Part shown: in pieces, positions 1 through 64,000 of the stretch
How the letters are laid out: each line of letters starts with the position of its first letter
Numbering within the stretch: the first letter of the stretch is position 1
DNA from: Modestobacter sp. VKM Ac-2982
GTDB taxonomy: Bacteria > Actinomycetota > Actinomycetes > Mycobacteriales > Geodermatophilaceae
Assembly: GCF_026967935.1 (NCBI RefSeq)
Contig: NZ_JAPVBL010000004.1
Location: 496,001 to 560,000, forward strand
Length of the DNA stretch: 64,000 nucleotides
Direction of reading: 5' to 3'
The notes under the pieces: generated by a model
What the model saw: the letters and a program-made list of their open reading frames with translations, nothing else
The model's database searches: none
What the model was told of the DNA's origin: nothing
Program-made: the position numbers and the translations under genes

Positions 1-440
1 GCCGTCCGGGCCAGGCCCAACGGGCTCAGCAGCCGCTGCACCAGCCCCCTGCTGAGCGACTCCTCGGCCAGTCCGACCGCCAGCATGGTCACCGCCGCGC
101 TGGCCAGCACCGTCGCCGAACCGGTCAGCCCGTCGACGAGGTGCAGCAGCCCCTCGGCCAGCAGCGGCAGGAGCAGCCACCACGACCGGTCCGGCCACCG
201 CCAGACCAGCCCGGTCTCGCGCCACCAGCCCAGCCAGCCGATCAGCGCGAGCGTGAGCGCGGCGAGCACGACGTTCACCACCGCCGCGCCCAGGGCGGGG
301 AACCACCCCGGCTGCAACGGCGGCAGCAGGTCCTCGACGGCGAACAGCACCAGGTGCCAGAGCACCGTGACCGCGGCGGCGAGGGTCAGCGGTCGCCGGC
401 GGGCGAGGTCGAGCACACGCAGGCGCACGGCCGGCAGCAT
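1..440 (-). CDS. CPBP family intramembrane metalloprotease (3' part outside window)
   Basis: This is the N-terminal part of a membrane protein read leftwards from an ATG at 440; the C-terminus lies beyond the window. The translation has several hydrophobic segments, and residues E126-E127 and R131 form the EExxxR motif (EESLSR) that marks the CPBP/CAAX-protease (type II CAAX prenyl endopeptidase-like) family. These proteins sit in the cytoplasmic membrane. In bacteria they are linked to bacteriocin immunity or to processing of membrane proteins, but the substrate here cannot be inferred. It is divergent from the GH3 gene. The later His-containing motifs of the family are not visible because of the cut. 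Confidence 0.75.
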   Translation of the reverse strand, partial: MLPAVRLRVLDLARRRPLTLAAAVTVLWHLVLFAVEDLLPPLQPGWFPALGAAVVNVVLAALTLALIGWLGWWRETGLVWRWPDRSWWLLLPLLAEGLLHLVDGLTGSATVLASAAVTMLAVGLAEESLSRGLVQRLLSPLGLART

Positions 441-535
441 CCCGCGGCCGGAGGACCGCCGTCCAGGCCCCGCGGTCCGGAGCGCAGCGTCGCAGCGCCC
501 GCGCGACCGTCCCGGCCGACGGCTAGGGTCGGCGC

Positions 536-555
536 TACCTACAAGTCACTAGGTA
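536..555. promoter_or_regulatory. Dyad operator (TACCTA-N8-TAGGTA) in the GH3/TetR promoter
   Basis: A perfect interrupted dyad, TACCTA-N8-TAGGTA, lies just downstream of a TAGGGT -10-like hexamer (524-529) and 12 bases before the GTG of the GH3 gene. Its position over the expected transcription start, and the TetR-family gene two bases behind the GH3 gene, make it the natural operator for that repressor. Binding is an inference. Confidence 0.6.
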
Positions 556-567
556 AGCGAGGACCCC

Positions 568-2709
568 GTGGGCACGGACGCTCAGCACACTCCCTTCGAC
601 GCCGCCGTGGCCGCCGTCCGCCGCGGGGCCGACGTCCGGCAGGAGGCCGCCGGCCTGTTCGACCAGCTGACCCCCGACGAGCGGCTCGGCCTGCTCGACG
701 GCGACTGGGAGTTCTGGGACGGCTTCCTGGCGATGCTGACCGGCGGCTACAACACCGTGCCGATCCCGCACGGCGCCGTCCCCCGCCTGGGCATCCCCGG
801 CACCCAGTTCGTCGACGGCCCGCGCGGCTGCGTCTCCGGCAACGGCACCGCGTTCCCCGTCTCGATGGCCCGCGGCGCCACCTGGGACCCCGAGCTCGAG
901 GAGCGGGTCGGTGCGGTGATCGGCCGTGAGGTGCGGGCCGTCGGCGGCAACTTCTTCGGCGGCGTCTGCATCAACCTGCTGCGCCACCCGGCCTGGGGCC
1001 GGGCGCAGGAGACCTACGGCGACGACCCGTTCCACCTGGGCGAGATGGGCGCTGCGCTGGTGCGCGGCACGCAGCGGTACGTGATGGCCTGCGCCAAGCA
1101 CTACGCACTGAACTCGATGGAGAACGCCCGGTTCACCGTCGACGTGACGATCGACGAGGCGACCCTGCAGGACGTCTACCTGCCGCACTTCAAGCGGACC
1201 GTGGACGAGGGCGTGGCCGCGATCATGAGCGCCTACAACTCGGTCAACGGCGAATGGGCCGGGCAGAACCGACACCTGCTCACCGAGGTGCTGCGCGACC
1301 AGTGGGGCTGGGACGGGATCACCGTCAGCGACTTCATCTGGGGCCTGCGCGACGCCGGCGCCTCGCTGGAGGCCGGGCTCGACCTGGAAGAGCCCTTCCG
1401 CCAGCAGCGCGCCCAGGCGCTGACCGCCGAGAGCGTGGACGGGGAGCTCGTCGAGCGATCGGGCGTCCGGATGATCGCAGCGATGCTGCGCTCCTACGCG
1501 GCCCGCGAGGACGGTCCCTTCGGCCCCGAGCTGATGGCCGACGACGACGCCCGCGCCCTGGCCCGCGAGGTCGCCGCCCGCGCCATGGTGCTGCTGCGCA
1601 ACGAGCCGGTCGACGGCGCGCCGGTGCTGCCGCTGGATCCCGCGGCGGTCACCTCGATCGCGGTCATCGGCCGGCTGGCGACCGAGGTCAACCAGGGCGA
1701 CCACGGCTCCTCCGACGTCCGCCCACCCAGCAGCACCACCCCGCTGGAGGGCATCACCGCGGCCTTCCCCGGCGCCCGGGTCGTCCACGTCGCCGACGAC
1801 GACCCGGTGGCCGCCGCCGAGGCCGCCCGGCAGGCCGACGTGGCGGTCGTCGTCACCGGGTTCACCGCCGAGGACGAGGGCGAGTACGTCGGCTCGGACA
1901 CCATGAACGACCCGGATCTCCTGGCCCTGTACCCGCCGCGGCCGGACGGCGTCCGGGCCACCGGCGACGAGGTGGTGATGACCGCCGGGGAGGGGTTCGG
2001 CGGGGACCGCGACTCGCTGCGGCTCCGGCCCGAGCACGAGGAGGTCATCCGGGCCACGGCGGCAGCCAACCCGCGCACCGTCGTCTCGGTCGTCGCCGCC
2101 GGCCCGGTGCTCACCGAGGCGTGGCGGCACGAGGTGCCCGCGGTCCTGCTGCAGTGGTACGCCGGGATGGAGGGCGGCCGTGCGCTCGGCGACGTGCTGA
2201 CCGGCGCGGCAGAGCCGGCCGGCCGGCTCCCGTTCAGCGTGCCGACCAGCGAGGAGCACCTCCCCGCCTTCGACCGGGACGCCACCGCGATCACCTACGA
2301 CCGGTGGCACGGCCAGCGGCTGCTGGACCGGCTCGGCGTCGAGGCCGCGTACCCGCACGGGTTCGGGCTCTCCTACACGACGTTCACCATCGGCGACGTG
2401 ACGGCGGACGGGTCGGCGGTCACCGCGACGGTGACCAACACCGGCGGTCGCGACGGCCGGCACGTGGTGCAGGTCTACGGCCGCACCGGCACCGGCGGCT
2501 ACCCGGGCGAGCGGATGCTGGTCGGCTTCCGCAGCGTCGCCGTCCCCGCCGGTGGGTCGGTGCAGGTGACCGTGCCGGTGAGCCTGCTCGCGCTGGCCCG
2601 CTGGGACGACGACCGGCGCGAGCGGGTGCTGCCCGAGGTCGCCGACGTCGCGCTGCAGGTGGGCGCGCACGCCACCGACCCCCACGCGATCACGCTGCAC
2701 CTGGGCTGA
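568..2709 (+). CDS. Glycoside hydrolase family 3 beta-glucosidase-like protein
   Basis: At 713 residues it has the usual length of a GH3 enzyme. The order is an N-terminal TIM barrel, an alpha/beta sandwich (about residues 320-590) and a C-terminal fibronectin-III-like domain (about 630-710). Diagnostic pieces are DGPRG, AKHY (substrate-binding Lys-His) and the nucleophile in VSDF (Asp255). GH3 enzymes release glucose, xylose or related sugars from beta-linked oligosaccharides; the exact sugar cannot be read off. No signal peptide is seen, so it probably acts on imported oligosaccharides in the cytoplasm. The GTG start is preceded by GAGGA. It forms an operon with the TetR gene and probably answers to the dyad at 536-555. 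Confidence 0.93.
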   Translation: MGTDAQHTPFDAAVAAVRRGADVRQEAAGLFDQLTPDERLGLLDGDWEFWDGFLAMLTGGYNTVPIPHGAVPRLGIPGTQFVDGPRGCVSGNGTAFPVSMARGATWDPELEERVGAVIGREVRAVGGNFFGGVCINLLRHPAWGRAQETYGDDPFHLGEMGAALVRGTQRYVMACAKHYALNSMENARFTVDVTIDEATLQDVYLPHFKRTVDEGVAAIMSAYNSVNGEWAGQNRHLLTEVLRDQWGWDGITVSDFIWGLRDAGASLEAGLDLEEPFRQQRAQALTAESVDGELVERSGVRMIAAMLRSYAAREDGPFGPELMADDDARALAREVAARAMVLLRNEPVDGAPVLPLDPAAVTSIAVIGRLATEVNQGDHGSSDVRPPSSTTPLEGITAAFPGARVVHVADDDPVAAAEAARQADVAVVVTGFTAEDEGEYVGSDTMNDPDLLALYPPRPDGVRATGDEVVMTAGEGFGGDRDSLRLRPEHEEVIRATAAANPRTVVSVVAAGPVLTEAWRHEVPAVLLQWYAGMEGGRALGDVLTGAAEPAGRLPFSVPTSEEHLPAFDRDATAITYDRWHGQRLLDRLGVEAAYPHGFGLSYTTFTIGDVTADGSAVTATVTNTGGRDGRHVVQVYGRTGTGGYPGERMLVGFRSVAVPAGGSVQVTVPVSLLALARWDDDRRERVLPEVADVALQVGAHATDPHAITLHLG

Positions 2710-2711
2710 CG

Positions 2712-3314
2712 GTGCGGGAGGCCAGGGCCCGCGGCCCCGGCAGCCGGTGGACGCCGGAGCAGCGCCGCCGGCAGATCCTCGACGAGGCCACCCGGATCGT
2801 CGGGCAGCGCGGCTACTACGGGTTCAGCGTGGCCGCCGTCGCCGATGCGTGCGGGCTGACCGTCGCCGGGCTGCTGCACCACGTCGGCTCCAAGGACGGG
2901 CTGCTGGTGGCCCTGCTGGAGGACCGCGACCGCCGGGACGCAGCCGCCGTGGCCGGGGAGCTGGGCGCCGGGCTGGAGGACCTGGACGGCTCCTCGCTGG
3001 CCGAGACCCGGACGGTGCTGCGGGCGATCGTCGTCCGCAACACCACCCAGCCGGAGATCGTCCGGCTGTACTCGATGTTGCGGACCGAGTCGCTGTTCGC
3101 AGGGCACCCCGCGCACGAGTACTTCCGCGATCGGGACGCCCGGGTGCTCAGCACCTTCACCCGGCTGCTGACCGGGCACGTCGAGCTGCCCGGTTCGACC
3201 GCCCGCCAGCTGCTCGCGGTCATGGGCGGCCTGGAGGAGCAGTGGCTGCGCGCCCCGGACGAGGTCGACCTGGTGCGCGAGTGGGACCACGCCGCGGCCC
3301 GGCTGCTGCCCTGA
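2712..3314 (+). CDS. TetR family transcriptional regulator
   Basis: This 200-residue protein has an N-terminal helix-turn-helix (about residues 15-60: RRQILDEATRIV, then FSVAAVADACGLTVAGLLHHVGSK), typical of TetR repressors, followed by a helical ligand-binding domain. The GTG start sits two bases after the GH3 stop codon, so the two are almost certainly co-transcribed. It most likely represses the GH3 gene and itself through the dyad at 536-555 and is released by a sugar or glycoside; the ligand is unknown. The gene ends against a strong bidirectional terminator. Confidence 0.9.
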   Translation: MREARARGPGSRWTPEQRRRQILDEATRIVGQRGYYGFSVAAVADACGLTVAGLLHHVGSKDGLLVALLEDRDRRDAAAVAGELGAGLEDLDGSSLAETRTVLRAIVVRNTTQPEIVRLYSMLRTESLFAGHPAHEYFRDRDARVLSTFTRLLTGHVELPGSTARQLLAVMGGLEEQWLRAPDEVDLVREWDHAAARLLP

Positions 3315-3316
3315 CG

Positions 3317-3355
3317 CACCGGTGCCCGTACCTCGACGAGGTACGGGCACCGGTG
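3317..3355. terminator. Bidirectional terminator hairpin
   Basis: A perfect 19-bp inverted repeat (3317-3335 and 3337-3355) with a one-base centre lies between the convergent TetR gene and the ABC permease gene. It lacks a T tract, as is common for actinobacterial terminators. It fits termination from both sides. Confidence 0.8.
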
Positions 3356-3380
3356 CCGGCCCTTGCACGGGCGTCCTCCC

Positions 3381-4259
3381 TCAGGCGTCGCGCCGGCGGA
3401 AGACCAGGACCGCCACCAGCATCAGCGCGGCCACCTCGGCGACGAAGACCCCGAAGCCGGTCCACGGCGCCAGCACCGCCCCGCCGTTGAAGGGAGCGAC
3501 CTGGGCGACCGACCCACCGGCGTTGCCCGGCAGCAGCTTGGCCACCCACTCCCCCCAGGTTCCCGGCAGGGCGTAGGCCACGTTGCCGACCACCAGCACC
3601 AGCGCCATGCCGACGGTCACGGCCGCGGCGGTGTGCCGGATCAGCAGCCCGGTGGCCAGGGCGAACAACCCGAGCCCGGCGAGGTAGAGCCCGTTGCCCA
3701 GCAGGGCGCGCAGCACGCCGTCGTCCGAGAGGGCCATGCCGACGCCCTCCCGCTCCAGGAACCAGTTGCCGCCGAAGTAGCCGGCCACCGCGGTGACCAC
3801 GCCGGCGACGAAGAGCACGCCGGCGAGCACCACGGCCTTGGCCGCCACCACCCGGCCGCGTCGGGGCACCGCGGTGACGGTGGCCCGGATCATGCCGGTG
3901 CCGTACTCGCTGGTGACCACCAACGTGCCCAGCGCCAGCGCGGTGAGCTGGGAGAAGAGCAGGCCCCAGGTGAGGAAGGCCGCGGGCACCTCCCCCGTGT
4001 CGCCCGCGGCCAGGTCGGCGGCTGCCGCCCAGCAGACCAGCGTCGTCAGGCCGGCGCCGAGTGCGAACAGCAGGCCCAGCGACCAGCGGGTGGAGCGGAC
4101 GGTCCAGAACTTGACCCACTCCGCGTGCAGCACCTGGGCGAACCCGGGGGGCCGGACACCGGGCACGTGCCGGTTCGGGTCGAGGGAGACGACGTCGGGG
4201 GCCGGTGAGGCGCCGGCCCCCGGCCGGGCCGGGGCGGCGTTCGCGGTCGTGGTGCTCAT
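3381..4259 (-). CDS. ABC-2 type transporter permease
   Basis: A 292-residue membrane protein with a long disordered Pro/Ala-rich N-terminus (about 45 residues) and roughly six hydrophobic helices, including one followed by SEYGTGMIRAT, the conserved cytoplasmic motif of ABC-2 permeases. It would form the membrane pore of an efflux ABC system with the ATPase encoded just upstream. The ATG start overlaps the ATPase stop by four bases, so the two are translationally coupled. The exported substrate is unknown; relatives export antibiotics or lipids. Confidence 0.85.
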   Translation of the reverse strand: MSTTTANAAPARPGAGASPAPDVVSLDPNRHVPGVRPPGFAQVLHAEWVKFWTVRSTRWSLGLLFALGAGLTTLVCWAAAADLAAGDTGEVPAAFLTWGLLFSQLTALALGTLVVTSEYGTGMIRATVTAVPRRGRVVAAKAVVLAGVLFVAGVVTAVAGYFGGNWFLEREGVGMALSDDGVLRALLGNGLYLAGLGLFALATGLLIRHTAAAVTVGMALVLVVGNVAYALPGTWGEWVAKLLPGNAGGSVAQVAPFNGGAVLAPWTGFGVFVAEVAALMLVAVLVFRRRDA

Positions 4260-5182
4260 CGGACGGCTCCTGCGGTCTCGGTGGGGTGGGTGGCGTACTC
4301 GACGCTGTCGGCGGTCAGGGTCATGAAGGCGTCCTCCAGCGAGGACTGGACGAGGGACAGCTCGTGGATGTGCAGGCCGGCCCCGCCGACCAGCTCACCG
4401 ATCTCGGCGGCGTTGCGGCCGCGCACCCGCAGCTCGTCGTCGACCCGGTCGACGTCCAGGCCGTTGTTGCGCAGCAGCGCCTCGGCGTCGCCCATCCGCG
4501 GGCTGCGGACCCGGACGTAGGAGGTCGCGTGGTCGGTGATGAAGTCGGCCATCGAGCAGTCGGCGAGCATCCGTCCGCGGCCGACGACGATCAGGTGGTC
4601 GGCGGTGAGCGCCATCTCCGACATCAGGTGGCTGGAGACCAGCACGGTGCGCCCCTGCCCGGCGAGCTCCCGGGCGAGGGTGCGGACCCAGCGGATGCCC
4701 TCCGGGTCCAGTCCGTTGACCGGCTCGTCCAGGACGACGACCGGCGGGTCGCCGAGGAGCGCTACCGCGATGCCCAGCCGCTGCCCCATGCCGAGGGAGA
4801 AGCGGCCCACCCGCTGGTCGGCGACGGCGTCCAGGCCGACCAGGTCGAGCACCTCGTCGATCCGGGTGCGCGGGATGCCGTTGCTGGCGGCCAGCCAGCG
4901 CAGGTGGTCACGGGCGCTGCGGCCCGGGTGCAGGGCCCGGGCCTCCAGCAGCGCACCGACCTCGCGCAGCGGCGCCGGTGAGGCGGCGTAGGACCGGCCG
5001 TTCACGGTGACGCTGCCGGACGTGGGCCGGTCCAGGCCCAGGATCATCCGCATCGTGGTGGACTTGCCGGCCCCGTTGGGGCCGAGGAAGCCGGTCACCC
5101 GGCCGGGCTCGACGGTGAAGCTCAGGTGGTCGACGGCGGTCTTGGGGCCGTAGGTCTTGGTGAGTCCCCGGGCGACGATCAC
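4256..5182 (-). CDS. ABC transporter ATP-binding protein (drug/lipid export type)
   Basis: A 308-residue ATPase read from the GTG at 5182, which has a G-rich Shine-Dalgarno tract five bases away. It has Walker A GPNGAGKST (residues 34-42), the signature FSLGMGQR and Walker B VVVLDEP. The C-terminal ~80 residues are the accessory domain seen in NatA/DrrA-like exporters. It pairs with the ABC-2 permease downstream. A 13-codon reading frame (5220-5179) ends on the start codon of this gene in a GTGA overlap, but I do not consider it proven. Upstream lie five TCAGGG repeats (5267-5318) that look like a response-regulator operator. Confidence 0.9.
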   Translation of the reverse strand: MIVARGLTKTYGPKTAVDHLSFTVEPGRVTGFLGPNGAGKSTTMRMILGLDRPTSGSVTVNGRSYAASPAPLREVGALLEARALHPGRSARDHLRWLAASNGIPRTRIDEVLDLVGLDAVADQRVGRFSLGMGQRLGIAVALLGDPPVVVLDEPVNGLDPEGIRWVRTLARELAGQGRTVLVSSHLMSEMALTADHLIVVGRGRMLADCSMADFITDHATSYVRVRSPRMGDAEALLRNNGLDVDRVDDELRVRGRNAAEIGELVGGAGLHIHELSLVQSSLEDAFMTLTADSVEYATHPTETAGAVR

Positions 5183-5266
5183 AGCGTCCCCCCGAGGTGG
5201 GCGCAAGTGGTGGTGTCCATGCCGACGAGCCTGTCGGCGGAGCCGTCCCAGGAACATCGGGGAGCG

Positions 5267-5318
5267 CCCTGAACCGACCCTGAAGCGCCCCTGACCTGCG
5301 TCCCTGAGCAGCCCCTGA
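5267..5318 (-). promoter_or_regulatory. Array of five TCAGGG direct repeats, 11-base spacing
   Basis: On the minus strand the hexamer TCAGGG occurs five times, with forward-strand starts at 5267, 5278, 5289, 5302 and 5313. The spacings are 11, 11, 13 and 11 bases. One helical turn between direct repeats is the usual layout for OmpR/PhoB-type response regulators. The array lies about 85-136 bases upstream of the ABC exporter start. No sensor kinase is encoded nearby, so the binding protein is unknown. Confidence 0.5.
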
Positions 5319-5372
5319 GCGGAACCGCTGCGGACGCCGGCCCCAGGGGCCGAGTCCACCCCGCCAGGAGGG

Positions 5373-6821
5373 TCAGCTGCGCGCGGCGCCCAGGCCCAGC
5401 ACCGCCGCCAGCCCCAGCGCGCTGCGCGGGGCGTACGGGGTCCGCCACAGGCCGCCGTGTGCGGCGGCGTGCGCCTCGTCCTGCCAGGGGTGCTGCTGCG
5501 CGGGGCCACCGCCGGTGTGCAGGTCGTGCACCAGCAGCGCCGCCATCAGCACGTTCGCCGTCGCCGGCTCGAACACCTCCACCCCGAAGCGGTGGGCACC
5601 GGCGTAGGCGGCGGCCAGGGCCCGGTTCTTGACGACCGAGCGGGTGCGGGTGGGCGGGGCGACGTTCATCGACACGGTGCTGCCCGCCTCCCGGGCCACC
5701 GCGGCACGCCAGCGCTGCAGCCGCTTGGCCAGGGCGTAGTTCGGCCCCTGCTGCGGCACGAGGCTGTCGGCGATGCCCGGGTCGGTGCCCGGCACGTACG
5801 CCCGGCGCAGCAACCGTCCGGCTGACAGCGTGCGCAGCGGCCGGCCCACCAGCTTCGCCGTCCGTGGCCGGGAGGCGTAGGCGGCGACGGAGAAGTCGAC
5901 GGCCTCGCCGGGCACCGCGAAGACGTCGGTCGGGGTGGCGAGAAAGGCGAGCGCCAGGTCGGGGCGGGCGCCGGTCAGCCGCCGGGTGAGCGTGTCGACG
6001 GCCGTCGAGACGCGGACGTTGGTCGCGCCGTCGGCGTAGACGTAGTTGCCCAGCACCGGGGACCCCGGGAGGGCGGCGAGCCAGTCGGCGACCGCGGGCA
6101 CCTCGGTGATCAGGTCGGCGCCGGCTGCGTCGTCCACCCCGACCGGCGTGAGCAGCGTGCCCGCGCCGCGCCGGGCGGTCTCGTGGACCCGCTCCCACAA
6201 CTGCGGCCGCGGCAGGTCGACGGCGGCGACCCGGGCGCCCCAGCGCAGCAGCGCCGTCAGCGGCCCCATCTCCGCGCCGGCCCCCAGCACCGCGACCGTG
6301 TGGTCGGGCAGGGCCAGCCACTCGGGGTGGTCGGCGACGGTGCGCACCGCGTCGGCGCAGCTCGGCTCGATCACCCCGGCGTCGACCCAGGCGACCAGCC
6401 GGCGGTGCAGGTCGTCCCCGCGCAGCCGGGTGCCGCGGTACGGCAGCGACAGCTCCCGCTCGGGCTCGGCCTCCCCGGCCAGCTCCACGGTGCGCAGCGG
6501 ACGGGCCGGCGGTGCGGTCTGCAGCACGCCGAGGTCGGTCTCGCCGTCCGGCCCGGCCACCCGCATCCGGGCGTGCAGCGAGTCCAGTCCGGCACCGGCG
6601 ATCTGCAGCGCTGCGGCCCGGGAGCTCAGCCCCGCCTCCACCGTGCGGCGCAGGTGCGTCAGGTAGCCGGCCCGCCAGTTGGTCTCCTGCTCAGCGGCCC
6701 GCGCCCCCGTCGGGTCGACCGGCCGCAGGGCGTCGGCGACGACCGACCGGCCGAGCGTGGCGGTGCTGCGCCGGCCGTCGGGCCCGGCCGGGAAGACGAC
6801 TCCGCGCTGATCCTCGGTCAC
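5373..6821 (-). CDS. Uncharacterised protein with Rossmann-like nucleotide-binding motif
   Basis: This 482-residue protein is not recognised as a named family. The centre contains HTVAVLGAGAEMGPLTALLRWG followed by a short segment ending AAVDLPRP, resembling the glycine-rich loop and second-strand acid of a Rossmann fold that binds NAD(P) or SAM. No signal peptide is apparent. The last ~20 residues are hydrophobic (RSALGLAAVLGLGA) and may contact the membrane. It is monocistronic, with the small antitoxin-like gene next upstream on the same strand. A dehydrogenase-like role is possible but unproven. Confidence 0.7.
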   Translation of the reverse strand: MTEDQRGVVFPAGPDGRRSTATLGRSVVADALRPVDPTGARAAEQETNWRAGYLTHLRRTVEAGLSSRAAALQIAGAGLDSLHARMRVAGPDGETDLGVLQTAPPARPLRTVELAGEAEPERELSLPYRGTRLRGDDLHRRLVAWVDAGVIEPSCADAVRTVADHPEWLALPDHTVAVLGAGAEMGPLTALLRWGARVAAVDLPRPQLWERVHETARRGAGTLLTPVGVDDAAGADLITEVPAVADWLAALPGSPVLGNYVYADGATNVRVSTAVDTLTRRLTGARPDLALAFLATPTDVFAVPGEAVDFSVAAYASRPRTAKLVGRPLRTLSAGRLLRRAYVPGTDPGIADSLVPQQGPNYALAKRLQRWRAAVAREAGSTVSMNVAPPTRTRSVVKNRALAAAYAGAHRFGVEVFEPATANVLMAALLVHDLHTGGGPAQQHPWQDEAHAAAHGGLWRTPYAPRSALGLAAVLGLGAARS

Positions 6822-6893
6822 GGGCCGATCCTGCCCGACCCGACCCGGGGACGGCGGCCGAGGCTGCCGGGCCCCAGCCGCCGACCACCTCGA

Positions 6894-7067
6894 CTACTGG
6901 TTGCCGATCTTGCCGTCGGCGGCGTCCCGACCCTTGTCGATCTGCGCGTCGTGGGTGCCACCGGTCTTCTTGTCGGCGAACTGCTCGCCCTTGTCCAGCG
7001 CCGAGTCGCTGGCCTTCTCACCCTTGTCGCTGTTCAGGGCGCCCTTGGCCTTGTCCATCATGCTCAC
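6894..7067 (-). CDS. Small MT0933/Rv0909-like antitoxin-family protein
   Basis: A 57-residue, very hydrophilic protein (start GTG at 7067 with AGGGGG six bases upstream; ATG codons at 7061 and 7058 are alternatives). It is built of Lys/Asp/Gly-rich repeats (MMDKAKGALNSDKGEKASD ... GTHDAQIDKGRDAADGKIG). This composition matches the MT0933-like antitoxin family of actinobacteria, where M. tuberculosis Rv0909 pairs with the toxin Rv0910. No SRPBCC-type toxin partner is adjacent; the nearest SRPBCC protein is 7 kb away. The protein may instead be a stress-related orphan. Confidence 0.65.
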   Translation of the reverse strand: MSMMDKAKGALNSDKGEKASDSALDKGEQFADKKTGGTHDAQIDKGRDAADGKIGNQ

Positions 7068-7146
7068 GGTGTTCCCCCTGGGATCCGGTCACGCCGGCGG
7101 CGCGACTCGCCCCCGGCGATGCCCGCCGACCGGTGCCGCCAACCGC

Positions 7147-8619
7147 TCAGTCGCGCACCACCGGTTCCGGCAGGTCGGCCGGCGCACCCGCCTCCAGCCA
7201 GCGCAGCAGCGTGCGGACGGCGAACCCCGAGCCGCCCTTGACGACCTCGGCGTCGTCGCTGCCGGCGCGCGCCGGGCCGGCGATGTCCAGGTGCGCCCAC
7301 GGCAGGCCCCCGGCGAAGGGCTGCAGGAACAGCGCCGCCGTGGTCGAGCCCGGGTTGCCCGGGGCGTTGTTCGCATCGGCCACCTCGGAGTCCAGTTGCG
7401 CCCGCAGGTGCCCGACGTGCTCCTCGGTCAGCGGCATCCGCCAGAACGCCTCGCCGGCATGGCCGCCCGCGGTGAGCAGCGCGTCGGCCAGCCCGTCGGC
7501 GGTCGCGTACAGCCCGGCGGTGCGGGCACCCAGCGCCGTCTTCATCGCCCCGGTCAGGGTGGCGACGTCGACCAGCACCGTGGCCCCCAGCACCAGCCGG
7601 GCGTGCGCCAGCGCGTCGGCGAGCACCAGCCGGCCCTCGGCGTCGGTGTTGCGCACCTCGGTGGTGCGCCCGTCCACGTGCCGCACGACGTCGGCCGGCC
7701 GGTAGGCGGCCCCGGAGACGGCGTTCTCGCAGAGCGCGACGACGGCGGTGACGGCCCCGGGCAGCTCCAGCCGGGCCGCGGCGTCGACGGCTCCGAGGAC
7801 CGCCGCGGCGCCGGCCATGTCGGTCTTCATCTCCCGCATGCCCGGGTTGGTCTTGATCGAGATGCCGCCGGTGTCGAAGGTGATGCCCTTGCCGACCAGC
7901 ACCGGGTGGGCCGGACCGGCCCCGTGCGGGCGGTAGGTGGCGACCACCACCTGCGGCGGGGAGGCCGATCCCCCGCCGACGGCCAGCACGCCACCGAAGC
8001 CCCCCGCCCGCAGTTCGTCGGGCCCGAGCACGGTCACGGTCACCCCGGGGAGGGCACCCAGCCGCCGCTGGGCCTGTTCGGCCAGCCAGGGCGGGTTCTT
8101 GGTGCTGCTGGGCGTGTTGACCAGGTCGCGGGCCCAGGCCACCGACTCCGCGGCGACCCGGCCGGCGAGCTCACCGGCGGCCACCGCCGGGTCGTCCGCA
8201 CCGGCGGCCACCACCAGCACCTCGGCGAGCCGGGGCGGGTGCGGGGTCGAGGTGTCCCGGAAGCGGTAGCCGGCCAGCAGCGCCGTCTCGACGGCGGTGC
8301 GCACCTCGTCGGCACCGGCCGGGGCGACGCCGGTGTCCAGCGGCAGCACGAGCCGGCGGGCGCCGGACTCGGCGAGCGTCTGCGCCCGCCGGACGGCGAC
8401 CGACACGTAGGAGCGCAGGTGCGGCAGGGTCGCGTCGCCCACCCCGACGGCGACCACGCTGCGCGGGTGCCGGCCGGCCAGCGGCACGTTGGTGATCCCG
8501 CCGGGCTTGCCGCCGTTGCCGGTGTCGGCCAGGGCCCCGGCGAGGAACCCCGGGTCGACCGGCGGCCGGTCAGCCGCGGTGAGCCAGTCCGGCAGGGAGC
8601 CCTGAGCACCCACCGGCAC
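7147..8619 (-). CDS. pepA: Leucyl aminopeptidase (M17); true start probably upstream
   Basis: An M17 metallo-aminopeptidase that trims N-terminal residues from peptides in the cytoplasm. The two-metal active site is visible: GKGITFDTGG with the catalytic Lys, KTDMAGAA, and the signature NTDAEGRL with the second Arg. The first ATG/GTG in frame is the GTG at 8619 (490 residues), but the same frame runs upstream to 8772. The extra segment (FPRVEVVPALPDLGPDDVLAVPV) looks like the first strand of the N-terminal domain. No ATG, GTG or TTG occurs there; a CTG at 8770-8772 overlaps the DUF3117 stop and has AAGGG nine bases before it. Initiation at CTG would give 541 residues. Confidence 0.92.
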   Translation of the reverse strand: MPVGAQGSLPDWLTAADRPPVDPGFLAGALADTGNGGKPGGITNVPLAGRHPRSVVAVGVGDATLPHLRSYVSVAVRRAQTLAESGARRLVLPLDTGVAPAGADEVRTAVETALLAGYRFRDTSTPHPPRLAEVLVVAAGADDPAVAAGELAGRVAAESVAWARDLVNTPSSTKNPPWLAEQAQRRLGALPGVTVTVLGPDELRAGGFGGVLAVGGGSASPPQVVVATYRPHGAGPAHPVLVGKGITFDTGGISIKTNPGMREMKTDMAGAAAVLGAVDAAARLELPGAVTAVVALCENAVSGAAYRPADVVRHVDGRTTEVRNTDAEGRLVLADALAHARLVLGATVLVDVATLTGAMKTALGARTAGLYATADGLADALLTAGGHAGEAFWRMPLTEEHVGHLRAQLDSEVADANNAPGNPGSTTAALFLQPFAGGLPWAHLDIAGPARAGSDDAEVVKGGSGFAVRTLLRWLEAGAPADLPEPVVRD

Positions 8620-8768
8620 GGCCAGGACGTCGTCCGGACCCAGATCCGGCAGCGCCGGGACGACCTCGACCCGCGGGAACGGCGCGGCCCCGGTCGCCGG
8701 CGTGGTGCCGGCGGCCGGGGCCGCGTCGTCGGTCGCGGGGCTGCCCGGGGGCAGACTCGCGTCGGTGT

Positions 8769-8936
8769 TCAGCTGATCGCGCCCTTCAGGGCCTCGGAGA
8801 GGGCGCTCGCCTCGTCGGGGGACAGCTCGACGACCAGCCGGCCACCACCCTCCAGCGGGACGCGCATGACCAGGCCGCGGCCCTCCTTGGTGACCTCGAG
8901 GGGACCTTCACCCGTACGCGGCTTCATGGCCGCCAT
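8769..8936 (-). CDS. DUF3117 family protein
   Basis: A 55-residue protein starting MAAMKPRTGEGPLEVTKEGR, the well-known small actinobacterial DUF3117 family (PF11314), of unknown function and nearly invariant length. It has a strong Shine-Dalgarno (AAGGAGG) six bases upstream of the ATG. It overlaps or abuts the leucyl aminopeptidase gene downstream, suggesting a transcriptional and perhaps translational link. No transmembrane segment or cysteine is present. Confidence 0.92.
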   Translation of the reverse strand: MAAMKPRTGEGPLEVTKEGRGLVMRVPLEGGGRLVVELSPDEASALSEALKGAIS

Positions 8937-9041
8937 GCGTGCCTCCTTCACCGGCCACCCACAGCCCGGCTGGACCGTGGTGTGGCAACTGTTCCTGCAG
9001 AGCTGTGCGGTCCATGATCCCGTATCTCCGGCCATCGACCA

Positions 9042-9063
9042 ACCCGGACCCCTCAGTCCGGGT
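9042..9063. terminator. Short hairpin overlapping the end of the tag gene
   Basis: An 8-bp perfect stem (9042-9049 and 9056-9063) with a six-base loop holds the stop codon of the 3-methyladenine glycosylase gene in its loop. It may act as the terminator of the EamA-tag pair before the DUF3117 promoter. Confidence 0.45.
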
Positions 9064-9646
9064 ACCTGACCCCCGCCCGGAAGCACGTCGCGACGTGGTC
9101 GTCGACCATCCCGGTGGCCTGCATCAGGGCGTAGGAGGTGGTCGGTCCGACGAAGGAGAACCCCCGCCGCTTCAGCTCCTTGGCCAGCGCAACCGACTCC
9201 GGGCTGGTGGCCGGGACGTCGGCGAGGGTCTCCGGCCGGGGACGCCCCGGCGGCGGTGCGAAGGACCACAGCAGCGCCGACAGACCCTCCGGCAGGTCGA
9301 GTGCCGCCCGGGCGTTTCGCAGCGCGGCGGTCACCTTGGCGCGGTTGCGGACGATCGCCGCATCGGCCATCAACCGCTCGACGTCGTCGTCGGTGAAGGC
9401 GGCCACCACCGGGATCGAGAAGCCGGCGAACGCGGCCCGGAAGGCGGGGCGCTTGCGCAGGATCGTGATCCAGGACAGGCCCGACTGGAAGGCCTCCAGG
9501 GTGAGCCGCTCGAACAACGCGTCGTCGCCGTGCAGCGGCACCCCCCACTCCTCGTCGTGGTACCGGACGTACTCGGGCGCGCTCGTGGCCCAGCCACACC
9601 TGCCGACCACGGAGCGCTCGACCGGGGCCGGCGTCTGTGCGGTCAC
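9053..9646 (-). CDS. tag: DNA-3-methyladenine glycosylase I
   Basis: This 197-residue enzyme removes 3-methyladenine from alkylated DNA, the first step of base excision repair. It begins with the family block GRCGWATSAPEYVRYHDEEWG, carries FERLTLEAFQSGLSWITIL and ends with the zinc-linked block around FSFVGPTTSYALMQATGMVDDHVATC. The GTG start overlaps the stop of the EamA gene by four bases (GTGA), so the two are co-translated. Length is normal for the family. Confidence 0.95.
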   Translation of the reverse strand: MTAQTPAPVERSVVGRCGWATSAPEYVRYHDEEWGVPLHGDDALFERLTLEAFQSGLSWITILRKRPAFRAAFAGFSIPVVAAFTDDDVERLMADAAIVRNRAKVTAALRNARAALDLPEGLSALLWSFAPPPGRPRPETLADVPATSPESVALAKELKRRGFSFVGPTTSYALMQATGMVDDHVATCFRAGVRYPD

Positions 9647-10551
9647 GGGACGGCCGTGTCGAGGTCGTCGAACTCCGACCGCGCGGTGCGGACGGGGCTG
9701 CGCCGGGTGGCCAGCACGCAGCCGGCCAGCACCAGCGGGAGCCCGAGCGCCAGCCCGAGGGTGAACGGCTCGTCGAGCACGAGGACGCCCAGCAGCACGG
9801 CGACCGCCGGGTTGACGAAGGTGATCACCAGCGCCCGCTGCGGCCCGGCCTCCCGGATCAGCGCGAAGAACAGCGCGAGGGCCAGCGCGGTGCAGACCGT
9901 GCCCAGCGCGAGGAGCGCGAGCCAGGCCCGGGTCGGTGCCTCGACGGCGTCGCCGAGCCGGGGCACCGCGAACGGGGCGTAGACCAACGCGGTGAACAGC
10001 AGCGCGAAGGACGCCGCCGTCACGCCCGGCACGTCGGGCAGCTTGTGGCTGATCACGATCGGGGCGACGGCGTAGCCGACCACGACCAGCGCGACCGCCC
10101 CGATCGCGCTGAGCTGGGCCCCGCCGACGTCCAGCCCCAGCAGGGCGGCGATGCCCACCACCCCGATCAGCATCCCGACCACCCGCAGCGGGGAGAGCCG
10201 GTCCTCGTCCCCGGCGACCAGGGCCGCCACCGCGGCCACGAACGGCACCGCCGCGACGAGCAGCCCGGTCAGCGAACTGGACAGCGACTGCTCGGCGTAC
10301 GGCAGCAGCAGCCAGGGGCCGGTCATCTCCAGCACGGTGAACAGCAGCAGGGCCCGCCAGTGCCGGCGCAGCGCGGTGCCCAGGTGCCCCCGGGCCAGGG
10401 TCCACGGCAGGAGCAGCGCCGCGCCGATCGCACAGCGCAGGAAGACCACGACGACCGGGGAGAAGTCCTCGACCGCCACCTTGATCAGCAGGTACGGCAG
10501 GCCCCAGATCAGCGACATCGCCACGAAGAGCACCCAGCCCCGCCGACTCAT
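9643..10551 (-). CDS. EamA/DMT family transporter
   Basis: A 302-residue integral membrane protein with about ten hydrophobic helices in two homologous halves (first half opens WVLFVAMSLIWGLPYLLIKVA). This is the standard architecture of the drug/metabolite transporter EamA family. Members export amino acids or other metabolites; the substrate cannot be assigned. The C-terminal tail is short and charged (TARSEFDDLDTAVP). It is the first gene of a two-gene unit with the 3-methyladenine glycosylase; I see no functional reason for the pairing. Confidence 0.9.
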   Translation of the reverse strand: MSRRGWVLFVAMSLIWGLPYLLIKVAVEDFSPVVVVFLRCAIGAALLLPWTLARGHLGTALRRHWRALLLFTVLEMTGPWLLLPYAEQSLSSSLTGLLVAAVPFVAAVAALVAGDEDRLSPLRVVGMLIGVVGIAALLGLDVGGAQLSAIGAVALVVVGYAVAPIVISHKLPDVPGVTAASFALLFTALVYAPFAVPRLGDAVEAPTRAWLALLALGTVCTALALALFFALIREAGPQRALVITFVNPAVAVLLGVLVLDEPFTLGLALGLPLVLAGCVLATRRSPVRTARSEFDDLDTAVP

Positions 10552-10646
10552 CCTCGTCCCCCAGCCGCCGCCGTCACCGGGTCATCATGGCTCCCGGGTA
10601 CGACGGTCCCGACGGCGGCGGACCCACGGCCGCAGGCCGCGCCCGG

Positions 10647-11984
10647 TCAGGCCGGGACCGCCGCCCCAGCGGCCCGGTCGACCATCCGCCGGCTGGCCGC
10701 CGTGCCGCCGAGCACCAGCGCGCAGCCGGCCACCACGGAGCCGAGGAAGAGCACCACCCCGATCGGCTCGTCGGCCAGCACGTCGACGAACGGGGTGATC
10801 AGCGCCAGCGCCGTGACGCTCGCGCCCCCCACGCAGACCACCAGCGGGATCCACGTCTCCCGCATCCGAGCGGCGTGCAGGGTGGCCACCTCGGTGCCGG
10901 CCAGGTGCAGGGCGCGGTACTCCCTGGCCTGGTCGAGCACCCGGCCGGCCTGGGTGACCCCGGTGGAGACCGCGGCCAGCAGCGACGCGATCACCAGCGT
11001 GATCGCCGTCCCGGTCGCGATGTCCACCCCGAGGTGGTCCTCCTCTGCACCGGTCGCCGCCAGGCCGGGGCTGACGCTCAGCACGCCGGCGACGAAGGCG
11101 ACCAGCGCCACCCCGCCCACGCTGCGCCAGGCCGCCTTCGGGTCGTCGACGATCCGCCGGCCGGCCAGCAGGGTCGGCGCGCTGCGCGCCCGCCGGGCGA
11201 CCACCCGGCCCAGCACCGAGATCAGCCACGGGCCGACCAGGTTGAACACCCACATCGCGCCCGCCAGCGTCCCGACGAGGATCGCCAGCACCACGATCGC
11301 GTCGAGCCGGAGCAGCCCGTTGGCGGCGAGCAGGAACACCCCGACCAGCACGAACAGCGGCAGCAGCCGGGTCCAGGACAGCGGCTTGACCGCGGTGCGC
11401 GCGGCCACCCCCAGCGGTGTGACCGCCACCCGGCGCAGCGCCGCCAGCGCCGAGACCAGGGCCACCAGCGGCACCGCCGGCAGGGCGAGCGCACCCCAGG
11501 AGCCGACCCACAGCTCCCCCACCGCGAAGGCCCGGCCCTGGAAGTGCAGCAGCGCCACCAGCGGCAGGGTCGCCGCGTAGAGCACCGCCCCGGCCAGCGC
11601 GCCGGCGACCGCCTGGGCCAGCGCGTCCGCGACCGCCATCCCCGCGACCTGCCCGGTGGTCGCCCCGGCCAGCCGCAGCGCCGCCATCCGAGCGTTGCGC
11701 CGTGCGACGGCCAGCCGGGCCGCCGCGCCGCCGAGCGTGACCAGCGGCACCAGGATGAGAGCAGCCGCGACGACGGCCAGGACGACGTACACCTCGGCCA
11801 TGCCCGAGGGCTCCGGCTCGGCCCGCTCGACGGCGGCACGGCCGACGAAGGCGCGCAGCCCGCCCAGGGTGGTCAGCAGCGCCCAGGTCACCGCGGTGAA
11901 GGCGAGCACGGCCAGCCCGGTGGTCAGCCGGTCCGGCCCCTGCCGCCGCGCGAGCGCCCACCACAACCGCAGCGCGGCCCTCAT
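10647..11984 (-). CDS. FtsX-like ABC transporter permease
   Basis: A 445-residue membrane protein with about eight hydrophobic helices. The family's paired FtsX-type core appears twice (around residues 60-200 and 290-430), with conserved short motifs such as RRNARMAALRLAGAT and EYRALHLAGTEVATLHAARM. These belong to the MacB/LolC/FtsX group, which transmits force across the membrane rather than forming a classic pore. It overlaps the ATPase gene by four bases. The substrate is unknown; cell-envelope stress or peptide resistance is typical for the group. Confidence 0.88.
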   Translation of the reverse strand: MRAALRLWWALARRQGPDRLTTGLAVLAFTAVTWALLTTLGGLRAFVGRAAVERAEPEPSGMAEVYVVLAVVAAALILVPLVTLGGAAARLAVARRNARMAALRLAGATTGQVAGMAVADALAQAVAGALAGAVLYAATLPLVALLHFQGRAFAVGELWVGSWGALALPAVPLVALVSALAALRRVAVTPLGVAARTAVKPLSWTRLLPLFVLVGVFLLAANGLLRLDAIVVLAILVGTLAGAMWVFNLVGPWLISVLGRVVARRARSAPTLLAGRRIVDDPKAAWRSVGGVALVAFVAGVLSVSPGLAATGAEEDHLGVDIATGTAITLVIASLLAAVSTGVTQAGRVLDQAREYRALHLAGTEVATLHAARMRETWIPLVVCVGGASVTALALITPFVDVLADEPIGVVLFLGSVVAGCALVLGGTAASRRMVDRAAGAAVPA

Positions 11985-12682
11985 CGGAAGTCACCGGCCG
12001 GCGTCCGGCGGTCGTCCACCAGCAGGCCGTCGCCCATGGTGACCACCCGTCCGCACCAGGCGGCGACCCCCTCGTCGTGGGTGACGACGACGAGGGCCGC
12101 CCCGGCCGCCGAGGTCGAGCGGACCAGCAGGCTCATCACCTCCTGCCCGGTGGCTGCGTCGAGGGCACCGGTCGGCTCGTCGGCGAAGACGATCCCCGGC
12201 GCGGTGACCAGGGCCCGGGCGATCGCCACGCGCTGACCCTGCCCACCGGAGAGCTCACCGGGGCGGCGCTGCTCCAGCCCGGCCAGACCCAGGTGGTCCA
12301 GCCAGCGGGCCGCGCGCTCGGTCGCCGTCCGGCGGTCGACGCCGGCCAGCATCAGCGGCAGTGCCGCGTTCTCCACCGCGGGCAGTTCGGGCAGCAACTG
12401 GCCGGACTGGAAGACGAACCCGAAGTCCGACCGGCGCAGCACCGTGCGCCGCGCGTCGGACAGCCGGGCGAGATCCTGTCCCAGCCAGGTGACCGATCCC
12501 GACGTCGGCCGGGCGATCCCGGCCAGGCAGTGCAGCAGCGTGGTCTTGCCGGAGCCGGAGGGCCCCATCACCGCGAGCGACTCGGAGCCGAGGTCGAGGT
12601 CGACCCCGGCCAGGGCGTGGGCGGCGGCCGGGCCGTCGCCGTAGGTCATCCGGAGTTCCCGGGCGGAGAGGATCGCGGTCAT
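11981..12682 (-). CDS. ABC transporter ATP-binding protein (LolD/MacB type)
   Basis: A 233-residue ATPase with Walker A GPSGSGKTT, the Q-loop in FVFQSGQLLPELPAVEN, signature LSGGQGQRVAIARAL and Walker B IVFADEPTGALD. These are the hallmarks of the LolD/FtsE/MacB branch, which partners with FtsX-like permeases such as the one encoded just downstream. The start ATG at 12682 faces the DUF2243-ctaG unit across a 159-base divergent promoter region that holds two CAGGG-N5-CCCTG dyads. Confidence 0.93.
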   Translation of the reverse strand: MTAILSARELRMTYGDGPAAAHALAGVDLDLGSESLAVMGPSGSGKTTLLHCLAGIARPTSGSVTWLGQDLARLSDARRTVLRRSDFGFVFQSGQLLPELPAVENAALPLMLAGVDRRTATERAARWLDHLGLAGLEQRRPGELSGGQGQRVAIARALVTAPGIVFADEPTGALDAATGQEVMSLLVRSTSAAGAALVVVTHDEGVAAWCGRVVTMGDGLLVDDRRTPAGDFR

Positions 12683-12743
12683 GGACTGATCGTCGGCCGC
12701 CGACCGTGCGCACCGCGTCGCCCCGGGGACGGAACCCGCGCGG

Positions 12744-12787
12744 CAGGGGTCCGCCCTGGGTCGTACGCCGGGCAGGGGTTTCCCCTG
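12744..12787. promoter_or_regulatory. Two CAGGG-N5-CCCTG dyads in a divergent promoter
   Basis: Two copies of an interrupted dyad CAGGG-N5-CCCTG occur at 12744-12758 and 12773-12787, 29 bases apart. They lie between the ABC ATPase (-) and the DUF2243 gene (+). Paired palindromes in a divergent region suggest one regulator controlling both sides. The half site resembles the TCAGGG repeat upstream of the exporter at 5.2 kb. Confidence 0.5.
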
Positions 12788-12841
12788 GTCGGCTGCCGGG
12801 CAGCGATGCGGCACCACCCGCAGCCGGACGACGGAGGCCCC

Positions 12842-13303
12842 GTGACCGCAGCCGATCCCCCGCGGTCCGACCGCCGCCGGCTGCTGGTCTCCGGTCTGCT
12901 GTTCGGCCTCGGCGCCGCCGGCGCGATCGACGAGATCGTCTTCCACCAGCTGCTGCACTGGCACCACTTCTACGACCGGGCCGGTGGGGCCGCGGCGCTG
13001 GTCTCCGACGGGCTGCTGCACGCCGCCACCTGGTCGGCGACCGTGGCCGGTCTGGCGCTGCTCGCCGACGTCCGTCGGCGGCGCGCGTTCACCCCGCGCA
13101 CCTGGTGGGGCGCGGTGCTGGTGGGCGCCGGGGCGTTCCAGGTCTGGGACGGCGTCGTCCACCACAAGCTGTTGCGGCTGCACCAGGTCCGCTACGGGGT
13201 CGACCTCACCGGCTACGACCTGGCCTGGATCGGCGCCGGGGTGCTCGTGCTGCTCGCCGGGGCGCTGCTGCTCGGGCGCGCACGGACCGGCAGCACACCG
13301 TGA
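12842..13303 (+). CDS. DUF2243 family membrane protein
   Basis: A 153-residue protein with four predicted helices and the family hallmark IDEIVFHQLLHWHHFYDR plus a second His-rich segment GVVHHKLLRLHQVRYG. The paired histidines suggest metal or heme binding in the membrane, but the function of the family is not established. The GTG start has GGAGG five bases upstream. The stop overlaps the start of the CtaG-like gene, and the pairing of DUF2243 with CtaG-type proteins is common in actinobacteria, which hints at cytochrome oxidase or copper handling. Confidence 0.88.
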   Translation: MTAADPPRSDRRRLLVSGLLFGLGAAGAIDEIVFHQLLHWHHFYDRAGGAAALVSDGLLHAATWSATVAGLALLADVRRRRAFTPRTWWGAVLVGAGAFQVWDGVVHHKLLRLHQVRYGVDLTGYDLAWIGAGVLVLLAGALLLGRARTGSTP

Positions 13304-14046
13304 ACCAGGCCGTGGGGGCTGCGGTGCTCGTGCCGGCCGCGCTGTACCTGGCCGGCGTCGCCCGGGCGCGCTCGCCGTGGTCACCGGGCCGGACGGTGGC
13401 CTGGCTGGCGGGGCTGGGCTGCCTGGCCGTCGCGCTCACCGGGCCGCTCGCCGCGGCGCACGGCGACCTGCGCGCGCACATGGCCGCGCACCTGCTGGTG
13501 GGGATGGTCGCCCCGGTGCTGCTGGTGATCGCCCGCCCCTCGACCCTGCTGCTGCGCGCCCTGCCGGTGCACGCCGCCCGACGGGTCAGCCGGGTGTTGC
13601 GCACGGCGCCGGTGCGGGTGCTCGCCGACCCGTTCGTCGCGACCGGGCTGAACGCCGCCGGGCTCTGGACCCTCTACGGCACCGGCCTGCTGACGGCGAT
13701 GCTGCACTCGCCCGGGCTGCACCTGCTGGTCTCGGCGCACGTGCTGCTCACCGGCTGGCTGGCCACGGCCGCCGTCCTGGCCCTCGACCCGATCGGGCAC
13801 CGCCGCGGCGTGGTCGCCCGCGCCGTGGCGCTGGCCGCCGGAGCGGCCGCCCACGACGTGCTGGCCAAGGCGCTGTACGCGGCCCCGCCGGCCGGGGTCA
13901 CCGAGGCGGAGGCCGGCGCCCAGCTGATGTACCACGGCGGCACCGTCGTGCACGTGCTGGTGGCCGCCCTTCTGTGGCGGCAGTGGTACCGCTCGCGGGC
14001 AGCGGTCCGGGACGCCGACCGCGCCGCGCTGCTCGCGCCGGCCTGA
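13300..14046 (+). CDS. Cytochrome c oxidase assembly (CtaG/caa3_CtaG) family protein
   Basis: A 248-residue membrane protein with about seven helices. The sequence contains AHMAAHLLVGMVAPVLLVIARP and later HDVLAKALY and LMYHGGTVVHVLVAALLWRQWY, the conserved His-bearing segments of the CtaG_caa3 family. These proteins take part in assembly of the cytochrome oxidase CuB site or in copper handling. The GTG start overlaps the DUF2243 stop by four bases. Transcription ends at the 38-base palindrome downstream. Confidence 0.88.
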   Translation: MNQAVGAAVLVPAALYLAGVARARSPWSPGRTVAWLAGLGCLAVALTGPLAAAHGDLRAHMAAHLLVGMVAPVLLVIARPSTLLLRALPVHAARRVSRVLRTAPVRVLADPFVATGLNAAGLWTLYGTGLLTAMLHSPGLHLLVSAHVLLTGWLATAAVLALDPIGHRRGVVARAVALAAGAAAHDVLAKALYAAPPAGVTEAEAGAQLMYHGGTVVHVLVAALLWRQWYRSRAAVRDADRAALLAPA

Positions 14047-14087
14047 CGGCGCCGCCGCCCCCCGTCCCCTCCCCGTGCACGCGTTCT

Positions 14088-14125
14088 GTCCGCTCTGCAC
14101 GTGCTGCAGCACGTGCAGAGCGGAC
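14088..14125. terminator. 38-base perfect palindrome, bidirectional terminator
   Basis: The arms 14088-14106 and 14107-14125 are exact reverse complements with no unpaired centre. A further partial copy of the right arm (GCGTGCAGAGCGG) follows at 14131-14143. The element lies between the convergent ctaG-like and SRPBCC genes, so termination in both directions is the simplest role. Confidence 0.75.
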
Positions 14126-14160
14126 GAAGAGCGTGCAGAGCGGCTGCCGGAGCAGCCTCG

Positions 14161-14625
14161 TCAGGCGGGGTGGGCCTGCGCGTAGGCGGCGAACCGGCGC
14201 AGTGACAGCCGCACCCCGGCGGCCATCACCGGGCGCACCAGCGGCCACCCGGCCCGGCCGAGCGCCCCCAGCGGCAGGTCCAGCCCCTCGGTCCACACGA
14301 ACGTCGACCCGCCGCCGTCCCGGGGCCGCACCTCGAAGGTGCCGGTGCCGCGCACCACCCGGCCGGTGTGCCGCACGTCGACCCGGCGCGGCGGCTCCCA
14401 GCCGGTGATCAGCATGGTGTCCAGCACGCCCACCCTGCGTCCGACCCCCGGCAGCCGGACGCCGGTGGTGGCCGCCAGCTCGCCACCCACCCCCTGCCCG
14501 TTCCGGGCGCCGGCCCGCACGTCGGTGAGCAGCATCCACTCACCCTGCCGGTCCCAGTCGACCAGCGCCGCCCAGACCTGCTCGGGTGGTGCGTCCACCT
14601 CGATCTGCTCCACCAGTTCAGGCAC
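14161..14625 (-). CDS. SRPBCC family protein
   Basis: This 154-residue protein opens VPELVEQIEVDAPPEQVWAAL, the first strand and helix of the START/SRPBCC (polyketide cyclase/dehydrase) fold, and ends in the long C-terminal helix LSLRRFAAYAQAH. Such proteins bind hydrophobic ligands in a deep pocket; no ligand is suggested here. I chose the GTG at 14625, which has AGAGG seven bases upstream, over the GTG at 14658. It overlaps the end of the DivIVA-like gene by eight bases. Confidence 0.85.
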   Translation of the reverse strand: MPELVEQIEVDAPPEQVWAALVDWDRQGEWMLLTDVRAGARNGQGVGGELAATTGVRLPGVGRRVGVLDTMLITGWEPPRRVDVRHTGRVVRGTGTFEVRPRDGGGSTFVWTEGLDLPLGALGRAGWPLVRPVMAAGVRLSLRRFAAYAQAHPA

Positions 14626-15019
14626 CGGTCCGCCTCTCGTCGTCGTCAGGTCCGGCACGGAGGCCGTCCCCGGGGACGGGCACGCCCCCGGGGTCAGTGT
14701 CGCGCTGGTCGTCCTCCGGGTGCGCCGCCGGCAGCTGCGCGCGCAGGGCCGCGATCTCGGCGTCCCGGTCGTCCAGCACCGAGGCCAGCTGGTCCAGCAG
14801 CCAGTCGACCTCGGTCATCCGGTAGCCGCGGACGGTCACCGAGATCCGCAGTGCCCGGACGTCGTCGGCCACCACCGCCCGGCCCTCGGGCAGCTGCACC
14901 GGAGACCGCTCCGGCTCCGCGGGCGGCTGGGTCTCGCCCCGGCCGAGCAGCAGGGAGGCGCCCAGGAAGAGCAGCCCGCCGACCAGCAGCAGGCCGATGA
15001 CGAAGACGAGACCGGCCAT
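14618..15019 (-). CDS. DivIVA domain-containing membrane-anchored protein
   Basis: A 133-residue protein: one N-terminal transmembrane helix (AGLVFVIGLLLVGGLLFLGASLLLG), then the short DivIVA-type segment VRGYRMTEVDWLLDQLASVLDDRDAEIAALRAQL (GY-x-MxxVD is the typical entry into the coiled coil), and a charged disordered tail. DivIVA-like proteins organise poles or septa. This small single-helix form is common in actinobacteria but not functionally defined. It lies between the LOG gene and the SRPBCC gene on the same strand. Confidence 0.82.
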   Translation of the reverse strand: MAGLVFVIGLLLVGGLLFLGASLLLGRGETQPPAEPERSPVQLPEGRAVVADDVRALRISVTVRGYRMTEVDWLLDQLASVLDDRDAEIAALRAQLPAAHPEDDQRDTDPGGVPVPGDGLRAGPDDDERRTGA

Positions 15020-15021
15020 GC

Positions 15022-15845
<824 letters not shown>

Positions 15846-15849
<4 letters not shown>

Positions 15850-16976
15850 GCGTCACTCCCGCTCAGGTAGGCGATCAGGGCGTCCTCGGCCGGCTGCAGC
15901 CGGTCGACCCGGACGTGTTCGTCGACCGTGTGGGCCAGGTTCGGGTCACCGGGGCCGTAGTTCACCGCGGGGATGCCGAAGGCGGCGAAGCGGGCCACGT
16001 CGGTCCAGCCCAGCTTCGCCCGGGCCGGCTGCCCGACCGCGGCGACGAACGCAGCCGCGGCCGGCTCCGACAGACCCGGCAGCGCGCCGCCGGAGCTGTC
16101 GGTGAGCTCCAGGGTGACCCCGGCGGCCAGCGCGTCGGCGAACACCTCCCGCACGTACGCCAGGGCCTGGTCCTCGTCCCGGTCAGGGGCGAACCGGAAG
16201 TTGACGGTCACCCGGCACTCGTCGGGGACGACGTTCCCGGCCACCCCGCCCTCGATCCGCACGGCGTTGAGCCCCTCGCGGTACTGGAGCCCGTCGATCT
16301 CCACCTCGCGGGACCGGTGGGCGGCCAGGGTGGCGAGGATGCCGGCGGCACCGTGCACGGCGTTGACCCCGAGCCAGGAACGGGCGCTGTGCGCGCGGGC
16401 CCCGGGCACGGTGAGGACCACGCGCAGCGTGCCCTGGCAGCCGCCCTCGACCACCCCGTCCGTGGGTTCGAGCAGCACCGCCAGGTCGCCGTACAGCCAG
16501 CCGCGGCGCTCGCGGGCCACCCGGCCCAGCCCGTTGCGGACCGCCTCGACCTCCTCGTTGTCGTAGAAGACAAACGTGAGGTCGCGGGCCGGCTGCGCCC
16601 CGGGGACGCCGAACATCCCGGCGAGCCGCAGCATCACCGCGTCACCGGCCTTCATGTCGCTGGTGCCGCAGCCGTAGAGCCGCTCCTCGCCGTCGACGAC
16701 CTCGAGCCGGCTGGGCACGTTGTCGGCGATCGGCACCGTGTCCAGGTGCCCGGCGAGCACGATCCGGGTGTCCCGGTCCAGGTTCGTCCGGGCCAGCACC
16801 GAGTCGCCGATCCGCTCCACCTCCAGCCCACCGAGCCCGCGCAGCGCCGCCTCGACGGCGTCGGCCAGCGCCCCCTCGCTGCCGGACACCGAGGGCGCGT
16901 CGACCAGTGCCCGGGTCAGGGTGAGGACGTCGGCGCTCAGGTCGAGCGGGGGCAGCGGCTGCTCGGCGGGGCTCAC
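15846..16976 (-). CDS. dapE: Succinyl-diaminopimelate desuccinylase
   Basis: An M20 metallopeptidase-family enzyme of 376 residues that hydrolyses N-succinyl-LL-diaminopimelate in lysine and peptidoglycan-precursor synthesis. Metal-site blocks are visible: [28 protein letters not shown] and a C-terminal [10 protein letters not shown]. The GTG start at 16976 faces dapD across about 165 bases that include a 27-base tandem repeat. With dapD next door and dapC five kilobases away, the window holds the succinylase branch except for dapA, dapB and dapF. Confidence 0.95.
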
Positions 16977-17040
16977 GACCGCCGAGCCTAGTGAGGGAGG
17001 CCCCGGCTCCCCCCGCCCCTCGCCGACGCCCGCACCCTGC

Positions 17041-17117
17041 CCCGGCAGCCAGGCCAGGCCGCGCTGCCCCGGCAGCCAGGCCAGGCCGCGCTGCCCCGGC
17101 AGCCAGGCCAGGCCGCG
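17041..17117. repeat. 27-base tandem repeat (2.9 copies) between dapE and dapD
   Basis: The unit beginning CCCGGCAGCCAGGCCAGGCC starts at 17041, 17068 and 17095, giving an exact 27-base period. The third copy diverges after 17116. It fills part of the divergent dapE/dapD promoter region. A length of 27 keeps any reading frame open, but I see no start or ribosome site that would make it coding. Confidence 0.85.
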
Positions 17118-17141
17118 GCGCCCTGGGTAGCCTGACTGCCC

Positions 17142-18125
17142 GTGACGACCGCAGCAGAGACCACCGGCGCGAACGGCGTCGGCATCGCCACCCTCACCAC
17201 CGACGGGACGGTGCTGGACACCTGGTTCCCCTCGCCGGCGCTCAGCGGTGCCGACCAGGGCGAGAGCGGCACCCAGCAGATCGGGGTGCTGGAGCTGGAG
17301 GGCCTGCTCGGGCCCGACTTCTCCGGTCTGGTGCGCACCGACGATGCCCGCGGCGTGCAGTCGGTCGCCGTCTCCACGACCATCGCCGACCTCTCCGCCC
17401 CGCCGGTCGACGCCCACGACGTCTACCTGCGCCTGCACCTGCTGTCCGCCCGGCTGGTGCGGCCGCACGGGGTCAACGTGGACGGCGTCTTCGGGCTGCT
17501 GGCCAACGTGGCCTGGACCAGCGCCGGCCCGGTGCTCGCCACCGAGCTGAACGCGGCGCGGGCCCGGCTGCGGTCCGAGGGCGGGCACCTGACCGTCTTC
17601 GGGGTCGACAAGTTCCCGCGGATGGTCGACTACGTCGTCCCCTCGGGTGTGCGGATCGCCGACGCCGACCGGGTCCGGCTCGGGGCCCACCTCGCCGAGG
17701 GCACCACGGTCATGCACGAGGGCTTCGTCAACTTCAACGCCGGCACGCTGGGCCCGTCGATGGTGGAGGGCCGGATCAGCGCCGGGGTCGTCGTGGACGC
17801 CGACTCCGACATCGGTGGCGGCGCCTCGATCATGGGCACGCTCTCCGGCGGCGGCAAGCAGGTCATCTCGATCGGCAAGGGCTGCCTGCTCGGCGCCAAC
17901 GCCGGCATCGGCATCTCCCTCGGCGACGGCTGCGTGGTCGAGGCCGGCTGCTACGTGACCGCCGGGTCGAAGGTGCTGCTCCCCGACGGGACGTCGATCA
18001 AGGGCGGCGAGCTCTCCGGGCGCAGCGGCCTGCTGTTCCGCCGCAACTCCCTCAGCGGCGCGCTCGAGGCCCTGCCCCGCGACGGCGACTGGGGCGCGCT
18101 CAACGCCGCGCTTCACGCCAACTGA
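17142..18125 (+). CDS. dapD: 2,3,4,5-tetrahydropyridine-2,6-dicarboxylate N-succinyltransferase
   Basis: This 327-residue enzyme transfers succinyl from succinyl-CoA to tetrahydrodipicolinate in the DAP/lysine pathway. The C-terminal half is a left-handed beta-helix of hexapeptide repeats (about residues 170-280: [20 protein letters not shown] ... [21 protein letters not shown]). The N-terminal half has the actinobacterial form known from M. tuberculosis DapD. It works as a trimer in the cytoplasm. The GTG start at 17142 gives the expected length. It is divergent from dapE. Confidence 0.96.
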
Positions 18126-18232
18126 CGCGGGCGCGACCGGCTCATCGGGCTCGTCCTCCCCACCGGACACGACCGCCGCGCAGGCCACCGACGTCCAGCT
18201 GACTCCCAGCGCGGCGACCTACCATCGGCGCG

Positions 18233-19159
18233 ATGGTCAGCAGCCCGGTCGCGAGCCGACGGCCCCCGGCCCGGGCACCTCGCCCGTCGAGCCGGCCACC
18301 GGCCCGCGCGGGCCGGCCGGCGGCTCGCCCCCCGGCCCGCAGGACCGCACGCAGGTCCCGTGCGAGTGGTCTGTGGCCGCTGGTCCTCGTCGCCGTCCTG
18401 ATCGCCGCCGTCGCCCTGGTCTGGAGCGAGGAGGAGGGCACGCCGTCGGGGGTCGCCGGGTGCACCGTGCCCGGTTCAGACGTCACCGTCACCACCGAGC
18501 AGGCCGCCAACGCCGCGACGATCGCCGCGGTGGCCCGTTCCCGTGGGCTGCCGCCGCGGGCCACCGTGATCGCGCTGGCGACCGCCCAGCAGGAGTCCCG
18601 GCTGCGGAACCTCGACTACGGGGACCGCGACTCCCTCGGCCTCTTCCAGCAACGGCCCTCCCAGGGCTGGGGCAGCGAGGCCCAGGTGCAGGACCCGGTC
18701 TACTCGGCCGGCAAGTTCTTCGACGGCCTGGTGAAGGTGCCCGGCTGGGAGACCGGCCGGCTCACCGAGGTGGCTCAGGAAGTTCAGCGCAGCGGCTTCC
18801 CGGAGGCGTACCAGCAGTGGGAGCCGATGGCGACCGCGCTGACCGGCGCCCTGCTCGCGACCTCTCCCTCCGCCCTGACCTGTGGCGCCGCGCCGGGCGT
18901 CGCGCTGGCCCCCGTCGCCGAGCGGACGGCGCTGGTCACCGAGGCCGCCCGGCGGGAGGCCGGTGCGCCCACGGTCGAGACCGACGGCACCGTGACGATC
19001 GCCGACGCCGGCTGGCCGGAGGCCACCTGGGCGGTGACGCACGCCGAGCGGTTCGGGCTGACCGAGGTGACGATGGACGGCTGGCGCTGGACCCCGGAGG
19101 TGGGCTGGGAGAGCACCCCGAGCACCTTCGAGCTGCCGCTCCAGCTGCAGCTGGGCTGA
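18233..19159 (+). CDS. Membrane-anchored lysozyme-like (transglycosylase-fold) protein
   Basis: A 308-residue protein with an N-terminal region extremely rich in Arg, Pro and Ala (residues 1-45), one transmembrane helix (LWPLVLVAVLIAAVALVW) and an extracytoplasmic domain. The domain includes TVIALATAQQESRLRNLDYGDRDSLGLFQQRPSQGWG, the actinobacterial lysozyme-like/SLT signature with the catalytic-type Glu in QQESRL. It probably acts on or binds peptidoglycan outside the membrane. The C-terminal 90 residues look like a separate small domain that I do not recognise. It is monocistronic. Confidence 0.8.
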   Translation: MVSSPVASRRPPARAPRPSSRPPARAGRPAARPPARRTARRSRASGLWPLVLVAVLIAAVALVWSEEEGTPSGVAGCTVPGSDVTVTTEQAANAATIAAVARSRGLPPRATVIALATAQQESRLRNLDYGDRDSLGLFQQRPSQGWGSEAQVQDPVYSAGKFFDGLVKVPGWETGRLTEVAQEVQRSGFPEAYQQWEPMATALTGALLATSPSALTCGAAPGVALAPVAERTALVTEAARREAGAPTVETDGTVTIADAGWPEATWAVTHAERFGLTEVTMDGWRWTPEVGWESTPSTFELPLQLQLG

Positions 19160-19173
19160 GCTCGGGGCCGGGG

Positions 19174-19644
19174 TCAGTCGGCCGGCACGAGCACGAACGC
19201 GGTCGCCGCACCCGTCGCGGCGAGCGCGCGGACGGTGTTCCACCTGCTCCAGCGGGCCGCGTTCTCCCGCCACGTCTCCGCTGCTCCCGGCGCGGCGGCG
19301 TCCAGCCGGGCCAGCGCGTCGTTGAGCGGCACGTTGGCCAGCACGGTCACCCCGACGACGCCGAACAGGTAGAGCGCGGCACCGGTGAGCACAGCGGGCC
19401 GGCGCTGCCCGGCCAACTCGGCGCCGCCCAGCACCAGGCAGACCAGCGCGGTGCCGAAGAGCAGCGTCATGAAGCCGGGGCGGATGGCGGCGCGGTTGAC
19501 CGACTGCATCGCCGTCGCACCGGCAGCGCCGGGCAGGGCGGTCAGCGCCGGCAGCACCATCAGGCTGAAGACGGCGAAGGCCCCGGCGACCAGCCCCGAC
19601 CCGACGGTCGCGACCACCAGCACGGGTGGGCGCTCCCCGATCAC
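19174..19644 (-). CDS. DUF1772/anthrone oxygenase-like membrane protein
   Basis: A 156-residue protein with four hydrophobic helices and the family pattern LVAGAFAVFSLMVLPALTALP at the start, NVPLNDALARLD in the middle and WSRWNTVRALAATGA near the end. This is the DUF1772 group, which includes fungal anthrone oxygenases. Function in actinobacteria is unknown. It overlaps the NmrA-type gene by four bases, forming a two-gene unit controlled from the divergent AraC promoter region. Confidence 0.82.
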   Translation of the reverse strand: MIGERPPVLVVATVGSGLVAGAFAVFSLMVLPALTALPGAAGATAMQSVNRAAIRPGFMTLLFGTALVCLVLGGAELAGQRRPAVLTGAALYLFGVVGVTVLANVPLNDALARLDAAAPGAAETWRENAARWSRWNTVRALAATGAATAFVLVPAD

Positions 19645-20474
19645 GCCCGGCTCCCGGCGAGCGCGCTGCGCCGCACCGCGTCGATGAGGTCGGTGGCCGG
19701 GCGGCCCAGTGCCTGCTGCACCCCGTCGGTGGGCGCGGCGTTGCGGCCGTCCAGGACCTCGGTGAACAGGTGGGCCATCAGCTCCACCACCTCCGGCGGC
19801 GCGCCCTCCTCCGTCAGGCCGGCGGAGAACTCCCCGAGCGGCACCGGCCGGAAGGCCACCGGACGGCCCGTCGCCGCGGCGATCTCGGCGACGGCCGCAC
19901 CGAAGCCGAGCGCCCGTGGGCCGGTCAGCTCGTAGGTCCGTCCGGCGTGCCCGTCGTCCAGCAGTGCGGTGACGGCCACCTCGGCGATGTCGTCGGCGTC
20001 CACGAACGGCTCGACCACGTCGTCCACGGGCAGCGCGAGCTCACCGGCGCGCACCGCGCCGGCGAACTGACCCTCGGTGAAGTTCTGCACGAACCAGCTG
20101 CACCGCACCACCGTCCACGCCAGCCCGGCGTCGGTGGCCGTCCGCTGCACCGCCTGCTCGGCCCGCTGCGCGGCGGGCTCACCCCGCCCGGACAGCAGCA
20201 CCACCCGGCCGACCCCGGCGCGGGCAGCCCGCTCGGTGAAGTCGGTCAGGACGCTGTCCGACCCCGGGACGGCGAGGTCCGGCGCGTACGCCAGGTACAC
20301 CGCCGATGTCCCGGCCAGGGCGGCGTCCCAGGTGGTGCGGTCGGCCCAGTCGAGCCGGCAGGCGGAGCTCCGGGAGGCGACCCGGACGGGGACGTCCCGC
20401 GCACGCAGTCGGTGGGCGATGCGGCTGCCGGTCATCCCGGTGCCGCCGGTCACGAGGATCAACTGTTCGGTCAT
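19641..20474 (-). CDS. NmrA-like / atypical SDR NAD(P)-binding protein
   Basis: This 277-residue protein opens LILVTGGTGMTGSRIAHRL, the NAD(P) glycine-rich loop of extended/atypical short-chain dehydrogenases, and lacks the YxxxK catalytic pair in the usual place. That is typical of NmrA-like redox sensors and quinone oxidoreductases. It shares an 81-base divergent region with an AraC regulator and is followed by a DUF1772 gene. Together these resemble a small AraC-controlled detoxification or secondary oxidation module. The substrate is unknown. Confidence 0.88.
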   Translation of the reverse strand: MTEQLILVTGGTGMTGSRIAHRLRARDVPVRVASRSSACRLDWADRTTWDAALAGTSAVYLAYAPDLAVPGSDSVLTDFTERAARAGVGRVVLLSGRGEPAAQRAEQAVQRTATDAGLAWTVVRCSWFVQNFTEGQFAGAVRAGELALPVDDVVEPFVDADDIAEVAVTALLDDGHAGRTYELTGPRALGFGAAVAEIAAATGRPVAFRPVPLGEFSAGLTEEGAPPEVVELMAHLFTEVLDGRNAAPTDGVQQALGRPATDLIDAVRRSALAGSRA

Positions 20475-20555
20475 GCCGTCAGTACAGCGCCGAGAACCGA
20501 GACGATCCATGGTCAGGAGCCGCAGGAACATGCTCCAGCGTCTACGCTGCGCCGC

Positions 20556-21488
20556 ATGGACGCCGTCTCCGGCCTGCTCGACGGTCCGCACGCCCGCGGG
20601 GCCTTCCTGCTGCGCTCCCTGCTCAGCCCGCCCTGGTCGATGCGGATCGCCGACGAGGCGCCGTTGACCCTGCTCGCCGTCCTGCGCGGCTCGGCGTGGC
20701 TGGTGCTCGCCGACGGCGGCACCGCGCGCATCGGCGCCGGCGACGTCGCCCTGGTCCGCGGCCCGCAGCACTACACGGTGGCCGACCAGCCGTCGACACC
20801 GCCGCAGGTGACCGTCGGCCCCGGGCAGCGGTGCACCCCCGTCGGGCCGGGCACCGGGATGACCGAACTGGGCACCCGGGCGTGGGGCAACGACGCCGCA
20901 GGAGGCACCGTCCTGCTCACCGGCACCTATGCCCGGCCCGGCGCGGTGGGTGAGCGGCTGGTGCGGGCGCTCCCGCCCCTGGTGGCCGTCCCCGCCGACG
21001 AGGGCACCGCCGCGGTGACCCGGCTGCTCGCCGCGGAGGTGGCCCGGGAGGCGCCCGGCCAGGAGGCGGTGCTCGACCGGCTGCTGGACGTCGCCCTCGT
21101 CTCCGCACTGCGGGTCTGGGCCGCCCGGCCGGAGGCCCGTGCCCCCGGCTGGTACGTCGCCGCCGGCGACCCGGTCGTCGGGCCGGCGCTGACCCTGATC
21201 CACGATCGCCCGGCGGAGCCGTGGACCGTCGCCTCGCTCGCCGACGCGGTCGGGGTCGCCCGGGCCACGCTGGCGCGCCGGTTCACCGAGCTGGTCGGCG
21301 AGCCACCGATGGGCTACCTGACCAGCTGGCGGATCGCACTCGCCACCGACCTGCTGCGCGACCGCACGCTGACCCTCTCCGGCATCGCCCGCCGGGTGGG
21401 CTACGCCAGCCCGTTCGCGCTGAGCACCGCCTTCAAGCGGGCCACCGGGGTGAGCCCGGCCGCCCACCGCGCCACCCTTGCGGGCTAG
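20556..21488 (+). CDS. AraC family transcriptional regulator
   Basis: A 310-residue regulator. An N-terminal cupin sensor (about 1-170, AraC-binding type) includes IGAGDVALVRGPQHYTVAD. Two C-terminal helix-turn-helix motifs follow (about 215-305), including LADAVGVARATLARRFTELVGEPPMGYLTSWRI and the hallmark GYASPFALSTAFKRATGVSPAAHR. It is divergent from the NmrA-DUF1772 pair, which it probably regulates. Its stop codon is shared head-on with that of dapC in a CTAG tetranucleotide (21485-21488). Confidence 0.93.
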   Translation: MDAVSGLLDGPHARGAFLLRSLLSPPWSMRIADEAPLTLLAVLRGSAWLVLADGGTARIGAGDVALVRGPQHYTVADQPSTPPQVTVGPGQRCTPVGPGTGMTELGTRAWGNDAAGGTVLLTGTYARPGAVGERLVRALPPLVAVPADEGTAAVTRLLAAEVAREAPGQEAVLDRLLDVALVSALRVWAARPEARAPGWYVAAGDPVVGPALTLIHDRPAEPWTVASLADAVGVARATLARRFTELVGEPPMGYLTSWRIALATDLLRDRTLTLSGIARRVGYASPFALSTAFKRATGVSPAAHRATLAG

Positions 21489-22588
21489 CCGGCGAGGCGC
21501 TCGACCGCGGCGTCGATCCGCTCGTCGGTGGCGGTGAGCGCCATCCGCACGTGCCGGTTCCCGGCCGGGCCGTAGAAGCTGCCGGGCGCGGCCACGATGC
21601 CGAGTCCGGCGAGCCAGTCGATCGTCGCCCAGCAGTCCTCGTCCCGGGTCACCCAGAGGTACAGGCCGGCCGCGGAGTGGTCGATCCGGGCACCGGCGGC
21701 GCGCACGGCCGGAGCCAGCCGGTCGCGGCGGGACCGGTAGCGCTCCCGCTGGGCGTCCACGTGCCCGTCGTCGGCCAGCGCCGCGGCCATCGCCGCCTGC
21801 ACCGGTGTCGGCACGAGCAGACCGAGGTGCCGCCGCACCTCCCACACCCGGCGGACCAGCGCCGGGTCGCCGGACAGCAGCCCGGCGCGGTAGCCCGCCG
21901 CCGTCGACTGCTTGGACAGCGAGTGGACGGCCAGCAGCCCGGTGTGGTCCGGTCCGGCGACGTCGGGGTGCAGCAGGGACCGCGGGTGGACGTCGCCCCA
22001 CCCCAGCTCGATGTAGCACTCGTCGGCGACGACGGGCACGCCGTGCGCCCGGCCCCAGCTCACCCACGCGCGCAGCTCGTCGTCGGTGAGCACCCGGCCG
22101 TGCGGGTTTCCCGGCGAGTTCAGCCAGACCAGGACGGCGTCACCCCTCCCCGCCGGCGGGGTGTCGGTGCGCTGCACCGAGAGCCCGGCCACGACGGCGC
22201 CCACCTCGTAGGTCGGGTAGGCGACCTCCGGGATCAGCACCGTCCCGGTCCCGGACAGCCCCAGCAGCGTCGGCAGCAGCGCGACGAGCTCCTTCGAGCC
22301 GACCGTCGGGATCACCGACGGGTCGGTCCCGAGGGGGTCGGCGACCTCGACGCCGAGCCGGCGGCTGAGCCAGCCGGCCGCAGCCCGCCGCACGTCCGCG
22401 GTGCCCAGCGCCGTCGGGTACCCGGGCGCGTTGCCGGCTGCGGCCAGCGCCTCCCCCAGCACGGGCGGGGTCGGGTCGACCGGCGTGCCGATCGACAGGT
22501 CGACCGCACCACCGGGGTGCTCAGCGGCGCGAGCGCGCGCAGGACCCAGCGAGTCCCAGGGGAAGTCCGGCAGCCGGACCGTGCTCAC
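21485..22588 (-). CDS. dapC: Succinyldiaminopimelate transaminase
   Basis: A 367-residue class I/II PLP aminotransferase with the actinobacterial DapC features: the N-terminal FPWDSLGPARARAAEHPGG, the substrate segment WLNSPGNPHG and the PLP lysine in AVHSLSKQSTAAGYRAGLL. It converts N-succinyl-2-amino-6-ketopimelate to N-succinyl-LL-DAP using glutamate. The GTG start overlaps the ferredoxin stop in GTGA; fdxA-dapC is a conserved actinobacterial pair. Confidence 0.94.
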   Translation of the reverse strand: MSTVRLPDFPWDSLGPARARAAEHPGGAVDLSIGTPVDPTPPVLGEALAAAGNAPGYPTALGTADVRRAAAGWLSRRLGVEVADPLGTDPSVIPTVGSKELVALLPTLLGLSGTGTVLIPEVAYPTYEVGAVVAGLSVQRTDTPPAGRGDAVLVWLNSPGNPHGRVLTDDELRAWVSWGRAHGVPVVADECYIELGWGDVHPRSLLHPDVAGPDHTGLLAVHSLSKQSTAAGYRAGLLSGDPALVRRVWEVRRHLGLLVPTPVQAAMAAALADDGHVDAQRERYRSRRDRLAPAVRAAGARIDHSAAGLYLWVTRDEDCWATIDWLAGLGIVAAPGSFYGPAGNRHVRMALTATDERIDAAVERLAG

Positions 22589-22905
22589 TCGCCCTGGGGC
22601 GGGAGCGCGGCCACCAGCGGGTGGTCCTTGTGGATCTTGCCGGTCTTGGCTGCGCCACCGGGGCTGCCCAGGTCGGAGAAGAACTCCACGTTGGCGTTGT
22701 AGAAGTCCTTCCACTTGTCCGGGACGTCGTCCTCGTAGTAGATGGCCTCCACCGGGCAGACCGGCTCGCAGGCACCGCAGTCCACGCACTCGTCGGGGTG
22801 GATGTAGAGCATCCGGTCGCCCTCGTAGATGCAGTCCACCGGACACTCGTCGATGCACGCCTTGTCGAGGACGTCGACACAGGCCTGGGTGATGACGTAG
22901 GTCAC
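22585..22905 (-). CDS. fdxA: Ferredoxin (7Fe/4Fe type FdxA)
   Basis: A 106-residue ferredoxin. The first cluster region is ACVDVLDKACIDECPVDCIYEG and the second DECVDCGACEPVCPVEAIYYED. The second has a full CxxCxxCxxxCP set for a 4Fe-4S cluster. The first resembles a 3Fe-4S/4Fe-4S site, as in mycobacterial FdxA. It is a soluble one-electron carrier. The GTG start is preceded by GGAGG six bases away. It is followed in overlap by dapC. Confidence 0.95.
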   Translation of the reverse strand: MTYVITQACVDVLDKACIDECPVDCIYEGDRMLYIHPDECVDCGACEPVCPVEAIYYEDDVPDKWKDFYNANVEFFSDLGSPGGAAKTGKIHKDHPLVAALPPQGE

Positions 22906-23103
22906 GGGGTTCCTCCGGGACGTGCGGGGCGGTGAGCTCCCTGGCGGGCCAGGGACTGCGGATCGATCTTCCCCAGTATCACCCGAAGCCCCCTCGCTCA
23001 GCGCGACGGGTGGGCCGCCGACCACCACCGGACCACGCCCCCCGATCGGGGGGTGACCTGCTGCACACGCTCAAGAGCCGGCCGGTGCCGCCGATGGAGC
23101 GGT

Positions 23104-25953
23104 GTGTCAGAGGTCCCGACGTCCGGTGCAGATGCGCAGCCAGCCGAGCGCCCGCCCTCGCCGTACGACGCGGTCGCCGCCCTGGAGCAGCTGATGCTCC
23201 GGCTGCAGCGCAGCTCCGGGGCCAGCCGGGTGGCGGTCTGGGTGCACGAGGCGAGCACCGGCGTCGCGTTCCCCTTCCGGCAGGTCCGGTCCGGCGAGCC
23301 GGTCGGTCAGGTGCCGGCCTCCGACCGCGTGCCGCTGTCCCTGGACCGCTCCCCGGTGATGTCCGCCGTGATCGGTGAGCGCCGCACCCTGAACATGCAC
23401 CTGGACGACGCCCCGCAGTCCCTCGCCGACGAGGCGGGCCGGTACGGCGTCCGCTCGGCCCACGGCGAACCGCTCCTGGTGGGCGACGACGTCGTCGGTG
23501 CCCTCATCATCGAGCCGGCCGCCGCGGCCTCGGCGTCACAACTCCGGCACGCCACCCCGCGGCTGGCCCTGGCCCTGCAGGAGGCCTGGACGCGACGGTC
23601 GGCGCAGCGCCGGCTGGCCCAGTCCGACGTGCTGCTCGGGCTGATCGAGAGCGCCGCCCTCGCCCGGTCGATGGACCAGCTGCTCGGTTCGGCCTGCGAG
23701 CAGCTGGCCGCGCTGGGCGAGGTGCACCGCGCCTGCGTGTTCCTGCTGGAGGACGGCGTCCTGGTGCCGCGGATGGCCAGCTACGCCGACGGCCGGCGCG
23801 ACCCCGACTCGTGGACCCAGTTCCGCCAGGCACCGGAGCCGCTCCGGCTGGCCGACGAGGTGCTCCGCACCGGCCGGCCGTTGACCGCCGACCGGGACTC
23901 CGACCTGCTGACCGGCTGGTGGGTCGATGCGTTCGGCATCGCCTCCGGCCTGGCCGTGCCCCTGGGCCGCAGCCCGCAGCTGTCCGGCGTCCTGACCCTG
24001 GACAGCTCCTCGATCCAGCCCTTCCCCGAGGACGTCCGCCGGCTCGCCTCGGCCGCAGGGGCCCACCTGGGCGGGGTCATCGAACAGGCCCGCGCCACCG
24101 AGGCCCGTGCCGCATCGCTCAGCACGGCGCGCGCCGTCCGCCAGCTGCTCGTGGACGGGGCGTCGGTGACCGGGGTGGCCGAGGCCGGCGAGGTGCTGGC
24201 CACCGTCGTCCGGGGGCTGACCGGCGCCGAGCGCAGCGCCGCCTTCCTGGTCGACGACGCCGGTCGACTCGCCGAGGTCCGCCACGTCGGCTGGTCCGAG
24301 GAGAACATCGGGGTGATCCGCGACCGGCTGGTCGGCCGGGACGTCAGCGACGTCCGGCTGTGGCAGCTGACCGCCCGCGACCGGCGCCCGGTCTTCGTCC
24401 CCGACGCCGTCGCCAGCGACCTGCTGGACGCCGACCTGGTGCGCGCACTGGGCCTCACCGCCTACCTCACCGTGCCGCTGCTGTCCGGTGACCGGCTGCT
24501 CGGCATGGTCGTCACCGGCTCCTCCAGCGGGGCCGCCGAGTGGTCACCGGCGCTGCGCCAGGCGGTCCAGCAGGTGGTGCTCGAGGGCGCCCTGGTCGTT
24601 CAGAACGCCGAGCTGCGGGCGGTGGAGCAGCTGCGCGTCCAGCAGCTGGCCCGCGAGGCGCACAACGACCCGCTCACCGGGCTGGCCAACCGGCGGCGGT
24701 TCACCGAGGAGCTGGAGCGGACCGTCTACGCGACGCCGGCCCGGTCCTGTGCGGTGCTGATGATCGACCTGGACCGCTTCAAGGAGGTCAACGACAGCTT
24801 CGGGCACAGCGTGGGCGACGAGCTGCTGCGCCTGGTCGGCCCCCGCCTCCAGCAGCCGCTGGCGCCGACGGACCTGCTGGCCCGGATGGGTGGTGACGAG
24901 TTCGCCGTCCTGCTGCCCGACGCCGACACGGCCCGGGCACAGGAGGTGGCCGACCGGATCGGGGCGGCCCTGCGGGAGGCGTTCGTGCTCGACGGCATGT
25001 CGCTGCACGTCGACGCCAGCGTCGGGATCGCCGTGTGCCCCGACCACGGCCGGGACCGTTCGCTGCTGCTCGCCCGGGCCGACACCGCGATGTACTCGGC
25101 CAAGCGGGCCCGGGACGGCGCCCAGGTCTGGACCCCGGGCGGCGAGGCGGACCCCCGTGACCGGCTGCAGACCCTCGAGGAGCTGCGCGGCGCCCTGGAC
25201 TCCGACCAGCTCGTCCCCCACTACCAGCCGCAGCTGGACCTGCACACCGGCCGGGTGTCCGGCGTGGAGGCCCTGGTGCGGTGGGCGCACCCCGAGCGCG
25301 GCCTGCTCGCCCCGGACGCCTTCCTCGGCCTAGCCGAGCAGGCCGGCCTGATGCGCCGGCTGGCGCTGCGGGTGCTGGAGCGCTCGCTCCGCGACCTGCA
25401 GGGCTGGCGCGCCGCCGGCCACGACCTGTCGGTCGCGGTGAACCTGTCGGTCTCCAACCTCGCCGACGTCGCCCTGCCCGACCAGGTCGCGATGCTCCTG
25501 GAGGCGACCGGCGTGCCCGCCCCGGCGCTCACCCTGGAGATCACCGAGGACGTGCTGATGGCCGATGCGGCGCGCAGCTCCCAGGTGCTCGCCGGGCTGC
25601 GGGCGCTCGGCGTCCGGCTCTCCATCGACGACTACGGCACCGGCTACTCGTCCCTGACGTACCTGCGCGCGCTGCCGGTGCACGAGCTCAAGCTGGACCG
25701 CAGCTTCGTCGGGCAGCTCACCTCCGACGTCCGGGCCGCGGCCATCGTGCGCAGCACGCTGCAGCTGGGCCGGGACCTCGGGATGACGATCGTGGTGGAG
25801 GGCGTCGAGGACGCCGCCGCACTGGCGACCCTGCGGGAGTGGCGCTGCGACGTCGCCCAGGGCTACCACGTGGCCCGGCCGATGCCGGCCGAGCACTTCC
25901 TCGACTGGCTCGCCCAGCAGCTGCCGACCCCGGCGACGCCGCTGTCCGGCTGA
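23104..25953 (+). CDS. Multi-GAF, GGDEF and EAL domain cyclic-di-GMP enzyme
   Basis: This 949-residue cytoplasmic protein has about three GAF-type sensor regions (roughly residues 20-165, 175-330, 355-510), a diguanylate cyclase domain with intact GGDEF (596-600) and a phosphodiesterase domain with intact EAL (722-724). The EAL domain also has ITEDVL, IDDYGTGYSS, KLDRSF and VVEGVED, so both activities may be retained. The RxxD inhibitory site expected before GGDEF reads APTD, so product inhibition is probably absent. I chose the GTG at 23104 (GGAG upstream). It would set c-di-GMP levels in response to small ligands or redox state. Confidence 0.93.
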   Translation: MSEVPTSGADAQPAERPPSPYDAVAALEQLMLRLQRSSGASRVAVWVHEASTGVAFPFRQVRSGEPVGQVPASDRVPLSLDRSPVMSAVIGERRTLNMHLDDAPQSLADEAGRYGVRSAHGEPLLVGDDVVGALIIEPAAAASASQLRHATPRLALALQEAWTRRSAQRRLAQSDVLLGLIESAALARSMDQLLGSACEQLAALGEVHRACVFLLEDGVLVPRMASYADGRRDPDSWTQFRQAPEPLRLADEVLRTGRPLTADRDSDLLTGWWVDAFGIASGLAVPLGRSPQLSGVLTLDSSSIQPFPEDVRRLASAAGAHLGGVIEQARATEARAASLSTARAVRQLLVDGASVTGVAEAGEVLATVVRGLTGAERSAAFLVDDAGRLAEVRHVGWSEENIGVIRDRLVGRDVSDVRLWQLTARDRRPVFVPDAVASDLLDADLVRALGLTAYLTVPLLSGDRLLGMVVTGSSSGAAEWSPALRQAVQQVVLEGALVVQNAELRAVEQLRVQQLAREAHNDPLTGLANRRRFTEELERTVYATPARSCAVLMIDLDRFKEVNDSFGHSVGDELLRLVGPRLQQPLAPTDLLARMGGDEFAVLLPDADTARAQEVADRIGAALREAFVLDGMSLHVDASVGIAVCPDHGRDRSLLLARADTAMYSAKRARDGAQVWTPGGEADPRDRLQTLEELRGALDSDQLVPHYQPQLDLHTGRVSGVEALVRWAHPERGLLAPDAFLGLAEQAGLMRRLALRVLERSLRDLQGWRAAGHDLSVAVNLSVSNLADVALPDQVAMLLEATGVPAPALTLEITEDVLMADAARSSQVLAGLRALGVRLSIDDYGTGYSSLTYLRALPVHELKLDRSFVGQLTSDVRAAAIVRSTLQLGRDLGMTIVVEGVEDAAALATLREWRCDVAQGYHVARPMPAEHFLDWLAQQLPTPATPLSG

Positions 25954-25970
25954 GACCGCAGGATCGAGCC

Positions 25971-26723
25971 ATGGGACAGAGGCGCTCACCCCTGGGGGTA
26001 CCGGAGCTGGAACTGCTCGCTGCACGTGGCTGGCAGGCCCTGGAGGAGGAACGGCTGGGCGACTGGCTGCTGCGCGCCGGCGGCGGTTTCACCGGGCGGG
26101 CCAACTCCGCCCTGGTCGTCGGCGACCCCGGGGTGCCGCTGCCCGAGGCGGTCGCCGCCGTCTCCCGGTGGTACGACGACCGGGGGCTCCGGCCGGCCGC
26201 CCAGCTGCCCGGCGTCCAGTCCCGGCGCGCCGACGCCGCCTTCGACGCGGCCGGCTGGACCCGGGACGAGGACGTGCTGGTGCTCACCGCAGCGGCCGGC
26301 CGGCCGGCCGAGCCGAACGTCCGGGTCGACCTCTCCCCCACGCCGGACGACGCCTGGCTGGCCGGGTACCGGCACCGTGGCGCACCGCTGCCGCCGGTCG
26401 CCCGCCAGGTGCTGACCTCCGCCGCGGACGTCGTCTTCGCGTCCGTGCGGCTGGACCCGGCGCCGGCGCCGCTGGCGGCGGTCGGCCGGGGTGCGCTGAC
26501 CGACGGCTGGTTGGGCGTCACCGCGGTGACCGTCGCCGAGGAGCACCGGCGCCGCGGGCTGGCGACCGCCGTGATGGCGGCGCTGGGCCGCTGGGCGGCC
26601 GAGCGGGGCGCCCACTCCACCTACCTGCAGGTCACCGCGGGGAACGCCGCAGCCCGGGCGCTCTACCGGCAGGCGGGGTTCATCGAGCACCACCGCTACC
26701 ACTACCGGCACCGGCCGGCCTGA
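25971..26723 (+). CDS. GNAT family N-acetyltransferase
   Basis: A 250-residue protein with a degenerate N-terminal GNAT-like half (residues 10-120) and a C-terminal GNAT domain. The latter shows the acetyl-CoA loop VAEEHRRRGLATAVMAALGRWA and the terminal [22 protein letters not shown]. This is the layout of actinobacterial two-domain GNAT enzymes. The acceptor is unknown. It starts 17 bases after the GGDEF-EAL gene, and its 3' end overlaps the convergent membrane-protein gene by 44 bases. Confidence 0.9.
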   Translation: MGQRRSPLGVPELELLAARGWQALEEERLGDWLLRAGGGFTGRANSALVVGDPGVPLPEAVAAVSRWYDDRGLRPAAQLPGVQSRRADAAFDAAGWTRDEDVLVLTAAAGRPAEPNVRVDLSPTPDDAWLAGYRHRGAPLPPVARQVLTSAADVVFASVRLDPAPAPLAAVGRGALTDGWLGVTAVTVAEEHRRRGLATAVMAALGRWAAERGAHSTYLQVTAGNAAARALYRQAGFIEHHRYHYRHRPA

Positions 26724-27096
26724 CCGGCGGGGCGCCCAGCGCCCGGCCGACGGCGAACGCCGCGGCGACCACCCCGACCAGCAGGAACCCGAGGGTGATC
26801 GCCTGGGTGACGGCGTTGCCGCCGGCCAGCAGCAGGTCGCCCTCCGGACGGCGCATCGCGCCGGCCAGCGCGATGACCAGCCACACCACGGCCGGGAGGA
26901 CGGCCACCAGCCGGGAGCCGGACAGCCGGCGGGCCGCATCGACCAGCAGCAGGTTGCCGACCACGGCCACGAGCAGGGAGATCGGCACCGGCACCCCGCC
27001 GACCCGCCAGGGCAGCCAGAACACCTCGACCAGCGCGAGCCAGGCGGAGACGACCACCGCCAGGACCGACCAGCCCAGCAGCCGGAGCAGCCTCAC
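26680..27096 (-). CDS. Uncharacterised four-helix membrane protein next to mshB
   Basis: A 138-residue protein with four hydrophobic helices separated by short charged loops, and a Gly/Ser/Pro tail. The GTG start overlaps the mshB stop by four bases. A small membrane protein directly after mshB is common in actinobacteria, but I cannot assign a function. The last 44 bases overlap the GNAT gene on the other strand, so one of the two 3' ends may be slightly flexible in evolution. Confidence 0.75.
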
Positions 27097-27989
27097 CCCG
27101 GCAGCCCGGCGAACAGGTCGTCCTCCCAGCCCTGCGGGCCCGCCCCGGCCGGGCCCCGCGCCCCGCGCACCAGCCGGTAGTGCTCGGTGGCCAGCACCTC
27201 CTGGCCCAGGTTGTTCGACAGCGCGAAGAACGGGCCGTCCACGGTCATCTGGGTCGGGTGGGCGCGCATCGCCGCCTCCTTGGCCCCGGCGTGGGCGCGG
27301 GCGTCGACCTCGGTGGTGACGACGTCGTCGGCGACGGCGAACGGCACCTCGTCCAGGTCGCCCAGCGAGGCGAAGGGGGACTCCTCCGCCAGGGCGGCCA
27401 TCGCGTCGATCCCCCGCTGCACCACGGAGCGGGGCACCGCGTTCCAGTAGACCTTCCCGACCTGCCAGGCCGGCCCGAGGTCGGCCCGGTAGCCGGGGTC
27501 GGCGGCCGCCTCGACGGCGCCCATCGCGACCCGGTGCGCCTGGACGTGGTCCGGGTGGCCGTAGCCGCCGTCCTCGTCGTAGGTGACCAGGACCTGCGGG
27601 CGCACCTCGCGGACGACGGCGACCGCGTGCGCGACCGCCTCGTCCAGGTCGGCCTGCCAGAAGGCCCGCGGGTGCTCGTTCGCCGCCGTCCCCATCATCC
27701 CGGAGTCCCGGTAGCGGCCCGCCCCGCCGAGGAACCGCCAGTCGGTGACGCCGAGCGCCGCCATGGCCGCGCCCAGCTCACCGATCCGGTACCCACCGAG
27801 CTGGTCGGCCTGGTCGGCGGCGAGCTGGGCGAGCTCGGGCACCAGCACCTCGCCCTCCTCCCCCAGCGTGCAGGTGAGCAGGGTGACGTGCGCCCCCTCG
27901 GCGACGTACCGGGCCATCGTGGCCCCGTTGTTGATCGTCTCGTCGTCGGGATGGGCGTGCACGAGCATCAGCCGGCGTGGAGCAGTCAC
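27093..27989 (-). CDS. mshB: 1D-myo-inositol 2-acetamido-2-deoxy-alpha-D-glucopyranoside deacetylase
   Basis: This 298-residue zinc deacetylase converts GlcNAc-Ins to GlcN-Ins, the second step of mycothiol synthesis. The zinc/catalytic motif AHPDDE lies at residues 12-17 (His13, Asp15, Asp16), with the later [12 protein letters not shown] supplying the third zinc ligand. The related enzyme Mca shares these motifs, but the length and context favour MshB. The start is the GTG at 27989. Presence of this gene places the organism among mycothiol-producing actinobacteria. Confidence 0.92.
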
Positions 27990-28060
27990 GCGAGCAATTA
28001 CACCGTGACGGCCCAGGACGCTCGTACCCGTGTCCGCCAACGGCCGCGAGCGCCGCGAGT

Positions 28061-28106
28061 GTCGGTGCCAGGCGCGGGGTCCGGAGGACCCCCGCCTGGC
28101 ACCGAC
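28061..28106. terminator. Terminator hairpin 2 downstream of the peptide ABC operon
   Basis: A 21-bp stem with a single bulged base and a three-base loop (arms 28061-28082 and 28086-28106). It has the same design as the hairpin at 28171-28214, with a GGTCC/GGACC core near the loop. Confidence 0.6.
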
Positions 28107-28170
28107 GGAGCCGCGTCACCGGAGCAGGCCCACGACTCGGCCGCGCAGCAGTGCGCGAGCAGCGCGAGCT

Positions 28171-28214
28171 GTCGGATCCGAGCACGGACCCGGAGGGTCC
28201 TGCTCGGATCCGAC
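28171..28214. terminator. Terminator hairpin 1 downstream of the peptide ABC operon
   Basis: A long stem with one bulged base and a GGA loop; the outer arms GTCGGATCCGAGCA (28171-28184) and TGCTCGGATCCGAC (28201-28214) match exactly. It lies 65 bases beyond the stop of the last ABC gene and before the mshB promoter. Confidence 0.65.
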
Positions 28215-28278
28215 GAAACGGCAAAACGCCAGCCGGGCACGGCACCTGGCCGCGGTGCGATCCGCCAGGATCGCCATG

Positions 28279-29343
28279 TCACAACACCGACTTGACCTCG
28301 GCGTAGTGGCAGGCGTTGAGGTGGCCGGCGCCGCGGTCCTCGAGCTTCGGGTCGACGGTCAGGCACAGCTCGCGCCGGCCGTCGGTGAGCTCGTTGGCGA
28401 ACTTCTGGCAGCGGGTGCGGAACCGGCACCCCGAGGGCGGGTTGGCCGGGCTCGGGACGTCGCCGGTGATGATGATCCGCTGCCGGGCGCGCTCGCGGCG
28501 CGGGTCGGGCAGCGGGATCGCCGACAGCAGCGCCTGCGTGTACGGGTGCGCCGGGCGGTTGAACAGCTCCTCCTGGTCGGCGATCTCGATGATCCGCCCC
28601 AGGTACATGACCGCGACCCGGTCGGAGATGTGCCGGACCACCGACAGGTCGTGGGCGATGAACAGGTAGCTCAGCCCCAGGTCGTTCTTCAGGTCCTCGA
28701 GCAGGTTGATGACGCCGGCCTGGATCGAGACGTCCAGCGCCGACACCGGCTCGTCGAGGACCAGCACCTTGGGCTGCAGGGCGAGCGCCCGGGCGATGCC
28801 GATGCGCTGCCGCTGCCCGCCGGAGAACTCGGCCGGGTACCGGTTGGTGTGCTCGGGGTTCAGCCCGACGGTCTCCACCAGCGCCCGCACCCGCGAGCGG
28901 AGCTCGGCCTGGTCCTTGGTGAGCCCGTGGATGACCATCGGCTCGGCGACGATGTCGAAGACGGGCAGCCGCGGGTTCAGCGAGGCGTAGGGGTCCTGGA
29001 AGATCAGCTGGATGTCCCGGCGCAGCGGGCGCATCTGCTTGCGGTCCAGCCCGACGAGCTCCCGCCCCTCGAAGACCACCGAGCCGGCGGTGGCCGGCTG
29101 GAGGTTGAGGATGGCGCGCCCGGTCGTGGACTTGCCGCACCCGGACTCACCCACGAGCCCGAGCACCTCACCGGGGTAGAGGTCCAGGTCGATGCCGTCG
29201 ACGGCACGCACCGCCCCGACGGTCCGCTTGACCAGGCCGCCGCCCTTGATCGGGAAGTGCTTCTCCAGGCCGCGCACCGAGAGGATCGGCTCACCGCGGT
29301 CGGGGGCGCCGCCGGCAGGCCGCTGGGTGGTGGGGGCGGTCAT
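28279..29343 (-). CDS. Oligopeptide/dipeptide ABC transporter ATP-binding protein (DppF/OppF type)
   Basis: A 354-residue ATPase with Walker [10 protein letters not shown], signature [15 protein letters not shown], Walker [13 protein letters not shown] and the C-terminal oligo_HPY extension. That extension includes the Cys-bearing segment [10 protein letters not shown] and [10 protein letters not shown]-like text typical of DppF/OppF. It supplies half of the ATPase heterodimer of the importer. It overlaps the DppD-type gene by four bases and is the last gene of the operon. Confidence 0.95.
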
Positions 29344-30638
29344 GCCCGGTCTCCGTTCGTGGGGCGTGGCGGGGAGCTGACGACGCTCTGGGTGCCGGCG
29401 TCGGTCTGCCCCGCGCGGGGTGCGGTCTGGTCGCCGGGCGGGACGGCGGGACCGTCGTCGTCCAGGTCGCCCTGGGCGAGGGCGACCCCGGCCGGGGTGC
29501 GGTCCGCCGCCAGGGCCGTGTCATCGGCGGACTCGCTGAAGATGTCGGCGGCCCGTCCGTGTGCGGCGGCGACCTGTTCGGTGCGGATGCAGGCAGCCGT
29601 GTGACCCGGCCCGACCTGGAACCGCTCGGGCTCGGCCTCGTCGCACTCGGCGATGTGCAGCGGGCAGCGCGGGGCGAAGGGGCAACCGGGCGGCATGTTG
29701 ACCACCGAGGGCGGCGCGCCCTTGATCGGGGTGAGCCGCTCGCGGCTGGTGGAGTCCAGCCGGGGCAGCGAGCCCAGCAGCCCGAGCGTGTACGGCATCC
29801 GGGGCTCGTAGTAGATGTCCTCGACGCTGCCGACCTCCACCGGCCGGCCGGCGTACATGACCAGGACGCGGTCGGCGATCCCGGCGACGACGCCCAGGTC
29901 GTGGGTGATCATGACCATCGCGGCGCCGGTCTCCTGGAGGGCGGTCTGCAGCACCTCGAGGATCTGCGCCTGGACGGTGACGTCCAGGGCCGTCGTCGGC
30001 TCGTCGGCGATGATCACCTCCGGCTCGTTCGCCATCGCGATCGCGATGACCACCCGCTGGCGCATGCCGCCGGAGAACTCGTGCGGGTAGGCGTCCACGC
30101 GGTCGCCGGCGTTCGGGATGCCGACCAGCTCCAGCAGCTCGACCGCCCGCGCCTCCGCGGCCTTGGACGACAGCTGCTTGTCGTGGATGCGCAGCGTCTC
30201 CTCGATCTGCGCCCCGATCTTGTAGACCGGGTCCAGCGACGTCATCGGGTCCTGGAAGATCATCGAGACGCCCTTGCCGCGGATCCGCGACATGCTCCGG
30301 TCGCTCTGCCCCAGCAGCTCCTGGCCGCGGTACTTGATCGATCCGGTGACCCGCGCCGACCCGGGCAGCAGACCCATCACCGCCAGCGACGTCACCGACT
30401 TCCCGGAGCCGGACTCGCCGACGATGCCCAGCACCTCACCGGAGCGCAGGCTGTAGTCGACCCCGCGGACGGCGTGCACCAGGCCGTCCTCGGTGGGGAA
30501 CCGGACGTTGAGGTCGGTGACCTCCAGCAGCGGCGCGCTCGGGTCGAAGCCGGGGAGGCTGGTGGTCCGACCCTGGGTCATGGCCCCCGTGGAGGTGGCA
30601 CCGGACATGGCGGGGCCCGTGGTCCCGATGGTGGACAT
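29340..30638 (-). CDS. Oligopeptide/dipeptide ABC transporter ATP-binding protein (DppD/OppD type)
   Basis: A 432-residue ATPase with Walker A GESGSGKS, signature [15 protein letters not shown], Walker [13 protein letters not shown] and the oligo_HPY tail with [17 protein letters not shown]. It is longer than usual because of a disordered N-terminal lead of about 35 residues and a Pro/Asp-rich C-terminal tail of about 90 residues. It pairs with the DppF-type ATPase. GGAG lies upstream of the ATG at 30638. Confidence 0.95.
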
Positions 30639-30646
30639 GGAGCTCC

Positions 30647-31603
30647 TCAGGCCCGCACGCGGCGGTTGCTCGGGTCGAAGGCATCCCGGATCCCGTCGCC
30701 GATCAGGTTGATCGACAGCACGATGATCAGCAGGGTGATGCCGGGGAAGTAGAAGAGCCAGGGGCGGGTGCTGGCAGCCTGGACACCGTCGGACACCAGG
30801 CGCCCCAGCGAGGTCTGGTTGGCGCCGTTGACGCCGAAGCCCAGGTAGGTCAGCGAGGCCTCGAGGATGATCGCGGTGGCGGCGGCCAGCGTCGTCCAGA
30901 CGATCAGCGACCCCAGCGCGTTGGGGATCAGGTGCTTGAAGATGATCCGCACGTTGGAGGCGCCCATCGCGTGCGCGGCCTCGACGTACTCCTTCTCCCG
31001 CAGGGAGAGGAACTGGCTGCGCACGATCCGGGCGAGGTCCAGCCAGCCGAAGAGGCCGAGGATGATCCCCACGCCCAACGGGGTGCGGGAGCCCGGGAAG
31101 TTGCTGGCCACGACGATCAGCACGACCAGCAACGGCACGGTGAGGATCAGGTCGACCAGCCGCATCAGGACGCTGTCGACCCACCTGCCGAAGTAGCCGG
31201 CCAGTGCGCCGACCAGCAGGCCGAGCGGGAGCGCGATGGCGACGAAGAGCAGCACGATGAACAGCGAGCGCTGCACCCCGGTCATGATCCCGGCCATCAG
31301 GTCACGGCCGATCGCATCGCTGCCCAGCAGGTAGCCCGCGGTGCCCGGGGGGACCGACTGCGAGCCGCTGTCCTGGTCGGCGTAGTCGACGCCGGTGACC
31401 AGCGGGCCCAGGAACCCGAACACCAGCAGGAGCAGGAAGATGACCAGCCCGGTCATGCCCACCTTGTTGCGCAGGAAGCGGCCGACGATCTGCTGGCGCT
31501 GACTGCGCGCCTTGACGGTGAACTCGCGCTCGACCCCGCCCCCCTCGGGGGTGCCGGGGGTCGCGGGGACCACGGGTCCGGTGCTGGTCTGAGTGGTGGC
31601 CAT
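30647..31603 (-). CDS. Peptide ABC transporter permease (DppC/OppC type)
   Basis: A 318-residue permease with a 45-residue cytoplasmic lead and six helices, beginning [27 protein letters not shown]. The inner-membrane coupling (EAA) loop is [25 protein letters not shown], which docks to the ATPases. The periplasm-facing segment [23 protein letters not shown] is the standard DppC opening. It forms the channel together with the DppB-type permease encoded upstream, which is frame-shifted in this sequence. Confidence 0.95.
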
Positions 31604-31630
31604 GGGCTCGTTCCTTCTCGCGATGCCGGG

Positions 31631-32621
31631 TCAGGACAGCCGGATGCGCGGGTCGAGCACCGCGTACAGGATGTCGGCGACCAGGTTGAAGACGACGATG
31701 AACACGGCGCTGACCAGCAGCCAGCCCAGCACCACGTTGATGTCCTCCTGGCGGATGCCGTTGCTGATCAGGTACTCGCCCATGCCGTGCCAGACGAAGA
31801 CCGTCTCGGTGATGACCGCGCCGCCGAACAGCGTGCCCACGCCGAGCGCGACCACCGTGGTGAGCGGGATCAGCGCATTGCGCAGCCCGTGCTTGAAGAC
31901 GACGCGGCGGTAGGTGAGCCCCTTGGCCCGGGCCAGCCGCATGTAGTCCGACCCGAGCACGTCCAGCATCGCCGCGCGCTGGAAGCGGCTCCAGGCGGCG
32001 AAGGACAGCGCGGCCAGGCTCACCGTGGGCAGCACCAGGTGCCCGAGCCGGTCGGACCAGAGCTCCCAGCCGGAGGCGTACAGCGACAACCCCGGGGTCT
32101 CCTCACCGAGCGTGTAGAGCACCTGTTGCCCGAACAGGTCGTTGACCCCCCCCGGCGACGTACTCCTTGAGCAGCGCGGCGAACCAGAAGGTCGGCAGGG
32201 CGATCAGGATGTAGGCGATGAACGTGAAGGTGTAGTCCGACGCCTTGTACTGCCGGACGGCACCGATGACGCCCACGATGATCGCCAGCAGGACGGCGAT
32301 CACGATCGCGCCGATGATCATCCGCCCGGTCACCAGCATCCGCGGGAAGAGCTGTTCGACGACCGGCGTGCCGTTGATCGTCTCGCCGAAGTCGCCGGTG
32401 AGGACCCCGGAGAGCCAGCGCCAGTACCGGACGAAGAAGTTGTCGTTCAGGCCCAGCGTCTCGCGCAGGTTGTTGAAGAACGACTCCGGCGGCCGGGGGT
32501 TCTGCGTGTAGTACCTCTCCAGCGGGTCGAAGCTCGCCGCGCACAGCGCGAACACCAGGAAGGAACTGACCAGCAACACGAGGACCGACGCGAGCAGACG
32601 CCGGATCGTGAAGAAGAACAT
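31631..32621 (-). pseudogene. Peptide ABC transporter permease (DppB/OppB type), frameshifted
   Basis: The gene starts at the ATG at 32621 (FFFTIRRLLASVLVLLVSSFLVFALC) and ends at 31631, spanning 991 bases, one more than a multiple of three. Reading is normal to a run of eight G on the coding strand (forward C8, 32146-32153) at KEYVAGG. There the frame shifts and stops at 32103. Removing one G restores VNDLFGQQVLYTLGEETPG and the complete C-terminal half with the EAA loop DYMRLARAKGLTYRRVVFKHGLRNALIP. It is either a sequencing or assembly error in the homopolymer, a real disabling mutation, or a slippage-controlled gene. The operon is otherwise intact. Confidence 0.88.
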
Positions 32622-32765
32622 GTGGTGACCTTACGCCGAGAGCGGAAGCTGTCCGGTCGAACGACCAGTTCAGCGTGCCTTCGCCGGACCCCCGCAGGTC
32701 GTGCTGGGTCCGGACGCACCGCGACCCCCGGGAACGGTCTCCCCGGGGGCCGCGGCAGCCGGTGA

Positions 32766-32790
32766 CCGGCGCCGCCGAGGGCGGCGCCGG
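32766..32790. terminator. Intra-operon hairpin between substrate-binding and permease genes
   Basis: An 11-bp GC stem with a three-base loop (32766-32776 and 32780-32790) lies 58 bases beyond the stop of the substrate-binding protein gene. Partial termination here would give more binding protein than permease, as is common in such operons. Confidence 0.6.
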
Positions 32791-32847
32791 GCCGGGTGGT
32801 GCGGTCGTGCTCAGGTGGTGCTCAGCCGTGCTGGGTGGAGCTCTGCG

Positions 32848-34566
32848 TCACTCGACCGTCCAGGTCTCCGAGTTCCACAGCGGACCGGCCTCGGTCGGGT
32901 TGTCCTGCACACCCTCGATGTTCGCCTGGTGCGCGACGAAGGTCGGCTTCTGGTAGAGCGGGATAGTGGCCATCTGCTCCCAGAGCAGGCCGTCGATCTG
33001 GTTGCCCAGCTCGGCCTGCCGCTCGCGGTCCGGCTCGGTGGCCAGCTCGGCGAAGAGCGCGTCGATCTCGGGGTTGCCGATCCGGCTGTAGTTCTGCTGG
33101 ATGTTGTCACCCTGCGGCGTCTGGTAGATCGACTGCGAGGAGGTGATGAACGGGTTGCCCACCCAGGCGAAGAGCGCCGCCTGGAAGCCGCCACCCTCCA
33201 GCGAGGTCGGCGACTCGGCACCGGCGAAGATGTCCGGGTTGGCGTTGAAGGACGCGTTGATCCCGGCCTCGGCCAGCTGCGGGATCATGACCTCGATCGT
33301 GGTCTGCCGCAGCGGGTTGTTCTCCGTGGTGTCGATCTGGATGTCCAGCGGGCCACGCTCGGGGTGGGTGTAGAACCCGTCCGGACCGGCGGTGTAGCCG
33401 GCCTGCTCCAGCAGCGCGCGGGCCTCCTCGACGTTCTGGGTCTTGACCTGCTCCGGCGCGGTGTCCTCGTACTCCGGCTGGGTGTTCAGCCAGATCCGGT
33501 TGTTCAGCACCTGCGCGTCGGAGGAGAACTGCCCGACGGTCTGGTCCACGATCTCCTGGCGGTCCAGGGCGTAGGCGAGGGCCTGGCGCACCAGCGGGTC
33601 CGCGAGGTGCGGGTCCTGGGTGTTGAGGTCGAGGTGCTCGAAGGTGAGACCGAAGTTGATCTCGCTCTCGACGTTCGGCTCCAGCGCCTGGACCTGCTCG
33701 ACGAGGTCGAGCTGCGGCTGCGGGTAGATGACGCCCAGCTCGCCGCTCTGCAGACCCTGGACGGCGGTCGTCGGGTCGTTGCCGATGTTCTGGATGATCA
33801 GCTGCTCGAGCTGCGGCCCGTCGCCCCACCACTCGGGGTTGGGCTCGAGCACGATGACCTGCGCGCCGGCGTCGATGTTCGACACCTGCCACGGGCCACC
33901 GGAGATGCCCTCGGGCAGACCCTCCGCGATCGGCCACCCCTCGGTGATCGTCTCGCAGACCGCGGCCGGGTCGTCGGCGTCCATCAGGTGGGACGGCAGC
34001 AGGTTCTCGAAGTTGCCCTGCCAGTCGGCGAAGGGCGTCTCGTAGGTGACGACGACGGTCTTCTCGTCCTCGCCGGGCTCGACCGAGGCGATCTGCTCGT
34101 AGCCGGTGGTCGACAGGACGGCGGGGCAGCCGCCGTCGGCCGGGTCACCGCTGCGGTTGGCCCGCCAGGTGAACTCGAAGTCGTCCGCGGTGATCGGGGT
34201 GCCGTCGCTCCACACCGCGTCCGGGTTGATCTCGTAGGTGTTCACCTGCTGGCCGTCGACCTCCTCGAGGGTCGGCTCGCCGGTGAAGAGGTCCTCGTTG
34301 AACTCGACGGTGAAGTCGGGCTGGACCTGGTAGGCCGAGGGCAGCACCTTGATCAGGACGTTGGCCACCGAGGTGGCGTTGCCCGCGGCGATGTTCGGGT
34401 ACAGGTTCTCCGGGAAGTCGGTCGACTCACCGAAGACGACGCGACCCGAGCCGCCGCTGGCCTCGCCACCCTCGCTGTCCTCGCTGCCACCGCCGCACGC
34501 CGAGAGCGCCATCGCGCCGGTGAGCCCGGTAGCGATGAGCATGGAAGTGCGCTTGCTCAACTTCAC
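32848..34566 (-). CDS. Peptide ABC transporter substrate-binding lipoprotein (family 5)
   Basis: A 572-residue extracytoplasmic solute-binding protein. It has a lipoprotein signal peptide with lipobox LSAC and lipidated Cys24, a Gly/Ser/Glu linker, then the SBP_bac_5 fold (RVVFGESTDFPENLYPN ... DGTPITADDFEFTW ... DPLVRQALAYALDRQEIVD). It captures oligopeptides or related solutes for the DppBCDF-type importer encoded downstream. A TAGGGT -10-like element sits at 34708-34713, giving an untranslated leader of about 130 bases. Confidence 0.94.
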   Translation of the reverse strand: MKLSKRTSMLIATGLTGAMALSACGGGSEDSEGGEASGGSGRVVFGESTDFPENLYPNIAAGNATSVANVLIKVLPSAYQVQPDFTVEFNEDLFTGEPTLEEVDGQQVNTYEINPDAVWSDGTPITADDFEFTWRANRSGDPADGGCPAVLSTTGYEQIASVEPGEDEKTVVVTYETPFADWQGNFENLLPSHLMDADDPAAVCETITEGWPIAEGLPEGISGGPWQVSNIDAGAQVIVLEPNPEWWGDGPQLEQLIIQNIGNDPTTAVQGLQSGELGVIYPQPQLDLVEQVQALEPNVESEINFGLTFEHLDLNTQDPHLADPLVRQALAYALDRQEIVDQTVGQFSSDAQVLNNRIWLNTQPEYEDTAPEQVKTQNVEEARALLEQAGYTAGPDGFYTHPERGPLDIQIDTTENNPLRQTTIEVMIPQLAEAGINASFNANPDIFAGAESPTSLEGGGFQAALFAWVGNPFITSSQSIYQTPQGDNIQQNYSRIGNPEIDALFAELATEPDRERQAELGNQIDGLLWEQMATIPLYQKPTFVAHQANIEGVQDNPTEAGPLWNSETWTVE

Positions 34567-34954
34567 GTTCGCTTGCCTCCTCGACCCGCGAGTGCGGGGG
34601 GACGATCAGGTCTGACCGACCGGGGATCGCCGGGCGGACTGGGCTCCTACATGAACACGCGCTGTCATCCAGCTGTCGGATCGCTTTCAGACGAGCGCAA
34701 CGGCCAGACCCTAGGCAGAGCCGGAAGAGGCCGTCCACGGCCGTCATCATTTTGTGACCTGTGCAAACGACCACCGTGAGCAGCCTGGAACTTCCCGGCA
34801 ATACGGGACCGTCGACCGAAGAGTTTCCGGCCGTGCGGCACGGGCCCCGGACAACGTGATCATGGCGTCGTCCCGCCCTGGTCACGCAGCGTGTGCGCGC
34901 CCGGTCCCGGTCCCGGTCGGTGGGCACCGACGGCCTCCGCTCCCCGGCCCGGGG
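34567..34954. other. 388-base intergenic region: promoter and possible terminator
   Basis: No gene is seen here. The left half is the promoter and leader of the substrate-binding protein gene (minus-strand TAGGGT at 34708-34713, ribosome site GAGGAGG about 34576-34582). The right half follows the Nudix gene and contains a 7-bp GTCGGTG/CACCGAC hairpin (34916-34931) that could end its transcript. The centre is less GC-rich than its surroundings (for example CATCATTTTGTGACC near 34745). Confidence 0.6.
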
Positions 34955-35719
34955 TCAGCGGCGGGACAGGAGCGCGCGCACGGCGGGGAGCAGCGGGCGG
35001 TCGGCGGGGATCCAGGCCAGCTCCTCCAGCTCGTCGGAGCCCAGCCAGCGCAGCTCACTGTGCTCGTGGGCGACCAGCTCACCCGCGGTGATCCGCCCCC
35101 ACCAGACGCGCAGGGTCGAGGCGCCGGGCACGCCGCCGGCGACCACGCCGTCCAGCGGCACCTCCCCGAGGAACGACCGAGGCGAGATCCCGACGCCGAG
35201 CTCCTCCCGGCACTCCCGGACCAGCGCCGACAACTCGGGCTCCCCCGGTTCGACCTTGCCGCCGGGGAACTCCCACAACCCGGCGAGCGACCCCGAACCC
35301 CGCTGGGCGACCAGCACCCGCTGCCGGTCGTCGACCAACGCGGCCCCGACCACCTGGGTCACCTCCTGCGCGCGCTGCGCGGCCGCGGCCGCGTACGCGT
35401 CCAGGTGCGCCTGCATCGACCGGACGACGCGGCGCCGCAGCACCGCCCGATCGGCCAGGGCGCCCAGCCAGCCCGGCAGCGCTGCCTCCGCGTCCACCTG
35501 ATCGGTCACCAACGTGCCGGCCTCGGTGGCGGTGAAGGAGCGGGTGTGGACCAGGGTCCGCCAGCCGTTGCCGGAGGCCGCCACCTGGACGTCGCGCCAG
35601 GGTCGCTCGGAGACGACCTCCTGCAGCCGGACCGGCCACGGCCGGCCCAGGGACCGGGCCACGTCGAAGGCGACGGTCAGAGGGGCCTCCACCAAGGTGG
35701 TGAACCGCAGCTGGAACAC
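34955..35719 (-). CDS. SRPBCC domain fused to a Nudix (MutT-type) hydrolase
   Basis: This 254-residue protein joins an N-terminal SRPBCC/cyclase-like domain (about 1-110, VFQLRFTTLVEAPLTVAFDVARS) to a Nudix domain (about 120-254). The Nudix box is complete, G154-x5-E160-x7-REUxEE-x-G175-V176. The MutT/CTP-pyrophosphohydrolase-like form suggests cleavage of oxidised or methylated nucleoside triphosphates. I used the GTG at 35719; a GTG at 35740 would add seven residues and neither has a strong ribosome site. It is divergent from the Rrf2 regulator with only 36 bases between starts. Confidence 0.88.
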   Translation of the reverse strand: MFQLRFTTLVEAPLTVAFDVARSLGRPWPVRLQEVVSERPWRDVQVAASGNGWRTLVHTRSFTATEAGTLVTDQVDAEAALPGWLGALADRAVLRRRVVRSMQAHLDAYAAAAAQRAQEVTQVVGAALVDDRQRVLVAQRGSGSLAGLWEFPGGKVEPGEPELSALVRECREELGVGISPRSFLGEVPLDGVVAGGVPGASTLRVWWGRITAGELVAHEHSELRWLGSDELEELAWIPADRPLLPAVRALLSRR

Positions 35720-35755
35720 GGGGAGCAGCGTCCCAGACACGGCAGGATGCTCGGC

Positions 35756-36229
35756 GTGCGCATCTCCGCCCGGGTCGACTATGCCGTCCGCGCCGCCGTG
35801 GAACTGGCCGCCGTGGCGCCCGGCTCGCTCACCTCCGAGCGGATCGCCCAGGCGCAGGGGATCCCGGCCCGGTTCCTGCAGGCCATCCTCGGCGACCTGC
35901 AGCACGCCCGGCTGGTGACCAGCCAGCGCGGCCGGGAGGGTGGCTACCGCCTGGCGATGCCACCGTCGGAGATCTCCATCGCCCGGGTCATGCGGGTCGA
36001 GCAGGGGTTCCTCGCCGAGGTGCACGGGCAGCGCCCCGAGGACGTCGAGTACCCGGGCGCGGCCGAGCCCCTCGCCTCGGTCTGGGTGGCGGCCCGGGAG
36101 GCCTACCGCCGGGTGCTGGAGAACGTGACCCTGGCCGACGTCGTCCACGGCACGATGCCGCCGTCGGTGGCCGAGATGATCGAGCTCGAGAGCGCCTGGC
36201 GCTCCTTCGGCGTCCCGGCCGCGGAGTGA
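35756..36229 (+). CDS. Rrf2 family transcriptional regulator, cysteine-free
   Basis: A 157-residue winged-helix regulator opening VRISARVDYAVRAAVELA, with the recognition region SERIAQAQGIPARFLQAILGDLQHARLVTSQRGREGGYRLA. It contains no cysteine, so it cannot hold the 2Fe-2S cluster of IscR or NsrR. That resembles CymR, the cysteine-metabolism repressor. Standing directly before the sulfite reductase operon, it is a good candidate for its regulator. GTG 35756 (AGGA eight bases upstream) is preferred to ATG 35747. Confidence 0.88.
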   Translation: MRISARVDYAVRAAVELAAVAPGSLTSERIAQAQGIPARFLQAILGDLQHARLVTSQRGREGGYRLAMPPSEISIARVMRVEQGFLAEVHGQRPEDVEYPGAAEPLASVWVAAREAYRRVLENVTLADVVHGTMPPSVAEMIELESAWRSFGVPAAE

Positions 36230-36281
36230 CCGTTGCCGCCGTCCCGGTCCACGAGTCGGCCAGGTGTGGCACGATCGAACC

Positions 36282-36368
36282 GTGACGGACTGCGGCGCCC
36301 TCCTCGTGGAGCGCCTGCACGTCGACCTGGCGCGGGTCTCCAGCGCCGCGTGTCGCGCCGCGCGCTGA
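36282..36368 (+). CDS. Putative cysteine-pathway leader peptide
   Basis: A 28-residue reading frame starting GTG, product MTDCGALLVERLHVDLARVS followed by SAACRAAR. The core LHVDLxRVSSAxCR is the pattern of the small 'putative leader peptide' family found upstream of sulfur-assimilation genes in Streptomyces and relatives. It ends 92 bases before nirA. No Shine-Dalgarno is visible and a CACGAT -10-like hexamer lies just upstream, so the mRNA may be leaderless. Cysteine codons at positions 4 and 24 suggest attenuation by ribosome stalling when cysteine is short. Confidence 0.7.
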   Translation: MTDCGALLVERLHVDLARVSSAACRAAR

Positions 36369-36460
36369 CCACGGCCCGCTCCCCCGCAGCCTCCCTGCTG
36401 CACCCACACCCGGCCGCGTCGCGCACGCTCGGCGTGCCGGCGCAGAGGAGAACGACTGAC

Positions 36461-38140
36461 GTGTCGACCCCCACCCGCAGCAGCAACCGCCCCGTCCGCG
36501 GACAGGGGCAGTGGGCGCTGGGCTACCGCGAGCCGCTGAACCCGAACGAGCGGATGAAGAAGGACTCCGACGGCCTGGACGTGCGCCAGCGGATCCTGGA
36601 CATCTACGCGCACACCGGCTTCGACGGCATCGACCCCGGCGACCTGCGCGGGCGGATGCGCTGGATGGGCCTGTACACCCAGCGGGCGCAGGGCATCCCC
36701 GGCGGCAAGACCGCCGTGCTGGAGGCCGAGGAGCTCGAGGACTCCTACTTCATGATGCGGGCCCGCATCGACGGCGGGGCGCTGACCAGTGAGTCGCTCC
36801 GGGTCCTCGGCGGGATCAGCACCGAGTTCGGCCGGGACGTCGCCGACGTCACCGACCGCCAGAACGTCCAGTACCACTGGATCCGGATCGAGGACGTGCC
36901 GGAGATCTGGCGGCGGCTCGAATCGGTCGGCCTGAGCACGATGGAGGCCTGCGGCGACGTGCCGCGCGTGATGCTGAACTGCCCGATGGCGGGCATCCTC
37001 GAGAACGAGGTGATCGACGCCTCCGAGGTGCTGGCCGAGACGGTCGCGAAGTACCTGGGCGACCCCCAGTTCAGCAACCTGCCGCGCAAGTGGAAGACGT
37101 CGATGTCCGGCTGCGTCGACCACTGCACCGAGCCCGAGATCGACGACGTCTCCTTCGTCGGCGTGGTGAACTCCGCCGGCGAGGCCGGCTACGACCTGTG
37201 GGTCGGCGGCGGTCTGTCGACCAACCCGATGTTCGCCAAGCGGATCGGCGTCTTCGTCCGCCCCGACCAGGTCACCGACGTCTGGGCGGCGTGCACCTCG
37301 ATCTTCCGGGACTACGGCTACCGCCGGTCCCGCAACCACGCCCGGATCAAGTTCCTGATGGCCGACTGGGGTCCGGAGAAGTTCCGCCAGGTGCTGCAGG
37401 ACGAGTACCTGCACGCCGAGCTGCCCGACGGCCCGGCCCCGGCCCCGGCGGAGCACGACCAGCGCGACCACGTCGGCGTCAGCAAGCAGAAGGACGGCAA
37501 CAACGCGCTGGGCTTCGCGCTGCGCACCGGCCGGATCAGCGGCACGCTGCTCACCCGGATCGCCGACCTGGCCGAGGAGTACGGCACCCAGGGCGGGCGG
37601 ATCCGGACCACGACGCAGCAGAAGCTGGTCATCCTCGACGTCCCCGACGACCGGGTCGAGGACCTCGTCGACGCGCTGGCCGAGCACGACCTGCTGGTGC
37701 GCCCGAGCGCCTTCCGCCGCGGCACCATGGCCTGCACCGGGCTGGAGTTCTGCAAGCTGGCGATCGTCGAGACCAAGCAGCACGCCCAGGAGCTCTACGC
37801 CGAGCTGGAGCGCCGGCTGCCCGAGTTCGACGAGCCGATCGGGATCAACGTCAACGGCTGCCCGAACAGCTGCGCCCGGTTCCAGACCGCCGACATCGGC
37901 TTCAAGGGCATGATCGTCCGCAACGCCGAAGGTGAGAGCGTCGAGGGCTTCCAGGTGCACCTGGGCGGCCACCTCGGCGTCGACGCCTCGTTCGGCCGCA
38001 AGTTCCGCGGTCACAAGATCACCAAGGAGGAGACCGCGGACTACTGCGAGCGGGTGCTCCGCGGCTACCTGGACCGCCGGGAGCCCGGCGAGCGGTTCGC
38101 CGCCTACGTGGCGCGGGCCGACGACGAGTGGCTGGTGTGA
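36461..38140 (+). CDS. nirA: Ferredoxin-dependent assimilatory sulfite reductase (NirA type)
   Basis: A 559-residue siroheme/4Fe-4S enzyme that reduces sulfite to sulfide with electrons from ferredoxin. Cluster and siroheme ligands are Cys425, Cys431, Cys467 and Cys471 (CTGLEFC and CPNSC). Tyr72 and Cys164 are separated by 92 residues, exactly as the covalently linked Tyr69-Cys161 pair of M. tuberculosis NirA, which favours sulfite over nitrite reductase. The GTG start at 36461 follows GAGGAG. The stop overlaps the next gene in GTGTGA, and the zinc-ribbon gene and cysH follow. Confidence 0.93.
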   Translation: MSTPTRSSNRPVRGQGQWALGYREPLNPNERMKKDSDGLDVRQRILDIYAHTGFDGIDPGDLRGRMRWMGLYTQRAQGIPGGKTAVLEAEELEDSYFMMRARIDGGALTSESLRVLGGISTEFGRDVADVTDRQNVQYHWIRIEDVPEIWRRLESVGLSTMEACGDVPRVMLNCPMAGILENEVIDASEVLAETVAKYLGDPQFSNLPRKWKTSMSGCVDHCTEPEIDDVSFVGVVNSAGEAGYDLWVGGGLSTNPMFAKRIGVFVRPDQVTDVWAACTSIFRDYGYRRSRNHARIKFLMADWGPEKFRQVLQDEYLHAELPDGPAPAPAEHDQRDHVGVSKQKDGNNALGFALRTGRISGTLLTRIADLAEEYGTQGGRIRTTTQQKLVILDVPDDRVEDLVDALAEHDLLVRPSAFRRGTMACTGLEFCKLAIVETKQHAQELYAELERRLPEFDEPIGINVNGCPNSCARFQTADIGFKGMIVRNAEGESVEGFQVHLGGHLGVDASFGRKFRGHKITKEETADYCERVLRGYLDRREPGERFAAYVARADDEWLV

Positions 38141-38307
38141 CAGACAGCACGTCCGGAAGGACGCGGCAGCTGCCACCGTTCCACTGTCCGTACTGCGGCG
38201 AAGAGGACCTGACCCCGCACGGTGACGATGCGACCGGCTGGCACTGCGGTGCCTGCCTGCGGACCTTCACCCTGCGGCTTACCGGAACGGGGGTGCGGAA
38301 CCCATGA
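38137..38307 (+). CDS. Small zinc-ribbon protein between nirA and cysH
   Basis: A 56-residue protein (GTG at 38137) with two CxxC knuckles: FHCPYCGEEDLTPHGDDATG, then WHCGACLRTFTLRL. It overlaps nirA on the left and cysH on the right (ATGA), so it is tightly coupled to both. Small zinc-ribbon genes occupy this position in other actinomycete sulfate-assimilation operons. The role is unknown; a rubredoxin-like or chaperone function is conceivable. Confidence 0.85.
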   Translation: MTDSTSGRTRQLPPFHCPYCGEEDLTPHGDDATGWHCGACLRTFTLRLTGTGVRNP

Positions 38308-39017
38308 CGATCGCCATCACCACGCCGACGCCGGAGCTCGCGGCCGAGGCCGATGCGCGCTTCGAGGGCATCACCGACCCCGTCGAGCAGGCGCTGGCCG
38401 TGCTCACCTGGGCCGGGGAGACGTTCGGCGAGTCCTTCGCCATCACCTCCTCGATGGCCGACGGGTTGCTGGCGCACCTTGCCAGCCGCGCCGTCCCCGG
38501 GGTGAACGTCGTCTTCCTGGACACCGGGTACCACTTCGCCGAGACGATCGGCACCCGCGACTGGATCACCAGCGTCCTGCCGATCACGCTGCACAACGTC
38601 CAGCCGCTGCGCACCGTCGCCGAGCAGGACGCCGAGCACGGGCCGAAGCTCTTCGAGCGCGACCCCGACCTCTGCTGCTCGATGCGCAAGGTGCAGCCGC
38701 TGGCGCAGGCGCTGGCCGGGTTCACCGCCTGGGGCTCGGGCGTCCGCCGCGACGAGTCGGCCACCCGGACCGGCACCAGGGTCGTCGACTGGGACGCCAA
38801 GCGCGGCATGGTGAAGGTCAACCCGCTCGCCGCCTGGACGCAGGACGACGTGGACGCCTACATCGCCGAGCACCAGGTGCCGGTCAACCCGCTGTCGGAG
38901 ATCGGCTACGCCTCGATCGGCTGCGCGCCCTGCACCCGCCCGGTCGCCCCGGGCGAGGACCCGCGCGCCGGCCGCTGGGCCGGCAAGAACAAGGTCGAGT
39001 GCGGCCTGCACACCTGA
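38304..39017 (+). CDS. cysH: Adenylyl-sulfate (APS) reductase, 4Fe-4S type
   Basis: A 237-residue thioredoxin-dependent reductase giving sulfite and AMP. It has the 4Fe-4S ligands Cys124-Cys125 and Cys207/Cys210 (DLCCSMRK and GCAPC), which mark the APS-using bacterial form rather than PAPS reductase. The catalytic Cys233 is in ECGLH. The P-loop-like segment ITSSMADGLLAHL binds the nucleotide. Its product sulfite is the substrate of NirA encoded two genes upstream. Confidence 0.95.
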   Translation: MTIAITTPTPELAAEADARFEGITDPVEQALAVLTWAGETFGESFAITSSMADGLLAHLASRAVPGVNVVFLDTGYHFAETIGTRDWITSVLPITLHNVQPLRTVAEQDAEHGPKLFERDPDLCCSMRKVQPLAQALAGFTAWGSGVRRDESATRTGTRVVDWDAKRGMVKVNPLAAWTQDDVDAYIAEHQVPVNPLSEIGYASIGCAPCTRPVAPGEDPRAGRWAGKNKVECGLHT

Positions 39018-39041
39018 GCTGATCGGCACCAGGATGAGCGG

Positions 39042-39335
39042 ATGCCCCGCCCGCCGCGCCTCTCCCCCGCCGATGTCGACGCCGCGCTGAGCGGCCTGCC
39101 GCTGTGGTCCGGCGGTCCGGACGGCATCGAACGCACGCTGCAGCTGCCGACCTTCCGCGCGTCGGTCGAGGCGATCAGCGCGATCGCCGACGTCGCCGAG
39201 CTGCTGGACCACCACCCCGACCTGGACCTGCGCTGGACCACCGTGCGCGTGGCGGTGGTCACCCACTCCGCCGGCGGGCTCACCGAGCTGGACCTCGAGC
39301 TCGCCCGCCGGGTGGACGTGCTCTTCCCCGGCTGA
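39042..39335 (+). CDS. 4a-hydroxytetrahydrobiopterin dehydratase (PCD/DCoH)
   Basis: A 97-residue protein with the family's helical and sheet pattern and the pocket motif LLDHHPDLDLRWTTVRVAVVTHS. The family's usual aromatic-rich motif is [E/D]xxxHHPxxxxxYxxVxVxLxTH; here W replaces the Tyr. It dehydrates pterin-4a-carbinolamine, although bacterial copies outside aromatic-hydroxylase loci may serve molybdopterin metabolism. It follows cysH by 24 bases and ends at a strong terminator. Confidence 0.88.
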   Translation: MPRPPRLSPADVDAALSGLPLWSGGPDGIERTLQLPTFRASVEAISAIADVAELLDHHPDLDLRWTTVRVAVVTHSAGGLTELDLELARRVDVLFPG

Positions 39336-39337
39336 GG

Positions 39338-39372
39338 CCGGACCCCGGCCGCGCAGCGCGGCCGGGGTCCGG
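39338..39372. terminator. Bidirectional terminator hairpin
   Basis: A perfect 16-bp GC stem with a CAG loop (39338-39353 and 39357-39372), placed between the convergent pterin dehydratase and phoX genes. Confidence 0.85.
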
Positions 39373-39383
39373 TGCTCCTCGGT

Positions 39384-41615
39384 TCAGCTGCCGATGCGAC
39401 CACCGTCGGGCCGGAAGACGACCGCCACGCTGGGGCGCGGGTACGGCCGCTCGGCCAGCTGGTCCGGCCAGGTGCTGGACGGCGACTCACGCGTCGACCC
39501 GGCGGTCTCCCCGGGGTGCTGCACCGAGACGAACACCGAGCGGGAGTCGGGGGTGATCAGCGGCCCGCTGCACTCCGCACCGAGCGGCACCGTGAGGAAC
39601 GCCTTGAGGTGACCGCGCTCCGGTCCGGCCGTCGGCACGGCGAAGAGCCCGTCGTTGGTCCCGGCGTAGGTGCCGACCTCCCGGTTCCGGGTGGAGAGCA
39701 CGTTCCCGTCGGTGGAGATCCACAGGTTCCCGGACAGGTCGAACTCCAGGTTGTCCGGGCAGGACAGCGCGCTGACCTGGCTCTTGTCGTAGCCGGCGAA
39801 GTACGTCCCCGGGGTCTCCGGGTCACCGGCCACGATGAACACCCGCCAGTAGAAGTCGTCCCCGGCGATCCCGTCGGTCTCCAGCCACTCCAGCACGTGC
39901 CCGTTCCGGTTGCCCGACCGCTCCTCGTAGGTGCCGTCCTCCACGTCGAAGGCGAAGGACCGGGACACCGGGTTGGGCTCGTCAGCCACCTCCCGCTGCG
40001 AGTTGTTGGTCAGGGCCGCGTAGACCCGGCCGTTGACCGGGTTCACCTGGATGTCCTCGGGCCGGTCCATCCGGGTGGGCAGCTGCGACGGGTCGAGGAC
40101 CACCGGGGCGGCCGGGTCGGGGAAGTCGCCGTTGGCGTCCAGCTGCTTGCCCAGCCGGTCGGCGGCCAGCCGGGTGAAGGTCAGCACCCAGGGCACCGAC
40201 TTGCCCGGGATCATCGACTGCCCGTCCTTCACCAGCGGGATCCACTGGCCGGTGCCGTCGAACTCCCCGTCGGCCGGCACGCTGGCCAGGCCGTCGATCT
40301 GCTCCGGCGGCGAGTCGCCGGTGAAGCGCGCGACGTAGAGGTCGCCCTCCTCCAGCAGGGTCATGTTGTGCGCCCGCGACGCGCGGTCGATGCCGGGTCG
40401 GTAGCGCGCCTTGGAGACGAACTTGTAGATGTAGTCGAACCGCTCGTCGTCACCGGAGTACGCCACGACCCGGCCGTCCTCGGCGATCTGGACGTTGGCC
40501 CCCTCGTGCTTGAACCGGCCGAGCGCCGTGCGCTTCTTCGGGGTGGACGTGGGGTCGTACGGGTCGAGCTCCACGACGTACCCGAAGCGGTTCGGCTCGT
40601 TGGGCTCCCGGGTGAGGTCGAAGCGAGGGTCGATCTCGTCCCACCGGCGGCCGGGGAGCTCCTCGGCGGAGATGCCGTAGCGGGACAACCGGGGCTCCCG
40701 TGGGTCCTCCGTGATGACCGTCGACGTCCCGAAGTACTGGTTGAAGTTCTCCTCACCGTGCAGGGTGGTGCCCCACGGGGTCACGCCGCCGGCACAGTTG
40801 TTCAGCGTGCCGAGCACGTGGCGGCCCGCCGGGTCGGCGCTGGTCTGCACGTACTCCGAGCCGGCCACCGGCCCGGTCAGCTCCAGGGTGGTCATCGCGG
40901 TGACCCGGCGGTTGCGCTTCCCCCGCCGGTCGGGCAGCCAGTTGCCCGAGCTCCCGTCCCGGGCCAGCTCGACCACCGAGATGCCGTGCGCCATCATCGC
41001 GATGCGCTTCTGCACCTCGGTGGTGGGCGCCTCCTCGTCCGCCACGCCGGCGAACATGAGCTGTTCGTCGGTGTACTCGTGGTTGACCACCATCAGCGCC
41101 CGCCGCCCCTTCCGGTCCAGCGGCAGCAGCCCGATGTAGTCGCAGTTGTAGCCGAACTGCATGGCCTGGGCCTCCGGCGTCTGGGCGTCGACGTCGAAGT
41201 CCGGGGCGTCCGGCAGCACCGGGTCGCCCCAGCGCATCACCACGCCGTAGGTGTAGCCGGCGGCGGTGACCAGCTCGTCGAGGAGGTTCTGCTCGACCGG
41301 CTCGAAGGTGAGCGGCGCGTCGGGCGCCGGCCGCCAGTCCAGCAGGTCCACCTCATCGGCCCGTGCCGGGGCGGCCTGCAGCGGACCGGCCGCCACCACC
41401 AGGGCTCCGGCCCCGGCGGCCTTCAGCATGGTCCGCCGGCTGAACGCGCCCTCGACGACCTCACCGATGGTGGGGTTGCCCGTGGTGTTCGGCACGGGGG
41501 TGTCGCAGGCGTTGCCGCACTTGTAGTAGCACGTCGTGTGGCTGCGGCTGCCGTGCCGGACGGAGTTCAGCAGCGGGAGCAGCAGACGACGGCGGGCGGG
41601 GACGATGTCCGTCAT
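39384..41615 (-). CDS. phoX: PhoX-type alkaline phosphatase (DUF839), copy 1
   Basis: A 743-residue Tat-exported phosphatase. The twin-arginine motif SRRTMLKAAGAGALVVAA lies at residues 59-76, unusually far from the start. It is preceded by a conserved Cys29-x3-Cys33-x3-Cys37 segment (HTTCYYKCGNAC). The mature part has PhoX landmarks such as LNNCAGGVTPWGTTLHGEEN (the Cys is the iron-ligand type described for Pseudomonas PhoX), LGRFKHEGANVQIAEDG and MDRPEDIQVNP. PhoX releases phosphate from monoesters outside the membrane using Fe and Ca. It is a tandem paralogue of the gene at 41913-44141, with its own promoter. Confidence 0.93.
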   Translation of the reverse strand: MTDIVPARRRLLLPLLNSVRHGSRSHTTCYYKCGNACDTPVPNTTGNPTIGEVVEGAFSRRTMLKAAGAGALVVAAGPLQAAPARADEVDLLDWRPAPDAPLTFEPVEQNLLDELVTAAGYTYGVVMRWGDPVLPDAPDFDVDAQTPEAQAMQFGYNCDYIGLLPLDRKGRRALMVVNHEYTDEQLMFAGVADEEAPTTEVQKRIAMMAHGISVVELARDGSSGNWLPDRRGKRNRRVTAMTTLELTGPVAGSEYVQTSADPAGRHVLGTLNNCAGGVTPWGTTLHGEENFNQYFGTSTVITEDPREPRLSRYGISAEELPGRRWDEIDPRFDLTREPNEPNRFGYVVELDPYDPTSTPKKRTALGRFKHEGANVQIAEDGRVVAYSGDDERFDYIYKFVSKARYRPGIDRASRAHNMTLLEEGDLYVARFTGDSPPEQIDGLASVPADGEFDGTGQWIPLVKDGQSMIPGKSVPWVLTFTRLAADRLGKQLDANGDFPDPAAPVVLDPSQLPTRMDRPEDIQVNPVNGRVYAALTNNSQREVADEPNPVSRSFAFDVEDGTYEERSGNRNGHVLEWLETDGIAGDDFYWRVFIVAGDPETPGTYFAGYDKSQVSALSCPDNLEFDLSGNLWISTDGNVLSTRNREVGTYAGTNDGLFAVPTAGPERGHLKAFLTVPLGAECSGPLITPDSRSVFVSVQHPGETAGSTRESPSSTWPDQLAERPYPRPSVAVVFRPDGGRIGS

Positions 41616-41679
41616 GGGAGGAGTCCTCTGGTCGGGTGGACGGTCCGACCCGGACGCTAGGAAGGCCGCCCACCCAGCC

Positions 41680-41708
41680 GGTGAACGGCAGCAGAAATGA
41701 GGGTGACC
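41680..41708 (-). promoter_or_regulatory. PHO-box-like repeats upstream of phoX copy 1
   Basis: On the minus strand GGTCACC (41702-41708) and GTTCACC (41680-41686) are 22 bases apart, with a weaker TTTCTGC between them at the 11-base step. This is the direct-repeat geometry of PhoP boxes in actinobacteria (GTTCACC units every 11 bases). A TAGCGT -10-like hexamer follows at 41654-41659, 20 bases beyond the second unit. Confidence 0.6.
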
Positions 41709-41866
41709 GGTGGGGTCCCTGGGGGCGACCGGGCGTGTCGCGCCGAGGCACTCTCGCCGGCGAGCCGAGGTGGCCGCCGATCAGCGCGTCGGACCACAGT
41801 GACCGTCCGGCCGGCTCCGGGTCGACGTGGGCCGCAGCGGCCTGGGAGTCCAGCGGCCAGAGCGCA

Positions 41867-41903
41867 GCAGGAGCCCGGCCGCCGTGTGCGGCCGGGCTCC
41901 TGC
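41867..41903. terminator. Terminator of phoX copy 2
   Basis: A perfect 16-bp stem (41867-41882 and 41888-41903) with a five-base loop lies ten bases beyond the stop of the second phoX. It separates that gene from the promoter of the first. Confidence 0.82.
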
Positions 41904-41912
41904 GTCACCGGG

Positions 41913-44141
41913 TCAGCTGCCGATCCGACCGCCGTCGGGCCGGAAGACGACCGCCACGCTGGGCCGCGGGTACGGCCGCTCGGCCAGCCGGTCCGGCCAG
42001 GTGCTCGACGGCGCCTCCCGGGTCGACCCGGGTGTCTCGCCGGGGTGCTGCACCGCGACGAAGACCGAGCGGACGTCCGGGGTGATCAGCGGCCCGCTGC
42101 ACTCCGCACCGACGGGCACCGTCAGGAACGCCTTGAGGTGGCCGCGCTCCGGCCCCGCCGTGGGCACGGCGAAGAGCCCGTCGTTCGTCCCGGCGTACGT
42201 GCCGACCTCCCGGTTCCTCGTGGAGAGCACCGTCCCGTCGGTGGAGATCCACAGGTTGCCGGCCGGGTCGAACTCCAGGTTGTCCGGGCAGGACAGGGCA
42301 CTCACCTTGGTCTTGTCGTAGCCGGCGAAGTACGTCCCCGGGGTCTCCGGGTCCCCGGCCACGATGAACACCCGCCAGTAGAAGTCGTCGCCGGCGATCC
42401 CGTCGGTCTCCAGCCACTCCAGGACGTGGCCGTTCCGGTTCCCGTCCCGCAACTCGTAGGTGCCGTCCTCGAGGTCGAAGGCGAAGGACCGGGACACCGG
42501 GTTGGGCTCGTCGGCCACCTCCCGCTGCGAGTTGTTGGTCAGCGCGGCGTAGACCCGGCCGTTGACCGGGTTGACCTGGATGTCCTCGGGGCGGTCCATC
42601 CGGGTGGGCAGCTGCGAGGGGTCGACGACCACGGGCGCGGCCGGGTCGGGGAAGTCGCCGTTGGCGTCCAGCTGCCTGCCCAGCCGGTCGGCGGCCAGCC
42701 GGGTGAAGGTCAGCACCCAGGGCACCGACTTGCCCGGGATCATCGACTGCCCGTCCTTGACCAGGGGCAGCCAGTGGCCGGTGCCGTCGAACTCGCCGTC
42801 GGCGGGCAGCGTCGCGAGACCGTCGATCTGCTCGGGGGGCGAGTCGCCGGTGAACTGCCCGACGTAGAGGTCCCCCTCCTCCAGCAGCGTCATGTTGTGC
42901 GCACGCGACGCGCGGTCGAAGCCTGGCCGGTAGTGCTTCTTCGACACGAACTTGTAGATGTAGTCGAACCGTTCGTCGTCACCCGAGTAGGCGACGACGC
43001 GTCCGTCCTCGGCGATCTGGACGTTCGCCCCCTCGTGCTTGAAGCGGCCGAGCGCCGTCCGCTTCTTGGGCGTGGAGGTGGGGTCGTACGGGTCGAGTTC
43101 GACGATGTACCCGAAGCGGTTGGGCTCGTTGGGCTCCTGGGTGACGTCGAACCGGGGATCGACCTGGTCCCACCGGCGGCCGCCGGGCTCCTCGGTGGAG
43201 ATGCCGTAGCGGGACCACCGCGGCTCCCTCGGGTCCTCCACGAACGGCGTCGTCGCCCCGAAGTACTGGTTGAAGTTCTCCTCACCGTGCAGGGTGGTGC
43301 CCCACGGCGTCGTGCCCCCGGCACAGTTGTTCAGCGTCCCCAGGACGAGGCGGCCCGCGGGGTCCGCACTGGTCTGCACGTACTCCGAGCCGGCCACCGG
43401 TCCGGTGAGCTCGAAGGGCGTCATCGGCGTCAGCCGACGGTTGCGCTTCCCCATCCGGTCCGGTCGCCAGTTGCCCGAGTCCCCCTCCCGGTGCAGCTCC
43501 ACGACCGAGAGGCCGTGGGCCATCATCGCGATGCGCTTCTGCTGGTCGGTGGTGGGCGCGTCCTCGTCCGCCACGCCGGCGAACATGAGCTGCTCGTTGG
43601 TGTACTCGTGGTTGACCACGATCAGTGCCCGGTGCCCGCGGCGGTCCAGGGGCAGCACGCCGATGTAGTCGCAGTTGTAGCCGAACTGCTTCGCCTGGGC
43701 CTCCGGCGTCTGGGCGTCGACGTCGAACTCCGGGGCGTCCGGCAGCACCGGGTCGCCCCAGCGCAGGACGACGGCGTACTGGTAGCCGGTGGCGGTGACG
43801 AGTTCGTCCAGGAGGTTCTGCTCGACCGGCTCGAAGGTGAGTGGCGCATCCGGGTGCGGCTGCCAGCCTCCGCCCGGCCCGGTGGCCAGCGCGGGCGTGG
43901 AGCGCAAGGGGCCCACTGCCACGACCAGCGCACCGGCGCCGGCGGCCTTGAGCAGGGTCCGCCGGCTGAAGGCGCTCTCGACCACCTCGCCGATGGTCGG
44001 GTTGTCCGACTTGTTCGGCACGGCGGCATCGCAGGCGTTGCCGCACTTGTAGTGGCACGTCGTGTGCGTGCGACTGCCATGTCGGAAGGAGTCCAGGAGA
44101 GGGAGGAGCAGGCGACGGCGGGTGGGCGCGATGTCCGTCAT
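41913..44141 (-). CDS. phoX: PhoX-type alkaline phosphatase (DUF839), copy 2
   Basis: A 742-residue paralogue of the adjacent phoX, with long identical stretches over the whole length. It has the same Cys29/33/37 segment (HTTCHYKCGNAC) and the twin-arginine motif at residues 60-61. Differences concentrate after the signal peptide (residues 78-97) and in surface loops. The function should be the same: secreted Fe/Ca-dependent phosphomonoesterase for phosphate scavenging. Its promoter shares the GGTCACC element at an identical distance from the start codon but adds a CRP/GlxR-like palindrome (44185-44200). Confidence 0.93.
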   Translation of the reverse strand: MTDIAPTRRRLLLPLLDSFRHGSRTHTTCHYKCGNACDAAVPNKSDNPTIGEVVESAFSRRTLLKAAGAGALVVAVGPLRSTPALATGPGGGWQPHPDAPLTFEPVEQNLLDELVTATGYQYAVVLRWGDPVLPDAPEFDVDAQTPEAQAKQFGYNCDYIGVLPLDRRGHRALIVVNHEYTNEQLMFAGVADEDAPTTDQQKRIAMMAHGLSVVELHREGDSGNWRPDRMGKRNRRLTPMTPFELTGPVAGSEYVQTSADPAGRLVLGTLNNCAGGTTPWGTTLHGEENFNQYFGATTPFVEDPREPRWSRYGISTEEPGGRRWDQVDPRFDVTQEPNEPNRFGYIVELDPYDPTSTPKKRTALGRFKHEGANVQIAEDGRVVAYSGDDERFDYIYKFVSKKHYRPGFDRASRAHNMTLLEEGDLYVGQFTGDSPPEQIDGLATLPADGEFDGTGHWLPLVKDGQSMIPGKSVPWVLTFTRLAADRLGRQLDANGDFPDPAAPVVVDPSQLPTRMDRPEDIQVNPVNGRVYAALTNNSQREVADEPNPVSRSFAFDLEDGTYELRDGNRNGHVLEWLETDGIAGDDFYWRVFIVAGDPETPGTYFAGYDKTKVSALSCPDNLEFDPAGNLWISTDGTVLSTRNREVGTYAGTNDGLFAVPTAGPERGHLKAFLTVPVGAECSGPLITPDVRSVFVAVQHPGETPGSTREAPSSTWPDRLAERPYPRPSVAVVFRPDGGRIGS

Positions 44142-44178
44142 GGGGGGTCCTCTGGTCAGATCGGCGCTGAGGACCGGG

Positions 44179-44234
44179 ACGCTAAGTGACGTACATCACT
44201 CTCTCGACGGGCGAGGCGCGAATGCTGGGTGACC
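44179..44234 (-). promoter_or_regulatory. phoX copy 2 promoter: PHO-box element and CRP/GlxR-like site
   Basis: On the minus strand GGTCACC lies at 44228-44234, exactly 87 bases from the start codon as in copy 1. It is followed at 11-base steps by weaker units. A near-perfect palindrome AGTGACGTACATCACT (44185-44200) fits the GTGA-N6-TCAC consensus of CRP/GlxR regulators. It directly abuts the TAGCGT -10-like hexamer at 44179-44184. Copy 1 lacks this palindrome. Confidence 0.55.
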
Positions 44235-44372
44235 TGTGGGATCCCGACGGGGCGTCTGAGCGCATCGTGTCCAGTCGTAGACAGTGAGTAGCCACCGACC
44301 GGGACGGGTGCGGCGTCGGGGTCGTGGACACGCCACCGGAGGGGCCAAGACCGCGGTCCTCTGACTGGGAGG

Positions 44373-44768
44373 TCAGGCCTGGACGGGGAGGACGAGCAGC
44401 CGCAGCAGCCGGTCGGCCTCGGCGTCCGGGTCGGCGGTGAGCCCGGTGTGCACGGCGCTGGGCTGCACGACGGTGCTGCGCGGGGCGGTCAGCCAGCGGA
44501 ACCGCGACCCCAGCGCCTCGCGCCCGGCCGCGCCGGCCGCGACCGCGGCCGAGCAGACGTCGGCGGCCGCCTGCAGCGCGGCGGTGATCGCGGCGGGGTC
44601 CGCCGTGGGGTCGAGGGCGCGGAGCCGGTCGACGTCCAGGTGCACGCGCGAGCCCAGGTAGTCCCGCTGCCGGCAGTAGACGAGCACCCCGGCGTTGAGC
44701 GACTCCCCGCGCTCGACCCGCGGCACGACGCGCAGCACCGCGTACTCGAACGTGTCCCACCCGGTCAC
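44373..44768 (-). CDS. DUF3037 family protein
   Basis: A 131-residue protein opening VTGWDTFEYAVLRVVPRVERGESLNAGVLVYCRQRDYL, the conserved start of the DUF3037 family. DUF3037 genes are regularly found directly after HipA-like kinase genes, as here, with a four-base GTGA overlap. The function is unknown. The conserved pairing suggests that it forms a functional unit with the kinase-like protein. Confidence 0.85.
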   Translation of the reverse strand: MTGWDTFEYAVLRVVPRVERGESLNAGVLVYCRQRDYLGSRVHLDVDRLRALDPTADPAAITAALQAAADVCSAAVAAGAAGREALGSRFRWLTAPRSTVVQPSAVHTGLTADPDAEADRLLRLLVLPVQA

Positions 44769-45634
44769 CGCTGCGTCACCCCCTCCGGCGGGGGCGGCCC
44801 CAGCCAGGACGGTCGGTTCTGCCCCCGCGGTGCACTGCGCCGCCCGGCGCCGCCGGCCTGTGCGGCCGCGAGGACGCCGGGCAGCCAACCGTCCCGGGCG
44901 GCCAGCCGGTCCAGCAGTTGCCCGACGTACCGCGCGCGCACCTCGTCGGCGGGCTCCTCGGGCGAGGCCCCCTCCAGCCAGGCGTCGGGCACCTGGGCCA
45001 GCACCTCGGCGAGCAGTGGCCGGGTGACCCGCGGGGCCAGCGCGGCATCGGCGGCCCGCACGTCGGGAGCGCACTCGATCAGCGCGTGCTGCGCGGCGTC
45101 GTAGGCCCGGCTCACGGACGCCGCGACTCCGGGCCAGTTGTGGTGGAACGTGAGCGCGGCGCCGTGGTCGATGAGGTGCAGCCGACCGTGCCAGAAGAGC
45201 ATGTTCGGGTTGCGCCACGACCGGTCCACGTTGCCGATCAGCGCGTCGAACCACAGCACCCGCCCGGCCAGCTCCGGGTCGACCTGAGCGGCACCGGCCT
45301 CGAAGTCCAGCGCGCCGGGCAGGTAGTCCATCCCGAGGTTGGTCCCGGCGGACTTGCGCAGCAGTTCCTGGACCTCCTGGTCCGGCTCCCCGACTGCCAG
45401 CTCCGGGACGACGTCCACCGTGACGAGCGCGGGCACCGGCAGGGCCAGCCGGCGGGCCAGCTCCCCGCAGACCACCTCCGCGGCGAGCACCTTCACGCCC
45501 TGCCCGGCGGCCCGCCACTTGACCACGTAGGTGCCGAGGTCGTCGGCCTCCATGAGCCCCGGCAGCGAGCCACCCTCGCGCAGCGGGGTGACGTACCGGG
45601 TGGCGGAGACGGCGGGGAGCACAGTGCTGCGCAC
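44765..45634 (-). CDS. HipA-like kinase family protein
   Basis: A 289-residue protein resembling the HipA/PI3-4 kinase-like fold. It shows a nucleotide-binding segment around LGTYVVKWRAAGQGVKVLAAEVVCGELA, LWFDALIGNVDRSWRNPNML (catalytic Asp/Asn-type loop) and HLIDHGAALTFHHNW (metal-binding DHG). HipA-family kinases phosphorylate proteins such as aminoacyl-tRNA synthetases. No HipB-type DNA-binding antitoxin is adjacent; the partner here is DUF3037. GTG 45634 was chosen as the start because the family alignment begins at VRSTVLPAVSATRYVTP. Confidence 0.82.
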   Translation of the reverse strand: MRSTVLPAVSATRYVTPLREGGSLPGLMEADDLGTYVVKWRAAGQGVKVLAAEVVCGELARRLALPVPALVTVDVVPELAVGEPDQEVQELLRKSAGTNLGMDYLPGALDFEAGAAQVDPELAGRVLWFDALIGNVDRSWRNPNMLFWHGRLHLIDHGAALTFHHNWPGVAASVSRAYDAAQHALIECAPDVRAADAALAPRVTRPLLAEVLAQVPDAWLEGASPEEPADEVRARYVGQLLDRLAARDGWLPGVLAAAQAGGAGRRSAPRGQNRPSWLGPPPPEGVTQR

Positions 45635-45674
45635 CCTACCGGCGGGCCCGGGCCCGGCCGGGGACACTGACGGC

Positions 45675-46223
45675 GTGGGAGTCCTCCGCCGCACGACGCT
45701 GCCGCAGCTGGCGGGCGCGCCGTTCACCTACCCCGAGGTGGGGGCGACGCGGGACGCGACCCTGCCGGCCGGCTACCACCACGTCGAGCGGTCCGCCGTC
45801 GTCGGTTCCGGCGGGGGTGACTTCGACCGGGCCGCCGCCGCGGTGTTCCGCTGGGCCGCTCAGCGGGGCGCGGGGCTGCGCGTCCGGGCCGACGGGCCGG
45901 CCAGCACCCCGGGCACGGTCGTGCTGATGACGGCGGGGCTGCGGCGGTTGGGGGTGGACATCCCCTGCCGGGTGGTCTGGGTGGCCGACGAACCCCGGCG
46001 ACGCGGGTTCGGGTACGGCACGCTGCCCGGGCACCCGGAGAGCGGCGAGGAGTCCTTCGTCGTCACGCTGCAGCCCGGCGGCGACGTGGTCTACACGCTG
46101 CGGGCGTTCTCCCGGCTGGCGACGCCGCTGTCCCGACTGGGCGGCCCGGTGAGCCGACAGGTGCAGCGGCTGGCCCTGGACCGCTACGTGGTCGCGATCC
46201 GCCGCGCCGCACGGGCCGGCTGA
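45675..46223 (+). CDS. DUF1990 family protein
   Basis: A 182-residue protein with FTYPEVGATRD near the start, VLMTAGLRRLGVDIPCRVVWVADEPRRRGFGYGTLPGHPESGEESF in the middle and FSRLATPLSRLGGPVSRQVQRLALDRYVVAIR at the end. This is the DUF1990 pattern shared with plant UPF0548 proteins; the fold is probably SRPBCC-like. The function is unknown. It is divergent from the HipA-like gene, with 40 bases between starts, and convergent with the FNT gene. Confidence 0.88.
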   Translation: MGVLRRTTLPQLAGAPFTYPEVGATRDATLPAGYHHVERSAVVGSGGGDFDRAAAAVFRWAAQRGAGLRVRADGPASTPGTVVLMTAGLRRLGVDIPCRVVWVADEPRRRGFGYGTLPGHPESGEESFVVTLQPGGDVVYTLRAFSRLATPLSRLGGPVSRQVQRLALDRYVVAIRRAARAG

Positions 46224-46225
46224 GC

Positions 46226-47095
46226 TCAGGCCCCGGCCTTCGCCCGCTCCTCCTTGATCATGTCCTTGCTGCGGACCAGCCGCAGCAGGGTGACCACGAA
46301 CAGCCCACCGGCCATGTTCAGCAGAACGGTGTACCAGAGCCAGGCGAGCCAGTGGCCGTAGCCGAACGGCGCCCCGGCGTGCAGCGCCGCGAAGATGATC
46401 AGCGAGTCCAGGATCGAGTGGAACAGCTGCAGTCCGGCGAGCACGAAGGCGCCGGCGATCGCGGCGACGACCTTCGCCGGGTCGGACTCCGTGCCGTGCT
46501 GCATGCGGGTCATCAGGGTGATGGCGATCCCGGCCAGGAAGGCCAGCGAGGCCGACTGGAGGTCCAGCGGTGAGTCCACGAAGTGGACGGCGCTCTCGAT
46601 CGCCGTGGCCCGCAGGTCGGGGAAGGCCCGGACCGCCAGCCACATGAACATCCAGCCGCCGAGCAGGTTGGCCACCAGGGTGCCGCCCCACAGCTTGCCC
46701 AGCTGCGCGAACCCGGCCCGGCCGGCCGCCACCGCGGTCACCGGGACGAGGAAGCCCTCCGTGAAGAGCTCGCTGCGGGCCAGCAGGAGGGCGATGAAAC
46801 CCACCGAGAAGGCCAGCCCGGCCAGCAGGTGGCTGCCGGTCTCGGCGTAGACGGCGAACAACAGCAGCACGCCGGTGCCGACCTCGAGCCCCCCGGCGAA
46901 CCCGGTGGTGAGCACCTCACGCCAGTTGCGGTGCAGCCGCTGCGCCCCGTCGCTGACGATGGCGTCGAAGGCCTGCTGGAGCTCGTCCTCGGTGGGGCCG
47001 TCGGTCTCCCCCAGCTCTTCGCGGGCCGGGTCGGAGTCGCCGAACTCCTCGTGCGCGGGATCGGTTCCGCTGAGGTCCTCACGGGTGGTGCCCAC
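46226..47095 (-). CDS. Formate/nitrite transporter (FNT) family channel
   Basis: A 289-residue protein with an acidic cytoplasmic lead of about 45 residues (many Asp/Glu) and six helices carrying FNT landmarks such as LLLARSELFTEGFLVPVTAV and LWGGTLVANLLGGWMFMWL. FNT proteins form pentameric channels for formate, nitrite or hydrosulfide. The actinobacterial branch with an acidic lead is not assigned. The GTG start at 47095 has AGGAGA four bases upstream. Confidence 0.88.
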   Translation of the reverse strand: MGTTREDLSGTDPAHEEFGDSDPAREELGETDGPTEDELQQAFDAIVSDGAQRLHRNWREVLTTGFAGGLEVGTGVLLLFAVYAETGSHLLAGLAFSVGFIALLLARSELFTEGFLVPVTAVAAGRAGFAQLGKLWGGTLVANLLGGWMFMWLAVRAFPDLRATAIESAVHFVDSPLDLQSASLAFLAGIAITLMTRMQHGTESDPAKVVAAIAGAFVLAGLQLFHSILDSLIIFAALHAGAPFGYGHWLAWLWYTVLLNMAGGLFVVTLLRLVRSKDMIKEERAKAGA

Positions 47096-47255
47096 GGTCT
47101 CTCCTGCCACGACGGCCGGGCAGTCGGGCGCCGCGGTCCGGGCGCGATCTACCCGGAGCCGGGGCGCCCACACCCGTCGCCGACAACGTCACACGACACC
47201 GGGCCAGCACGAGATCTCGGGCCGGGCCGACCCGAGGACCTCCTGGGGGACCTGC

Positions 47256-48044
47256 TCAGCGCTTCGGCAGCTCCAGCGCCGACGGCCCGAACCGCTCCAC
47301 CCGCACCGACGCCGGCGGCAGGCCCAGCCCGACGAGCAGCTGGCTGGCCGACTCGGCGAAGCCGGCGGAACCGCAGACGTAGGCGGTCTGCCCGGGCTCC
47401 CACAGCGGGAGCAGGTCCATCGCGGTCAGCCGGGCCGCCGGGCGGATGCCGTGCGACTCCCGGGTCAGCGCGATCAACGCCCCCGCCTCCGCCAGCTCGT
47501 CGGCGTAGGGCAGCTCGGCCAGCGTGCGGGCCGAGACCGCGACCCGGAGCAGGTCGAGCCGCCCGAGCGCCCGGGCGTGCCGGACCATCGCGACCAGCGG
47601 GACGACGCCGCTGCCGCCGCCGACCAGCAGGGCCGGGGTGACGCCGTCCCAGACGAACCAGCCGCCGATCGGACCGCGGACCTCCAGCTCGTCGCCGGGT
47701 TCCACGACGTCGGCGAGGTAGGTGGAGACCTCCCCGTCGTCCAGCCGCTCGACGAACAGCTCCACCAGCGGGTCGCCCGGCGCCGAGGCCAACGAGTACG
47801 AGCGCTGCGCGGTGTAGCCGTCCTCGGCGGTCAGCCGGACGACGTAGTGCTGGCCGGGCAGGTGGTCGACCCGGTCGTGGACGTCCAGCCGCAGCTCCAC
47901 CGAGCGCACGATCGGGCGGCGGAGCCCGGCGACGGTCGCCGTCCGCCAGCCGCCGGCGGGTGCGGTGCCCCCCGCGGGCGGGCCGCCGGCGGTCATGGAG
48001 GTGCTGCCGGAGTCCGGTCCGGGGTCCTGGGTCAGGTCGCTCAC
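47256..48044 (-). CDS. FAD/NAD(P)-binding ferredoxin-reductase-like protein
   Basis: A 262-residue flavoreductase: the FAD domain includes QRSYSLASAP (RxYS motif) after PGQHYVVRLTAEDGYTAQ, and the NAD domain includes ALLVGGGSGVVPLVAMVRHA and AYVCGSAGFAE. No iron-sulfur domain is present. It lies four bases downstream of the molybdopterin oxidoreductase gene, so it probably supplies electrons to it or takes electrons from it. The disordered first 30 residues are Gly/Pro-rich. Confidence 0.9.
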   Translation of the reverse strand: MSDLTQDPGPDSGSTSMTAGGPPAGGTAPAGGWRTATVAGLRRPIVRSVELRLDVHDRVDHLPGQHYVVRLTAEDGYTAQRSYSLASAPGDPLVELFVERLDDGEVSTYLADVVEPGDELEVRGPIGGWFVWDGVTPALLVGGGSGVVPLVAMVRHARALGRLDLLRVAVSARTLAELPYADELAEAGALIALTRESHGIRPAARLTAMDLLPLWEPGQTAYVCGSAGFAESASQLLVGLGLPPASVRVERFGPSALELPKR

Positions 48045-48048
48045 CGGC

Positions 48049-48660
<612 letters not shown>

Positions 48661-48844
48661 GTCGTCGTCCTCTCGGGGCACCGGACTGGGGCGGAGCCGA
48701 TCTTCCTCCACCCTCGAGGCGGCTGTCCCCCTGGGTGGCGGACGTCCCGCAGGGCCGGCCAACCGGTGAGGGTGGCCTTACATGAGCTGTGTCACGGTGC
48801 GTTCACCTGGGTGTCATGTGGGCACTGGGCTTACCTTTGGCCCT

Positions 48845-49555
48845 GTGGCGACAGTGACGACGCAGCCGGCCCAGCGCAGGGCCCCCAAGACCGGCCGGTT
48901 CGACAGCTCGGTCGTGAAGAAGACCGTGATGGCGGTCAGCGGGATCATCATGATCCTGTACTTGCTCGCCCACATGGTGGGCAACCTGAAGGCCTTCTCC
49001 GGCGCTGAGTCGTTCAACAGCTACTCCGGGTGGATCCGCACCATCGGCGAGCCGGCGCTGCCGACCCAGACGGTCCTCTGGATCATCCGGCTCGTGCTGC
49101 TCGCGGCGGTGGTGCTGCACTTCTGGGCGGCCATCTCGCTGTGGCGCCAGGCCCGCCGGGCCCGCCCGGTGCCCTACGTGACCAAGAAGCGGGTGCAGCA
49201 GAGCTTCGCCTCCCGCACCGTCCGCTGGGGCGGGCTGATCCTGGCGCTCTTCATCATCTGGCACATCCTGGACCTCACCCTGGGTGCGGTGAACCCGGTC
49301 GGGCACGACTCCACGCCCTACGACCGACTGGTCGCCAGCTTCTCCAACATCCCGATCACGCTCTTCTACGTGGTCTCGATGGTGCTGCTCGGCCTGCACC
49401 TGCGGCACGGCATCTTCGCCGCCACGCAGACGCTCGGGCAGACCAACAAGAAGCGCGAGCGTGCGGTGAACGGCCTCGCCTACGTCGTCGCCGGGGTCAT
49501 CACCGTCGGCTTCCTGCTCGTGCCGTTGTCCGTCGCCTTCGGCTTGATCGACTGA
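48845..49555 (+). CDS. sdhC: Succinate dehydrogenase cytochrome b subunit
   Basis: A 236-residue membrane subunit with five helices and His residues ([37 protein letters not shown]) suitable for two b hemes. This is the single-anchor type B form of succinate:quinone reductase known from Bacillus and actinobacteria. It passes electrons to the quinone pool. I used the GTG at 48845, without an evident ribosome site and with TTACCT nine bases before it, so the transcript may be leaderless. An in-frame ATG at 48782 would add 21 unlikely residues. Confidence 0.93.
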
Positions 49556-49574
49556 GAGAGAAGGACACACCGCC

Positions 49575-51517
<1,943 letters not shown>

Positions 51518-51521
<4 letters not shown>

Positions 51522-52297
51522 CCAGCACAGAGACACCGATGATGAGCCTGACACTGCGCATCTGGCGTCAGCGCGACCGGACCAAGAAGGGCAAGATGGT
51601 GACCTACCACGTCACCGACGTCTCGCCCGACATGTCCTTCCTCGAGATGCTCGACGTGCTGAACGAGAAGCTGATCCTCGACGGCGACGACCCGGTGGCC
51701 TTCGACCACGACTGCCGCGAGGGCATCTGCGGTTCCTGCGGTCTGATGATCAACGGCATCGCGCACGGCCCCGAGCAGGCCACCGTCTGCCAGCTGCACA
51801 TGCGGTCGTTCTCCGACGGCGACGTGCTGGACATCGAGCCGTGGCGCGCGGGCGGTTTCCCGGTGGTCAAGGACCTCGCGGTGGACCGGTCGGCGTTCGA
51901 CCGGATCATCTCCGCCGGCGGGTTCATCAGCGCCCCCACCGGCACGGCTCCCGAGGCGCACTCCACCCCGGTGCCGAAGAAGAACTCCGACGCCGCCTTC
52001 GACGCCGCGACCTGCATCGGCTGCGGCGCCTGCGTGGCCGCCTGCCCCAACGGCTCGGCGATGCTGTTCACCGCGGCCAAGGTCGCCCACCTCGGGCTCA
52101 TGCCGCAGGGCCAGCCCGAGCGCGACACCCGGGTGCTGAAGATGGTGGCCCAGCAGGACGCCGAGGACTTCGGTGGTTGCAGCAACATCGGCGAGTGCTC
52201 CGCCGTGTGCCCCAAGGGCATCTCGATGGAGACCATCTCCCGGCTCAACCACGACCTGCTCGGTGCGCTGCGCGCCGGCGCCGTCCCGATGAGCTGA
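51518..52297 (+). CDS. sdhB: Succinate dehydrogenase iron-sulfur subunit
   Basis: A 259-residue protein with three cluster regions: [26 protein letters not shown] (2Fe-2S), [14 protein letters not shown] (4Fe-4S) and [14 protein letters not shown] (3Fe-4S). It bridges electrons from FAD to heme b and quinone. The GTG start overlaps the sdhA stop (GTGA). An internal ATG pair about eight codons later (MMSLTLRIW) is an alternative start. The operon ends at the hairpin at 52321-52359. Confidence 0.97.
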
Positions 52298-52320
52298 CGA
52301 AGGACCCCCTTCCAAGGGGA

Positions 52321-52359
52321 CGAACGGGCCGGCACCCCACCTGGGGGCCGGCCCGTTCG
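52321..52359. terminator. Terminator of the sdh operon
   Basis: A perfect 13-bp outer stem (52321-52333 and 52347-52359) extended by a CCCC/GGGG inner stem lies 23 bases after the sdhB stop and before the convergent nucleotidyltransferase gene. Confidence 0.82.
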
Positions 52360-52381
52360 GCGTCCCGGGGTCGCGGGCCGC

Positions 52382-52933
52382 TCAGCCCGGGCTGATCCCC
52401 AGCCGGTCGGTGAGGAACAGGAACGCGGCGGCGAAGTGGTTGTCGTCGACCTCCTTGCGCAACCGGGGCCAGTCCAGCTGCTCGCGCACCGCCCGCACGT
52501 GCGGCAGCAGCCCCGCCATGTCGCAGTAGAGCTCGGTCATCGCGCGCAGCTTTGCCGACAGCAGCTCGGTGGCCGGCAGGACCGGCATCCGGATGCCGAG
52601 CACGTCCCTCTCCTCCGCCCGGTCGAGCAGTTCCGCGGTCACCGGCTCGCCGACGAGCCGGTGCAGCAGGTCGACCAGGACGCCGTCGTTCCGGGCCTTG
52701 AACAGCCAGTCCTCCGATGGCCGGACCACCTCGAAGCCGGCTGCCGCCAGCACCCCGGCCGCCCGTTCGGTGTCCGCCTCGGCCACCACGAAGTCGACGT
52801 CGTTCTCCGACTCCGGCGCACCGTGCGCCCACAGCGCGTAGCCGCCCGCCAGCGCGAACGGCAACCCGTCGCGCTTCAGCGCGGACGCCGTGCGCTTGAG
52901 CGCGACCCGCCGGGCTTCGCGGTCGGCGGTCAC
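52382..52933 (-). CDS. Nucleotidyltransferase-fold protein
   Basis: A 183-residue protein with LPFALAGGYALWAHGAPESENDVDFVV, the glycine pair and Asp-x-Asp of the polymerase-beta-type nucleotidyltransferase fold, as in MNT and AbiEii-like proteins. The C-terminal half is helical. No HEPN or antitoxin partner is next to it, so it appears to be an orphan. The GTG start faces the exonuclease-family gene across an 80-base region that contains a 17-bp perfect dyad. Confidence 0.82.
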   Translation of the reverse strand: MTADREARRVALKRTASALKRDGLPFALAGGYALWAHGAPESENDVDFVVAEADTERAAGVLAAAGFEVVRPSEDWLFKARNDGVLVDLLHRLVGEPVTAELLDRAEERDVLGIRMPVLPATELLSAKLRAMTELYCDMAGLLPHVRAVREQLDWPRLRKEVDDNHFAAAFLFLTDRLGISPG

Positions 52934-52977
52934 GGGCGCTCCTCGGCTGTGCGGCTGCGTCTCCGGCGGTGCGGATC

Positions 52978-53013
52978 GGGTGGGCGCCTACCCGAGCGGG
53001 TAGGCGCCCACCC
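52978..53013. repeat. Perfect 17-bp inverted repeat abutting a start codon
   Basis: Arms 52978-52994 and 52997-53013 are exact reverse complements (GGGTGGGCGCCTACCCG) with a two-base loop. The right arm ends immediately before the GTG at 53014, so in RNA the hairpin would cover the ribosome binding region. As DNA it could be an operator in the divergent promoter. Confidence 0.75.
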
Positions 53014-53775
53014 GTGCGACTCTCGACCTTCAACATCCTGCACGGACGTTCCCCGGCCGACGACCGGGTCGACGCCGAGCGCTTCGCCGCGGCCGTCCGG
53101 ACGCTGGACGCCGACGTCCTGGCGCTCCAGGAGGTGGACCGGGCCCAGCCCCGCTCGCACCACGCCGACCTGACGGCGGTCGCCGCCGAGGCGATGGGCG
53201 CGGTCGCGCACCGCTTCGTCGCGGCGATCTCCGGCACCCCGGGGGCGACCTGGATGGCCGCCACCGGGGACGAGCAGCCCGGGACGGCGGAGTACGGGAT
53301 CGCGCTGCTCTCGCGGTACCCGGTGCGCTCCTGGCAGGTGGTCCGGCTGCCGGCGATCCCGTTCCGCTTCCCGATGTGGCTGCCCGGACCGCGCAAGGTG
53401 ATCGTCGTCGACGAGGAGCCGCGGGCCGCCGTGGTCGCGGTGGTGGAGACACCGCACGGCGAGCTGACCGTGGCCAGCACCCACCTGTCGTTCGTGCCCG
53501 GCTGGAACCGCCGCCAGCTGCGGCGGCTGCAGCGGGACCTGACCGCGTTCCCCGGGCCGCTGGTGCTGATGGGCGACCTGAACATGACCCCGCCCACGCC
53601 TGCCGCCGTGACCGGGTGGACGTCGCTGGCCGAGGAGCTGACGTTCCCGCTCGAGGAGCCCGACCGGCAGCTGGACCACGTGCTGCTCCGCGGGTCGCTG
53701 CCGCCGGTGACGACGACCTCGGCACCGGTGCTGCCGCTGTCGGACCACCGTGCGCTGACCGTCGACGTCGGGTGA
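53014..53775 (+). CDS. Endonuclease/exonuclease/phosphatase family protein
   Basis: A 253-residue metal-dependent hydrolase of the EEP superfamily. Motifs in order are VRLSTFNILHGR, LALQEVDRAQPR (catalytic Glu), THLSFVPGWNRRQL, LVLMGDLNM (Asp-x-Asn) and the terminal LPLSDHRALTVDV (Asp-His). No signal peptide is seen, so it could act on nucleic acids, phosphoinositides or other phosphodiesters in the cytoplasm. GTG 53014 is the likely start; a GTG at 52969 in the same frame would translate the inverted repeat. Confidence 0.9.
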   Translation: MRLSTFNILHGRSPADDRVDAERFAAAVRTLDADVLALQEVDRAQPRSHHADLTAVAAEAMGAVAHRFVAAISGTPGATWMAATGDEQPGTAEYGIALLSRYPVRSWQVVRLPAIPFRFPMWLPGPRKVIVVDEEPRAAVVAVVETPHGELTVASTHLSFVPGWNRRQLRRLQRDLTAFPGPLVLMGDLNMTPPTPAAVTGWTSLAEELTFPLEEPDRQLDHVLLRGSLPPVTTTSAPVLPLSDHRALTVDVG

Positions 53776-53788
53776 GGGAGAGCCGACG

Positions 53789-54178
53789 ATGACACTCGTG
53801 ACCGGACCCGCGCTCGTCTTCGACGGTGACTGCGCCTTCTGCACCCGCTGCGCCGACGTCGCCCGGCGGCTGCTGCCGGCCGACGTGCAGGTGGTCCCCT
53901 GGCAGTTCGTCGACCTCGCGGAGATCGGGGTCAGCGCCGAGCGGGCGCAGACGGAGGTGCTGTGGGTCGGCCGGGACGGTGCGGTGACCGGTGGCGCGCC
54001 GGCGGTGGCGCGGGCGCTGCGGGCGGCGGGCCGGCCGTGGTGGCTGCTCGGCGCCGTCCTCGCCGCGCCACCGGTCCGGTGGGTGGCCCCGTTCGGCTAC
54101 CGGCTGGTCGCCGCCAACCGGCACCGGCTCCCCGGCGGCACGGCGGCCTGCCGGCTGCCCCCGCACGATCCCGGCTGA
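53789..54178 (+). CDS. DCC family thiol-disulfide oxidoreductase (DUF393)
   Basis: A 129-residue protein beginning LVFDGDCAFCTRCADVARRLL, with the DxxCxxC motif of the DCC (DUF393) family, which has a thioredoxin-like fold. A C-terminal hydrophobic stretch (WWLLGAVLAAPPVRWVAPFGYRLVAANRHRL) follows, typical of the family. A role in electron or thiol transfer is presumed. It follows the exonuclease-family gene by 13 bases and probably shares its transcript. Confidence 0.9.
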   Translation: MTLVTGPALVFDGDCAFCTRCADVARRLLPADVQVVPWQFVDLAEIGVSAERAQTEVLWVGRDGAVTGGAPAVARALRAAGRPWWLLGAVLAAPPVRWVAPFGYRLVAANRHRLPGGTAACRLPPHDPG

Positions 54179-54179
54179 G

Positions 54180-54788
54180 TCAGGCCGCAGCGTCGGTGCG
54201 CTCGGCAGCCAGCCGGAGCAGCGCCGGTGCCAGTGCCTCGGCCACCAGCGCGTAGCCGGCCGAGGACGGGTGGAACCGGTCGGCGGAGAACAGCGCGGGG
54301 TCGGCGGCGAACCGCCGGGACAGCTCCGGGGCGACCGGCGCGACGACGGCCCCGCCCCGGGCGGCGGCGACGCTCTGCCGGGTGCGCAGCTGGTCGCAGA
54401 GGCCGGCGACGACCGCGCGGAAGGCCGGGGGCACCCAGGCCACCGACGACAGGTCGGGCGTCGGGACCACCAGCACCGAGGCGCCGGCCCCGCGCAGCTC
54501 CTGGACGGCCGCGCCCAGCGCCGCGGCCGCCCGGACCGGTGACACCTGGCGGGTCAGGTCGTTCGCGCCGACGACCAGCAGCGCGACGTCGACCGGCCCG
54601 GTCACCCGGCGGACCTGTGCGTCGAGGTCGAGAGAGGTGGCACCGGGCACGGCGACCACCTGCAGGTCGACGTCGTGCCCGGCCTGCACGAGCGCACGGG
54701 TCAGCCGCGCGCCGACGGTGTCCTGCACCGTCGCCGCACCGGTGCCGAAGGCGAGGGAGTCACCGAGGACGAGGAAGTGGAGCGTCAC
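54180..54788 (-). CDS. SGNH/GDSL hydrolase family protein
   Basis: A 202-residue esterase-type protein. Block I is FLVLGDSLAFGTG (nucleophile Ser), block II has VVAVPGATS (Gly), block III has VVGANDLTR (Asn) and block V has DRFHPSSAGYALVAEAL (Asp-x-x-His). All four SGNH residues are therefore present. It has no signal peptide, pointing to an intracellular esterase or lipase. It is convergent with the DCC gene, with stops two bases apart. Confidence 0.92.
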   Translation of the reverse strand: MTLHFLVLGDSLAFGTGAATVQDTVGARLTRALVQAGHDVDLQVVAVPGATSLDLDAQVRRVTGPVDVALLVVGANDLTRQVSPVRAAAALGAAVQELRGAGASVLVVPTPDLSSVAWVPPAFRAVVAGLCDQLRTRQSVAAARGGAVVAPVAPELSRRFAADPALFSADRFHPSSAGYALVAEALAPALLRLAAERTDAAA

Positions 54789-54848
54789 ACCCTGGTCAAC
54801 GGTCCGGCGCAGTCGGGTGTGCCGTGATCCAGGCCTCGGAGCGGCGTC

Positions 54849-55046
54849 TCAGCCGCCCTGGGCGAAGAGCGCAGCAGCTTGGGCGTCGTCCACGAACGGG
54901 TACTTGACCTTGAACTGGGCGAGCGCGTCCGGCACCGAGAGCACGTGCGTCTCCCGTTTCCCCGCGGCGTCGATGGTCTGCACGGTCACCATCTCGCCGT
55001 TGATCGGGACCCAGTGCGTCTCGGCGTAGTCGGTGAAGACGTTCAT
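54849..55046 (-). CDS. Small uncharacterised protein
   Basis: A 65-residue protein from the ATG at 55046: MNVFTDYAETHWVPINGEMV, then TVQTIDAAGKRETHVLSVPDA, ending LFAQGG. It is soluble, acidic and without cysteine. I do not recognise a family. GGGAG lies ten bases before the ATG and codon use fits the region, so it is likely real. It is flanked by the SGNH gene and the divergent NlpC/P60 gene. Confidence 0.6.
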   Translation of the reverse strand: MNVFTDYAETHWVPINGEMVTVQTIDAAGKRETHVLSVPDALAQFKVKYPFVDDAQAAALFAQGG

Positions 55047-55205
55047 GCCCCATGGTCTCCCGAGCGCCGCACCGGACCCCGGACCGGGCGACGTTGCTCC
55101 CGCCAACTCATGGTGTCGAGGTGCTCAAGGACCGTCCGGGAACGTCCGACCTCTCTGCCAGGTCACCTGATCGGGTGAACGACGGCAGCGGAGGGACGCG
55201 AGGAC

Positions 55206-56537
55206 ATGGGCACCAAGGCATCGACCCAGCGACGGACCGGCACCCGTCCGGTGCGCCGCATGGCCGGCGTGGTCGTCGCGGCGACCCTCTGCCTGGTGGC
55301 CGCCCCCGGCGTCGCCGCGGCGACCCCGACCAACCCCTCGGACGATCAGATCAGCGCGGCTCGGCAGCAGCAGGACGCCGCCGCGCAGCAGGTCGGCTCC
55401 CTCTCCGCCGAGCTGGCCACCGCGCAGGCCGAGGTGGACGCCGCCCGGGCGCAGTCGGCGATCGCCCTGGACACCTTCCAGGCCCAGCAGGCCGAGTACG
55501 AGGTGGCCCAGGCCGCCGCAGACGCCGCTGCCGCCTCCGCCGACCAGGCCGCGGCCGAGCTGACCACCGCCCGCGCGGACATCGCCACGTTCGCCCGGCA
55601 GAGCTACCAGCAGGGCAGCACCTCCCCGACGCTGGAGGCGCTGACCACCGCCGACGGCCCGGCGCAGATGCTGGAGCGCGCCGCCCTTCTCGAGGCCGCC
55701 GGTGCCCACCAGGGCGACGTCGTCACCGCGGTGACGGCCGCCGAGGAGCAAGCCCGCGCCGCCGAGTCCGCCGCGCAGGCCAGCCTGACCGCGGCCGCGA
55801 CGCTGAAGCAGGAGGCCGAGGACGCGCTGGCCACCGCCGAGGAGCTGGAGACCGGCGCCCGGGCGCAGGCGGCCGGGCTCGCCGCCCGACAGGCCAGCCT
55901 GGAGCAGGAGCTCGCCCAGGCCCAGCAGGCCCTCCTCGGCCTGCAGGGCGCCCGCGCCGCCGCCGAGCAGCACGCCGCCCAACAGGCCGCCGCCGAGCGC
56001 GCCGCCGCCGAGCGCGCTGCTGCGGAACGGGCTTCCGCCGAACGGGCGGCCACCGAGCGGGCGTCGGCACCCACCCGCTCCATCGTCTCCGAGCCGCGGG
56101 CCGGCACCTCCGCCGGGACCGGCGACTCCTCCGCGGTCGAGACCGCGATCTCCGCCGCACGCCGGCACCTGGGCACGATCTACTCCTGGGGCGGCGGATC
56201 GCTCACCGGGCCCAGCATGGGCTGGGGGGTGGACGCGGGCATCGTCGGCTTCGACTGCTCCGGGCTCACCCGCTACGCCTACGCCCAGGCCGGCGTCTCG
56301 ATCCCGCGCAACAGCAGGGCCCAGTACTCGGCCCTGCCCACGGTCTCCCGGTCGGACCTGCAGCGCGGTGACCTGGTCTTCTGGGCCACCGACACCAGCC
56401 GCCCCTCGACCATCCACCACGTGGCCATCTACCTCGGCGGCGGCCAGATCCTGGAGGCACCGCAGAGCGGCTCGGTCATCCGGGTCACGTCGATGCGGTG
56501 GAGCGGCTTCATCGGCGGCGTCCGCCCCACCGGCTGA
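55206..56537 (+). CDS. Secreted coiled-coil NlpC/P60 peptidoglycan hydrolase
   Basis: A 443-residue exported protein. It has a signal peptide (positive start, hydrophobic core VVVAATLCLVAAPGVAA, cleavage near residue 39), a long Ala/Glu/Gln coiled coil (about 45-290) with AERA repeats near the end, and a C-terminal NlpC/P60 domain. Catalytic Cys351 lies in GFDCSGLT and His405 in IHHVAIYLG. This is the RipA/RipC-type architecture, in which the coiled coil regulates a D,L-endopeptidase that splits peptidoglycan stems during division. The upstream region shows a partial TCACC/GGTGA dyad (55164-55180). Confidence 0.93.
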   Translation: MGTKASTQRRTGTRPVRRMAGVVVAATLCLVAAPGVAAATPTNPSDDQISAARQQQDAAAQQVGSLSAELATAQAEVDAARAQSAIALDTFQAQQAEYEVAQAAADAAAASADQAAAELTTARADIATFARQSYQQGSTSPTLEALTTADGPAQMLERAALLEAAGAHQGDVVTAVTAAEEQARAAESAAQASLTAAATLKQEAEDALATAEELETGARAQAAGLAARQASLEQELAQAQQALLGLQGARAAAEQHAAQQAAAERAAAERAAAERASAERAATERASAPTRSIVSEPRAGTSAGTGDSSAVETAISAARRHLGTIYSWGGGSLTGPSMGWGVDAGIVGFDCSGLTRYAYAQAGVSIPRNSRAQYSALPTVSRSDLQRGDLVFWATDTSRPSTIHHVAIYLGGGQILEAPQSGSVIRVTSMRWSGFIGGVRPTG

Positions 56538-56540
56538 CGC

Positions 56541-57530
56541 CTACGCGCTTACGGACTCCATGGCCTCGGCGGTCAGGGTCACCGAGCGCAGCCGGCCCTC
56601 GGTGGTGGGGGCCTGGTGGGCGACGATCAGCTCGTCGGCGTCGGCCTGCTTGCGGAACCCCTCGAGGTAGTCGCCGATCTCCCGCGGGGTGCCGATCGCG
56701 GCGTAGGTGAACATCGAGCTGACGTGCTGCCCGGCCCCCTGCTCGAGCAGCAGGTCGGCCTCCTCGTCGGTGAAGCTGCGCCCCCGCCCGAACAGGCCCA
56801 CGGCCATGTTCCGGCGGACCGCCTCGAGGTTCTCCTCCGCCTGGCGCACGGTGTCGGCGGCGATCACGTTGACCCCGGCGATGACGTGCGGCTCCGCCAG
56901 CTGGTCGGAGGGCTGGAACTCACGCCGGTAGGTGGCGACGGCGGCCTCCAGGGCCTGCGGCGCGAAGTGGCTGGCGAAGGCGTAGGGCAGGCCCAGCGCG
57001 GCGGCCAGGTGGGCGCCGAACAGCGAGGAACCGAGCACGTACAGCGGGACGTCCGAGCCCTTGCCGGGGATGGCGTCGACGCCGGGCACCCGGGTCCGGC
57101 CGGCCAGGTAGCCCTGCAGCTCCAGCACGTCCTGCGGGAAGGTGTCGGCGGAGTTCGGGTCGCGGCGCAGGGCGTACATCGTGTTCTGGTCCGAGCCCGG
57201 CGCGCGGCCCAGCCCGAGGTCGATCCGGCCGGGGTACATCGCGTCGAGGGTGCCGAACTGCTCGGCGATGGTGAGCGGCGCGTGGTTGGGCAGCATGACC
57301 CCACCGGCGCCGAGCCGGATCCGGCTGGTCTGCGCGCCGACGTGGGCGATGAGCACGCTGGTGGCCGACGACGCGATGCTCGGCATGTTGTGGTGCTCGG
57401 CGTACCAGACCCGCTGGTAGCCGTGCTCCTCCGCGCGCTGCGCCAGGGCGACGCTGGCCGCGATGCTGCTGCTGACGGTCTCCCCGCGGGCGATCGGGGC
57501 GAGGTCGAGGACGGACAGCGGGATGCGCAT
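56541..57530 (-). CDS. LLM class flavin-dependent oxidoreductase
   Basis: A 329-residue luciferase-like monooxygenase of the 'alternate 1' subgroup (TIGR03558-like), opening [14 protein letters not shown] and carrying [49 protein letters not shown] and [12 protein letters not shown]. It uses reduced FMN or F420; the choice cannot be decided from sequence alone. Substrate is unknown. It is convergent with the NlpC/P60 gene and divergent from the 112-residue hypothetical gene. Confidence 0.93.
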
Positions 57531-57653
57531 GAGGGAGGTGCCTTTCGCGTTGGTTGTCCGGGTCAACGCACGACACCCCGGGGCGCTTCCCGACCGGGCC
57601 GCCGCACGCGCGCCTGCCGTTCCGTGATCGGGAGCGCACCTACAGTCGCCGCC

Positions 57654-57992
57654 GTGCAGGAGATGACGACGTTGCTGGGTGGACCCCTGCCGGTGGAGTT
57701 CCTGCTGGACGGGGACTGGCAGCCCGCGGTCCTGCTCGGTTGGCGGCACGAGCCCGACGGCACCTGCCGGGTGCACGTCCAGGCCGTCGTCTCCGGGCTC
57801 CGGCGGACCAGCTGGATGCAGCTGGACGACCTCCGCCTGCCCCAGACCGCCTCACTGGTCCCCGCCCCGCTCGAGCCGCGCACCCGGCCGGACCTGCTGC
57901 TCGCCGGCGCGGAACGCGCCCGGCGGACCCCGACGCCGCTCCCCCCGCTGCCGGTCCCCCGCAGCCTGCAGCCCGACACCAGCCGGACCTGA
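57654..57992 (+). CDS. Uncharacterised 112-residue protein
   Basis: A soluble protein from the GTG at 57654, with an N-terminal beta-rich half ([34 protein letters not shown]) that may be a small barrel, and a Pro/Arg-rich tail (residues 80-112). No family is recognised. Similar short proteins occur in related actinomycetes, but I cannot assign a role. It is divergent from the LLM oxidoreductase. Confidence 0.65.
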
Positions 57993-58093
57993 CCGGCCGG
58001 TCCGCCACGCGGACCGGTTCCGGACGGCCGCGCTGGGTGTCACCCTGAGGGGACCAGCCGGAGCGCAGCGTCGCGAGCCGGGGAGGAGCAGCC

Positions 58094-58498
58094 GTGTTGT
58101 GTCAGAGCACCTACGCACTGGACTACATCGACGGACGGCGCGCAGCGGTCGAGGCCCGCGTCGCCGCCTACCGGGAGCTGGCCGCCGCCACCGAGCCGGC
58201 CGCCCTGCGCGAGTTCGAGCCCGTCTTCTTCAACGACCTGGTCGTGGTGCTGGAGAACTGGTTCGTGCACCGCGGCCGGGGCATCGAGGGCTCGGACGGC
58301 AACGCGCTGAACGAGGTGCGGCTGATCGCCGAGTCGCTGGTGCACGGCGGCAGGATGATCGCCGACAAGCACGTCCGGCTGGACCCGGCGCGCACCGTGC
58401 TCAAGTACCGGGTGGGCGACGAGATCGCCGTCCGCGAGGCCGACTTCACCGCGTTGGCGAAGGCCTTCTTCGCGGAGCTGGAGAGCCGGTACCTGTAG
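58094..58498 (+). CDS. Uncharacterised conserved 134-residue protein
   Basis: A helical soluble protein beginning [29 protein letters not shown] and containing [53 protein letters not shown] lies shortly before the GTG, giving strong translation initiation. The fold looks all-alpha. Its well-conserved look and aromatic/charged pattern suggest a real cytoplasmic protein, but no function is known to me. Confidence 0.72.
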
Positions 58499-58510
58499 CG
58501 CCGGCCCGGC

Positions 58511-59131
58511 TCAGCGGCTCTGCAGCGCGTCCAGGGCCACGGCCATCGCGGCGGCGACCCGGAAGTCCAGCCGCGGGTCGGGCACCGTGACGGTGTAGCG
58601 GTCCCGGATGGCCTTCTTCCGCTCGCTGATCAGCACCGGGGCCCCGGTCGCGGTGTCGACGAAGTCGAAGTGGAAGACGAAGGGCACCGGGACGTCGCCG
58701 ACGACGGGGAGCGCGGTCCAGACCCGGCGCACGACCGCGAGGGCCGGTCGGCGCTCGCGGCCGACCGCCTCGATGCCCGGGGCAGAGAGGGTCCAGGTCG
58801 AGCGGAGCAGGCTGGCCCCGAACTGCTTGCTGAACATGCCCAGCGGTGCACCGTGCTCGTCGAGGACGTCGTGCTGGGCCGAGACGTCCAGCCGCTGGCG
58901 GGCCTTGAAGGAGAAGACCGGGCGGCTCTTGGCCTCGTCGGCGTAGAAGACCACCTCCTCCTTCAGCTTCATCCGCTTCTGCTCGGCCAGCGCGAGCAGG
59001 TGGCCCTCGGAGCCGTCGGGCTGCACGGCCCGGATCTCGTAGCGGTTGACCATCATGGTGACCCGCTGCGAGACGAAGAAGGCAGGCACGACCATCGGGG
59101 CCGGCGGCTGGCCGAAGGGGGACGAGGTCAC
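58511..59131 (-). CDS. LURP-one-related / scramblase-like family protein
   Basis: A 206-residue protein with the beta-strand pattern of the LURP-one/phospholipid scramblase superfamily: NRYEIRAVQPDGSEGHLLALAEQKRMKLKEEVVFYADEAKSRPVFSFKARQRLDVSAQHDVLDEHGAPLG. The family has a 12-stranded barrel around a central helix. Its bacterial role is unknown. The start codon faces the retron RNA and reverse transcriptase across 100 bases. Confidence 0.82.
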   Translation of the reverse strand: MTSSPFGQPPAPMVVPAFFVSQRVTMMVNRYEIRAVQPDGSEGHLLALAEQKRMKLKEEVVFYADEAKSRPVFSFKARQRLDVSAQHDVLDEHGAPLGMFSKQFGASLLRSTWTLSAPGIEAVGRERRPALAVVRRVWTALPVVGDVPVPFVFHFDFVDTATGAPVLISERKKAIRDRYTVTVPDPRLDFRVAAAMAVALDALQSR

Positions 59132-59232
59132 AGCGGTGCTCCTGGGTGGGTCGGGTGGTGCGGGCAGCCCATCCTGGGGCACGACGGGTGCCTGTGTCCC
59201 GGATCCGTCTCCCGGCCCAGCCACTACGGTGG

Positions 59233-59401
59233 CCGGGTGCACGGCGGGGCGGGCAGGACGATCGGCAGCAGCCGATCACCCCGGGGCAACCCCGGGGCAT
59301 CGTGAGCAGGTCGGGCATGGCGTCATGAGCCGCGCTGTGCGCTCCGCGCACCAGGCGGCGCCTCCAGCGAGGAGCGGCTGGCCGCCCCGCCGTGCACCCG
59401 G
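59233..59401 (+). ncRNA. Putative retron msr-msd RNA (a1/a2 inverted repeats)
   Basis: A 169-base segment bounded by a perfect 20-bp inverted repeat (59233-59252 and 59382-59401) sits directly before the reverse transcriptase gene, as msr-msd does before ret in retrons. Inside, a GATCGGC-AGCA-GCCGATC hairpin (59260-59277) and an 8-bp CCCCGGGG-CAA-CCCCGGGG hairpin (59279-59297) fit the msr part. The msd part would hold a GCCGC/GCGGC plus GTGCGC-TCC-GCGCAC stem (59329-59359) and a CTCC-AGCGA-GGAG hairpin (59362-59374). A TACGGT -10-like hexamer (59225-59230) would place the RNA start near a1. The branching G and exact msr/msd border cannot be fixed by eye. Confidence 0.72.
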
Positions 59402-59410
59402 GAGGTCGCG

Positions 59411-60760
59411 GTGACCGCCGAGCGGCAGGCCGCGACCACCGCCGCAGCGATCGCGACCGCGCTGCTGGCCGGCCCGTGGCGGCGGCGGGACATGGTCCGC
59501 CGGGTGGCGGTGGCGCTGGGCCAGGCCCGCGCCCGCACCTGGGTGGGCACACTGGTCGGGGAGGTCCAGACGGTCTGCCCCACCGCCCCGGTCGACCGGC
59601 CGCGGGAGCTGGCCCGCGTCGTCCGGACGACCCAGGGGTGGGAACGCGGGCAGTCACAGCGACCACTCCCCCGGGCCGTCCGGTGGGAACCGGTGCCGAC
59701 CGCGCTGGCCTGGCGCCGGTGGCCGGTCGCCGACCTGCCTGACCAGGCCGCGGTCGCCCGGCTGCTCGACGTCGACGCCGGCGAGCTGGCGTGGTTCGCC
59801 GACGCCCGCCGGCTGGAGCGGACGTCCGGTGAGGCGCTGCGGCACTACCGGTGGCGGGTGGTGCCGCGCCCGGCGGGGGTCCGGCTGCTCGCCGCGCCCA
59901 AGCCCCGGCTCAAGGAGGCGCAGCGGCGGGTGCTGCGACACGTGCTCGACCGCATCCCGGTGCACGACGCCGCGCACGGCTGCGTGCCCGGACGCTCGGT
60001 GCGCACCGCGGTCGCCCCGCACGCCGGGTCCGCCGTCGTGCTGCGGATGGACCTGGAGGCGTTCTTCGCCAGCGTCGCCGCCGGGCGGGTGCACGGGCTG
60101 CTGCTGGGCGTCGCCGGTCTGCCCGAGCCGGTGGCGCACGTGCTCACCGGCCTGGTGACGACGGTGCTGCCGACCGAGGTGTGGCGGCACGTCCCTGCCC
60201 CGGACGGGATCGAGGCGCGGGACCGGCACCGGCGGCTGGGTCAGCGGCTGGCAGTGCCGCACCTGCCGCAGGGCGCTCCGACGTCCCCGGCGCTGGCCAA
60301 CCTGGTCTGCCACCGCCTCGACCGCCGGCTGACCGGACTCGCCACGGCCGCCGGTGCCACCTACACCCGCTACGTCGACGACCTGACCTTCAGCGGGGAC
60401 CGGCGGATCGCCCGCGACCGGTTCGCCGCCCTGGTCACCGCGGTGGTCGAGGAGGAGGGCTTCCGGGTGAACGCGGCGAAGACCTCGGCCACCAGCGCCG
60501 CCCGTCGGCAGTCGGTGCTGGGCACGGTGGTCAACGACCACCCCACCCTGCCGCGGCCGGAGCGGGACGCGCTGCGGGCGCTGCTGCACAACTGCGCCGT
60601 CCACGGCTGGACGACCCAGACCCGGGGCCACGACCCGGCCACCTTCCGCGACCACGTGCTGGGGCGGGTGGCCTGGGCCGCCTCGGTCGACCCGGGGTTC
60701 GGCGCCCGGCTGCACACCCTGGCCGACCGGATCGACTGGTCGGCTGCCCCGCCCTCGTAG
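59411..60760 (+). CDS. Retron-type reverse transcriptase with N-terminal extension
   Basis: A 449-residue reverse transcriptase. RT core from about residue 135: APKPRLKEAQRRVL, HDAAHGCVPGRSVRTAV, first catalytic Asp214 in RMDLEAFFASV, LPQGAPTSPALANLVCHRLDRRL, catalytic Y321-V-D-D324 in TRYVDDLTFSGD, and VLGTVVNDHP in the place of the retron 'VTG' motif. The first ~125 residues are an extra Arg/Ala-rich helical domain, making it longer than the ~320-residue E. coli retron enzymes and closer in size to myxobacterial Mx162-type ones. No maturase or endonuclease domain follows, arguing against a group II intron. GGGAGG (59400-59405) overlaps the a2 repeat, five bases before the GTG. Confidence 0.9.
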   Translation: MTAERQAATTAAAIATALLAGPWRRRDMVRRVAVALGQARARTWVGTLVGEVQTVCPTAPVDRPRELARVVRTTQGWERGQSQRPLPRAVRWEPVPTALAWRRWPVADLPDQAAVARLLDVDAGELAWFADARRLERTSGEALRHYRWRVVPRPAGVRLLAAPKPRLKEAQRRVLRHVLDRIPVHDAAHGCVPGRSVRTAVAPHAGSAVVLRMDLEAFFASVAAGRVHGLLLGVAGLPEPVAHVLTGLVTTVLPTEVWRHVPAPDGIEARDRHRRLGQRLAVPHLPQGAPTSPALANLVCHRLDRRLTGLATAAGATYTRYVDDLTFSGDRRIARDRFAALVTAVVEEEGFRVNAAKTSATSAARRQSVLGTVVNDHPTLPRPERDALRALLHNCAVHGWTTQTRGHDPATFRDHVLGRVAWAASVDPGFGARLHTLADRIDWSAAPPS

Positions 60761-60786
60761 GCTCGGCCGATGATCGTGGTCCCGGG

Positions 60787-61518
60787 ATGAGCGCCCGGAT
60801 CGAGGAGCTGGACTGGAGCCCGACGCCGATCGGCGAGGTGAGCCTGCGACGGCGGCGGGACCCGGTGACCGGACTCGACGTCTTCGAGGTGAAGCTCGGG
60901 GACGAGTTCCTCATGTCCACCCAGTTCACCGTGGCCGAGGTGGCGGTGGCCCGGCTCGCCCTGGCGCGGCTCGACGGGCCCGCCCCCGGTGCGCCCGGGC
61001 TGGACGTCGCCGTGGGCGGGCTCGGGCTCGGCTACACCGCGGAGGCGGTCCTGGCCGACCCGCGGGTGCGGGAGCTGGTGGTCGTCGACCTGCTCGAGCC
61101 GGTGATCGGCTGGCACCAGCGTGGGCTGGTGCCGGTCGGCCCCACGCTCACCGCCGACCCCCGCTGCCGGCTCGTGCACGGGGACTTCTTCGCGATGGCC
61201 GAGGGCGCCGGCTTCGACCCCGCGACGCCCGGCCGGGTGTTCGACGCCGTCGTCGTCGACATCGACCACTCACCGCAGCACCTGCTCGCCGACGGCAGCG
61301 CCGGCTTCTACGGGATCGCCGGCACCCGGCGGCTGGCCCGGCACCTGCGGCCGGGAGGCGTGTTCTCGCTGTGGTCGAACGACCCGCCCGAGGACGGCTA
61401 CCTCTCCGTCCTGGCCGAGGTCTTCACCGACGTCGCCGCCGAGGTCGTCAGCTTCCCCAACCCCCTGCAGGACCGGCCGGCCACGAACACGGTCTACCTC
61501 GGCACGAAGCCGCGCTGA
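60787..61518 (+). CDS. Spermidine synthase-like SAM-dependent protein
   Basis: A 243-residue protein with the aminopropyltransferase/methyltransferase fold. VAVGGLGLGYTAEAVLADPRVRELVVVDLLEPVIGWH is the SAM-binding loop with acidic second-strand end, and DAVVVDIDHSPQHLL corresponds to the active-site region of spermidine synthases. It lacks the full gatekeeper set, so it may be a methyltransferase or non-classical synthase. It starts 26 bases after the reverse transcriptase stop and is probably co-transcribed, but a functional link is unproven. Confidence 0.85.
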   Translation: MSARIEELDWSPTPIGEVSLRRRRDPVTGLDVFEVKLGDEFLMSTQFTVAEVAVARLALARLDGPAPGAPGLDVAVGGLGLGYTAEAVLADPRVRELVVVDLLEPVIGWHQRGLVPVGPTLTADPRCRLVHGDFFAMAEGAGFDPATPGRVFDAVVVDIDHSPQHLLADGSAGFYGIAGTRRLARHLRPGGVFSLWSNDPPEDGYLSVLAEVFTDVAAEVVSFPNPLQDRPATNTVYLGTKPR

Positions 61519-61527
61519 CCCGGCCCG

Positions 61528-62613
61528 CTACGCCTGCGCGAGCACGCCCCGGCGCATGGCGCGGGCCCGGTTGTCCAGGGCCTGCCGCCAGGCGGCCACC
61601 CAGCGTTCGACGGTGTGCTCCATCAGGTGGCCGGCCAGCACCTGCTCGCGCGCAGCCGCGGCCATCTCCCGACGCCGGTCGGCGTCGGTGACCCCGGCGG
61701 CGACCCACTTCGCCCAGTCCTTCGGCGCGCGGGCCGGCATCCCGAGCCCGAGGCGCTCGTACTCCTCGGTGCGCGCCCGCACGCAGTAGACCCCGCGGGC
61801 GGAGTACTCCAGCGGCTTCAGCCAGCTCTTGCAGGTGTTGAACCGGTCGATGCGGAGCGGGGCGATGCCCACGTCGAACAGCTCACCGATGGCCCGGCTG
61901 TACTCGTCGACGTCCGGGATCCACGGGACCTCGGACGGCTCCTCGGGCAGCCGCAACCTCTCCCGGGCGTCCCACTTCTGCCCCAGCACCACGAACTCGC
62001 TGCGCCCACGGGTCCGGTCCAGCGCCTGCTGCAGCCCCGACCCCATCTCCTGCAGGTCGTAGGGGTGGCCGGCGACGTTCCCGGTCCAGCCGATCCGCAC
62101 CACCCCGGGGTCACGCTCGTAGGCCGGGGGCAGCTCGGCGATCCGACGCGGGACGGCGTTGGGGACGACGACGCCCCGCCCGTGCGATGCGTACTCCTGC
62201 TGCAGCGCCGGGGTCGACGTGGTGACCAGGTCGGCCTCCTTGGCGCACTCCAGCGCGATCTTCGCCCGCCCGCCCCGGACCAGTCCCTTGTGCCCCATGT
62301 GACCGAAGGGGACGGCGGAGAGCAGGTCGTCGAACTCCACGACCACCGCGACCCCCTGGGCCTGGAGGACCCGGATGCACTGCAGCATCTCCTTGGTCTT
62401 GGGCGCCTGGAGCACCACCACGTCGGCTCCCTGGGCGTCGACGTCGACGACCTCGGGCTCGCCGCCCTCGACGACCGGGCGCATGGTGGTCGCCAGGCCC
62501 CGCTCGACCGTGACGGCGACGCCCAGCCCCGCCTCCTGCACGGCCCGGGCCGGCTCCTTGACGCGGTAGTGGTCGGGGCCGATGTGGCCCTGGTTCATCA
62601 GCAGCACGTGCAT
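61528..62613 (-). CDS. Glycosyltransferase (GT-B-like)
   Basis: A 361-residue protein with a Rossmann-type N-terminal half (MHVLLMNQGHIGPDHYRVKEPARAVQEAG ... VVVLQAPKTKEMLQCIRVLQAQGVAVVVEFDDL) and a C-terminal half with VRIGWTGNVAGHPYDLQ and CKSWLKPLEYSARGVYCVRARTEEYERLG. The latter resembles the donor-binding region of GT4-like enzymes. It probably builds a surface glycan. It is divergent from two tandem genes of the same apparent pathway. Stops of this gene and of the spermidine synthase-like gene are nine bases apart. Confidence 0.82.
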   Translation of the reverse strand: MHVLLMNQGHIGPDHYRVKEPARAVQEAGLGVAVTVERGLATTMRPVVEGGEPEVVDVDAQGADVVVLQAPKTKEMLQCIRVLQAQGVAVVVEFDDLLSAVPFGHMGHKGLVRGGRAKIALECAKEADLVTTSTPALQQEYASHGRGVVVPNAVPRRIAELPPAYERDPGVVRIGWTGNVAGHPYDLQEMGSGLQQALDRTRGRSEFVVLGQKWDARERLRLPEEPSEVPWIPDVDEYSRAIGELFDVGIAPLRIDRFNTCKSWLKPLEYSARGVYCVRARTEEYERLGLGMPARAPKDWAKWVAAGVTDADRRREMAAAAREQVLAGHLMEHTVERWVAAWRQALDNRARAMRRGVLAQA

Positions 62614-62920
62614 CGTCGACGTAGGCCTTTCGCGACTGCGGCACCGTGGGTCCGGCGCCGTCCGGGAGCCCCGACCGACGGGACGGAGGGACGTCTCCTC
62701 CCTCCATCGGCAGCCCGCAGCGGGATCGTGCCCGCCCGGCAGCCGACCGGGCCGGCGCAGCCGTCGCCGCGTGGCACCTGGGACCGCTGGGGCGCACGCG
62801 GCCGCCGGGGGACGCGTCGCGCGTGTCAGCCCAGCCGGCCGCAGCCCGCCCGGCACACTCCCCCACGTCGTGCGGCAGCCGCCCGACCCGGTGCAGGCGC
62901 CGGTGGACCCTGGGGAGCTC
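62614..62920. other. 307-base divergent intergenic region without a convincing gene
   Basis: The region separates the glycosyltransferase (-) from the tandem paralogue genes (+). Long open frames cross it, but their composition (Arg/Pro/Gly-rich, no ribosome site) is that of non-coding GC-rich DNA. It presumably holds both promoters; I could not pick out a confident -10 element. GGGGAG three bases before the GTG at 62921 serves the downstream gene. Confidence 0.5.
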
Positions 62921-63706
62921 GTGCGCTACTTCAGCATCGCCTACCGGCCCCTGGACTGGCCGCTGCCGGACTTCATGGAGGCGGTGTCGACCGCTCCCGC
63001 CGGTGACGGGGTGACCGACCTCGGCGGCCGCTACCCGGAGCTCGCCGGCCGGGACCCCGTCCTCGGCGAGTACGCCACCCTGTTCGCCGTCCGGCGCCTC
63101 CTGGAGGAAGCCCGCGAGCGTGGGGAGGGCACCGACGGCGGCATGGTCGGCATCTCGCACTACCGCCGGTTCGCGGTCACCCGGCCGACGGGCACACGCT
63201 CCTACGCCTACGGCGTGGTGCGGCCCGAGGAGTTCACCACGCTCCCCCGCGACCTGTTCGTCCCCCCACCGGACACCGTGCTCTTCCCCGCGCCGATGAA
63301 GGTCGTCCCCACACTGCTGGCGCACTTCGGCACCTACCACCCCACCCGCGACCTGCTCTTCTTCATGGCGCTGGCGATCGACCTGGGGGTCGTGACCGAC
63401 GCGGAGGCGACGTCCTGGCTGAGCCAGGACGTGATGGTCCCCGCGCCGGCGGTCGGCGTGTACCCGGTGGACTGGTACGTCGCCACGATGGTGGCGCTGG
63501 AGTCCGTCGTCGACGCCTTCGAGGCCAGCGTGGGCGTGCCCCGGGAGGGCTACCAGCGCCGGATCATCGCCTTCTGCCTCGAACGGCTGCACGGGCTGGT
63601 GCTGTCCTCGCTCGTCTCCCGGTGGGACGCGCTCATCACCCACCCGGCCCTCCTCGTGAGCCCGGACGGGATCTACCACCCCAGCGGATCGGAGCCGTCC
63701 GCGTGA
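62921..63706 (+). CDS. Uncharacterised protein, DUF4422-like (surface polysaccharide type), paralogue 1
   Basis: A 261-residue soluble protein opening VRYFSIAYRPLDWPLPDFMEAVSTAPAGDGV, then LGEYATLFAVRRLL and MVGISHYRRFAVTRPTG. The GISHYRR element in the centre recalls the 'GLCHYRRY' motif of DUF4422 proteins in capsule and exopolysaccharide loci, but the match is distant. Start is the GTG at 62921. The same opening recurs in the next gene, showing tandem duplication. Position beside a glycosyltransferase supports a role in surface glycan synthesis. Confidence 0.65.
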   Translation: MRYFSIAYRPLDWPLPDFMEAVSTAPAGDGVTDLGGRYPELAGRDPVLGEYATLFAVRRLLEEARERGEGTDGGMVGISHYRRFAVTRPTGTRSYAYGVVRPEEFTTLPRDLFVPPPDTVLFPAPMKVVPTLLAHFGTYHPTRDLLFFMALAIDLGVVTDAEATSWLSQDVMVPAPAVGVYPVDWYVATMVALESVVDAFEASVGVPREGYQRRIIAFCLERLHGLVLSSLVSRWDALITHPALLVSPDGIYHPSGSEPSA

Positions 63707-64000
63707 GGTACTTCGTCGTCACCCACCGTCCCCTGGACCGGCCGCTGCGCCCGTTCATGGAGGCCATCTCCACCGTCCCCGCCGGGGACGACGTGCTCGA
63801 CCTCTCCGCGGAACACCCGCAGTACGCGGGCCGCGGACCCGAGCTGAGCGAGTACGCGACGCTCTTCGCGCTCCGCCGCCACCTGCAGGCGTCGTGGTCG
63901 GAGTCCGGACCGCCGTCGGACGACGAGATGTGCGGCATCGCCCAGTACCGCCGCTACCCGGTGACGCGTCCGGTCGGCGTCCCCTCCGACGTCTACGGCA
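63703..64000 (+). CDS. Uncharacterised protein, DUF4422-like, paralogue 2 (cut by window end)
   Basis: The first 99 codons of a gene whose GTG overlaps the stop of paralogue 1 (GTGA). The opening VRYFVVTHRPLDRPLRPFMEAISTVPAGDDV and the later LSEYATLFALRRHL and MCGIAQYRRYPVTRPVG align position by position with paralogue 1. The two are therefore duplicates that have diverged and are translated together. The 3' part lies outside the window. Confidence 0.65.
   Translation, partial: MRYFVVTHRPLDRPLRPFMEAISTVPAGDDVLDLSAEHPQYAGRGPELSEYATLFALRRHLQASWSESGPPSDDEMCGIAQYRRYPVTRPVGVPSDVYG

Follow-up and report, generated by a model that had tools for sequence, protein, structure and literature searches.

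Experimentally characterised retrons, as listed in the consulted sections of a 2022 review, come from Delta-, Gamma- and Alphaproteobacteria and from Bacteroides (PMC8867640). Bioinformatic surveys have already placed putative retrons in Actinobacteria (PMC6868368), and the word retron occurs in two Rhodococcus genome papers (PMC7276702, PMC6498646). The actinobacterial locus described here is very probably a retron, one that would produce msDNA if it behaves as known retrons do. Its reverse transcriptase (RT) resembles those of Ec86, Ec67 and Ec73 in sequence, in fold and in the positions of regions X and Y (Ec73 is not among the best 50 Foldseek matches), with identities of 24% to Ec86 and 26% to Ec67 in the Foldseek alignments. 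Unlike these three, the RT lacks the N of region X and carries an extra N-terminal extension, and no effector gene or fused effector domain was recognised at the locus.

Myxobacterial retrons such as Mx162 and Sa163 are not known to have a linked effector. By description, which is the level at which they are compared here, these retrons share with the locus an N-terminal extension of the RT and inheritance within a lineage (PMC6868368).

By profile, the RT is closest to two PADLOC-DB families, RT_other (PDLC02949; 1.6e-164, 547 bits) and RT_outgroup (PDLC03740, described as a retron; 7.2e-154, 511 bits), both matched over most of the length. These families are protein models only, and their descriptions name no type or effector. 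The two models also match L118, L019 and L056, the other three members of the clade that were scanned. Judged by its sequence, the RT belongs to this RT_other/RT_outgroup family. The next best PADLOC profile is RT_XIII (5.2e-86). Type XIII retrons are sister to the clade in a quick tree (SH-aLRT 85), a relation that a more careful tree leaves unresolved. The type XIII locus L121 keeps NAXXH, unlike the RT described here, and has no match to the RNA model presented below at E 1, as is also the case for the type III loci L068-L071.

The locus lies in a 64,000-nucleotide stretch of Modestobacter sp. VKM Ac-2982 DNA, which at its full length is called the window. The original prediction had placed a YVDD RT at 59411-60760, and this was confirmed (GTG start, 449 aa). 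The nearest named relatives of the enzyme are the RTs of Modestobacter sp. VKM Ac-2984 (95% identity) and Modestobacter caceresii (93%). The features of the RT gene are as follows.

59411-60760, + strand: retron reverse transcriptase, 449 aa, GTG start (PADLOC, Pfam, PDB, Foldseek)
59411-59725, + strand: N-terminal helical extension, residues 1-105, five helices in the predicted model (pLDDT 83.5)
60008-60022, + strand: retron region X, AVAPH replacing NAXXH, aligned with known retron RTs
60371-60382, + strand: catalytic YVDD; Y321, D323 and D324 are invariant in the 27 sequences of alignment A3
60515-60523, + strand: start of retron region Y, VLG replacing VTG (VTG in clade members L019 and L022)

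Regions X and Y and their variants are defined as in the consulted sections of PMC6868368. There, NAXXH is present in 14 of 16 validated retrons and absent from two, so the motif is not strictly required, and the VTG of region Y likewise deviates in 2 of the 16. The region X position reads NAYKH in Ec67, NALLH in Ec73 and NAALH in the type XIII RT. His 204 of region X is invariant across A3. In all 27 sequences the N is replaced and the H kept, often as APH or RPH, and this form of region X is possibly a signature of the clade. One A3 row (L046) is out of frame in its C-terminal part; the alignment, with this row included, was used for the class-genome, PDB-profile and viral-contig searches and for the structure model. 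The dN/dS of the RT against 11 relatives is 0.22-0.37, which at the level of coding sequence indicates that the retron unit is under purifying selection.

Just upstream of the RT, the original prediction had reported two exact 20-base arms separated by a 129-base spacer and had taken them as the ends of an RNA. Direct comparison confirmed the repeat, the arms at 59233-59252 and 59382-59401 being exact reverse complements, but not the ends: by comparison with relatives, the conserved RNA runs from 59237 to 59397. The outermost 4 bp of the exact arms (59233-59236 with 59398-59401) are not generally paired among relatives, and they sit 5' of the likely transcription start. At spacers of 20-250, the window contains a single inverted repeat whose exact arms reach 14 bp or more, namely this one. 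In 40 first-order Markov simulations of the window, the mean number of repeats was 0.55 for arms of at least 14 and 0.025 for arms of at least 16. The segment 59225-59415 has a folding energy of -129.5 kcal/mol, against -102.6 +/- 4.9 for shuffled sequences (z = -5.5). The elements of the RNA and its surroundings are listed below.

59225-59230, + strand: -10-like hexamer TACGGT, likely the -10 element of the retron transcript (TANNNT in homologues)
59233-59252, + strand: left exact 20-base arm, outer 4 bases mostly unpaired in relatives
59382-59401, + strand: right exact 20-base arm
59237-59397, + strand: retron non-coding RNA (msr-msd), 161 nt from the probable start at 59237 (alignment, model R1)
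59237-59256, + strand: a1 arm, conserved part, 18 pairs with a2
59378-59397, + strand: a2 arm, conserved part, 18 pairs with a1
59254-59257, + strand: CAGG, candidate for the branching site, with 59256 the most likely priming G (AG after a1 in homologues)
59260-59277, + strand: msr hairpin 1, 6 pairs, 6/6 changed on both sides
59279-59297, + strand: msr hairpin 2, CCCCGGGG-CAA-CCCCGGGG, the best conserved element in the RNA family
59298-59377, + strand: msd region, after hairpin 2 and ahead of a2; probable template, at most about 80 nt
59329-59359, + strand: msd hairpin with conserved GCGCTCCGCGC tip, two helices in both alignments

Of 47 homologous loci, 39 have TANNNT in the 22 nt before the RNA (the chance per 22-mer in the window is 0.19%), and the eight loci without it all fall among the 24 outside a 23-sequence Geodermatophilaceae set. 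No clear -35 element was seen by eye upstream of the RNA. The probable transcription start, 59237, is 6 nt past the hexamer, and the RNA is immediately upstream of the RT. From start to the end of a2, the RNA measures 160-161 nt in the 23 aligned Geodermatophilaceae sequences, the window included, and 98.6% of a1/a2 cells are paired across them. AG follows a1 in most homologues, the motif reading CAGG here and, at other loci, often GAGA. The branching motifs named for validated retrons are TAGC, CAGC, CAGA, GAGC and ACGC, and CAGG is absent from these five in the consulted sections (PMC6868368). In the wide alignment introduced below, 91.8% of the cells of msr hairpin 1 and 99.5% of those of hairpin 2 are paired. 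An automatic pick of hairpin 2 found, in 41 of 47 loci, an NNA triloop closed by 8-11 bp, mostly with a GGGG-NNA-CCCC core; the other six picks are another hairpin or have a different loop. Both-side changes are found in 8 of the 9 pairs of the msd hairpin in the wide alignment.

The anatomy and the -10-like element suggest a transcript starting at about 59237 that would carry both the msr-msd RNA and the RT. Its ends would pair as a1/a2, and the RT would bind the folded RNA, presumably aided by the conserved msr hairpin 2. By analogy with retron biochemistry, the RT would prime on the 2'-OH of a G just inside a1, most likely that at 59256, and copy up to about 80 nt of the msd into single-stranded DNA, giving a branched msDNA. 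The putative unit thus comprises a promoter, the RNA and the RT within about 1.5 kb. Its most likely role is that of a self-contained RT-msDNA complex acting without a linked effector. The effector's part would then be taken by the N-terminal helical domain of the RT or by a host protein encoded elsewhere. That the N-terminal domain is the effector is a possibility on the unlikely side. Residues 1-105 have no PDB fold match at E <=0.001 (best E 1.3), and PADLOC, Pfam and fold searches recognised no effector domain on the RT. Phage defence is the leading guess for the role, held tentatively, and a housekeeping role or an element without benefit to the host may apply instead.

The alternative that survives best is an ordinary three-part retron. 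Retrons typically comprise an effector, as stated in the consulted part of PMC12548924. Here the effector could be encoded elsewhere in the genome, by the gene at 60787-61518 behind the RT or by the divergent gene upstream (58511-59242), a reading that we consider possible and rather improbable. The downstream gene shares the strand of the RT, begins 26 bp after it and looks methyltransferase- or spermidine-synthase-like by eye only; it follows the RT closely in the window, in L031-L033 and in L047/L097. However, tblastn at E 1e-10 did not find it beside the RT in other loci, including those of Modestobacter L034-L039 and L075-L077. It has a weak match to PADLOC 'mad2' (E 9e-7) and none in Pfam, NCBIfam or PHROGs. 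PADLOC gave no match for the other two of the three neighbours scanned, and PHROGs none for two neighbours of the RT. The upstream gene has no Pfam match and is also present where the RT is missing, as in the genomes G004 and G014.

The wider comparison of neighbourhoods points the same way. Among the 51 loci scanned, five are without a recognised RT and 40 of the other 46 fall into 13 site groups; the remaining six share no flanking cluster and so stand outside the groups. Thirteen is at most a rough figure because broad families link some loci, and the gene caller used for the neighbourhoods misses some genes, such as 60787-61518 (checked by tblastn). No gene cluster within two genes of the RT occurs in more than 2 of the 13 site groups, and within five genes only one reaches 3 of 13. 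Pfam families for ten neighbours of distant loci comprise an exchanger, a methyltransferase, VanW, HAD twice and H-NS, with four neighbours without a family; the two HAD neighbours come from loci with similar RNAs (L094 and L119). The original prediction's suggestion of an anti-phage system finds no support here, as no effector gene is associated with the RT.

The next alternative, somewhat less probable still, is a housekeeping or neutral retron that makes msDNA and has no role in defence, an idea already raised for the vertically inherited retrons of myxobacteria. The lack of a linked effector fits this reading, as does the distribution within the genus, where 17 of 23 genomes match the RT (16 of the 18 that are at least 90% complete) and 14 of the 17 matching genomes hold the cassette in one neighbourhood. 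This site group has 15 rows, since L047 and L097 are the same genome. Within it, the cassette lies beyond the upstream divergent gene (c4, 58511-59128) in the window (58094-60760), L031-L033, L037 and L077, and further off in L047/L097. In L034-L036, L038, L039, L075 and L076, it lies between c4 and its partner, c3. Either the cassette or the c4 gene moved, or two insertions happened. Mobile elements carry few relatives. Six of 72,556 plasmid records match at E 1e-20; of the four examined, those of Burkholderia, Tsukamurella and Dietzia have the RNA and that of Methylobacterium does not. There is one weak match among 50,697 phage records, and viral contigs hold distant RTs only (best 35% identity, among the best 80 of 167 relatives). 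In myxobacteria, retrons are inherited vertically, as described in the consulted sections of PMC6868368.

Against a housekeeping role, the unit occupies many different sites across the wider group. The cassette is elsewhere in G017 and G003 (L074 and L098), a remnant stands beside c4 in G002, and two Geodermatophilus locus groups and Nocardioides have it at other sites. The RT is also broken or lost in some species, being in pieces in G001 (L097) and G003 (L098) and a remnant in G002 (L109) and G034 (L099), so that it is dispensable. In the class, the distribution is patchy, with 18 of 394 genomes matching at E 1e-30 (four candidates scored per genome); for four of these (L068-L071), the top PADLOC score is that of type III. 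The many sites, the losses and the patchiness together look more like a dispensable or defence element.

Further observations concern the same set of loci. The RT is broken or a remnant in L045 (Geodermatophilus obscurus) and L096 as well. A recognisable RNA persists beside some broken RTs, for example in L045, L047 and L098. Outside the actinobacteria, a Burkholderia cenocepacia replicon (L118, about 5603-7131) encodes a 449-aa RT of the clade, and its RNA is recognisable by the covariance model (E 0.012 and 0.004 in two runs). A search of 149 genomes from the phylum for the St85 and RT_XIII families gave matches in the genome of the window only.

The RNA is kept together with the RT. RNAalifold on the 23 Geodermatophilaceae sequences returned a1/a2, two msr hairpins and the msd hairpin, with 41 pairs. 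In this narrow alignment, 98.5% of cells are paired and 4 pairs are changed on both sides, a number not above shuffles (308 of 500 equally high). Cells with double changes number 23, against 9.2 in shuffles, and the covariation score is 0.130, against 0.100; none of 500 shuffles was as high for either measure. A covariance model (R1) trained on the 23 RNAs matches an RNA upstream of the RT in 26 of 27 loci, three of the 27 being in the training set. The matched new loci (23 of 24, E 9e-20 to 0.004) include Nocardioides, Saccharothrix, Tsukamurella, Dietzia and Burkholderia. The one missed, L062, shows by eye an RNA of 164 nt whose outer stem is a perfect 12 bp. One extra match is the reverse strand (mirror) of L034, and the RNA of L014, missed by the pattern used to locate the RNAs, was recovered by the model. 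A larger model run covered 53 sources, with duplicates among them.

The 27 matches make up the wide alignment, with 95.5% of cells paired and both-side changes in 35 of the 41 pairs. Its covariation score is 0.627, against 0.177 +/- 0.012 in shuffles (0 of 500 as high). Because its rows were fitted to the structure of the model, this alignment is biased towards pairing, and one of the rows is the reverse-strand mirror. However, sliding the partners lowered the score to 0.05-0.12, which argues that neither the fitting nor the mirror row explains the pairing. An alignment-free test agrees. In 23 of 47 loci, hand-picked to spread over lineages, native a1/a2 arms pair with a mean of -41.1 kcal/mol, against -25.3 kcal/mol for arms swapped between loci, and the native pair is the strongest in 18 of the 23 (exceptions L015, L066, L050, L022 and L118). 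Thus, the RT is directly preceded by a1/a2 ends kept by covariation, as expected of a retron. It is well supported, at the level of sequence comparison, that this msr-msd RNA family is kept in many actinobacteria.

A third reading, which is very improbable, sees in the repeat and hairpins not a retron RNA but an attenuator or a short leaderless coding region ahead of the RT. A GTG at the probable transcription start opens a 22-codon frame (59237-59302) in most Modestobacter rows, including 12 of the 14 Modestobacter-group rows examined first, and a stop-free frame of 53-58 codons runs through the RNA in many other homologues. However, the frame varies, a one-base deletion shifts it in L038 and L039, and many distant loci are without GTG at the start. 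What is kept is the pairing rather than the frame, as the double changes of the wide alignment indicate. The GTG-opened frame is probably a chance product of GC-rich DNA.

In a careful tree of 33 rows, the 19 clade members form one group (100/99), and a split at 100/100 separates three group II introns, DGR and DRT sequences having been left out. Ec67, Ec73 and other retron types are unresolved among themselves on long branches. A quick tree of 43 rows recovers the clade, including the Burkholderia row, with an SH-aLRT of 99. The YXDD-bearing RT thus groups with retron RTs in a tree of retron RTs and group II introns. The closest PDB sequence by A3 profile is the retron Ec86 RT (1.3e-46). PHROGs returned a polymerase family and an RT only. 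In Foldseek, the first 18 matches of the full-length predicted model (pLDDT 84.1, pTM 0.64) are retron RTs, with modest TM-scores of 0.41-0.49 by query length; group II-type enzymes follow from rank 19, DRT2 at rank 25 and DGR at rank 30, the last two well below the retron RTs. The least probable reading, which takes the RT for an enzyme of group II intron, DGR or DRT type beside an unrelated repeat, can appeal to a generic RVT_1 domain (Pfam, 1e-17), to weak group II (2.4e-12), Drt2 (3.6e-9) and Drt3a (5.4e-7) matches far under cut-offs and to NCBIfam retron models that likewise match below theirs, against which stand RT_other and RT_outgroup scores of 547 and 511 bits versus 46.7 for group II (TIGR04416, cut-off 300), the tree, the fold matches and an RNA conserved together with the RT.

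The original prediction had named beforehand the results that would speak against a retron, namely homologous RTs without a conserved inverted repeat upstream, an RT placed outside the retron branch and a lack of covarying pairs in 59233-59401. Each was looked for and none was found. The repeat precedes the homologous RTs in 26 of 27 loci by covariance model and in the 27th by eye, the RT falls outside the group II introns in a tree without DGR sequences, and covariation in the segment is strong. The retron interpretation is therefore supported. Points that speak against it are the lost N of region X, the VLG of region Y, a CAGG branch motif outside the five named for validated retrons, the missing linked effector, the lack of an Rfam family and the modest TM-scores of the fold matches, together with the low number of doubly changed pairs in the narrow alignment and the breakage of the RT in some relatives.

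The claim that the retron was undescribed has to be divided. PADLOC-DB already models the RT clade as an unclassified retron, and so the RT clade itself is not new. For the RNA, the claim may hold within the literature searched. A description of this msr-msd family was not found among the titles and abstract openings searched, and Rfam matched no family, or gave chance matches only. PADLOC has separate msr-msd covariance models, according to the consulted part of PMC9252829; as far as searched, in a comparison made without those models, the RNA family is new. The numbered three-part types I-XIII have a linked or fused effector, which was not found here, and the retron is not filed under any of them.

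The interest of the locus is in its RNA family and its missing effector. A tentative and rather doubtful idea is that a large actinobacterial lineage with a Burkholderia offshoot runs its retron on one gene and one RNA, the N-terminal domain serving as built-in effector or sensor. If true, about 1.5 kb would hold RT, msDNA and effector together, and the retron type would be new. Speculatively, a retron this short and GC-rich, with a single gene, could serve DNA production in high-GC hosts. Because a linked effector is absent, the locus offers a clean case for asking what role an RT-msDNA complex has when no partner gene accompanies it. With a defined actinobacterial RNA family and a covariance model for it, msDNA can be sought directly in soil strains.
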